Below are positions 1 to 42,573 of a stretch of DNA of 42,573 nt, one piece after another. Source of the DNA: Gammaproteobacteria bacterium (GTDB taxonomy: Bacteria > Pseudomonadota > Gammaproteobacteria > Eutrophobiales > Eutrophobiaceae); the NCBI GenBank assembly GCA_030829955.1, contig JAURNY010000020.1:1-42573 (forward strand), in the 5' to 3' direction. Every line of letters begins with the position of its first letter. Within the stretch, counting starts at the first letter, position 1. A program made the translations under genes and the position numbers. Under the pieces are notes generated by a model that was not told the origin of the DNA, did not search any database, and saw nothing but the letters and a program-made list of their open reading frames with translations.

Positions 1-367
1 CAACAGATAACGCGGTAATGACGGCGGAACTTCCCGGCACAGGAGATACTGTAATGTTATGTTCATGTGCAGCCGCTACAAGACGGTAACCCGGATCATT
101 AATTAGAGGGGTGCCGGCATCAGAAATAATAGCAATGGATTCACCATTATTTAATCTCTCAATTAATTTGACCGTTTGCTCTATCTCATTGTGTTCATGA
201 TAGGCATACATCGGTGTATTAATTGCAAAGTGTTGTAGTAATGGTCTGCTATGTCGAGTATCTTCCGCTGCAATCAAGTCGACTGATTTTAATATCTCGA
301 CCGCACGCGGACTCATATCGCCAAGATTACCGATTGGAGTAGCAACTATATATAATGTCCCGTTCAC
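1..367 (-). CDS. rsmI: 16S rRNA 2'-O-methyltransferase RsmI, N-terminal part (cut by window edge)
   Basis: RsmI methylates the 2'-O of C1402 in 16S rRNA using SAM, in the cytoplasm. The visible 122 residues begin with the family's start NGTLYIVATPIGNLGDMS, continue with AAEDTRHS and the SAM-site region SDAGTPLINDPG, and end at SPVPGSSAVITALSV; the rest lies beyond position 1. The start is taken as the GTG at 367, because the frame has no ATG between it and an upstream stop and the match to RsmI begins at once. It is divergent from lpoA, with about 64 bases between the two starts, as in other gammaproteobacteria. Identification is firm; only the N-terminal tetrapyrrole-methylase-type domain can be seen. 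Confidence 0.95.
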   Translation of the reverse strand, partial: MNGTLYIVATPIGNLGDMSPRAVEILKSVDLIAAEDTRHSRPLLQHFAINTPMYAYHEHNEIEQTVKLIERLNNGESIAIISDAGTPLINDPGYRLVAAAHEHNITVSPVPGSSAVITALSV

Positions 368-431
368 ACTATTATTAAACCTGTTGTGATTATGACTGTC
401 GAATTAAACATTGCTATGTAAGAATAAACTT

Positions 432-2258
432 ATGCGAATCTCATTACTTGTATTACTCTCAATTTTAACGCTAACTGCCTGCGGACCTGCAAGGGAAGAT
501 AATGTCACACAGGTTGACCTGGAACAATCCGCCCGTGAGTTTCTACAAACAGGTGACTATTCCGCAGCAGCCGAAACCTATTTGGTATTAGTAGAAGATG
601 ACAAAACTAATGCCTCTTTATACCGATTAAAGGCCAGCGCAGCATTTATTGAAGCAGGTAATTACGATCGTGCCTTTGAAATTCTGCAAAATACAAACAT
701 AAGCGAAGAAGAGAGCCTGCAGGTTGCCCGCAAAGAAATATTAAGCGCCAGACTCAATCTTGAATTTGGACAGGCTGCTCAGGCAGTCAACATATTGCAA
801 GGCTTGCCAGCAGACACTATTCCACCCAATCTGCGCTATGCCTATCACGATATACTTGCTCGGGCACATTACAAACAAGCTGAATATATGGCAGCAATAA
901 AAGAGCGATTAATTGCCGATGAATTTGCTGGCGAAAATAAGGAAGAGAATTATCGACAGCTCTGGACAACCTTGCGCGATATTCCAACTGATATACTGGA
1001 AGAAAACCGCTTTAATACAGATCAAGATATTGCCAGTTGGCTAGAATTAGTCTCAATCTATCGCACCTATCGCTTTAATCCGGATCGATTAGATGATGCC
1101 ATTGAAGGCTGGAAACAACGTTATCATGACCACCCGGCGTTTGTTTCTATCGTGCCGGGGATGAGAGAAAAAAGCGCGATTTATGTTCATCGGCCAAAGA
1201 AAATTGGCTTGTTATTACCATTTAATAATCAGTTTAAAAAAGCTTCTGCCGCAGTTCGTGATGGTTTACTGGCAGCCTGGTATCAAGACAACAACAAGGA
1301 TAAATCACAAATCGTTGTATACGATTGCAATGCATTAAATATCACAGAAACCTACCGACAAGCAGTAAACGACGGTGTGGAATACATTGTCGGTCCATTG
1401 GAAAAAGAAGCGGTGCAAAGTTTGATGCAAATGTCAGATTTAACAATTCCCGTGCTGGCTTTAAATCGTCTGGATAATGTAACGGAATGGAAAAAAGACA
1501 AACTGATACAGTTTGGTCTGGCACCGGAAGATGAGGCTATGCAGATAGCCGACATTGCCAAACAGGACGGCTATTCCATGGCGCTGGTGATCACACCGGA
1601 CAATAACTGGGGGAGACGAATTGCAGAGAGTTTTCAACAGCGTTGGAATGAACTCGGCGGAACTGTTCTGGAACAGGTTCATTTTTCTGGCGAGCGACGT
1701 GATTTCGCTACTCCAGTAAAAGAAGTACTAAACATCGATAGTAGTAAAGCCCGAATTCAGGATGTTCGCAATACATTAAACTTACGTTTGAATTCCGAGG
1801 AACGCCGCCGACAGGATGCTGAATTTATTTTTGCGGTTGCCATACCGGCTGATGCCAGACAATTATTACCGCAAGTGCGTTTTTTTCGCGCAGAAGATTT
1901 ACCTATCTATTCTACATCACACATTTTTTCAGGGATCGTAGATAGCACACGTGATACCGACATGAATAATGTGTTATTTGTCGATATACCTTGGGTTATT
2001 GATACTAGACGTCAACTTTCATTGATACAGGATAATCTGAATAATTCACTTAATCAAAACAATTCAAACTATCGCCGCTTATATGCAATGGGCATAGATG
2101 CTTACCATTTAATACCCGAACTCAATCGTATGCGTTTGGAAAAAAATGTGGTGTTTAGTGGTGAAACTGGAGATCTACAATTAAGTAATGACAATATATT
2201 AAAACGCAAATTACTCCGAGCGCAGTTTTTAGATGGAAAACCGGTCTTGATTAAGTAA
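432..2258 (+). CDS. lpoA: Penicillin-binding protein activator LpoA (LppC family lipoprotein)
   Basis: LpoA is an outer-membrane lipoprotein that reaches through the periplasm to stimulate the peptidoglycan synthase PBP1A. The 608-residue protein starts with a lipoprotein signal peptide whose lipobox LTAC puts the lipidated Cys at residue 17. An N-terminal helical TPR-like part (about residues 30-220) is followed by a periplasmic-binding-protein-like fold from about residue 256, starting KIGLLLPF. A TTG in the same frame at 411 would add seven residues in front of the signal peptide, so the ATG at 432 is preferred. The length is close to E. coli LpoA, and the position beside rsmI agrees with the family's usual location. 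Downstream lies a decayed yraN, then diaA. Confidence 0.93.
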   Translation: MRISLLVLLSILTLTACGPAREDNVTQVDLEQSAREFLQTGDYSAAAETYLVLVEDDKTNASLYRLKASAAFIEAGNYDRAFEILQNTNISEEESLQVARKEILSARLNLEFGQAAQAVNILQGLPADTIPPNLRYAYHDILARAHYKQAEYMAAIKERLIADEFAGENKEENYRQLWTTLRDIPTDILEENRFNTDQDIASWLELVSIYRTYRFNPDRLDDAIEGWKQRYHDHPAFVSIVPGMREKSAIYVHRPKKIGLLLPFNNQFKKASAAVRDGLLAAWYQDNNKDKSQIVVYDCNALNITETYRQAVNDGVEYIVGPLEKEAVQSLMQMSDLTIPVLALNRLDNVTEWKKDKLIQFGLAPEDEAMQIADIAKQDGYSMALVITPDNNWGRRIAESFQQRWNELGGTVLEQVHFSGERRDFATPVKEVLNIDSSKARIQDVRNTLNLRLNSEERRRQDAEFIFAVAIPADARQLLPQVRFFRAEDLPIYSTSHIFSGIVDSTRDTDMNNVLFVDIPWVIDTRRQLSLIQDNLNNSLNQNNSNYRRLYAMGIDAYHLIPELNRMRLEKNVVFSGETGDLQLSNDNILKRKLLRAQFLDGKPVLIK

Positions 2259-2266
2259 GTATATAA

Positions 2267-2575
2267 GTGCAAGGATTATTTATATCGACGGAAATTAGTA
2301 AATTGACAGAAGACATCGCCGCTAACTATCTCACTGAACAATCAATAACCATAGTAAAAAACTCTCGCTGTCGCTTTGGTTAAATTGATCTAATAGCATT
2401 ATAGATTAACTGTTGCGTCTTTATTGAAGTACGTTACCGAAGACACCCCTCATTATTGTCCACATTAGATACGATTAATCAGGCAAAGATGAATAAACTA
2501 ATTTCCACCAGCGAATATTTTTTATTATTTGATTTTATTGGCATTGCCGAGACCTTAATAATCCCAAAAAAGTAG
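2267..2575 (+). pseudogene. yraN: Decayed yraN (UPF0102, endonuclease-like fold)
   Basis: One reading frame in the lpoA-diaA gap still spells YraN sequence but is broken. It reads LTEDIAANYLTEQ, then NSRCRFG, a TAA at 2381 where the family has the Glu of GEIDLI, IDLIAL, a TAG at 2402, CVFIEVRYRRHPS, then EYFL joined directly to LFDFIGIAE, and a stop at 2573. The conserved blocks RCR.GEIDLI, FVEVRYR and the late RFDVI block are therefore all recognisable, with two internal stops and about 15 residues missing before the last block. A GTG at 2267 may be the old start. yraN is the gene normally found exactly here. No intact product can be made without stop readthrough. Positions 2576-2714 hold nothing I recognise apart from a 7-bp inverted repeat. 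Confidence 0.8.
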
Positions 2576-2699
2576 CAAAAATCGTAATCAATTCACCTAC
2601 TGAATTGCATCTAGCAATTCGATAATCACAAAAACTAACAGCCATTTGAATGAAAAACTGGAATCATTAGTAGTGATTCAGGCATAATCACATTTTTAA

Positions 2700-3308
<609 letters not shown>

Positions 3309-3324
3309 AAAGGAATTAGTTATT

Positions 3325-3906
3325 ATGAATAAATTACATATTGTTAGTCTTATATTTTCATTAATTGCATTATTTATGTTATCCGGTTGCGCAGCCGTTG
3401 CTATCGGAGGGGCTGGCGCTGCAGCTACGTCATTTAAAGACAGACGAACTACAGGAGCTCAGATAGAAGACCAAACGATTGAAGTGAAAGTCGGACTGAA
3501 ATTACGTGCTGATGCTGAAATTGATGAACAGGCTCATATTAATGTCACTAGTTACAACACTGTTGTTTTACTTACCGGCGAAACTCCTACCGATACCATA
3601 CGCCAACGTGCAGTAGATCTAGTGAAAAGCGTTGAAAAGGTCACACATATCTATAATGAATTAACTATTAACGCGCCCAGCTCCATGACATCTCGTAGTA
3701 GTGACTCATTGATTACCTCTAAATTAAAAACCAAACTCTTTACTAATGAAGGCGTAAATGGTTTAGCTGTTAAAATTATTACTGAAAAAGGTGTTGTTTA
3801 TCTGATGGGGCTGGTAAGTAAAGCAGAAGCAGAAGCAGCAACTGATATTGCGCGCAACACCGGCGGAGTGCAAAAAGTCATAAAACTCTTTCAATACATT
3901 GACTAA
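3325..3906 (+). CDS. dolP: Outer-membrane lipoprotein with two BON domains, DolP/YraP family
   Basis: DolP is an outer-membrane lipoprotein that supports envelope integrity and BAM function by binding anionic phospholipid. The 193-residue protein begins with a lipoprotein signal peptide ending FMLSGC (lipidated Cys at 22), then a Gly/Ala-rich linker. BON domain 1 follows (about residues 45-115, with INVTSYNTVVLLTGE) and BON domain 2 (about 125-190, with GVVYLMGLVSKAEAEAA). The frame is open further upstream, inside diaA, but the ATG at 3325 has an AGGA ribosome binding site and starts the signal peptide. The gene order lpoA-(yraN)-diaA-dolP is the conserved one. Confidence 0.9.
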   Translation: MNKLHIVSLIFSLIALFMLSGCAAVAIGGAGAAATSFKDRRTTGAQIEDQTIEVKVGLKLRADAEIDEQAHINVTSYNTVVLLTGETPTDTIRQRAVDLVKSVEKVTHIYNELTINAPSSMTSRSSDSLITSKLKTKLFTNEGVNGLAVKIITEKGVVYLMGLVSKAEAEAATDIARNTGGVQKVIKLFQYID

Positions 3907-4244
3907 AAATTTAAGCTATATATGGATTCATATAAATCTCTATCTACTTTACTAAAAAAGTAGGCAATGAACTCGTCAAAATATAATTCGTATTGCTGCA
4001 TCTTTTTCAATGTAATAGTTACTGCTTGCTCAACAGGATAACAGTAGATACCCATAATAATAGTTGGGGAAGTAATTATTTTACATTGTTTTTCACGCGC
4101 GACATTTAATATTAATTTGTACTGATAACAGGATCTTAATAAATCGGCTTCATCATAATTACCCCCATGCCAAACTGGACCGAAGGCATGGATAATCGCA
4201 TCAACTATTAACGTTGTGATATCAGCATGAATAATTTTGGTCAT
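3903..4244 (-). pseudogene. Internally deleted macrodomain (ADP-ribose/O-acetyl-ADP-ribose deacetylase family)
   Basis: The reading frame matches both ends of a YmdB-type macrodomain but lacks its middle. It starts MTKIIHADITTLIVDAI, as in GDIT..VDAIVNAAN, then jumps straight to IHAFGPVWHGGN, which belongs about 55-60 residues later in the family. It goes on through CYQYKLILNVAREKQCKIITSP and MGIYCYPVEQAVTITL. The missing part holds the NAAN and GGGGVDGAI ligand-binding segments. The substrate-loop sequence usually close to PAISTGIYG has become PTIIMGIYC. At 113 residues versus about 170-180 it is very unlikely to bind ADP-ribose. The frame stays open upstream to an ATG at 4325, which overlaps the start of the divergent DUF255 gene and shows no family similarity. 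Confidence 0.7.
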
Positions 4245-4313
4245 ATCAACACTGACTGTATATATTCGTGATAAATCGTTAAAGTGACATTTTATTAAAT
4301 TATAAACAGCATC

Positions 4314-6599
4314 ATGTTCAATCACTCTTCACAATTAAAAGATCAATTAAAAAAAGCGCTTTCTGAAAAAGGTGCAGATTATCAGGCCCGAACACGTTAC
4401 CTTGATCATAATACACAACCTGTCTATACCAACCGCCTGATTCTAGAAGACTCACCCTATTTATTACAACACGCGCATAACCCAGTCGATTGGTATCCAT
4501 GGGGGAAAGAGGCTTTTGAACAGGCTAAACAGCATAATAAACCTGTTTTTCTGTCTATTGGTTACTCAACATGTCATTGGTGTCATGTCATGGAAGAGGA
4601 AAGTTTTGATAATGAAGATGTTGCTAAAGTCATGAATGAACTTTTCATTTGTATCAAGGTTGATCGTGAATTAAACCCGGATGTAGATACCTACTATATG
4701 ACTGCCGTCATGATGATGCAGGGGCAAGGTGGTTGGCCGATGAGTAGTTTTCTAACGCCCGATAGAAAACCATTCTTTGGTGCCACTTATTTCAGACCCG
4801 GACAATTTTTAACATTGATGCATCGTGTTGATGAATTATGGCAACAACAATATCAGGATTTAATTGAACAAGCTGATCACTACAGTCAGCAAATCAGTAA
4901 TGCCATGGCTGCAAGAACATCGTTAAACGAGATTGGGATTAATGTAGTAGAGCTTACCGCGCAAACATTAATGAATCATTATGATCCACAGCATGCCGGC
5001 TTTGGTGGCGCACCCAAGTTTCCGAATGAACCTTATCTTTATTTTCTGTTTGACTATGTCATCTTCAAACAGGATGAAGAGATACTATCCCGACTAACGG
5101 AAACTCTGGATGTACTATTATGTGGAGGTATTTATGATCAGTTCGGTGGAGGCTTTCATCGCTATGCTACCGATGCCAACTGGTTAATTCCGCATTTTGA
5201 GAAAATGCTTTATAACCAGGCAAATCTGGCAGTTCTTTATACTCAAGCATGGCAAATAACACATAATCCAGAGTACAAACGTATCAGCAAAGAAATACTG
5301 GACTATGTATTGCGGGAAATGACTAATGCCGACGGCGCGTTTTTTTCAGCGACTGATGCCGATAGTGAAGGTGAAGAAGGTAAATATTTTGTCTGGAATA
5401 GTGAAGAGATTAAATCGATCCTCGGTAATGATGCCGGTTTGCTTATCGATTTGTATCAATTTAGCGATGCTGGAAATTTTGAAGGATATACCATCCCTAA
5501 TCTGAATAAACCTTTAAATTATTATGCTAAAAAAAATGGGTATGATTATGATGAATTACTTATCAGGCTCGACAAAATAAAAGAAACATTATTAGCTGAA
5601 AGAATTAAACGTATTCCACCTTTGCTTGATGACAAAGTCATTACCGCATGGAATGGCATGATGATAAAAGCATTTTCGTTTGCTAGTTTGATATTCAATG
5701 AATCCAGCTATATTGTTGCCGCAGAACGTGCAGCACATTATGTCCTAAAAACTAATAAGACTAACAATAATCAACTTAGCCGAACCAGCCTGAATGGTAA
5801 TGCTACAACATCTGCACTACAGGAAGATTACGCTTATCTGGCAGAGGCATTACTTCTTCTTTATGACGCTACTCAAAATAATTTCTGGCTGGAACACGCC
5901 CGTAAACTTACTAATTACATGCTGAAACACTTTTGGGACAAAGAAACGGGCGGCTTCTTTATGTCAGCACAAACAGGTAACAATTTATTACCCTCTGCGC
6001 CAAAAGAAACCCAGGATAATGCCACTTCATCAGGTAATTCTGTTGCACTAAACCTCGTCTGCAGATTATGGCGCCGCACCGGTGATGCAAATTATCAACA
6101 CTATGGACAACAGCTTGTGCAGGCATTCTCAGATGATATATCGCAACGACCATATAGTTCAGCTTATATGATCAAGGGGCTACTGGAATTATTAGCCGGG
6201 GAACAACAATCATATTGCTGGGCAGGTAATGGCAAAGTATTCATTAATGCATGCGCTATGGAGCAGGATGAATATTATCTATTATCCATCGACATTAATA
6301 TTAACGAGGGCAACTATCTAAACCTGCAAGAAGATTCAGAACTCCCAGTTTTACTTGAAACTGAACGGGGCTGGCACGTTGAAGATATTGAGTATCCTGA
6401 TACGGTTGAAAAACAGGTTCAATACCAAATAGAAACGAAAAAAGTTTATGAGGGTAACATCACGATTAATGCCAAATTGCGCGCAATCGATACTAATAAA
6501 CTGAATATTTGCAAACTAAAACTGACACTACAGGCTTGTGATACAACTCATTGCTTAGCACAGGAAAAACATATCGTCACTGTGTTTTTAGCTCATTAA
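4314..6599 (+). CDS. DUF255 thioredoxin-like / glycosidase-fold protein with DsbD-alpha-like C-terminal domain
   Basis: This 761-residue protein belongs to the YyaL/SSP411 (DUF255) family. Residues about 40-200 form the thioredoxin-like domain, with [20 protein letters not shown], the CHWC motif at 87-90 and GGWPMS. Residues about 200-630 form an (alpha/alpha)6-barrel like N-acylglucosamine 2-epimerase, with [17 protein letters not shown] and [10 protein letters not shown]. The last 120 or so residues are additional: [12 protein letters not shown] and [13 protein letters not shown] resemble the N-terminal domain of DsbD, including a Cys pair (CX4C). The N-terminal 40 residues ending PVYTNRLI support the start at 4314. 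No signal peptide is visible. The biochemical function of the family is unsettled. The stop overlaps the convergent gene by four bases. Confidence 0.85.
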
Positions 6600-7351
6600 A
6601 AATTCTGCGATAAGACTTCTGTATGAATACCCTTGTTTTCCAGCAAGCCAACACAATTCAACATCTTATCCAGCGTACAGTTCGCATCATATAAAGCAAA
6701 AATAATAACATTATCATGCTCTGGAACTTCATGGAGTAATAGACAGTGTACATGGTCATTCAACGGTTTAAGAATCTTCAATAAGTCTTCTTCTGTTTCG
6801 GGCAATAAATTTAACGCAACTATACATTGCCCTGCCATCGCTTTGCTTAATGAAACATAAAATTGCTCATCATATAAACATTTTGGATGCTGCTCACCTG
6901 CATAGATATCAATGAGGATTAAATCGAATTTTTGTTGATTATTTTTTAGATAATCTTCTGCTGTTGCGATAACAATATCCTGCTGCTTTATTTGAAAATA
7001 TTGTTCTGCCAAAGCAGCTATTTTTTGATCGGCTTCGATTGATACCAGGTTTAAATCAGGAAAAGTATGTTTTAAATAACGATCAATTGAACCTGTACCT
7101 GCACCTATATTTAAACAATTTACAGACCTATCCACTAACTCTATGGCATAAAGCATAGTATTTAGATTAGGCAGCAATAATTCGTTTGGTTTATCGAGAT
7201 TGATCAAACTCTGTATCATCTCACCACCTAAACTCATCCAGCGATAAGATTGATATTGTCGAATAGATATCAATTCGCCATTACAAACCTTCTCATACAG
7301 TAACTCTGTTTGAGATAGTTCGAGATCGTATAGGTCCTGTATAAGTGACAT
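6596..7351 (-). CDS. Spermidine synthase-like SAM-binding fold protein
   Basis: This 251-residue cytoplasmic protein has a Rossmann methyltransferase fold of the spermidine synthase type. It shows glycine motif I NIGAGTGS at residues 81-88, an acidic end of strand 2 in LVSIEAD (about 102-108), and a strand 4 region [13 protein letters not shown] where polyamine synthases carry their catalytic Asp. The N-terminal beta-domain of true spermidine synthases is short or absent, so the substrate is unknown and it may not be an aminopropyltransferase. It overlaps the DUF255 stop by four bases on the opposite strand and is divergent from rapA with 85 bases between starts, so it is probably transcribed alone. 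Confidence 0.7.
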
Positions 7352-7436
7352 GGATAATTAATTTTGTTTAGTGAAAAGTATAAAGCAAGCAATGTGTTTG
7401 ATACACTGCGTCTCGAATTTTTGAGAGGATTTATTT

Positions 7437-10253
7437 GTGGCAGAATTTTCTATAGGTCAGCGCTGGGTCAGTCATACTGAAACTGATTTAGGACTTGGAA
7501 TTATCATTGGAATAGAAGGTCGACAGGTCGAGATCAGTTTCCCTGCTGCCAATGAACAACGTATTTATGCCACTGATAGTGCGCCTCTCACGCGCATAGA
7601 ACATAAACCCGGCGAAATCATTAGCAATAATGATGGCTTAATCATAGAAGTGATGGACACAGAAGAGCACAAAGGCCGAATTATTTATCACGGTAAAGAT
7701 ACCAATGGCAATGAACATCAAATTGATGAGCTCGATTTAAACTGTTTGATCGAACTCACCACGCCAAAACAACGTTTACTGAGTGGTCAACTTGACAATC
7801 CTCGTGCCTATGAATTACGTTGTGCCACCCTGAAACAACTGGATAAATTACAACAATCCGGTGTTAGCGGTTTGTTGGGTTCGCGTACTAGCTTATTACC
7901 TCACCAAACCTATATTGCTCATGAAGTTGCAAAACGCTATGCGCCCAGAGTATTGCTGGCGGATGAAGTGGGATTAGGTAAAACAATTGAAGCCGGAATG
8001 ATTCTACATTATCAGTTGCATACCGGTCTCGCCAGTAGAATCTTAATCATAGTACCCGACACCCTGACTCACCAATGGCTGGTTGAGATGTTAAGACGTT
8101 TCAATTTGCATTTTGCATTATTTAATGAAGAACGCATTGCTGGTCTGCGAGAAATGGCAGATGGTAACCCTTTTGATAGCGAACAACTTATTATCTGTAG
8201 TTTGGGTGACATAACGAGTGACCCGATGTTATTTAAGGATGCGAGTAATGCAGACTGGGACATGATCGTTGTGGATGAAGCTCATCATTTACATTGGGGT
8301 AAAGATGACATCGGTCATGATTACCGCTGTATTGAAACATTAGCTAAAAAAACATGTGGTTTATTATTACTAACCGCGACACCGGAACAAGTTGGTCTGG
8401 CCAGTCACTTTGCGCGTTTACGTTTACTTGATGCGGCGCGCTTTCATGATTTGAATAGTTTTATTGCAGAAGAAAAAGATTATCGCAAACTGAATGATAT
8501 CGTCAGTGAACTACTTGATAATCAAACACAGGCATTATCATCATCAATCGTTGATGATATTAATCATTATCTGGGTGAAGACACACTTGTAACGACTTCA
8601 CCTGATGAAACAACCCGGGAAGATATCGTCAACCGCCTGCTTGACCAACATGGCACCGGACGTGTTTTTTTACGAAATACTCGTGAAGCTATCAAAGGCT
8701 TCCCGCAAAGAAAATTGATTGCAACCGGATTAACAACGCCTGAACAATATTCTTCATTATCAGGTAGTGCCGGTTTATATCCTGAACATCATGCTGATAT
8801 TAATGACTGGCTCAAAATAGATCCACGAGTTGATCATCTAATCGAATTATTAAAATCATTACCCGATGAAAAAGTATTGGTCATTTGCGCATATGCAGAG
8901 ACAGCCATTGCATTGGAAAAATATCTACAACTTCGTGTCGGTATTCGTACAGCCGCCTTTTATGAGGGCTTAAGCATTATCGAACGTGATCGTGCTGCCG
9001 CCTACTTTGCCGATCATGAAATGGGCGCACAATTACTGGTCTGTTCAGAGATCGGTAGCGAAGGCAGAAACTTTCAGTTCTCTCATCATCTTGTGTTATT
9101 TGATTTGCCGAAAAATCCGGACTTGCTAGAGCAACGTATTGGTCGGCTTGATCGTATTGGACAAAATAAAGATATCCATATACATGTGCCCTACATTGAA
9201 AACTCTGCTCAAGCAGTTTTATTCCGTTGGTATCACGAAGGGTTAAATATTTTTAATGAAAGTTGTGCCGCAGGATATTCCATCTATGAAAAATTTGCTA
9301 ATGAACTTCATGCTGTCATTGAACAACCGGAACGTGATATGACCAAGCTAATTGAAGATACCAGCAAAGAAAAAAATGCGGTTAAAGATGCCATGCAGGC
9401 AGGGCGAGACCGTTTGATCGAACTCAATTCCTGTCGCAAGGACAAGGCTGAAGAAATTATAAAGGAAATAAAACAGCAAGAAGAAGCTGATGAGTTAATA
9501 GGTTTTATGGAAATCATGTTTGATGCTTACGGCATTGATCATGAAGAACATTCTGACAAGACATGGATACTGCATCCCAGTGACCATATGCGAACTGGGT
9601 ATTTCCCCGGGCTCGGCGATGAAAGCATGACGGTGACATTTGATCGTGAGAAAGCATTGAGTCGCGAAGACTTTGCCTTTGTTAGCTGGGAACACCCAAT
9701 GGTGTCTGAATCAATGGATATGGTGATCAATAGTGAAATAGGTAATGCATTTGTCACTACACTTGAAATGGATGGTATTGAATCAGGCACGATATTACTG
9801 GAAACATTTGCAACGGTAAGCAGTATTGCCCCAAAATATTTACAGCTTGGTCGCTACCTGCCCTTGTCACCTTTAAGAACATTGATTAGTAAAGACAAAA
9901 AGAACTATGCCAAGGCACTCACGCATGAAAAATTAAACAAACTCTGTATGAAGATCGATAAAAAAATAGCATTAGCAATCATCAAACAGATTAAAAAAGA
10001 AATTGAAACCATGATCGATTTTGCACAAAAGTTTACTAATACCTCGTTAAAAGAGAAAAAAGAGACTGCAATCCAAGCTGTCGATAATAAACTTGGTGAA
10101 GAAATCAAACGGCTAAAAAAACTAAAACAAAACAATGCTACCATTCGTGATGAAGAGATAGAGTTCTTAATATCTCAACTTAATGCCTGTAAAACAGTCA
10201 TTAATGAAGCCAAGTATGAAATGCAGGCATTAAGACTTGTTATCGTTAAATAA
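7437..10253 (+). CDS. rapA: RNA polymerase-associated SWI2/SNF2 ATPase RapA (HepA)
   Basis: RapA binds core RNA polymerase and uses ATP to help recycle it after transcription. The 938-residue length is near E. coli's 968. Visible parts are N-terminal Tudor-like domains (about 1-110), Walker A in LADEVGLGKTIEAG near residue 175, the DEAH box in VVDEAHHL near 277-284, LTATP, and a C-terminal helicase domain ending GRLDRIGQ, then the RapA-specific spacer and C-terminal region. It starts at a GTG preceded by GAGAGGA at good spacing. The gene is convergent with sspB. The 193 bases after its stop hold no gene I can support. Confidence 0.95.
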   Translation: MAEFSIGQRWVSHTETDLGLGIIIGIEGRQVEISFPAANEQRIYATDSAPLTRIEHKPGEIISNNDGLIIEVMDTEEHKGRIIYHGKDTNGNEHQIDELDLNCLIELTTPKQRLLSGQLDNPRAYELRCATLKQLDKLQQSGVSGLLGSRTSLLPHQTYIAHEVAKRYAPRVLLADEVGLGKTIEAGMILHYQLHTGLASRILIIVPDTLTHQWLVEMLRRFNLHFALFNEERIAGLREMADGNPFDSEQLIICSLGDITSDPMLFKDASNADWDMIVVDEAHHLHWGKDDIGHDYRCIETLAKKTCGLLLLTATPEQVGLASHFARLRLLDAARFHDLNSFIAEEKDYRKLNDIVSELLDNQTQALSSSIVDDINHYLGEDTLVTTSPDETTREDIVNRLLDQHGTGRVFLRNTREAIKGFPQRKLIATGLTTPEQYSSLSGSAGLYPEHHADINDWLKIDPRVDHLIELLKSLPDEKVLVICAYAETAIALEKYLQLRVGIRTAAFYEGLSIIERDRAAAYFADHEMGAQLLVCSEIGSEGRNFQFSHHLVLFDLPKNPDLLEQRIGRLDRIGQNKDIHIHVPYIENSAQAVLFRWYHEGLNIFNESCAAGYSIYEKFANELHAVIEQPERDMTKLIEDTSKEKNAVKDAMQAGRDRLIELNSCRKDKAEEIIKEIKQQEEADELIGFMEIMFDAYGIDHEEHSDKTWILHPSDHMRTGYFPGLGDESMTVTFDREKALSREDFAFVSWEHPMVSESMDMVINSEIGNAFVTTLEMDGIESGTILLETFATVSSIAPKYLQLGRYLPLSPLRTLISKDKKNYAKALTHEKLNKLCMKIDKKIALAIIKQIKKEIETMIDFAQKFTNTSLKEKKETAIQAVDNKLGEEIKRLKKLKQNNATIRDEEIEFLISQLNACKTVINEAKYEMQALRLVIVK

Positions 10254-10446
10254 ATAATTGATGTTATTAAATTAGAATCATAATCAATCAATACTAACCT
10301 TGTTGATTTTTCAGCGCGGCATCGGAATTAATTAAGGAAACCTCGAGTGGAGCATTAGGGAAAAGTTTTGTACTCGGATGTACTTATGCCGCTATAGCAT
10401 GGACGCGAAATACCAACAAACTCGCCGAAAAGTGGAAACAAAAAAA
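10254..10446. other. rapA-sspB convergent intergenic region
   Basis: These 193 bases separate the stops of rapA (plus) and sspB (minus). I see no strong intrinsic terminator. On the plus strand a frame is open from about 10307 into the 3' end of sspB and spells SAASELIKETSSGALGKSF and AAIAWTRNTNKLAEKWKQ. It has no ATG, GTG or ribosome binding site and no family I recognise, so it is not called as a gene. It might be the tail of a lost gene. Confidence 0.3.
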
Positions 10447-10869
10447 TTATTTAACCACTTTCAAATGCGGCTTTTTCTTTGAATTTTTTTTCTGACCAGG
10501 TTCTGTTTCATTTTGCGCTAAAGTGTCAGACTGAGAATCACTTTCTGCTACCGCAAAATCTTCTTCTTCAGGAAAGATCATGCCGCGTCCATTTTCTCTA
10601 GCATAGATTGCCAGCACAGCATTAGCAGGGAAATAAATATTCATGCTTTGACCAGAGAACTGTGCTTTGAAATTGATATAGTCATTACTTAAATTAAGAT
10701 CACGGACAGCAGGTGGGGAGACATTCAAAACAATGCGATTATCCTGTGCAAATTCCATTGGCACACTTAAGTCATTACCACTCGTATCAACAAGTAAATG
10801 CGGTGTTAAATGATTATCACAAATCCAGTCATAAAGTGCGCGTATGAGATAAGGCTTGCTGGATGTCAC
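10447..10869 (-). CDS. sspB: ClpXP protease specificity-enhancing factor SspB
   Basis: SspB is a cytoplasmic adaptor that binds ssrA-tagged proteins and delivers them to ClpXP. The 140-residue protein has the conserved N-terminus YLIRALYDWICDN followed by TPHLLVD and a folded region with IVLNVSP and NFKAQFSGQ. A charged flexible tail ends in HLKVVK, which corresponds to the C-terminal ClpX-binding motif of E. coli SspB. It lies 17 bases downstream of sspA on the same strand, as in E. coli and Pseudomonas. All recognisable parts are present and the length is slightly shorter than in E. coli (165). Confidence 0.94.
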   Translation of the reverse strand: MTSSKPYLIRALYDWICDNHLTPHLLVDTSGNDLSVPMEFAQDNRIVLNVSPPAVRDLNLSNDYINFKAQFSGQSMNIYFPANAVLAIYARENGRGMIFPEEEDFAVAESDSQSDTLAQNETEPGQKKNSKKKPHLKVVK

Positions 10870-10886
10870 GTTTTGACTCCGAAGAT

Positions 10887-11522
10887 TTACACCGTCTCGT
10901 TATATTCTTTTTCCGTTGGCGACAGGCTTTCCTTAAACGCGTCACGCTCGAATAAACGGTCTGCATACTGTTGCAGCGGTTTTGCTGACGTCGGCAACTT
11001 CACGCCATATTGAGTCAAACGCCACAATAACGGAGCCATACAACAGTCAACTAATGTGTACTCTTCAGACATAAAGAATGGCATTTGCGTAAAACTTGGT
11101 GAAACTGCAGTAAGATTATCGCGCAATTCTTTTTTTGCATTAGCTGCAGCAATATCGTTATCACCTTTCAGATCATCCAGTACAGAATATAAATCCTGCA
11201 TTACGCGAAAACGTAATTGACGATTTCCGGCACGTGTAACCGGATCAACCGGCATCAATGGGGGATGAGGAAAGCGTTCATCGAGATATTCCATGATGAT
11301 TTGTTCATCATACAAAACCAAATCACGGTCAATCAGTGTAAGAATTGAGTTGTAAGGATTAAGCTCGTTTAACTCTTCCGGTTTAGTATCGTCTTCACCG
11401 ATATAATTAATTTCCACATTGACATCTTTCTCTGCCAGAACAATACGGACGGCATGTCCGATTGGACTGTCATAGTCAGAATATAACAGCATCATTGAAC
11501 GACGATTGGCGATACTTACCAT
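10887..11522 (-). CDS. sspA: Stringent starvation protein A (GST-fold, RNA polymerase-associated)
   Basis: SspA is a glutathione-S-transferase-fold protein that binds RNA polymerase and modulates transcription during starvation and acid stress. The 211 residues show a thioredoxin-like N-domain (ANRRSMMLLYSDYDSPIGH, VRIVLAEKDV, NPYNSILTLIDRD) and a helical C-domain from about residue 90. The ATG at 11522 is preceded by GGAG at a spacing of six. A TATAAT lies about 34 bases upstream of the start and may be its own -10 element, so sspA-sspB may be transcribed both from petC read-through and from an internal promoter (see the leader entry). Confidence 0.94.
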   Translation of the reverse strand: MVSIANRRSMMLLYSDYDSPIGHAVRIVLAEKDVNVEINYIGEDDTKPEELNELNPYNSILTLIDRDLVLYDEQIIMEYLDERFPHPPLMPVDPVTRAGNRQLRFRVMQDLYSVLDDLKGDNDIAAANAKKELRDNLTAVSPSFTQMPFFMSEEYTLVDCCMAPLLWRLTQYGVKLPTSAKPLQQYADRLFERDAFKESLSPTEKEYNETV

Positions 11523-11605
11523 GATTTTCTCCAGCCTGAAACTACAAAGCGCCGGATTATACTACAGCCTGACCCTTTCGTGTGCAGGATCAGGCTGTTT
11601 TTTTT
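11523..11605 (-). promoter_or_regulatory. sspA leader: TATAAT box, repeated CAGCCTGA elements and hairpin with T-tract
   Basis: The gap between petC and sspA contains CAGCCTGA at 11532-11539 and again at 11565-11572, and its inverse TCAGGCTG at 11590-11597. The second and third copies form a hairpin (11565-11597) followed on the plus strand by eight T (11598-11605). This is an intrinsic-terminator shape pointing right, against the genes. On the minus strand, TATAAT (11556-11561) lies between the hairpin and the copy at 11532-11539, whose last G is the first G of the GGAG ribosome binding site of sspA. I see no good -35. The elements are directly visible; function is inferred. Confidence 0.45.
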
Positions 11606-11608
11606 ACG

Positions 11609-12361
11609 TTAATGTATATCGCGCCAGTATTCTTTCTTAAGCGCGAAGGCAAGACCAGCAAAAATAATCAGATACAGCATTACCCAGTAGCCGATTTTCT
11701 TGCGGTTTAATGATACAGGTTCACCCATGTATACCAGAAAATTCACCAGATCCTTTACAGTCTGGTCGTATTCTTCAGGACTTTGAGAACCAGGTGTCAC
11801 TAATTTGAGATCATCAAATGTAGGTGAATGATTTTCACCTTCTTCAATACTGTGAGTCTCCAAAACTTGTAAGCCCTGCAAATCCCACAACACATGCGGC
11901 ATGCTAGCATTGGCAAACACTAAATTGTTTACGCCAAAGGGTCTGCTCTCATCGATATAGAAACTTTTAAAATAGCTGTACAGATAATCTGGGCCTTTTG
12001 CTCGAGCAATGACCGACAAATCAGGCGGGGCTACTCCCCAGAAAGTTAAAGCAACGTCTTCATCCATTGCCACTGTCATGGTGTCGCCAACTTTCTCATC
12101 GCCAAAGATAAAATTCTCTTGTAACACGGCATCAGTAATACCTAGATCTTTACCCATACGATTAAAACGCATGTATTTAGCTGAATGACAACCTGTACAA
12201 TAATTTACAAAAATTCGCGCTCCGCGTTGTAATGACAATTGATTAGACAAATCAACATCCATATGCAGCAACTTCGCTCCGCTAGCTGCCAGACCGATCG
12301 CCGGAGATACGAAAAAGGTGGCAACGAAAACCAAAATGAATTGTTTTAAATATCGCATCAT
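11609..12361 (-). CDS. petC: Cytochrome c1 of the bc1 complex
   Basis: This is the membrane-anchored c-type cytochrome of complex III, which passes electrons from the Rieske protein to a soluble cytochrome c in the periplasm. The 250 residues show a signal peptide (about 1-26), heme motif CTGCH at 55-59, the axial Met region ASMPHVLW (about 171-178), and one C-terminal transmembrane segment near 222-242. Its ATG overlaps the petB stop by four bases, indicating translational coupling. Together with petA and petB it gives a complete three-subunit bacterial bc1 complex. Confidence 0.96.
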   Translation of the reverse strand: MMRYLKQFILVFVATFFVSPAIGLAASGAKLLHMDVDLSNQLSLQRGARIFVNYCTGCHSAKYMRFNRMGKDLGITDAVLQENFIFGDEKVGDTMTVAMDEDVALTFWGVAPPDLSVIARAKGPDYLYSYFKSFYIDESRPFGVNNLVFANASMPHVLWDLQGLQVLETHSIEEGENHSPTFDDLKLVTPGSQSPEEYDQTVKDLVNFLVYMGEPVSLNRKKIGYWVMLYLIIFAGLAFALKKEYWRDIH

Positions 12362-13626
12362 GAAGTCACCCTGTCTGGAACTGGTTTGTCTTTATCTACT
12401 TTTGTGTAAAACGGCATTGTCAGGAAAAATAGAAAATAGATGACACTACAAATTCTAGCCATCCAGGTATAGAGCGGTGTCGCCACTTGCAATCCTAACC
12501 AGCCCAACATTAAAAAGCAGATAACGAAGAGGGTTAAGGCAATACGGTAATTTATACCGCGATATCGCCAGGATTTAACAGGGCTTCTATCCAACCAGGG
12601 CAATAATAAAAATATACTGACCGCTAAGCCCATTGCGACAACGCCAGGGAATGCGGAGCCAGCAATGGATGGCACGGCTCTTAAAATTGCATAAAACGGA
12701 GTGAAATACCAAACCGGCGCAATATGTTCAGGTGTTTTCAACGGATCAGCCGGAATAAAGTTAGCACTTTCCAAAAATAACCCTTGCGTCCCAGGCACAT
12801 GCATCTCTGGTGCAAAGAACACCACTGCAAAGAAAAAAATTAAAAAGACTGCTGCACCAAAAATATCTTTTACGGTGTAGTAAGGATGAAATGGAATCCC
12901 GTCAACAGGAATTCCTTCCGCATTTTTATTTTTTTTAATCTCTACACCATCAGGATTATTAGAGCCTGTTTCATGTAAAGCCAAAATATGTACACCTATC
13001 AAACCAGCAATCAAAAATGGAAATGCAATCACATGTAATGAAAAAAAGCGGTTTAGAGTAACATCAGAAACAACATAATCCCCTCGTATCAATTCAGCTA
13101 AAGCTTCACCAACAAATGGTACTGCACCGAACAACGAGATAATTACTTGCGCACCCCAGTAAGACATTTGCCCCCATGGCAACAGATATCCAAAAAAAGC
13201 TTCCCCCATTAATAATAGATATAACGCCATACCTGTCAGCCATAGTAGTTCTCTTGGCTTTTTATATGAGCCGTACAATAAGGCGCGAAACATATGTAGA
13301 TAGATCACAATAAAGAATGCTGATGCTCCAGTTGAATGCATATATCGCACAAACCAGCCCCATTCAACATCTCGCATAATGTATTCAACTGACGCAAATG
13401 CTTCAGCCGCAGAAGGTTTATAATTCATTGTCAACCATATGCCAGTGATGACCTGAATCACAAATACCAATAGCGCAAAGCCGCCAAAGTAATACCAGAA
13501 ATTAAAATTTTTAGGGGCGTAATATTTAGCTAGATGTTCGTTCCAGTTCGACATTAAGGGGAAACGGTCATCAACCCAGTCACGCAGGCAGGCAAGGTTC
13601 TTAACAATCATATTATCATTAGCCAT
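12358..13626 (-). CDS. petB: Cytochrome b of the bc1 complex
   Basis: This inner-membrane quinol-oxidising subunit carries hemes bL and bH. The 422-residue protein has the four heme-ligand histidines at the expected spacing: H97 and H111 in RYMHSTGA and IYLHMFR, H198 and H213 in FFSLHVIAF and GVHILALHE. The Qo-site loop reads PVWY (about 304-307) rather than PEWY; I recall this variant from beta- and gammaproteobacterial bc1 complexes. About eight or nine hydrophobic segments are visible, including a C-terminal domain. Its start overlaps the last base of petA and its end overlaps petC, so the three genes form one operon. Confidence 0.97.
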   Translation of the reverse strand: MANDNMIVKNLACLRDWVDDRFPLMSNWNEHLAKYYAPKNFNFWYYFGGFALLVFVIQVITGIWLTMNYKPSAAEAFASVEYIMRDVEWGWFVRYMHSTGASAFFIVIYLHMFRALLYGSYKKPRELLWLTGMALYLLLMGEAFFGYLLPWGQMSYWGAQVIISLFGAVPFVGEALAELIRGDYVVSDVTLNRFFSLHVIAFPFLIAGLIGVHILALHETGSNNPDGVEIKKNKNAEGIPVDGIPFHPYYTVKDIFGAAVFLIFFFAVVFFAPEMHVPGTQGLFLESANFIPADPLKTPEHIAPVWYFTPFYAILRAVPSIAGSAFPGVVAMGLAVSIFLLLPWLDRSPVKSWRYRGINYRIALTLFVICFLMLGWLGLQVATPLYTWMARICSVIYFLFFLTMPFYTKVDKDKPVPDRVTS

Positions 13627-14219
13627 TATGCAACCTCACTATCTTCACCGATCAACAGAGTTGTTGGTGTCAAAAATTTATAAGGTGGCACAACCAGATT
13701 GTTTGGGGCTGGTACACCTTTATATACGCGACCAGCCAAATCGAATCTTGATCCATGACAAGGACAAAAGAAACCGCCCTTCCAGTCTGAGGCAGGTGGA
13801 CTTTCGGAGTCTTTCGTCACATAGTTTGGTGAACAGCCAAGATGAGTGCAGATACCAATCACGACCAAATATTCTTCATTCAATGCGCGAAATTCGTTTT
13901 GTGCATAATTAGGTTGAGCACTGCTATCTGATCCAGGGTCACTGACTTCAGTATTTTGTGACTCAATATCCGCCAACATTTCTTTGGTTCTTCGTAAAAT
14001 CCAGACAGGTTTGCCGCGCCATTTTTGAATAATTCGTTCCCCAGGCTGAAGTTCACTAATATCGACTTCAACCGGGGCACCTATTGCCTTGGTTTTAGCA
14101 CTTGGTGTCATGGTCGCAACAAATGGCACTGCCACTGCAACTGCTCCAGATCCGCCGACGACCGTGGCCGCAGCGGTCAAAAAACGGCGCCGACTCTTGT
14201 CAACGTTTTGATTTTCCAT
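13626..14219 (-). CDS. petA: Ubiquinol-cytochrome c reductase Rieske iron-sulfur subunit
   Basis: This subunit carries the Rieske 2Fe-2S cluster that takes one electron from ubiquinol and hands it to cytochrome c1. The 197-residue protein begins with a Tat-type signal-anchor (SRRRFL at 9-14, then a hydrophobic stretch). Cluster ligands are in CTHLGC at 124-129 and CPCHG at 152-156, and these boxes also supply the disulfide cysteines. A low-complexity insertion rich in Ser, Asp and Gln (about 88-107) sits before the cluster domain. AGAGG precedes the ATG. It is first in the pet operon; the promoter must lie in the gap to degS. Confidence 0.97.
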   Translation of the reverse strand: MENQNVDKSRRRFLTAAATVVGGSGAVAVAVPFVATMTPSAKTKAIGAPVEVDISELQPGERIIQKWRGKPVWILRRTKEMLADIESQNTEVSDPGSDSSAQPNYAQNEFRALNEEYLVVIGICTHLGCSPNYVTKDSESPPASDWKGGFFCPCHGSRFDLAGRVYKGVPAPNNLVVPPYKFLTPTTLLIGEDSEVA

Positions 14220-14500
14220 TTCCGAACCTCTAAATAACTGAAAAAAAAGTTTTATAAAATTATTTGCCCATGATAACCGAGATTATTGGTCAGGCAATCT
14301 TAAAGTCTGCTTAAATAATGATTCAAAGCTGATCTGCTACCCATTTGCGGCAAATGATAAAATTTAGCGGCGCAATTTAGCAAAAATCCACTAATTTAAA
14401 AACCTTAAAAATCGATATGGCATATTTTCGGATCATCTGCAATATGGGCTACACTGTCTCATCTGTTGGCTTATGACGCCATGTAACACTGGATAATGTT
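14220..14500. other. petA-degS divergent intergenic region
   Basis: This 281-base gap between two divergent genes must hold the promoters of the pet operon (minus) and of the DegS-type protease (plus). It is AT-rich, with A- and T-tracts near 14241-14262 and 14396-14412. I found no -35/-10 pair convincing enough to place and no RNA gene. Confidence 0.3.
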
Positions 14501-15616
14501 TTGAAAACAAGATTGCTGTTTGTTCTACAATATGTTGCCTATGGTCTGGCTATCGCCTTTATCTTTCTATGGATATCATCTAGCGAGCTCAAATTCTTTT
14601 ACAATGAGCAGAATAACTATAGTTCGTATCACTCGGCAGTTAACAGAACAGCGCCTGCCGTTGTAAATATTTATGCAACCAATTTTTACGCAGATCAGAT
14701 ACACCCGATCTTTCATAACCCGATTTTACGGCAATTTCTTGGCATGCCTCCGATCAAGAGACAAAAACAAAATAACTCCATTGGCTCTGGCGTAATAATG
14801 AATCAGCGCGGCTTCATCCTGACTAATGCACATGTCATTCATAATAGCAATGATATTTTTGTCACGTTAAACGATGGGCGACAAATACCGGCAGGGATTC
14901 TTGGCATAGATGAGGATACTGACCTTGCCATTCTTAAAATCGATGCAACAGGTCTGCCAAATATTCCCATTGGAGATTCGTCTAAATTACAGGTCGGCGA
15001 TGTTGTACTTGCTATCGGCAATCCCTATAACTTTGGTCAAACTGTGACGCAGGGTATAGTTAGTGCCACAAGCCGAAAAAGAATGGGCTTATCAGTTTTT
15101 GATGATTTCATTCAAACCGATGCTGATATTAATATTGGAAACTCAGGTGGCGCACTCATCAATGCAAAAGGGGAATTAATTGGTATCAGTACCGCGATTA
15201 TTTCTAGTAGCGGTGGCTCGGAAGGCATAGGTCTGGCAACGCCAATCAATCAGGCAATGGTGATCATGCGTGAACTGGTTGAAAACGGCGAAGTTATTCG
15301 AGGTTGGTTGGGAATAGAAGCACAAACACTGGATCCAAATATTAAAGAAGTGGCTGAACTTGCTGATGGTGGAGTAATGATTAATGCCGTGATTCGTAAT
15401 AGCCCAGCTGACCTTGCTGGACTTGTCCCCGGCGATATTCTTACGCAAATCGGTAATGCTAACATCTGGTCACCTGAAAAAGCGATTGAAACAGTCCTGT
15501 CTTTAGAGCCAGGGGAAAAAGTTAAGTTATCAATATTACGCGGTTGGGAAAGACTGGAATTAGAAACAATGATTCAAAAACGACCACAGAACAGACTGCA
15601 TAACTCAGGACCGTAA
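14501..15616 (+). CDS. degS: DegS/AlgW-type membrane-anchored periplasmic serine protease
   Basis: DegS senses unfolded outer-membrane proteins through its PDZ domain and makes the first cut in the anti-sigma factor RseA, releasing sigma-E. The 371-residue protein has one N-terminal membrane anchor (about 5-25), a trypsin-like domain with the triad H111 (LTNAHVIH), D141 (DEDTDLAILK) and S215 (GNSGGALI), and a single PDZ domain (about 265-355). One PDZ plus an uncleaved anchor fits DegS/AlgW rather than DegP/DegQ. The start is a TTG with the membrane segment following directly. Its 3' end overlaps the convergent hisC by 12 bases; a neighbouring algW and hisC is also the Pseudomonas arrangement. 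Confidence 0.9.
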   Translation: MKTRLLFVLQYVAYGLAIAFIFLWISSSELKFFYNEQNNYSSYHSAVNRTAPAVVNIYATNFYADQIHPIFHNPILRQFLGMPPIKRQKQNNSIGSGVIMNQRGFILTNAHVIHNSNDIFVTLNDGRQIPAGILGIDEDTDLAILKIDATGLPNIPIGDSSKLQVGDVVLAIGNPYNFGQTVTQGIVSATSRKRMGLSVFDDFIQTDADINIGNSGGALINAKGELIGISTAIISSSGGSEGIGLATPINQAMVIMRELVENGEVIRGWLGIEAQTLDPNIKEVAELADGGVMINAVIRNSPADLAGLVPGDILTQIGNANIWSPEKAIETVLSLEPGEKVKLSILRGWERLELETMIQKRPQNRLHNSGP

Positions 15617-16684
15617 TATCGACTTCAATACATTCACAAATGTTTTGTTTTCATTTTCTGTACCAATAGTCACACGTAAACAACCTTTTAGTAAAGGGTG
15701 TGCCATGGAAACGTTTTTAATGAGTATCTTGTTTTCTAATAGTGCTTCATGAATTTCATTTGCTGAATGATCAGTAACGCGAAACAAAATAAAATTGGTA
15801 TTTGATGTCCAAACCTCAACAGTTTCAAGTTGCTGTAATTGGTTTAGCATTACATTGCGTTGTTGCCTGATTAGTTCAGTTTGTTTATACAATATGTCAA
15901 TATGTTTGCACACCAGACTTACTGTCAATTGATTCAACGTGCCAATGTTATATGGCATACGCACCTTTTCGAGCTCACTTATCAACGACTGATCACCCGC
16001 AAGAAAACCAAGTCTTAAACCAGCCAACCCCAGCTTGGATAAAGTTCTCATTACCATTGCATTGGGATAATCCTTGATGGCATCTAACATTGAGTCATCG
16101 GCAAAGGCATTGTATGCCTCATCAATAATCACTAGTCCCACACTTGCCTGAATAATTTGTATAAGCTCCTCTTTAGGATAAGCAATCCCAGTCGGATTAT
16201 TTGGCCATGCAAGAAAAATAATTTCGGGTTGATGTTCATTAATTTCCTCCAGCATTAGAGGTATATTCAATGAGAAATCTTCGTTTAATGGCACACCGAT
16301 AAACCTAAGTCCCAGCATGTTGCTCAAATATTGATACATTACAAATGTAGGAACCGGTGACATGACCTTGGCATTCGAGCGCAATGCAATCAGCAGTATC
16401 TGAATCAATTCATCAGAACCATTTCCAAATACTAAGCCCGCCTCAATTGGTATATTAAATGTACTTCGGATGGAAGTGACTAATTCTTTTAGAAAAGCAT
16501 CGGGATAACGATTAATCTCTACATGGTTTAATGCATCAAACCATAATTGTTTAAATTCATCATTTAATGAATAAGGATTTTCCATCGCATCCAGTTTTAT
16601 AAAGCCACTGGCATCAGGCACATGATAGGCATGACTATCGATTACAGCTGATTTAAATAGCACTGCCAGGTTTTTATCAGACAT
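15605..16684 (-). CDS. hisC: Histidinol-phosphate aminotransferase
   Basis: HisC converts imidazole acetol-phosphate and glutamate to L-histidinol phosphate, using PLP. This 359-residue fold-type I aminotransferase shows GNGSDELI (87-94) for phosphate and PLP contact, AWPNNPTG (159-166), IDEAYNAF (187-194) and the Schiff-base lysine K217 in RTLSKLGLAGLRLG. It starts 12 bases after hisD on the same strand and ends the hisG-hisD-hisC operon. hisB, hisH, hisA, hisF and hisI are not nearby, as in Pseudomonas, where the early cluster is separate. Confidence 0.95.
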   Translation of the reverse strand: MSDKNLAVLFKSAVIDSHAYHVPDASGFIKLDAMENPYSLNDEFKQLWFDALNHVEINRYPDAFLKELVTSIRSTFNIPIEAGLVFGNGSDELIQILLIALRSNAKVMSPVPTFVMYQYLSNMLGLRFIGVPLNEDFSLNIPLMLEEINEHQPEIIFLAWPNNPTGIAYPKEELIQIIQASVGLVIIDEAYNAFADDSMLDAIKDYPNAMVMRTLSKLGLAGLRLGFLAGDQSLISELEKVRMPYNIGTLNQLTVSLVCKHIDILYKQTELIRQQRNVMLNQLQQLETVEVWTSNTNFILFRVTDHSANEIHEALLENKILIKNVSMAHPLLKGCLRVTIGTENENKTFVNVLKSILRS

Positions 16685-16696
16685 GTAACTACAGGT

Positions 16697-17992
16697 TTAT
16701 TCAGCGTCGCGACGGTATTCAGCCGAACGCGCATGAGCGGTTAAACCTTCTCCTCTGGCAAGAATCGATGCCGTATCCGCAATTTCAGTAACAGATTTAC
16801 TATTACTCATGATTAATGATGAATGTTTTTGAAAATCATACACGCCTAACGGTGATGAAAAACGCGCCGTTCTTGCAGTTGGTAATACATGATTCGGACC
16901 AGCACAATAATCACCCAAAGTCTCGGCCGCATAGTTACCCATAAAGATAGCACCAGCGTGACGAATCATGGGTAATAACGCTTCAGGATCATTCACTGAT
17001 AACTCCAGATGCTCGGGAGCTATTTTATTTACTATTTCGGCAGCTTCATCGAGATCGGCCACCTTAATAAAAGCCCCGTTTTTTATTAATGATGCTTTAA
17101 TTATCTCAGCGCGTTCGATTTCAGGTAATAACTTTTGAACGCTTTTTTCTACCGATTCGATATAGGATTGATCTGGACATATTAGAATTGCACTAGCTTC
17201 TTCATCATGCTCTGCCTGAGCAAACATATCCATTGCTACCCAATCCGGATTTGAACTACCGTCAGAAACAATTACAACTTCCGACGGACCGGCGATCATA
17301 TCAATACCTACCACACCAAATACCTGTCGTTTAGCTGTAGCGACATAGATATTACCTGGACCAACAATCTTATCTACTCTTGGCACAGTTTCTGTACCAT
17401 AAGCTAGCGCAGCAACCGCCTGTGCTCCGCCAATCGTGAATACGCGGGTTGCTCCTGCAATAGTGGCAGCTGCCAGAACCATTTCATTGGTTTTTTCTTC
17501 TGGTGTCGGCACCACCATAATAATCTCTTCAACACCCGCAACTTTTGCCGGAATAATATTCATCAATACCGACGATGGATAAGCTGCCTTACCACCGGGC
17601 ACATATACACCCACTTTATCCAGCGGTGTCACCTTTTGACCCAAGATATTGCCTTCATTATCTTCATAGGTCCATGTCGATTGAATTTGTTTTTCATGAA
17701 AGTTTTTAATACGCATAGCTGCGTGCTCTAAACTTTGACGAATATTGTCAGGAATATTTGCCAATGCATCCTTAAGTTGCTGTTGAGATATCTCTAACTT
17801 ATCAACTGTTGTCTTGCGTCGATCGAAATGATTCGTATAGTCGATTAACGCTTCATCACCTTTTTCTCTGACATCTCGAATGATGTCCAGCACGGTATCA
17901 ACAATTTTTTGATCAGGTTCATCCGTTGCCGACAATAATGTCTGCAACGATTGCTGGAAGTCATCAGAACTGGCATCAAAGAATTTAATCAT
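16697..17992 (-). CDS. hisD: Histidinol dehydrogenase
   Basis: HisD oxidises L-histidinol to L-histidine in two NAD-dependent steps and uses zinc. The 431-residue length is typical. Recognisable segments are [35 protein letters not shown], the [10 protein letters not shown] stretch, [11 protein letters not shown] with a zinc-ligand His, and [20 protein letters not shown]. The ATG overlaps the hisG stop by four bases, so the two are translationally coupled. Nothing unusual is seen. Confidence 0.97.
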
Positions 17993-18627
17993 GAGTTTCT
18001 ACTAACCACTTCTTCGAGATGTTCCAGTATCGGTTTTATTCTGGCGCTTTTCATTTTCATTGCTGCCTTATTAACAATCATTCTCGAGCTGATATCAGCG
18101 ATGTGTTCCAGTGTTATCAGCCCGTTTGCCTTTAGAGTATTACCTGTATCGACCAGATCTACTATCCAGTCAGACAGGCCTAATACAGGACCAAGTTCCA
18201 TTGAGCCATATAATTTTATGATCTCGACCTGTTGACCCTTTGCTGAAAAATAATTTTTAGTGATATTCGTATATTTGGTCGCAACACGTGGTCTGTCGGT
18301 AATCGGTTTAGGTTTTTTCAAGCCAGCCAGCATCATTCGACACTTAGCTGTACCTAAATCCAGAGGCTCATAAATATCGTCTCCAATGTATTCCATCAAG
18401 ACATCCTTGCCCGCGATACCCAATTCCGCTGCTCCACGTTCAACATAGGTCGGCACATCAGTCGCGCGGATAATTAACAGACGAACATCAGGCTGATTAG
18501 TCTCAAGCACCAGTTTTCTGGATTTCTCAGGATCCTCGTTCGGCACAATACCTACCTGTTTTAGTAGCGGCATTGCATCTTCAAATATTCGACCCTTCGA
18601 AACAGCGATTGTAAGTATGTCTGACAT
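17989..18627 (-). CDS. hisG: ATP phosphoribosyltransferase, short form
   Basis: HisG catalyses the first step of histidine synthesis, joining ATP and PRPP. The 212-residue protein is the short (HisG_S) type, lacking the C-terminal regulatory domain of the roughly 300-residue E. coli enzyme. It has ITIAVSKGR-like start residues ([18 protein letters not shown]), the [15 protein letters not shown] segment and the PRPP-binding stretch [14 protein letters not shown]. Short forms are known to need HisZ, a histidyl-tRNA-synthetase-like regulatory subunit. No hisZ is in this window, so it should be elsewhere in the genome. It is the first gene of hisGDC, 75 bases after murA. Confidence 0.95.
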
Positions 18628-18702
18628 GTTGAGATTTCTTCACCTGTAAAAAGGTGCACAGGATACAATAGATTAGCGTGACTTAAAAAACTGAAAAGCG
18701 AA

Positions 18703-20221
<1,519 letters not shown>

Positions 20222-20304
20222 GATGTGAAATCATACCTTAATGTGAACAAAAGATGTGGAAAGAAAAAAAACGTTTATGTTTTCTGCAATTTTCCGCATC
20301 CGAA

Positions 20305-20339
20305 ATATAAACAACCGGGCATAGCCCGGTTGTTTATAT
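20305..20339 (-). terminator. Perfect 16-bp hairpin between mlaC and ibaG
   Basis: A 16-bp perfect inverted repeat (20305-20320 and 20324-20339) with a three-base loop has a GC-rich core, ACCGGGC/GCCCGGT. It is flanked by A-rich sequence on one side and T-rich on the other within the stem, so it can act as an intrinsic terminator in either direction. It lies 15 bases downstream of the mlaC stop and therefore ends the long minus-strand run. It separates this run from ibaG-murA, which need their own promoter in the 83 bases between 20222 and 20304. Confidence 0.85.
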
Positions 20340-20353
20340 AAATATAATGTATA

Positions 20354-20983
20354 CTAACTGCCGCTTTTCAGATTAGTTTCCAATTTGGAATTTTTATCTG
20401 AAAGTTGTTGCAATAAAGAATCAAAACCAGATCTCTTAATTTCTGTTGCAAAAGATCCTTGATAAGTCTTTACCAGACTTACGCCATCAACAGTGATATC
20501 AATCACTTTCCACTGCTCATTCTTCTGAAACATACGATAGGCCACAGGAAAAGGCTGAGAACCTGAACTGGTTAATTCTGTTTTTACAACAGCCAAATTT
20601 GGTTTATCACCCAGTTCTACTGGGAAAAATTTAATTTCCTGATTGGAGTATTCCAGCAAAGCCTTTGCATAGGTATTTATCAAAAGGGTCTTAAATTGTT
20701 CAACAAACTCTGTGCGTTGAACATCAGATGCAGATTTCCAGTTTTCACCCAATACCCATCGAGACATAAGGATGAAATCAAAATTAGGAATAACCAATTC
20801 ATTAATCAATGCATAAAGTTTATCAGGATCGGTCTCCAATACAGCGCGTTCCTGTTTGATTCTATCGAGTACGCTACTTGCGGTAATCTTAACCACTTCT
20901 TCTGGTGAAGCTGCTGCAAGCGCAATATTAGCGCTACTTAACAAAAAATATATAAAACCCGTTTTTAACACTTTACTAATCAT
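20354..20983 (-). CDS. mlaC: MlaC/Ttg2D-family periplasmic phospholipid-binding protein
   Basis: MlaC shuttles phospholipids between an outer-membrane complex and an inner-membrane transporter. The 209-residue protein has a signal peptide (about 1-23, ending NIALAAA) and then the family pattern: PEEVVKITASSVLDRIKQE, an NELVIPNFDFILMSRWVLG stretch, a TEFVEQFKTLLINTYAKAL stretch, and EQWKVIDITVDGVSLVKTY near the end. The ATG at 20983 has an AGGG ribosome binding site and begins the signal peptide, whereas a start at 21022 would put 13 extra residues before it. mlaF, mlaE, mlaD and mlaB are not adjacent; the upstream gene is an MMPL/RND transporter. Its partner may therefore be that transporter or a distant MlaFED. 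Confidence 0.85.
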   Translation of the reverse strand: MISKVLKTGFIYFLLSSANIALAAASPEEVVKITASSVLDRIKQERAVLETDPDKLYALINELVIPNFDFILMSRWVLGENWKSASDVQRTEFVEQFKTLLINTYAKALLEYSNQEIKFFPVELGDKPNLAVVKTELTSSGSQPFPVAYRMFQKNEQWKVIDITVDGVSLVKTYQGSFATEIKRSGFDSLLQQLSDKNSKLETNLKSGS

Positions 20984-21022
20984 TTTATTACCCTGAAATA
21001 TAATTATTTTTAGTAGACCCAA

Positions 21023-21226
21023 AGTTTGATTGGGGGGTAGCTAAAGACAGGAATTCATATTCATCGTTGCAAAGCCACTCCAAACTTTATTTCTGGTTGG
21101 AATTGTAATGATAAAGAGGATCGATAGAAAGCCCTGAAATATGTACACACTTACCAAAACAACTAATTCCCAACAATTTCCAAGGAAATAAGCCTGTAAT
21201 AAGTAATTAATTTTATTATGAAATAA
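21023..21226. other. Gap between MMPL transporter and mlaC
   Basis: These 204 bases lie between two minus-strand genes and probably include the mlaC promoter or leader. On the minus strand a frame without a start codon spells about 50 residues, including AYFLGNCWELVVLVSVYIF. I do not recognise it and do not call it. No terminator-type hairpin is obvious. Confidence 0.25.
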
Positions 21227-23683
21227 TTAAAAAGGTTTAAAGATTAAAATCAGTTTTGGTAACAAGGTAAGTGCAGCAAATAATGCAATAAACATTGCCA
21301 ATGCCGTCAATAACCCAAAATAGATACTTGGAATGAAATTCGACATTACCAGTATGGAAAAACCGATAATAATGGTTATAGCAGTATAAAAAACTGCCTT
21401 GCCTATATTAGCATGACAGTAATGCATGGTCTGAATGTAATCGCCTGTCTTGGGAAATTCTTCACGAAATCGATAGATATAATGAATACTATTATCAACA
21501 GCTATACCAATAGTGATAGCTGCTATGGTAATAGTCATCATGTCCAACGGCACTCGTAACAACCCCATTAATCCCAGAATGATAGCTGCAGCAAGAATAT
21601 TCGGAATGATGCCAATCATCGCCAGTTTAAATGAACGAAAGAGCAACATAAGCATCAAAGCGATACCCGCCATAACAACACCCAGCGTCAATATTTGCGA
21701 CTTAAACAAACTCTGTAGCATATTGTTATAAAGCACCAATATGCCAACCACCATCACTTCGCTTTCGGTATAGCCGAACTTTGTCTGGATATCATTTTTA
21801 ATTCGTTCAAGTAACTCTTTGCGTCTTAAGTCTTTTAATGAATCAAGAATTCGGATGCTAATTCTGGCTTCATTTCGTTCCTCTGAGACATAGGGCTTAA
21901 TCATGGTATCTCGCAATTCATCCGGCATGCGCTTGCTTACAATCGCCAGCTCAAATGCGTCAAATGGTCCTTCATTGATCTGTTCACCAACTCTAATGAC
22001 TGAGGCCAGCGACAATACCTTTCCTACCGCAGGCAACCCGTCCAGATAATCATGCACCTGTTTAATGCGATCGATGCGATCAGGTGTATACCAGCTATCT
22101 TCTTGCTCTTCTTCAAATGAACCGAATAAATCATCCAGATCATCAGATGCGGCACTCTCTGCTTTTTCTTCTTCATCAAGCTGTAAAATAATATTAAGTG
22201 GTGTCGTGCCACCCAGTTTTTCATCAATCAGCTTAAGTCCCTTATAGATTTCAGTGTCTTCACTAAAGTAATTAATAAAACTGTTTTCAACTTCAAGTTT
22301 TGTAATGCCGTAAATACTAAACGCCGACAAAACCAGTGTAACGATAATAACGGCACTACCGAACCGTTCCGTCAACTTTGCCAGGACAGGAGTAAATTGA
22401 AACTCATCACGCGGACTCATGGTTTCATCTGCGCGTGGCAACAACATTAATAAAGCCGGGAAAAGGATAAAAGACGTAAGAAAAGTAACTATCAACCCGA
22501 TAGTCATCATCCAGCCAAAATCTATTACGGGTTTGATACCGCTTACAACCAATGAGCTAAACGCCATGATGGTTGTCAAGGCTGTATAAAAACAAGGCCA
22601 AACCATTTTTCCCGTCGTACGACTGACCAACTCATATTGCGATAAATCAGGAAAATCATTGCGTAATTGTCGATATCGAACGATTAGGTGGATATTCATC
22701 GACATCGTAATGATCAGCATCAATGAAATAAAATTCGAAGAAATGACGGTGACATTCCAGCCAACCAAACCAAGAAAACCAATCATGAACAAACCGGCAT
22801 AAAAACAGCTGAATAAAGGCAACAGTACCCAGCGCACATGTCGAAAAATAATGGTCAACATGCCAACCAGAAACAAAAAGACACCGACACCAAAAACAAT
22901 CAGATCATTTTTTATAAAGGTAATCATGTCGTCAGCAATCATCGGCACGCCACCCAGATATAGAGTGCCATACTTCTGATAGTTACTGATAATATTTCTG
23001 ATTGAGTCTATGTTTTCATGGTTTAACTGATCGATTTCTTTCTTTAATTCAGCGTATTCAATGATGACGCCTTGTAATTCTTCCTGTTCCTGCTCGCTTA
23101 AACCATCAGTATTCTTTTTATACAACAAGTCATTACGACGTTCCTGCAACTTTTGAAACTCAGGGTTACCCTTGATATTAACCTGTAATGCAGTTGTAGA
23201 GCCGTCTTCACTAATAATTAACTTTTTATAAATTGGACTGTTTAGCAATTCATTTTTTGCTTTTTCCAGTTCAACCTCACCACCTTCGATGGTTCTGACA
23301 TTTTCTGCAACATCAGATAATGACCCATCAACCTGTCTGACCAGAGGTACATCAATCATTGTTATAACTGACTCAACCTGTTGAAGATCTCGAAGCTCGT
23401 TACGAAGTTGTTTTATGATATGAATACTTGCTTGATTAAACAGACTCTCATCCGGATTAAACGTAACAAATAAAAATTCATTCGTTGAATAGCGTTTGGA
23501 CATCTCTCGAAAGAGTTTCAGATCCTTGTCATCATCCAGTAATAAGGAATCAGCAGAAGCATCCAGTTTGAAGTGTTGTGTCTTATAGGCAAAACCACCC
23601 AAAAACAGGAGCATAATAATTACAGTCAGGACCGGTGCCTTCAACACCAGTTGGCTATAGAGTTGTTTAATGATTGCTGACAC
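21227..23683 (-). CDS. MMPL/RND-superfamily transporter (HpnN-like)
   Basis: This 818-residue inner-membrane protein has the two-fold RND layout. It has an N-terminal TM helix (about 17-30), a large periplasmic loop starting FKLDASADSLLLDDD and containing a coiled-coil-like stretch (about 180-220), and five or six TM helices from about 255 to 415 (GVFLFLVGMLTIIF, FGWMMTIGLIVTFLTSF). A second periplasmic loop with an acidic patch (DDLDDLFGSFEEEQED) follows, then a last TM block from about 655 that includes ITIAAITIGIAVDNSIHYIYR with the Asp of the proton relay. Family members export lipids such as hopanoids (HpnN) or are uncharacterised. A MlaC-like protein directly downstream supports a lipid substrate, as in hpnN-hpnM-type pairs. 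No hopanoid genes are in the window. Confidence 0.75.
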   Translation of the reverse strand: MSAIIKQLYSQLVLKAPVLTVIIMLLFLGGFAYKTQHFKLDASADSLLLDDDKDLKLFREMSKRYSTNEFLFVTFNPDESLFNQASIHIIKQLRNELRDLQQVESVITMIDVPLVRQVDGSLSDVAENVRTIEGGEVELEKAKNELLNSPIYKKLIISEDGSTTALQVNIKGNPEFQKLQERRNDLLYKKNTDGLSEQEQEELQGVIIEYAELKKEIDQLNHENIDSIRNIISNYQKYGTLYLGGVPMIADDMITFIKNDLIVFGVGVFLFLVGMLTIIFRHVRWVLLPLFSCFYAGLFMIGFLGLVGWNVTVISSNFISLMLIITMSMNIHLIVRYRQLRNDFPDLSQYELVSRTTGKMVWPCFYTALTTIMAFSSLVVSGIKPVIDFGWMMTIGLIVTFLTSFILFPALLMLLPRADETMSPRDEFQFTPVLAKLTERFGSAVIIVTLVLSAFSIYGITKLEVENSFINYFSEDTEIYKGLKLIDEKLGGTTPLNIILQLDEEEKAESAASDDLDDLFGSFEEEQEDSWYTPDRIDRIKQVHDYLDGLPAVGKVLSLASVIRVGEQINEGPFDAFELAIVSKRMPDELRDTMIKPYVSEERNEARISIRILDSLKDLRRKELLERIKNDIQTKFGYTESEVMVVGILVLYNNMLQSLFKSQILTLGVVMAGIALMLMLLFRSFKLAMIGIIPNILAAAIILGLMGLLRVPLDMMTITIAAITIGIAVDNSIHYIYRFREEFPKTGDYIQTMHYCHANIGKAVFYTAITIIIGFSILVMSNFIPSIYFGLLTALAMFIALFAALTLLPKLILIFKPF

Positions 23684-23726
23684 TGAGCTTATTTAAATGT
23701 GATTCGAATGATTAATATGATTTTTA

Positions 23727-24326
23727 CTATGGCAATATAATACTGCCTTCTAATATTTTTTGTATCGTTTCCTTATATAAACAATGCTCAACGGCCAGAA
23801 CCCGGGCTGCTAATGTTGCCGCATCGTCATTCTGTTCTACTTTTACGATCTCCTGGGCCAACACGGCACCCTGATCATATTCACCATCGACAAGGTGAAT
23901 GGTAACACCAGTTTCTGTCTCGTGATTATCTATCACTGCCTCATGAACACGCATTCCAAACATGCCCTGACCACCATATTTTGGTAATAAAGATGGATGC
24001 ACATTAATAATCCTGCCTTGATAGGCAGCTAATGTGTGTTGGCCAATCTTTTTCATAAATCCGGCCAGAATGACCAACTCAACTCGCGCTTCTTTAAGTT
24101 TATTTAACATCGCCTGATCCAGTTCAGCAGGATTAGGATGAGTTATTGAACTCATGTGTGCGGTATTAATACCCTGATCTTTAGCGAAAGATAATGCAGG
24201 GGAGTCAGCATTGTTACTAATTAATATCGTAACTTCTGCGTCTAGCTCATTGTTCTGACATGCCTCAACTAGCGACCGCATATTACTGCCACGTCCGGAT
24301 GCCAAGATACCGAGTCTCGTTTTCAT
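23727..24326 (-). CDS. purN: Phosphoribosylglycinamide formyltransferase
   Basis: PurN transfers a formyl group from 10-formyl-THF to GAR in purine synthesis. The 199-residue protein has the start LGILASGRGSNMRSLVEAC, the catalytic NVHPSLLPKYGGQGMFG block (Asn and His), and the later TETGVTIHLVDGEYDQGAVL segment with the conserved Asp. The length is a little below E. coli's 212. The ATG overlaps the pdxB stop by four bases, so it is translated from the same message. In most genomes purN sits with purM; purM is not seen here. Confidence 0.95.
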   Translation of the reverse strand: MKTRLGILASGRGSNMRSLVEACQNNELDAEVTILISNNADSPALSFAKDQGINTAHMSSITHPNPAELDQAMLNKLKEARVELVILAGFMKKIGQHTLAAYQGRIINVHPSLLPKYGGQGMFGMRVHEAVIDNHETETGVTIHLVDGEYDQGAVLAQEIVKVEQNDDAATLAARVLAVEHCLYKETIQKILEGSIILP

Positions 24327-25453
24327 TGGCTTAGCTGACGAAAACCGAGTTTTCGTAATTGTGCATTGTGTTGTTCATGCTTAATCAAGACTTGATCAAA
24401 TTCACGCCGGACTCGATAGGTTTTTCTTAAATTATCAAAAAATTGTCCACGTTGAGATTCTTTCACCGTTATTGAGTGTTTAAGTTGTGTTGTATCAAAC
24501 AATAAATCACAAGCCAGTAGCGCTGCATGATACAGCAAATCGTTTTCAGGCAGGGCGTCAATCGTATATTGTTCATATTGATCTGCATTAATAACCTGAC
24601 ATTTTATCCCTGACCAGGCTGATAATATTGTCTGCAAGGCACAAGTTGCCTTGAGTTTTCCATCAAAACTGTAACCGGCTATATGAGGTGTAGCGATGGT
24701 TGCCTTTTCCAGCAGCTCTTCATTAATTAGTGGTTCATGTTGCCATACATCCAGCACCAGCTTTGCCTTTGCATTAGCTGCAATAAAATCCAGAAGATCA
24801 TTTTCACGGACGATACCGCCTCGAGAAGTATTTATGAAGATAACATCTTCTTTCAATTTTTTTAAAAAGCCACTATTCACCATGTCTCTCGTCGCATATG
24901 CAACATCTTCAGTTAATGGCACATGAAAAGAGATAATATCAGCTTGAGATATTTGATCGATATCTACCCAATCAATCGTCGAGTCAACTTCAGCGCGAAC
25001 AGGATCATTTAATAAACATTTAACGCCTAACGATGCCATGAGCTCATACAATGTTGAACCCACATGACCAACACCAACAATACCAAGTGTTTTATGCTGG
25101 AGTTCGAAATTGGACTCTTTGGCCAGATAAAGTAATGATGTTAATACATATTCCGCAACTGAACGGGCATTACTCCCAGGGGCATAATGAAAGCAAATAT
25201 TATTCGCTTGTAGATACTCCGTATCAACATGATCGACGCCTGCAGTTGCTGAACCAACAAATTTAACTGCCGTATTTGCTAATAATGCTTCATTTACTTG
25301 TGTTACTGAACGCACTAACAAGACATCGGCATTGATGAGATCGTTGGCTGTAATTTTCCTGCCATCAAAAAGTTGTAAATCGCCGAAAGGAGCGAACGCC
25401 TCTTTCGCCTGCGTTATTTGCTGGTCGGCAACTATCTTTAGAGGCGTAGACAC
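24323..25453 (-). CDS. pdxB: Erythronate-4-phosphate dehydrogenase
   Basis: PdxB oxidises 4-phosphoerythronate in the DXP-dependent route to pyridoxal phosphate. The 376-residue protein is a D-2-hydroxyacid dehydrogenase with the NAD-binding motif GIVGVGHVGSTLYELM, catalytic Arg in FINTSRGGIV, Glu in VLDVWQHEP and His in ATPHIAGYS. The length and C-terminal dimerisation region agree with PdxB rather than SerA or LdhA. The start is a GTG at 25453, five bases after the secF stop. It overlaps purN, placing PLP and purine genes behind secDF. Confidence 0.94.
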   Translation of the reverse strand: MSTPLKIVADQQITQAKEAFAPFGDLQLFDGRKITANDLINADVLLVRSVTQVNEALLANTAVKFVGSATAGVDHVDTEYLQANNICFHYAPGSNARSVAEYVLTSLLYLAKESNFELQHKTLGIVGVGHVGSTLYELMASLGVKCLLNDPVRAEVDSTIDWVDIDQISQADIISFHVPLTEDVAYATRDMVNSGFLKKLKEDVIFINTSRGGIVRENDLLDFIAANAKAKLVLDVWQHEPLINEELLEKATIATPHIAGYSFDGKLKATCALQTILSAWSGIKCQVINADQYEQYTIDALPENDLLYHAALLACDLLFDTTQLKHSITVKESQRGQFFDNLRKTYRVRREFDQVLIKHEQHNAQLRKLGFRQLSQ

Positions 25454-25458
25454 ATCGC

Positions 25459-26379
25459 TTAAGTCATGGTGTCGAGGTCGGCACCTTCTTTTTCAACCGG
25501 CATTAAGTCTTCTTTGGTTACGCCCAAGGCCAGAGTAACCGTACTAGCAACATAAATAGAAGAGTAAGTACCGATAAAAATACCTACAATCAACGCCGTC
25601 GCAAAACTGTGAATAATTTCACCACCAAAGATAAACAAAGCGATTAACACCAACATCGTTGTTAGAGATGTAATCAAGGTTCGACTAAACATTTGATTAA
25701 TAGAAGTGTTAAAAACTTCTAATGGCATCGTTTCACGTAATTTCTTGAAGTTTTCGCGAACACGGTCAAACACAACAATGGTGTCATTCAATGAATAACC
25801 GATCACAGCGAGTACTGCAGCCAATACTGAAAGATCAAAGTCTATTTGTGTAACTGAGAAAAAACCAAGAGTAATAACTACGTCATGTATCAACGCCGTG
25901 ATCGCTCCAATTGAGAAACGACGCTGGAAACGTAATGCTACATAAATGAAAATACCAAATAAGGCATAGAGCATAGCCAGACCACCATTGTTTTTTAACT
26001 CTTCACCTACCTGTGGACCAACATACTCTATACGGCGCATTTCTGCATCATCACCCAATAGACTGATTATCTGATTACTCAGCTCAGAGCTATTTAGTCC
26101 TTCATGCGGGGGTATCCTTATTAATACATCATTAGCCGTACCAAAATACTGGACGATTGCATCACTAAAATCCGACTGGGTTAAAAGCTGACGAATTTGA
26201 ACAATGTCAGCGGAATGCTCATAACCAATCTCAACAAGCGTACCGCCAGTAAAATCAATACCAAGATTCAAACCCTGTATTGCTAACGAAGCAATAGAGG
26301 CAATTAGAAGCAAACCTGAAATCAATGATGCGATTTTACGTTTACCCATAAAATCAAAATTAAAACGAGTGTTTAGCAT
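25459..26379 (-). CDS. secF: Protein translocase subunit SecF
   Basis: SecF is the smaller RND-type subunit that works with SecD and YajC to pull secreted proteins through SecYEG using the proton motive force. The 306 residues show an N-terminal TM helix, GLNLGIDFTGGTLVEI at the start of the periplasmic domain, and five C-terminal TM helices with VIGYSLNDTIVVFDRVREN, the family signature. The length is typical. It starts 28 bases after secD and is followed directly by pdxB. Confidence 0.98.
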   Translation of the reverse strand: MLNTRFNFDFMGKRKIASLISGLLLIASIASLAIQGLNLGIDFTGGTLVEIGYEHSADIVQIRQLLTQSDFSDAIVQYFGTANDVLIRIPPHEGLNSSELSNQIISLLGDDAEMRRIEYVGPQVGEELKNNGGLAMLYALFGIFIYVALRFQRRFSIGAITALIHDVVITLGFFSVTQIDFDLSVLAAVLAVIGYSLNDTIVVFDRVRENFKKLRETMPLEVFNTSINQMFSRTLITSLTTMLVLIALFIFGGEIIHSFATALIVGIFIGTYSSIYVASTVTLALGVTKEDLMPVEKEGADLDTMT

Positions 26380-26407
26380 GCTACGTTTCCTGTTGTTCTA
26401 CTATTAA

Positions 26408-28264
26408 CTAAATATAAAGTTTTCCAAGACGTTTACCACCGAGGGAAAAGTTGATAATCGCTCTTGTCACCATGATCGATGTAAACATCGAGGAGATGAT
26501 ACCTATTGATAATGTCACTGCGAAACCCTTGATTGGTCCGGTACCAAAACTGAATAACACCAGTGCGGCAATCAGGGTAGTAATGTTGGCATCGGCAATG
26601 GTCGAAAAGGCCTTTTCATAACCGGAATGAATACTTGCCTGCGGTGAATTTCCGTTACGTAGTTCTTCACGAATACGTTCAAAGATGAGTACATTTGCGT
26701 CCACTGCCATACCGACTGTTAATACGATACCGGCAATACCCGGCAGTGTAAGTGTGGCTTGTAATAGGGACAACAAGGCAACAAGCAATACCAGATTTAA
26801 TGTCAACGCTATGTTTGCAACCAGTCCGAACACCTTGTAATAGATCGCCATAAATAAAAGCACTAGAGCAAAGCCAATAATAACCGATTGAAAGCCCATC
26901 TCGATATTGTCCTGACCAAGGCTTGGTCCAACTGTACGCTCTTCAACAATATATATTGGTGCTGCCAGTGCGCCAGCACGCAATAACAAGGCAAGATTAC
27001 GTGCTTCTGAAGTAGAGTCGAGACCAGTAATTTGAAAACGTTTACCCAGTTGTTCCTGAATGGTGGCAACACTAATCACTTCTTCGATGGTTTCTCTGGA
27101 CTCCACCATTTCACCATTTTCTTCTTTTAATTCTACATTGTTTTCGATGAAAACAACTGCCAGCCTTTTACCCACATTATCACGCGTAGCATGACTCATG
27201 CGTTTGGCACCACCACCATCTAGCGTAATACTGACATTCGGACCACCTGTTTGCGAGTCAATACCAGATGCCGCATTTATAATCGATTCACCTGTCAGCA
27301 TGACCTGTTTTTGCAATAAAACAGGTAAACCGGTTCGTTGATAATAAAGTTTTGAACCCGCCGGAACACGCCCATCAACAGCGTCCTGAACATTATTCTT
27401 TTCATCTACCAAACGAAACTCCAGTGTTGCTGTTGCGCCAAGGATTTCCTTCGCGCGCGCGGTGTCCTGCACCCCCGGTAATTGGACAACAACCCGGTTT
27501 AAACCTTGCTGTTGAATAACCGGCTCAGCTACACCCAGTTCATTAACACGCTTTCGCAAGGTAGTGATATTCTGTTGCAAAGCAAGTCTTTGAGTTTCCA
27601 GAACAACCTGTTCAGACATTGCTGCAATAAGATGTGCTTCAGTTTGATCATCTGGCACTGACACAACCAAATCAGCAAAATTTTCTTCTATTAAGCTTTT
27701 TCCCTGATCACGCTGCGCATAGCTTTGAAAACGAATTAGCAAACCACCAGTGTCATGACGGGTAATAGTTCTATAACGAATCTTTTTCTCTCTAAGATCC
27801 GTTCTCAAGTCAGAGATATATCGTTCTTCTGCCTTAGTTACTGCGGCATCCATATCAACTTCCATTAAGAAATGCACACCACCACGCAAGTCCAGCCCAA
27901 GAAACATTGGCTCAGCATTTAATTCTTGCAGCCAGGCAGGCGTGGCAGCAGCTAGATTAAGTGCAACAACATATCCTCTACCCAAGGACTCAGCGACAGC
28001 AGATTGCGCTTTTAACTGGGTTTCTTCATTTTTGAAACGAATCGTTATGTTTTCTGGCGATAATTCCGGCTCATTGTATTCAATTCCGGCTTCATCCAAA
28101 GCGCTAGTGACCTGAAACTCAGTTAACTCACTAATTTCACCACCGCGCGTAGCGGAGATTTGTAATGCGGGACTTTTGCCATAGAGATTTGGCAAGGCGT
28201 AAATCAGACCAATAGCCAATAGAATGACAATCAGTAAATACTTCCATAAGGGATAACGATTCAT
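26408..28264 (-). CDS. secD: Protein translocase subunit SecD
   Basis: SecD is the large partner of SecF. The 618-residue protein has an N-terminal TM helix (about 10-26), the periplasmic P1 region with MFLGLDLRGGVHFLMEVDMD, and a long coiled P1 head domain containing VVQLPGVQDTARAKEILGATATLEF. A six-helix membrane block has the signature TVGMAVDANVLIFERIREEL. Length and layout are those of gammaproteobacterial SecD. It sits between yajC and secF, 22 bases behind yajC, in the conserved order. Confidence 0.98.
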   Translation of the reverse strand: MNRYPLWKYLLIVILLAIGLIYALPNLYGKSPALQISATRGGEISELTEFQVTSALDEAGIEYNEPELSPENITIRFKNEETQLKAQSAVAESLGRGYVVALNLAAATPAWLQELNAEPMFLGLDLRGGVHFLMEVDMDAAVTKAEERYISDLRTDLREKKIRYRTITRHDTGGLLIRFQSYAQRDQGKSLIEENFADLVVSVPDDQTEAHLIAAMSEQVVLETQRLALQQNITTLRKRVNELGVAEPVIQQQGLNRVVVQLPGVQDTARAKEILGATATLEFRLVDEKNNVQDAVDGRVPAGSKLYYQRTGLPVLLQKQVMLTGESIINAASGIDSQTGGPNVSITLDGGGAKRMSHATRDNVGKRLAVVFIENNVELKEENGEMVESRETIEEVISVATIQEQLGKRFQITGLDSTSEARNLALLLRAGALAAPIYIVEERTVGPSLGQDNIEMGFQSVIIGFALVLLFMAIYYKVFGLVANIALTLNLVLLVALLSLLQATLTLPGIAGIVLTVGMAVDANVLIFERIREELRNGNSPQASIHSGYEKAFSTIADANITTLIAALVLFSFGTGPIKGFAVTLSIGIISSMFTSIMVTRAIINFSLGGKRLGKLYI

Positions 28265-28286
28265 GATGTTGATTACTCTTAAATAA

Positions 28287-28613
28287 TTACATTGTTTTTA
28301 TAGTGCCTTTCGGCATTACGGCTGAAACAGATTGTTTTTGTATTTTGACTTCTGTCTCTTTAGCGATCTCTAGTAAGACAAAGTTATCACCAACTTCTTT
28401 AATCTTACCTAGCATGCCACCACTAGTGGCAACTTCATCGCCTTTGTTAAGCCCTGCAACCAGGTTCTTGTGCTCTTTCGCCTGTTTTAATTGAGGACGA
28501 ATTAGCATGAAATAAAAAACAGCGAACAGAATTAAAAGTGGCAACAAACTCATCATGCTTCCACCTTGCTGTGCTGGGGCTGCCCACGCATTATTGACAA
28601 AAAGTTCCAACAT
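28287..28613 (-). CDS. yajC: Preprotein translocase accessory subunit YajC
   Basis: YajC is a small inner-membrane protein associated with SecDF. The 108 residues show a short N-terminus with a run of Ala, Pro and Gln, one TM helix (about 20-40) reading LLPLLILFAVFYFMLIRPQ, and a cytoplasmic tail with the family pattern KEHKNLVAGLNKGDEVATSG and GKIKEV. The position between tgt and secD is conserved in gammaproteobacteria. Confidence 0.97.
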   Translation of the reverse strand: MLELFVNNAWAAPAQQGGSMMSLLPLLILFAVFYFMLIRPQLKQAKEHKNLVAGLNKGDEVATSGGMLGKIKEVGDNFVLLEIAKETEVKIQKQSVSAVMPKGTIKTM

Positions 28614-28643
28614 TAGTTTTTCCCGACTGTAAAAAGCCGCGTA

Positions 28644-30796
<2,153 letters not shown>

Positions 30797-30831
30797 GGCG
30801 CGCGATATTAGCAGAAATATAAGAATGGTGT

Positions 30832-30859
30832 TTGACCCAGACGCGAGTTTCCTTATACT
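30832..30859 (+). promoter_or_regulatory. Sigma-70-type promoter ahead of the GGA-rich RNA
   Basis: TTGACC at 30832-30837 and TATACT at 30854-30859 are separated by 16 bases, close to the consensus TTGACA/TATAAT. The predicted start is near 30866. It reads rightward into a hairpin-rich, non-coding stretch and then tRNA-Leu. It may therefore drive a small RNA, the tRNA, or both from one primary transcript. Confidence 0.65.
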
Positions 30860-30865
30860 TGCTCG

Positions 30866-30962
30866 CCTGCTTATCTTAATACTGGATTGGTAGATGAGGT
30901 ACAGGATGTACTAATGCTGCGGAGGACAGGAGTCCGAGAGCAGCCGCGCCGGATGGCGCTTT
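30866..30962 (+). ncRNA. Candidate CsrA/RsmA-sequestering small RNA (CsrB/RsmY type)
   Basis: About 97 non-coding bases follow the promoter and contain six GGA triplets. Three predicted hairpins present GGA in the loop. GTACAGGATGTAC (30899-30911) has a 5-bp stem. GGAC-AGGA-GTCC (30924-30935) is enclosed by GCTGC/GCAGC (30916-30920, 30940-30944). GCGCC-GGAT-GGCGC (30946-30959) is followed by only three T. The first is one base short of the CsrA SELEX consensus RUACARGGAUGU. Loop-exposed GGA repeats and a length near 100 bases are hallmarks of RsmY/RsmZ/CsrB RNAs, which titrate the translational regulator CsrA. The terminator is weak, so the RNA may extend toward the tRNA. A 5' leader of tRNA-Leu is the main alternative. 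No GacA/UvrY-type TGTAAG box was found upstream. Confidence 0.55.
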
Positions 30963-31005
30963 GCAAATTAATAAAAAAGTAAATTAAATTTTATCTTTAT
31001 CCCTT

Positions 31006-31090
31006 GCCGGGGTGGCGGAATTGGTAGACGCGCCGGATTCAAAATCCGGTTTCTTCGGAAGTGCGAGTTCGATTCTCGCCCTCGGCACCA
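31006..31090 (+). tRNA. tRNA-Leu (anticodon CAA), CCA encoded
   Basis: The 85-base class II tRNA folds with acceptor stem GCCGGGG/CCTCGGC (one G-T pair) and D-arm containing GGTAGAC. The anticodon stem is CCGGA/TCCGG around the loop TTCAAAA, giving anticodon CAA for TTG codons. A long variable arm (TTCTTCGGAAG) and the T-arm with GTTCGATTC follow. The long variable arm and D-loop type fit leucine. The 3' CCA is encoded. It lies about 45 bases after the GGA-rich RNA and could share its promoter. Confidence 0.97.
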
Positions 31091-31212
31091 AACATCTAAC
31101 TTCTTCCAATATAAAATCCACATCGGAGAATTTTAAAATTGTCAGCGATAGCCTTTCGCCATTAATAAACAGTAATAACGGTGAACCAATCGATCTGAAT
31201 AAAATAGAAAAT

Positions 31213-31482
31213 ATGCTTGGACTGGCACTGGCTAACTCCAAACAACTTGTGAAAATTACTGAAAATTTAAATCAGTTTAGTTATGACACTGGTGAAGCTG
31301 AACATCTCTCTATGCTTCTAGCAGAACATATTAAGCAGATTGATTTAATGTTGGCTCAACAAATGAAAGAGGTCGATGTGCGGGTTGCTGAACACAGGGA
31401 CAATGTTTTTGAACGCGCTACTATCTTAGTACTGATATTTAGCATTATTTTTCCTATCGTGTTTTTTCCTATTACTTACTAG
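31213..31482 (+). CDS. Unknown small protein with C-terminal membrane anchor
   Basis: I do not recognise this protein. From the ATG at 31213 it has 89 residues: a mostly helical, charged segment (SKQLVKITENLNQ, AEHIKQIDLMLAQQMKEVDV, VAEHRDNVFERA) likely to form a coiled coil, then one strongly hydrophobic helix at the very C-terminus (ILVLIFSIIFPIVFF) followed by only a few residues. That gives the shape of a tail-anchored membrane protein. The frame remains open and protein-like upstream (LINSNNGEPIDLNKIENM) as far as the tRNA, and a GGAG at 31125 lies nine bases before an ATT at 31138, so the true start may be a rare ATT adding 25 residues. It ends 19 bases before the convergent cinA-like gene. 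Confidence 0.5.
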   Translation: MLGLALANSKQLVKITENLNQFSYDTGEAEHLSMLLAEHIKQIDLMLAQQMKEVDVRVAEHRDNVFERATILVLIFSIIFPIVFFPITY

Positions 31483-31501
31483 CCAGAGAAATTGCTAATA
31501 C

Positions 31502-32260
31502 CTAGTCAACTGTATTTTTATCAATTACCTTACCTTCCAGATCAATAATGAGCGATTCAACCTGATGCATGGTACTAATTAATAGTTCTTTGTCAGTTGA
31601 TCGAAGCACAAGATTCACCCCAAGCTTTCCGTTCTTGAAGTACGGATAACTGCCAATACTGACACCTTTACATTTTAACTGAACCTCTTCCAGGCCATTA
31701 GCTAATCTACTCTCCCCCAGATTAGTTGAAATACTTGCGCTTAGTGTCGGAGGCCCCTGAACAAGTCTATCGGCAAGATTATCGAACATGGCACGCATAA
31801 TATCGGGCACACCAGCTAATACAAAAACATTATCAATCTGATAACCAGGTGCAGCACTGACAGGATTATTTATTAGTATTGCCCCCTCAGGCACATCAGC
31901 CATCTTTAGTCGCGCATCCGTTAATTGTCCGGGCTCATAATACTCATCCATCAAGGCTACCGCTTCTGGATCTCGAATTAGTTTTTTATTCAAGGCATGT
32001 GCAACTGATGCAGAGGTAATATCATCATGAGTAGGACCTATACCTCCTGTTGTAAATACATAATCAAAATACTTTGAATACTTAATAACGCGATCAGCAA
32101 TAATACTAGCATCATCAGGAATCACTGTTGCTTCAAGTAATTGAACACCCAATTTATCGAGACGCTGACCTATGTAAGTCAGATTCGTATCTTGTGTTCT
32201 ACCAGATAGAATCTCATTACCAATGATTATAACGGCAGCTGTTTTTTGGATTCTCGCCAT
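31502..32260 (-). CDS. CinA N-terminal-domain protein (MoaB/MogA-like fold)
   Basis: This 252-residue protein corresponds to the molybdopterin-binding-like domain of CinA. It starts AAVIIIGNEILSGRTQDTN and has VFTTGGIGPTHDDITSASVA and FVLAGVPDIMRAMFDNL. It lacks the C-terminal nicotinamide-nucleotide amidase (PncC) domain, so it is the short, stand-alone type like E. coli YfaY-related proteins without the deamidase part. The COG1058 domain has been described as an ADP-ribose pyrophosphatase; whether this copy has that activity is unknown. A gap of 573 bases with gene remains lies upstream of its start. Confidence 0.85.
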   Translation of the reverse strand: MARIQKTAAVIIIGNEILSGRTQDTNLTYIGQRLDKLGVQLLEATVIPDDASIIADRVIKYSKYFDYVFTTGGIGPTHDDITSASVAHALNKKLIRDPEAVALMDEYYEPGQLTDARLKMADVPEGAILINNPVSAAPGYQIDNVFVLAGVPDIMRAMFDNLADRLVQGPPTLSASISTNLGESRLANGLEEVQLKCKGVSIGSYPYFKNGKLGVNLVLRSTDKELLISTMHQVESLIIDLEGKVIDKNTVD

Positions 32261-32371
32261 TATATAACCTTACTAAATTTGGTTTTTCCAAAATTTTCAG
32301 AATTTAAAATAGTCATAATTTTTGAAAAAAAAATTAATATTTTTCCCACAATCTTAACAGAGGAATAAATT

Positions 32372-32772
32372 GTGAAAACTCTAGTAAATATGATTATCGC
32401 CTTTGTGACCGAAATTAGCATCTCAAATGCTTCAGAAAATTATGAAAACCTTATCAAATAGTTGATAGGAAAATTATCGAGAATGCCATGAATGGCTGAC
32501 GAACCTACAATTGTAGCAGTTGCGGGGCATGTAATGATCGTGGCGCTGTTGGTTCTTTCGGACAAATCTTGCGAATAGCTTTAAAAACAAACTGGCAAAG
32601 GAGCAATCTAAAGATTGTGACTAATGTTGTATTTGGGACGATGATGATGCCACACAAAATTAATAAACCTGTTTAGGATAAACTAGATGACCTATATGTA
32701 TATTTATTGGCACGTGCTGATAATATTTTAGGCCCAGCTAATCTAATTAAATCACCTTTAGATAAGGAATAA
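32372..32772 (+). pseudogene. Remains of a periplasmic cytochrome c gene
   Basis: An AGAGGAA ribosome binding site precedes a GTG at 32372 that starts a signal-peptide-like MKTLVNMIIAFVTEIS; this frame stops at 32459. In another frame, CGAC (32521-32532) is followed directly by NDRGAVGSFGQ, which looks like a CxxCHG-type heme site from which the His-Gly codons were lost. That frame runs through VVFGTMMMPHKI to a TAG at 32674 and on to DKLDDLYVYLLARADNILGP, a typical end of small c-type cytochromes, stopping at 32770. So there is at least one frameshift, one internal stop and a lost heme His. The C-terminal motif recalls cytochromes that partner PQQ dehydrogenases, but this is a weak guess. 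The rest of the 573-base gap (32261-32371) is AT-rich with nothing recognisable. Confidence 0.6.
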
Positions 32773-32790
32773 CTCTGAAATAACACACAA

Positions 32791-32817
32791 AAAAAACGGC
32801 TTTAAGCCGCTTTTTTT
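32791..32817. terminator. Bidirectional intrinsic terminator downstream of panD
   Basis: The hairpin CGGC-TTTAA-GCCG (up to CGGCTT/AAGCCG) is flanked by a run of A on its left and seven T on its right, so it can terminate transcription from both directions. It lies 17 bases beyond the panD stop on the minus strand and about 20 bases beyond the end of the cytochrome remains on the plus strand, and would have served both genes. Confidence 0.85.
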
Positions 32818-32833
32818 ATTTACCTTTGTTAAG

Positions 32834-33214
32834 TTATGCTGCCTGAATAGGTATATGATCCTTGATTCTGACAATATTATTTTCTTTATCAAGATAAACC
32901 AATGTCGGTTTAAAACGACTGATTTCTTTTTCATCCAATCGCCCATAGGCACAAATAATCACACGATCTCTTGGATTCGCCTTATGAGCAGCAGCACCAT
33001 TTACCGAGATGATTTTTGAATTGTCTTCAGCGCGAATGGCATAGGTAGTAAAACGTTCACCATTAGTAATATTGTAGATATCTATTTGCTCATATTCATG
33101 AATACCAGACTTATCTAACAATACACCATCTATCGCACAGGAACCGTCGTAATGTAACTCCGAATGCGTCACAGCAGCTTGATGTAATTTAGCTTTTAAA
33201 ACCGTAATTTCCAT
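32834..33214 (-). CDS. panD: Aspartate 1-decarboxylase
   Basis: PanD makes beta-alanine from aspartate for pantothenate synthesis. It is made as a proenzyme that cleaves itself to form a pyruvoyl group. The 126 residues have the self-cleavage site HYDGSCAID with G24-S25 exactly where expected, the start [17 protein letters not shown] with K9, and the later [10 protein letters not shown] and INGAAA-like ([20 protein letters not shown]) blocks. It is last in the run pcnB-folK-dNK-panB-panC-panD, 52 bases after panC. Confidence 0.98.
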
Positions 33215-33266
33215 TGTAGATCAAAAACTTGTAATAAATTTTGTGAGCCTTGGGTTATGTTAGCCG

Positions 33267-34109
33267 TTAATCATAGGTATGCACTGCAACATTGTCAATC
33301 AAACGAGCCTTACCCAACCATGCGGCAGCGATGATAACAAGATTATTTGAGGTCGGCGAACCAAGTGAATCGGCGTCGCAAATTTCAACATAGTCCGGTC
33401 TAAGACCATTCTTCTTAAGTACTCCAATGGAGGATTTTTGCAACCCAGTAAAATCAGTATTTCCTTTTCTAATTTCATCTGCAATATGTCGTAACGATTC
33501 ATATAACTTGGCCGCCTGAATTCGTTCACTGTCACTCAAATAGCGATTCCTTGAACTCATCGCCAAACCATTTTCTTCTCTGATGGTTTCGCCACTGAGA
33601 ATACTAATCTGAATACAGAGATCACGAACCAGACGCTTAATTACTAATAGTTGTTGATAGTCTTTTTTCCCAAAAACGGCAACATCAGCCTGAACGATAT
33701 TAAATAGCTTATTCACAACGGTGGCAACACCCTTGAAATGTCCCGGCCGGAAATGACCACAATGTATATTATCCAGTGATAGCACAGTAACTTCAGTTTC
33801 CGCACCTTCTAAATACATTTCTTCAACACTGGGGGTAAAAACGATATCGACCTTTTTTTCATCTAGCATCGATAAATCATTATCGAGCGTTCGCGGGTAA
33901 CTCTCGAAATCCTCACCTTCAATAAACTGCATTGGATTAACAAAGATAGTTGCAACAATAACATCAGCACGTTGTTTTGCTATATCAACTAATGAGAGAT
34001 GACCCTGATGCAGATTCCCCATTGTAGGGACAAGACCAATCTTTTGACCCTTGCGACGGATTTCACTTAATACTTGTCTTAACTCAGCAATCGTTGATAT
34101 TTGCTGCAT
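33267..34109 (-). CDS. panC: Pantothenate synthetase
   Basis: PanC joins pantoate and beta-alanine using ATP. The 280-residue protein has the adenylate-forming signatures VPTMGNLHQGHLSLV (with both His of the HIGH-like site), IFVNPMQF, FGKKDYQQLLVIKRLV and the KMSKS-like MSSRNRYLS. Its start overlaps the last base of panB, so the two are translationally coupled. Length and residues are standard. Confidence 0.98.
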   Translation of the reverse strand: MQQISTIAELRQVLSEIRRKGQKIGLVPTMGNLHQGHLSLVDIAKQRADVIVATIFVNPMQFIEGEDFESYPRTLDNDLSMLDEKKVDIVFTPSVEEMYLEGAETEVTVLSLDNIHCGHFRPGHFKGVATVVNKLFNIVQADVAVFGKKDYQQLLVIKRLVRDLCIQISILSGETIREENGLAMSSRNRYLSDSERIQAAKLYESLRHIADEIRKGNTDFTGLQKSSIGVLKKNGLRPDYVEICDADSLGSPTSNNLVIIAAAWLGKARLIDNVAVHTYD

Positions 34110-34906
34110 TAATCAAATCCATGTTCTTTTTCAGGAAAAGATTTATCCTTTACCGACGTTACATAGGCTTTGAATGCCGCAAGTATGGAATCATTGCCAG
34201 ACAAGAAGTCTTTACAAAAAACAGGTTGTTTTTGTGACATACCCAACATGTCTTGAGCAACCAACACCTGCCCGTCGCAATCAACCCCTGCACCAATACC
34301 AATTGTTGGAATGGATAATTCATCAGTAATCATTTTTGCAACCGGACTAGGTATACATTCAAACACCAGAGCTTTTATACCTGCTTGTTCTAACATTTTT
34401 GCCTCGTTCAACATTTTTTTTACCGATTCTTCAGTCTTGCCTTGTACTTTATAACCGCCTAACTCATGAATCGATTGCGGTGTTAAGCCAAGATGACCAC
34501 AAACCGGAATACCATTAGCAACGATCTTTTCAATTGCGGCTAAAACCGGTTTGCCGCCTTCAAGTTTCACCATATGCGCGCCACCTTCTGCTATTAAACG
34601 ACCAGCATTACCTAAGGCTTGTGCTGCTGACTGGTAACTCATAAACGGCATATCAGTGATTATGAGTGGTCGTTGACATACACGACTCACCATGCTCGTG
34701 TGATAAATCATGTCATAGATATTGACTTGTAGTGTTGTTGTTGCACCCTGCAAAACCATACCTAAAGAATCACCAACTAATAGCACATCTACACCAGCTT
34801 CTTCTTGCAACCTTGCAAACGAAGCATCATATGATGTCAAACAGGCAATCTTTTCACCTGCCTGCTTCATGCTAATTAAATCATGGGTTCTTAATGTCTT
34901 TGCCAT
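34109..34906 (-). CDS. panB: 3-methyl-2-oxobutanoate hydroxymethyltransferase
   Basis: PanB transfers a hydroxymethyl group from methylene-THF to alpha-ketoisovalerate, giving ketopantoate. The 265-residue TIM-barrel protein shows LTSYDASFARL, the metal-site Asp in VGDSLGMVLQG, PFMSYQ, GAHMVKLEGG, CGHLGLTPQSIHELGGYKVQ and PTIGIGAGVDCDGQVLVAQD. All conserved blocks are intact. It begins two bases after the nucleoside kinase stop. panE or ilvC (ketopantoate reduction) is not in this window. Confidence 0.98.
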   Translation of the reverse strand: MAKTLRTHDLISMKQAGEKIACLTSYDASFARLQEEAGVDVLLVGDSLGMVLQGATTTLQVNIYDMIYHTSMVSRVCQRPLIITDMPFMSYQSAAQALGNAGRLIAEGGAHMVKLEGGKPVLAAIEKIVANGIPVCGHLGLTPQSIHELGGYKVQGKTEESVKKMLNEAKMLEQAGIKALVFECIPSPVAKMITDELSIPTIGIGAGVDCDGQVLVAQDMLGMSQKQPVFCKDFLSGNDSILAAFKAYVTSVKDKSFPEKEHGFD

Positions 34907-34908
34907 AT

Positions 34909-35547
34909 CTAAAGTGGATTAAAAAAATGACGTCCAGGCGGTAATTGTTTTATATGCTCAATTAATAAATTATAATGTTTTTCATTTTTTGAAAAATCAA
35001 AATCTTCAGTATTTACAATCAATAAGGGAGACGAAGAATAATAATAAAAAAAATCGATATAAGCGCTAGATACTTTTTTCAGGTATTTACGGTTAATCAG
35101 TTTCTCTATCTCTCTACCTCGCTCGATAACACGTTGCATTAAACTATCAACCGAAGCTTGCAAATAAATCACAAGATCTGGTCTGGGCACATCCAGTGTT
35201 AAACGATCATATACCTGATGATACAGATCGAGTTCATCTGCATCCAGCGTGATAGAAGCAAATAATTTATCTTTCTCTATCAAAAAATCCGACATGTGTA
35301 CCGGACGAAACATATCAGTTTGTCTTAATACTTCAATTTGTCTTGCACGTTGAAAAAGAAAGAAAAGCTGTGTTGGTAAAGCTGCATTCTTTGGATCATG
35401 ATAAAAACGCGATAAAAACGGATTCTCTTCAGCACCTTCCAGCAACAAATCCGTATTAAAGGTTTTCGCCAGCTTCTTTGCGAGAGTGGTCTTGCCAACA
35501 CCAATTGGACCTTCCACCACAATATAATTAGGCCTGTCCTGTTTCAT
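34909..35547 (-). CDS. Deoxynucleoside kinase family protein
   Basis: The 212-residue P-loop protein belongs to the dCK/dGK family (PF01712). It has Walker A in VVEGPIGVGKTTLAKKLA (about residues 9-26), the substrate-site Arg region FLFQRARQIE, SDFLIEKDKLFA, and a lid segment VIERGREIEKLI. Family members phosphorylate deoxyadenosine, deoxyguanosine or deoxycytidine; the exact nucleoside cannot be told from sequence. It is set tightly between folK (four-base overlap) and panB (two-base gap), an arrangement that I recall from other proteobacterial folK-panB clusters. Confidence 0.85.
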   Translation of the reverse strand: MKQDRPNYIVVEGPIGVGKTTLAKKLAKTFNTDLLLEGAEENPFLSRFYHDPKNAALPTQLFFLFQRARQIEVLRQTDMFRPVHMSDFLIEKDKLFASITLDADELDLYHQVYDRLTLDVPRPDLVIYLQASVDSLMQRVIERGREIEKLINRKYLKKVSSAYIDFFYYYSSSPLLIVNTEDFDFSKNEKHYNLLIEHIKQLPPGRHFFNPL

Positions 35548-36026
35548 GAGATAACTTCCGGTAAATCAATATCAGCGCTATTAAGGACATCACCTATTAC
35601 ACCAATACTAGGTAATGCCATTTCTGGTTCAATCTCCAGCCATGGCACTATAACAAATCCCCTATTCTGTATTTCAGGGTGAGGGACAGTTAATCGTTCA
35701 TTATCTATCTGCTGATCGGCATAAGACAAAATATCCAGATCCAATGTACGCGGCCCCCAATGCACAAGTCGTTTGCGGTGATGTTGTTGCTCAATCGTTT
35801 GCAGACAATCGAGTAACGCGATAGCTGTCAGGCCGGTTTCAATCTTGACGACAGCATTGATGAAGTCATCCTGATCCTGAGGACCAACCGGCTTACTTCG
35901 ATAAAGCGACGAATTTACCAACACCTTTATACCTTGTTGCTGATCCAGTTCCTGTATGGCATTGGTAATCTGCTGTTCGGGTTGCTCCAGATTGCTACCC
36001 AAACCGATAAAGGCGATGACACTCAT
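35544..36026 (-). CDS. folK: 6-hydroxymethyl-7,8-dihydropterin pyrophosphokinase
   Basis: HPPK transfers pyrophosphate from ATP to the pterin, a step in folate synthesis. The 160 residues contain the start AFIGLGSNLEQPEQQI, the pterin-site region SSLYRSKPVGPQDQDDFINA, the metal-binding signature WGPRTLDLDIL (two Asp) and TVPHPEIQNRGFVIVPW. It shares one base with the pcnB stop, so the genes are coupled, as pcnB-folK are in E. coli. Confidence 0.97.
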   Translation of the reverse strand: MSVIAFIGLGSNLEQPEQQITNAIQELDQQQGIKVLVNSSLYRSKPVGPQDQDDFINAVVKIETGLTAIALLDCLQTIEQQHHRKRLVHWGPRTLDLDILSYADQQIDNERLTVPHPEIQNRGFVIVPWLEIEPEMALPSIGVIGDVLNSADIDLPEVIS

Positions 36027-37339
36027 TAATCTTTATCTCTGGGACGACGTCTGCGTCGTCTGTTTTGTTTAGTATCACTGCGGGGTTTATTAATAATGGG
36101 CATAGACTCTTCAAGCTGTTGTTGCGTCCAGTATTCAATACACTCGCTTAACTGCTCACCCGCCTGAGCACGTAATAAAAGAAAATCATAAGCGGCTCGA
36201 AAACGATTATTCGATAACACCTTGAAAGGACGTTTAGCTATTTTTTTTAATCTGACTTGCAGCGACCATATATCACGCGCCATTTGTGAAAACCGTTTAG
36301 GCATTGAAGTGCTGGCAATCTGCCTTGAGATGACAGCATCCCCAGCAAGTTGTATGGCCTCCATCTCTGGTAAGCCATGCCCCATATGTTCTTCAGCTTC
36401 TCTGCGCATTGGTTCCCATAAAAAAGCAGCCAAAAGAAATCCCGGCGAAACGGTATTACCTTCTGCCAGACGTTGATCCGTATTTACCAATGCCTGTTTG
36501 ATAAAACATGCCGAATAATTATTTGCTTCGCTATCTATTAACTTATCCGTTTGCGGAAATAAATATTTAAATAACCTGTGTTGCCTGAGCAGTTCGAATG
36601 TTTTAATGGCATGACCAGCCATAAACAGTTTCAGCACTTCTTCAAACAAGCGCGCCGGAGGAATATTTTCCAACATATCTGCATACTTCGGGATTGGCGC
36701 TACAGCATCAGCATGTATGTCCAGGCCAAGCTTGCTGGCAAATCTAACTGCTCGCAACATGCGAACAGGATCTTCAATGTATCGTTGAACCGGATCACCG
36801 ATTAGTCTCAGCTTGCGCTCATTTAAATCATTCACACCACCAACATAATCAACTACTGAAAAATCCGCGATATTGTAAAACAATGCATTGACTGTGAAGT
36901 CACGACGCCAAACATCATCGTCGATATCTCCATAGACATTATCCCTGACAATACGACCATCTTGCACATGACCTTCACCTTCGTCTGATACATGATGTGG
37001 CGCTCTAAATGTAGAGACTTCAATAATCTCATTACGAAAATGAACATGGGCAAGTCGAAAGCGACGGCCAATCAGGCGACAATGTCTGAATAATTCACGA
37101 ATCTGTTCCGGCTTGGCATCAGTCACAACATCAAAATCCTTGGGCTGCCTGCCCAATAAAATATCGCGTACCCCACCACCCACTAGATAGGATTTGTATC
37201 CGGCATTTTTCAGTCGATACAGAACTTTTAAAGCATTTTCACTGATGAGATCTCTTGAGATCGTATGTTGATCTCTGGGAATAATACGTGGCTTGGTATT
37301 CAACCTGGATACAGTGGCAATTTCCTGTTTTTTATTCAC
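36026..37339 (-). CDS. pcnB: Poly(A) polymerase I
   Basis: PcnB adds poly(A) tails to RNA 3' ends, promoting decay. The 437-residue class II nucleotidyltransferase has HTISRDLISENALKVLYRL, then YLVGGGVRDILLGRQPKDFD with the catalytic DxD, RRDFTVNALFYN, and a basic C-terminus (RRRRRRPRDK) as in E. coli PcnB; together these favour PcnB over the CCA-adding enzyme. The start is a GTG at 37339; E. coli pcnB also uses a non-ATG start. First gene of the minus run to panD and divergent from the glycosyltransferase gene. Confidence 0.94.
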   Translation of the reverse strand: MNKKQEIATVSRLNTKPRIIPRDQHTISRDLISENALKVLYRLKNAGYKSYLVGGGVRDILLGRQPKDFDVVTDAKPEQIRELFRHCRLIGRRFRLAHVHFRNEIIEVSTFRAPHHVSDEGEGHVQDGRIVRDNVYGDIDDDVWRRDFTVNALFYNIADFSVVDYVGGVNDLNERKLRLIGDPVQRYIEDPVRMLRAVRFASKLGLDIHADAVAPIPKYADMLENIPPARLFEEVLKLFMAGHAIKTFELLRQHRLFKYLFPQTDKLIDSEANNYSACFIKQALVNTDQRLAEGNTVSPGFLLAAFLWEPMRREAEEHMGHGLPEMEAIQLAGDAVISRQIASTSMPKRFSQMARDIWSLQVRLKKIAKRPFKVLSNNRFRAAYDFLLLRAQAGEQLSECIEYWTQQQLEESMPIINKPRSDTKQNRRRRRRPRDKD

Positions 37340-37463
37340 ACAAATAATGTCTTTCTAAATAAATATGAGAACCTATAATAACGAACAAACGATTTTCATA
37401 ATATCTAATTCCATTAATTAATAAAGCCATCTTAATCAAACGGTATCTGTAAAATATTTATCT

Positions 37464-38555
37464 ATGCAGCCAATTACTGAATTGTCGATCATAGTACCAA
37501 CCTACAATGAGGCTGAAAACATACCAAAGCTTATTGAGCTATTGTCTGACACGTTATCGTCTATTAATTGGGAAATTGTCATAGTCGATGATAACTCACC
37601 AGATAAGACCAGTGATATAGCGCGTAAAATTGCCAGACAAGATGCCCGTGTTCGGTGTATTCAACGCATTAGAAGAAGGGGACTCTCTTCAGCCGTTATA
37701 GAAGGTTTTCTAGCTTCGGCTTCTCCTTACCTTTGCGTAATGGACGCAGATCTACAGCATGATGAAAAATTGATTCCAGACATGCTTGCTTCATTAAAAC
37801 AAACTAATGATTTAGTTGTTGCCAGTCGATATATTGAAAACGCCAGCACTGGCACACTCGCAGAACATCGAGTCAAGATCAGTCAGACAGCGACTCGACT
37901 AGGAAATATGATTCTGGATCATAAATTAAGTGACCCCATTAGTGGCTTTTTCATGCTTAAACGAGAGCTGTTTGAAAAAGTAAATCACAAGCTTTCTGGT
38001 AAAGGTTTCAAGATTCTTCTGGATATTATCGCCAGTGCTGACGATAAAATAAATATTGGCGAACTGCCGTATCATATGAAATCTCGCGAACATGGTGAAA
38101 GCAAATTATCGGTGTTTGTTGTCTGGGAATTTTTTTCATTGTTAGTAAATAAATTACTTGGCAAATATGTACCATTAAAGTTCATGTTATTTGTTGCTGT
38201 AGGATTCACTGGCGTTTTTGTCCATATGGCAACTCTGTATGTAACGAATCAGCTAATGCAGTGGCAATTTATCTATGCCCAATCACTCTCTGTTTTTGTT
38301 GCCATGACCAGTAATTATTTTTTAAATAATGCATTTACGTTTAATGATTCAAAACACACTGGAATATTTGTCTTTAAAGGTCTTATAAGTTTCTATATTA
38401 CCTGTTCACTGGGTACACTAATCAATGTCTCTGTGGCCACAACTGCGAATTCGCAGGGAATGTCATGGTGGTTGGCCGGCATAGCAGGGGCAGCTGTAGG
38501 TGCTGTATGGAATTTTGCTCTATCGATTGCTTATACCTGGCGTACGGAAAAATAA
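37464..38555 (+). CDS. Polyprenyl-phosphate glycosyltransferase (GT2, DPM1-like) with C-terminal GtrA domain
   Basis: The 363-residue protein joins two parts. Residues about 8-225 are a GT-A GT2 transferase like dolichyl-phosphate mannose synthase, with SIIVPTYNEAENIPKLIELL, the nucleotide-site VDDNSPDKT, the metal-binding MDADLQHD, and SDPISGFFMLKRE. Residues about 235-360 form a GtrA-like domain with four TM helices (LFVAVGFTGVFVHMATLYV, SNYFLNNAFTFND). It probably makes a polyprenyl-phosphate sugar and may flip it for periplasmic glycan or lipid A modification. A polyprenyl-sugar-dependent transferase (GT39/ArnT type) would be the expected partner, and none is intact nearby. Confidence 0.9.
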   Translation: MQPITELSIIVPTYNEAENIPKLIELLSDTLSSINWEIVIVDDNSPDKTSDIARKIARQDARVRCIQRIRRRGLSSAVIEGFLASASPYLCVMDADLQHDEKLIPDMLASLKQTNDLVVASRYIENASTGTLAEHRVKISQTATRLGNMILDHKLSDPISGFFMLKRELFEKVNHKLSGKGFKILLDIIASADDKINIGELPYHMKSREHGESKLSVFVVWEFFSLLVNKLLGKYVPLKFMLFVAVGFTGVFVHMATLYVTNQLMQWQFIYAQSLSVFVAMTSNYFLNNAFTFNDSKHTGIFVFKGLISFYITCSLGTLINVSVATTANSQGMSWWLAGIAGAAVGAVWNFALSIAYTWRTEK

Positions 38556-38670
38556 ACAATGCAGAGGCAATATGTGAACCATATTCTCAAAGCACAGCAC
38601 ATGGGGAAAATGTCTTACAAAGCTCGATACAAACACTATAGTTAATTTATTTGATTACGATGAAATAGAT

Positions 38671-38886
38671 ATGCATTTTTTTAATGAAAACAAGATAACG
38701 CTAATGCAACTTGTCGGACAGAAAGGAGATATTCAAACTCTGGCAATCAACAATACTCGTGTTTATCTTGCTGCCAGAAAAAATAAACAACTAAAATTAC
38801 TTGACGGTCAGTATCTGTCTTTTAATTTAATTTATGACATTGCACCATCATGGTTAATGATATTGTATATTAATAACTGGATTTAA
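38671..38886 (+). CDS. Unidentified small reading frame, possibly a gene remnant
   Basis: I do not recognise this 71-residue product, which includes LMQLVGQKGDIQTLAINNTR, VYLAARKNKQLKLL and SFNLIYDIAPSWLMILYIN. It looks like a small beta-rich fold rather than random sequence. The frame is open back to a TGA at 38575 and the residues before the ATG (TIVNLFDYDEID) also look protein-like, but there is no earlier ATG, GTG or TTG and only a weak ribosome binding site. A neighbouring frame starts at an ATG near 38558 and stops after 28 residues, so a frameshifted gene is possible. It lies in the 380-base gap between the GT2 gene and the RDD gene; the rest of that gap shows nothing else. Confidence 0.35.
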   Translation: MHFFNENKITLMQLVGQKGDIQTLAINNTRVYLAARKNKQLKLLDGQYLSFNLIYDIAPSWLMILYINNWI

Positions 38887-38935
38887 TGTGTCAGTGTATG
38901 GCGTATGTGGTTAGTTACCTCATCTGAATAATATC

Positions 38936-39340
38936 ATGTCAGTAACACTAAGCAGACGGTTTGCAGCCATTTTTTATGATAGCTTGTTGCTACTATCCGT
39001 ACTATTTATCAGCACCTTGGTAATTTTGCCCTTGATTACAAATCAAGCGATCGAGAGCAGTAATATCGTTTATAAGTTTTATCTATTGATTATTAGCTAC
39101 CTGTATTATTTCTGGCAATGGCAACATGGCGGTCAAACACTGGGAATGAAAAGCTGGAAGATAAAGTTAATTTCATTGAACAATAACGCACCGCAGAGCT
39201 ATCAACTCACACTTCGATTTCTTGCTGCTATTGTTTCCTGGTCATTATTCGGGTTTGGTTATATTTGGTATTTGTTTGATAAAGATAAATTAACCCTGCA
39301 TGACCGCCTGTCGGCAACAAAACTAATTCTAATTGAATAA
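38936..39340 (+). CDS. RDD family membrane protein
   Basis: The 134-residue protein has the RDD pattern: SRRFAAIFYDSLLLLSVLF, with the conserved Arg and Asp in the first TM helix, a second TM near 45-65 (YLLIISYLYYFWQW), GGQTLGMKSWKIKL and RFLAAIVSW with a third TM. It ends with KDKLTLHDRLSATKLI, the C-terminal Asp motif. Function of RDD proteins is mostly unknown; some act in ion transport. It lies 6 bases from the convergent lptG stop. RDD genes next to lptG/pepA loci are frequent in gammaproteobacteria, as far as I recall. Confidence 0.88.
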   Translation: MSVTLSRRFAAIFYDSLLLLSVLFISTLVILPLITNQAIESSNIVYKFYLLIISYLYYFWQWQHGGQTLGMKSWKIKLISLNNNAPQSYQLTLRFLAAIVSWSLFGFGYIWYLFDKDKLTLHDRLSATKLILIE

Positions 39341-39346
39341 GAATAT

Positions 39347-40408
39347 TTATGGCTGTTTAGCGATAGCGTAGTAAATGTAAATCAAAATAAGGGTCGTTGG
39401 CAGGCTCACACATATTATAGCTGGCAACCCATACACTACACCGATATGTCCTGATACCTGATTTAACAAATGAAACAGGATGCCAAGCATTGCTCCAATA
39501 AAAACGCGCTGCCCAATAGAAACTGATCTGCCTTCGGGTTTAACCAAACATAGCGCTAGTAACAACATGGCGATGATTAAAAATGGACTCATTAATTTTG
39601 ACCAGAACGCCTGTTCATAAAGAACTGTGCTTTGATCATTCGCTCTCAGATAATCAATATATTGAACCAAGCCATACAAGGATAAAAGTTGTGGTCTAAC
39701 AGTTACCATGTTGATTACTTCAGGGCTTAATAAAGCTTGCCACTCTGCTTTTTTAAATCGATGTTCAGTAATTTTTTCTCTAGATATCTTTGTCTGCACT
39801 AAACCCTCTAGTAACCATTTACCATCATCATAAGCCGCTTCCCTAGCCTGAATTCGTGATTTAAGAATATTATCTTCATCAAATTCAAAGATGGTTACAT
39901 CTTCAATCTTGCCATCTAGCAGGACAGTTTTAATATTTATAAAACTACGACCGTCTCTTGACCATAAACCATGTTTTGTTTTAGTTGATATTTCGTCGGT
40001 TTGAGCAATCGATTTTAGTTTCTGCGCAGAGCGTTCTGTCTTAGGTGAGATAAATTCACTAATAATAAAACTGATAATAATAATAAGAACACCTGTTTTA
40101 ATGATTGATAATGCAAGTTTTTTTTTGGACACGCCTGATGTTCGAATGACTGCCAGCTCACTTGAATTAGTCAACATTCCTAAAGTAGTCATACTGCCAA
40201 CCACACAGGCGATCGGTAATAACTCGATCATGAGCCTAGGTAAAATCAGTGCTACATATTGTAAAACCTGAACCACACCATACTGACCTCGCCCAGTATC
40301 GCCCAACTGATCAACTAATGTAAAAAAAGCAAAAATCGTTACTAAAACAAAAAGCGCCAGAGCAATATTTGCAATCAGGTTTCGACCAATATAACGATCC
40401 AGGATCAT
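39347..40408 (-). CDS. lptG: LPS export ABC transporter permease LptG
   Basis: LptG and LptF form the membrane part of the LptB2FG transporter, which extracts LPS from the inner membrane. The 353-residue protein starts ILDRYIGRNLIANIALALFV and has TM helices near 12-35, 55-80, 95-120 and three more from about 270 to 350, with a periplasmic beta-jellyroll domain between (about 135-260). LTNSSELAVIRTSGVS is the coupling-helix region facing LptB. Its start overlaps the lptF stop by four bases. lptB is not in this window. Confidence 0.95.
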   Translation of the reverse strand: MILDRYIGRNLIANIALALFVLVTIFAFFTLVDQLGDTGRGQYGVVQVLQYVALILPRLMIELLPIACVVGSMTTLGMLTNSSELAVIRTSGVSKKKLALSIIKTGVLIIIISFIISEFISPKTERSAQKLKSIAQTDEISTKTKHGLWSRDGRSFINIKTVLLDGKIEDVTIFEFDEDNILKSRIQAREAAYDDGKWLLEGLVQTKISREKITEHRFKKAEWQALLSPEVINMVTVRPQLLSLYGLVQYIDYLRANDQSTVLYEQAFWSKLMSPFLIIAMLLLALCLVKPEGRSVSIGQRVFIGAMLGILFHLLNQVSGHIGVVYGLPAIICVSLPTTLILIYIYYAIAKQP

Positions 40409-41529
40409 GCTTCATCTCCTGTTAGTTTTTCTTGTGGCATATCCGGTCTAGGTTTGATGGAAGATATATAGTGCAATCCCCATAAAACACCAATTAAAAA
40501 TAGATGTATCCACCAGACACCGATAAATGACGGAACGCTATCCTTACGAATCAGCGTTTGAGCAATACTCAACAGGTTGCTGTAAATTAGATAAATTGAA
40601 ATCGCAATAATAAAAGGCACATAATGCTTTTCTTCTCGCGTGTGTATCTGTACCAGTAACACACTCAAGATCGGCAATAATAAACAGGAAATAATTAATG
40701 ATATTCGCCACTGAAGTTCTGCCTGATGTGCAGGGCTATCAGATTTTAATAATTCACCTGTTGATAAGGCCTCAGTTTTTAACCCCGTGTTCTGTGCCGA
40801 TGTCTGATCGGTCAGCAATGCATAAATACCAAACTCGGTTATTTGGTAATTGCGTTTGTTATCTTCAAAGACATATCTACGGCCACTATCAAATTCAACA
40901 TAGCGATTACCTGAGGCCCTGTCATTCCTGAAACGTGCACTTTCTGCAGTCAGCACGCTTTGTTTAGTCTGTTTCTTCTTTTTTGCGTCTTGCTTTATGT
41001 ATAAAAACACATCTTCCATCGCCAATTTGTCGGCTGACGGATTTTGTACATAGACTATTCGTTCACCCTTGTTAAATTCCTTAAACTGCCCAGGTCGGAT
41101 GCCGGCAATATCGGCACGTTGCCTCGCAACTTCTTTTAACTGCTCCATCTCACGTTCTGCCCAGGGAGAGATGAACAAGGTAAATATCGCAACAAAAACT
41201 GAAAATATCATTGTAAAGCGGAAAACGGTTTCTAATTGAAAACGACGACTAATGCCTGAAGCCAACATCACCAACAATTCACGGTCGTTAGCCATGCGGA
41301 TAAAACTCAATAAAATAGCTACCAGAATGGCAACCGGAAATATATTAGGAAGCGTAGCCAGCATTTTGTAGGCAAGCATCAAAAACACTAGATCACCCGG
41401 GATTGCACCTTCGGCAGCGTCGGCAAGAAAACCAACAAAACGATTACTGGTGAGGACGAGTATTAACAACCCCAAAATCCAGATCAATTTTGAGGAGAGT
41501 TCTCGATATATATGGCGTGTAATAATCAA
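40405..41529 (-). CDS. lptF: LPS export ABC transporter permease LptF
   Basis: LptF is the partner permease of LptG. The 374-residue protein has ITRHIYRELSSKLIWILGLL at the start, six TM helices in the same 3+3 layout, the coupling-helix stretch RMANDRELLVMLASGISRR (about 81-99), and a periplasmic domain with GQFKEFNKGERIVYVQN. The divergent neighbour is pepA, exactly the pepA/lptF-lptG layout of E. coli. A cytoplasmic C-terminal tail rich in charged residues ends the protein. Confidence 0.95.
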   Translation of the reverse strand: MIITRHIYRELSSKLIWILGLLILVLTSNRFVGFLADAAEGAIPGDLVFLMLAYKMLATLPNIFPVAILVAILLSFIRMANDRELLVMLASGISRRFQLETVFRFTMIFSVFVAIFTLFISPWAEREMEQLKEVARQRADIAGIRPGQFKEFNKGERIVYVQNPSADKLAMEDVFLYIKQDAKKKKQTKQSVLTAESARFRNDRASGNRYVEFDSGRRYVFEDNKRNYQITEFGIYALLTDQTSAQNTGLKTEALSTGELLKSDSPAHQAELQWRISLIISCLLLPILSVLLVQIHTREEKHYVPFIIAISIYLIYSNLLSIAQTLIRKDSVPSFIGVWWIHLFLIGVLWGLHYISSIKPRPDMPQEKLTGDEA

Positions 41530-41733
41530 AATTGTTTCAATACCGGAATACTTTGCCTAGGCGAAGATAAATGAATAGACTTATTAAATTATACGATTTT
41601 TCGAGATTTTCGCTTTTTTATACAAAAAGGTCCTGATTACCCGCTCAAATCGTACATCATTACTTGAAATAATAATCTATAAATCAAGTTAATGTCGCAA
41701 TTTTAAAACAAACTGAGAATTTTAGGAGTAAGT
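41530..41733. other. lptF-pepA divergent intergenic region
   Basis: This 204-base AT-rich gap should hold the promoters of lptFG (minus) and pepA (plus). TTGAAA at 41664-41669 followed by GTTAAT at 41688-41693 is a weak candidate for pepA. AGGAG at 41724-41728 is a clear ribosome binding site for pepA. No RNA gene is seen. Confidence 0.35.
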
Positions 41734-42573
41734 ATGGATTTTAATATTAAAAGCGGTGACCCTGGAAAACAACGTACAGCCTGTGTCGTTGTTGGTGTCT
41801 TTGAATCACGCCGCTTATCAACACAAGCAAAAGCGATTGACTCAGTTAGCAAAAAATATCTCTCTAATTTGATTCGACGTGGCGATATGGATGGCAAACG
41901 TGGACAAATGCTATTGCTACATAATGTCCCAGGGATGATTTCAGATAGGGTAATGCTGATAGGATGCGGAAAAGAACGCGAAATCGATGATCATGCCTAC
42001 CGAACAATTATTGCCAATAGTGTAAAGGCATTAAACGATACTGGTTCGATGGATTGCGTCAGTTATCTTACTGAACTATCGATTAAAAGCCGGGATAATC
42101 ATTGGAAAGTCAAACAGGCGGTAATGACAACTGAACACGTACTATATCAATTTGATGAATTAAAAAGTAAAAAGAAAGAAACGCGACGAACACTTAGAAA
42201 AATTACGTTTACCGTGCCTACTCGCCGCGAGTTAGCTCAAGCAGATGAAGCCTTATTGGAAGGTAAATCGGTAGCTAATGGCATCAAGCTGACAAGAGAT
42301 CTGGCAAACCGTCCTTCAAACGTGTGCACACCAACTTATTTAGCCAAGCAGGCACAGGATCTTGCTAAACAATATGAGTCGCTTGTGGTAACCGTATTAG
42401 AAGAAACTGATATGAAAAAACTCGGCATGGGTTCTTTATTATCTGTTTCACAAGGCTCTGAAGAACCTGCAAAATTGATTACAATTGAGTACAAGGGTGA
42501 CAAGAAAGCAAATAAACCTATCGTGTTAGTCGGCAAGGGCGTTACTTTTGATACTGGTGGTATTTCAATCAAG
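41734..42573 (+). CDS. pepA: Leucyl aminopeptidase PepA, N-terminal part (cut by window edge)
   Basis: PepA is a hexameric cytosolic M17 aminopeptidase with two metal ions; in E. coli it also binds DNA in Xer recombination and carAB control. The 280 visible residues include the regulatory N-domain (about 1-165), then LTRDLANRPSNVCTPTYLA and ETDMKKLGMGSLLSVSQGS. They stop within the metal-site block VGKGVTFDTGGISIK, which holds the first catalytic Lys and an Asp ligand. The remaining active site lies beyond the window. The ATG at 41734 has AGGAG six bases upstream. Confidence 0.97.
   Translation, partial: MDFNIKSGDPGKQRTACVVVGVFESRRLSTQAKAIDSVSKKYLSNLIRRGDMDGKRGQMLLLHNVPGMISDRVMLIGCGKEREIDDHAYRTIIANSVKALNDTGSMDCVSYLTELSIKSRDNHWKVKQAVMTTEHVLYQFDELKSKKKETRRTLRKITFTVPTRRELAQADEALLEGKSVANGIKLTRDLANRPSNVCTPTYLAKQAQDLAKQYESLVVTVLEETDMKKLGMGSLLSVSQGSEEPAKLITIEYKGDKKANKPIVLVGKGVTFDTGGISIK

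Follow-up and report, generated by a model that had tools for sequence, protein, structure and literature searches.

A yraN relic at its conserved place between lpoA and diaA, and the joint absence of YraN and transformation genes in a gammaproteobacterial family

Introduction

Why would a gene die at its conserved place between two intact neighbors, and what does its decay say about its function? This question is raised by the interval between lpoA and diaA in a 42,573-nt stretch of a gammaproteobacterial draft genome (GenBank assembly GCA_030829955.1, contig JAURNY010000020.1, positions 1 to 42,573 of the forward strand; hereafter the window), where an initial annotation had read a dead copy of yraN. 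YraN/UPF0102 was for years a family without an assigned function, and its link to ComM and natural transformation is only now emerging; a 2024 bioRxiv preprint by Hardy et al. reportedly proposes, in its title, a YraN-ComM role in natural transformation. Published sources describe YraN as a small nuclease of the PD-(D/E)XK type which, together with the ComM helicase, acts on recombination intermediates as incoming strands integrate in natural transformation (PMC12455585; PMC1189080). They also place YraN among the PD-(D/E)XK nucleases with an ID-EVK motif (PMC1189080), predict a YraN-YifB domain pair from coevolution, with too little information to judge the pair (PMC6822775), and report one UPF0102/Hjc-like protein that was expressed and for which no activity was detected (PMC10140301). 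Among the literature matches listed, whose titles and opening abstract lines were covered outside bioRxiv, none describes a co-loss of yraN with transformation genes.

Results

The lpoA-diaA slot of the window (positions 2259-2714, 456 nt) holds an unmistakable relic of yraN (UPF0102, PF02021), in the gene order lpoA-yraN-diaA of its relatives and between two neighbors that were both confirmed by Pfam (Table 1); the true start of lpoA is probably the ATG at 432. The length of the slot lies in the usual range of intact loci (397-467 nt in 21 of 23, the remaining two being 360 and 649 nt). With its stops translated as X, the relic matches positions 2-80 of the 80 of the PF02021 profile, scoring 62 bits (E 7e-17) where the cut-off is 23.6, and in a search of the whole host genome (G000, a 1.89-Mb draft of 1,885,491 bases in 32 contigs, 100 % complete) it reaches E 1.2e-16; E values of this size make a chance match far-fetched. 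The initial annotation had proposed both this profile comparison and a search for a second yraN: the comparison bears out the identity of the relic, and the profile search of the 32 contigs gave no second PF02021 match, the relic being the sole one. Among NCBIfam models, 18 were hit by the relic, YraN models included, each below its own cut-off, as expected of a damaged copy.

Table 1. Features of the yraN relic, its two neighbors and the dprA relic, in window coordinates unless another locus is named.
Feature	Position	Strand	Basis
lpoA (LppC), intact, upstream of the relic	411..2258	+	ORF; PF04348 E 9e-110
yraN (UPF0102) relic, readable center in one frame with two stops	2267..2575	+	translation, PF02021 search
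Ruined 5' end: start region CA(A/T)GGATG of 11 intact relatives replaced by CAAGGATT; next stretch out of frame	2270..2308	+	alignment
TAA in place of the Glu codon of the GE-ID active-site motif	2381..2383	+	Glu invariant in 23 intact relatives
TAG stop immediately 3' of the IDLIAL block	2402..2404	+	translation, alignment
Junction left by the deletion of about 11 codons, SEYFLL / FDFIGI	2515..2530	+	protein alignment
Scrambled last third, longer than that of relatives	2576..2676	+	alignment
Final yraN codons (Gln-Ala-stop at 2679-2687) recognizable, then CACATTTTT as in the sister genome	2677..2687	+	alignment
diaA (SIS domain), intact, downstream of the relic	2715..3308	+	ORF, Pfam
Remains of dprA: core deleted, two fragments not in the same frame, a stop	L202 4056-4582, host contig 29	-	fetched contig start

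The lesions were mapped by aligning the slot with its intact counterparts in 11 close relatives and the encoded protein with 23 intact YraN proteins. The blocks RCRFG-stop-IDLIAL-stop, FIEVRYRRHPS and FDFIGIAE stand in one frame, and the two stops lie where they had first been read, the earlier one at the Glu codon of GEIDLI. The active-site motif E-ID-E(V)K/R is therefore incomplete, ID and EVR being kept while the first Glu has become a stop. The start codon aligned in the 11 relatives is absent from the relic, and 34 nt separate the start place from the first conserved Glu, compared to 45 nt in L062 and L064 (a hand count on the alignment). Three details of the initial annotation had to be revised. 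About 15 residues had been given as missing; instead, the alignments with relatives show the deletion of about 11 codons before FDFIGI and, in addition, one single-codon deletion. The frame had been described as otherwise undisturbed, but the start is lost, the N-terminal stretch stands in another frame and the last third cannot be read. The extent of 2267-2575 holds for the readable center and not for the end at 2575, since yraN homology resumes at the final codons of the gene (Table 1). With two stops, no start, a frameshift and a scrambled last third, there is no open frame with a start, and the relic is a dead copy of yraN, a unitary pseudogene decaying in place.

The coding signature of the central block bears on the age of the inactivation. 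GC content by codon position is 35/35/35 % in the relic compared to 41-59/24-32/21-44 % in the 11 intact relatives, and identity to outgroup relatives at positions 1/2/3 is 60/73/38 % for the relic and 65/81/41 % for the gene of the sister genome (G001, 3.1 Mb, equated with locus L065 by matching coordinates). Thus, positions 1 and 2 show excess change in the relic relative to the sister, and none such in the adjacent diaA. The central block is still codon-structured: it keeps 9 of the 12 columns that are invariant in all 23 proteins and 18 of the 24 invariant in the 11 closest, and the sister gene keeps 24 of the 28 invariant in the other 10. The flat codon-position GC and the several lesions of different kinds imply that the inactivation is not fresh. 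Judged from these sequence patterns, yraN has drifted here for some time, though it is still recognizable; the earlier description of the inactivation as recent agrees with the codon-structured center and is true only in a relative sense.

Related slots were compared in the 31 nearest loci (L062-L092) of the 80 named. Both lpoA and diaA are held by 30 of the 31, with yraN between them in 23 of these 30 and missing in 7. Two yraN-less slots, L063 (Thiotrichaceae bacterium UBA7359; 4776-5000, 225 nt) and L078 (Thiotrichaceae bacterium UBA7357; 4792-5000, 209 nt), retain the last yraN codons, and the five others, at 86-90 nt, represent clean loss. The window, L063 and L078, and the five short slots look like successive stages of decay, though not of one lineage.

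Several features outside the slot were noted. An ORF of 140 residues on the minus strand at 3903-4325 of the window matches only positions 53-117 of the 118 of the Macro domain PF01661; as its N-terminal half is missing, this ORF, which stands two genes away from the relic, looks like another decaying gene. A stretch of 573 nt at 32261-32833 (about 32 % GC), beside a cinA-like gene, has no convincing ORF and no Rfam match and is possibly another decayed gene. A tRNA-Leu (CAA) lies at 31006-31090 on the plus strand, and a mechanically called ORF at 31012-31482 begins within this tRNA gene and, at E 0.001, is matched by no Pfam profile. In a relative, locus L055 (G014 contig 78:118613-119200), the matched reading frame of diaA is reported to contain two TAA codons.

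Profile searches of the host genome for ComM (PF13335), DprA (PF02481) and ComEC (PF03772) gave no match, whereas ComM, DprA, ComEC and yraN are all there in the sister genome. At the syntenic site topA-smg-[dprA]-LysM-def-fmt (these names, and cinA above, were assigned by eye from translations), dprA residues 14-85 with a stop are followed by residues 281-380 in another frame, and residues 86-280 are missing. With this wreck at the gene's own site, a second gene of the transformation pathway is also a relic. The site of comM precedes apaG-apaH in the sister genome, and that of comEC is close to lolD and lpxK (apaG, lolD and lpxK again named by eye). By contrast, RuvC is intact in the host genome and the pilus secretin PilQ is matched above cut-off (E 9.5e-154); both findings speak against a wholesale breakdown of recombination or of pili in this genome. 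ComM was counted by its C-terminal domain, PF13335, because TIGR00368 (full ComM) weakly hits other proteins; a TIGR00368 hit of 28.5 bits in the host genome was rejected as ComM, being an open frame of 493 residues that was read by eye as RadA.

We then scored YraN, ComM, DprA, ComEC and RuvC across the family (53 genomes, our own included), where they are matched in 40 (the relic counted), 42, 41, 41 and 48 genomes, respectively; PilQ is above cut-off in 39 of 53. The loss of YraN, which had been called uncommon, is so in the class (YraN is matched in 168 of 187 genomes, the relic included) and less so in the family, where YraN is missing from several small-genome lineages. For the family statistics, the relic was scored as YraN lost, G023 and G040, which have partial ComM matches, were scored as ComM present, and G023, which has a partial DprA match with a stop, was scored as DprA present. 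YraN is absent or dead together with absence of ComM in 10 genomes, YraN alone is lost in 4, ComM alone in 1, and both are kept in 38. Fisher tests that ignore shared descent associated YraN loss with loss of ComM (p 5e-7), DprA (3e-6) and ComEC (7e-5), compared to 0.6 for the RuvC control. Missing YraN in three g15 drafts (77, 88 and 94 % complete) and in G050 (63 %) may reflect assembly gaps. That PF02021 and PF13335 match the same 8 of 14 control genomes was rejected as evidence for the pair, since RuvC hits those same 8.

All four genes (YraN, ComM, DprA and ComEC, the relic counted as lost) are missing in 9 of the 53 family genomes: our own, six members of genus g17 (1.0-1.5 Mb; 66-98 % complete), and G058 and G063 (1.8 and 1.6 Mb; 91 and 87 % complete), G058 being a genome in which PilQ is not above cut-off. 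On a quick tree without bootstraps, built from nine proteins around ruvC for 47 of the 53 genomes (the six left out are five in which RuvC is unmatched and G016, whose RuvC match is partial), the four-gene absence falls in three separate places that cover seven of the nine joint losers. Our genome is paired with the intact sister G001 (SH-aLRT 98), four g17 genomes (clade 100) group with the intact G007 (support 93), and G058 and G063 (clade 100) stand beside intact g4 genomes. A sign test on independent pairs of this tree gave 4 concordant, 0 discordant and 3 tied pairs for YraN and ComM (p 0.125), which are too few to decide; DprA gave the same result as ComM, and ComEC a weaker one. Two genomes are exceptions. 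In G023, yraN is intact, comM is reduced to a 27-residue match (L197 2053-2133), dprA to fragments with a stop (L198 735-1363), and ComEC has no match. In G004, yraN has no match, dprA and comEC are kept, and only a 3' piece of comM, its frame broken upstream, is found at a contig start (L196 1-600). These exceptions imply that the order of losses is not fixed.

The association was also seen in the class. Of 186 genomes that are at least 95 % complete, our own left out, 19 lack YraN and 17 lack ComM: both are missing from 12, YraN only from 7, ComM only from 5, and both are kept in 162 (odds ratio 56, p 1e-10 by a Fisher test that ignores descent). The absence lists, and the list of the 12 genomes below 1.5 Mb that is used below, were read from tables by eye.

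Discussion

We favor the interpretation, at a probability of a little under four in five, that yraN is a pseudogene because a reduced genome abandoned its transformation pathway and left yraN to decay without selection. By this mechanism, the pathway would have been given up, as the unmatched comEC and comM and the dprA wrecked at its own site suggest; yraN, with selection gone, would have decayed in place; and RuvC, which serves general recombination, and PilQ would have stayed, presumably in other functions. From this gene content we infer that the organism no longer transforms, and that abandoned transformation was the cause of the yraN loss, of which genome reduction alone would make a mere by-product; any order among the gene losses can likewise be proposed only conditionally. 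A broader version is held more tentatively, as possible though short of an even chance: within the family, YraN and ComM may have no lasting selectable function outside transformation, and would decay once ComEC and DprA are abandoned, while RuvC stays.

The main competing interpretation is that general genome reduction took yraN, as it took the other genes, and that YraN has no functional connection with transformation. Genome size is a genuine confounding factor: the nine joint losers measure only 1.0-1.9 Mb and are among the smallest genomes of the family, and since the joint losses concentrate in small genomes, streamlining alone could yield them. The exceptions in both directions, G023 and G004, also suit this interpretation. 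Yet RuvC, likewise a junction-processing nuclease, is kept in all 33 good family genomes, our own included, and all four genes are still present in G013 (1.7 Mb, 83 % complete) and G024 (1.6 Mb, 79 % complete) despite their small size. Moreover, the co-absence of YraN and ComM in the class persists when the 12 genomes below 1.5 Mb are removed (n = 174; 5 with both absent, 7 with YraN only, 3 with ComM only and 159 with both kept; p 3e-5), and the two proteins are linked in earlier papers (PMC12455585; PMC6822775). We consequently regard reduction by itself as rather unlikely, though not to be taken lightly.

Explanations confined to the slot fare worse. The host genome is a draft of 32 contigs, in which a sequencing or assembly error might have broken an intact yraN, but the relic carries five or more distinct lesions (a lost start, a frameshift, the two stops, deletions and the scrambled last third), its codon composition is erased while its neighbors are normal, and a second relic, dprA, is found in the same genome. 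Lesions of this depth, together with the erased codon-position GC, cannot be accounted for by errors at two bases, and we give this explanation next to no weight. It is very improbable, too, that the relic is kept in a new role, as the leader or promoter region of diaA or as a small RNA. The slot still spans its full length, compared to 86-90 nt in the five relatives with clean loss, which would fit such a role; however, Rfam gave no match, a weak folding scan of 2576-2714 gave a z-score of -1.0 and no notable RNA structure, and an equally weak promoter scan of 2200-2800 gave one site, on the minus strand, compared to 2.5 in shuffled sequences. An alternative genetic code or recoding was rejected: the stops are of two kinds, other lesions interrupt the frame, and the neighboring genes read normally to their own stops.

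The event itself is ordinary, a new instance of a unitary pseudogene, and it bears on an open functional question. The relics of yraN and dprA, the lack of a comM or comEC match, the retention of RuvC and PilQ, and the three joint losses in the family provide independent natural evidence for the role of YraN. The joint loss fits, as useful evidence, the proposal that YraN largely serves natural transformation, and the joint-loss genomes name places in which that role can be tested. If the broader version is true, an intact yraN could mark a working transformation pathway in genome data, and G023, with yraN intact and the others broken, would be a lineage caught midway.

Compared to the YraN/UPF0102 family (PF02021, TIGR00252), the relic is alike in its whole-domain match and its lpoA-yraN-diaA place, and unlike in lacking an open frame and a start and in having a stop for the active-site Glu. 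The sister genome has both genes of the YraN-ComM transformation system; the host has lost the two, and what it shows of that system is gene loss. A further parallel comes from another gammaproteobacterium, Piscirickettsia salmonis. It too is reported to have a broken transformation gene; there, transposable elements interrupt comEC (PMC12955456), whereas the set in our host was hit by point changes, indels and deletions.
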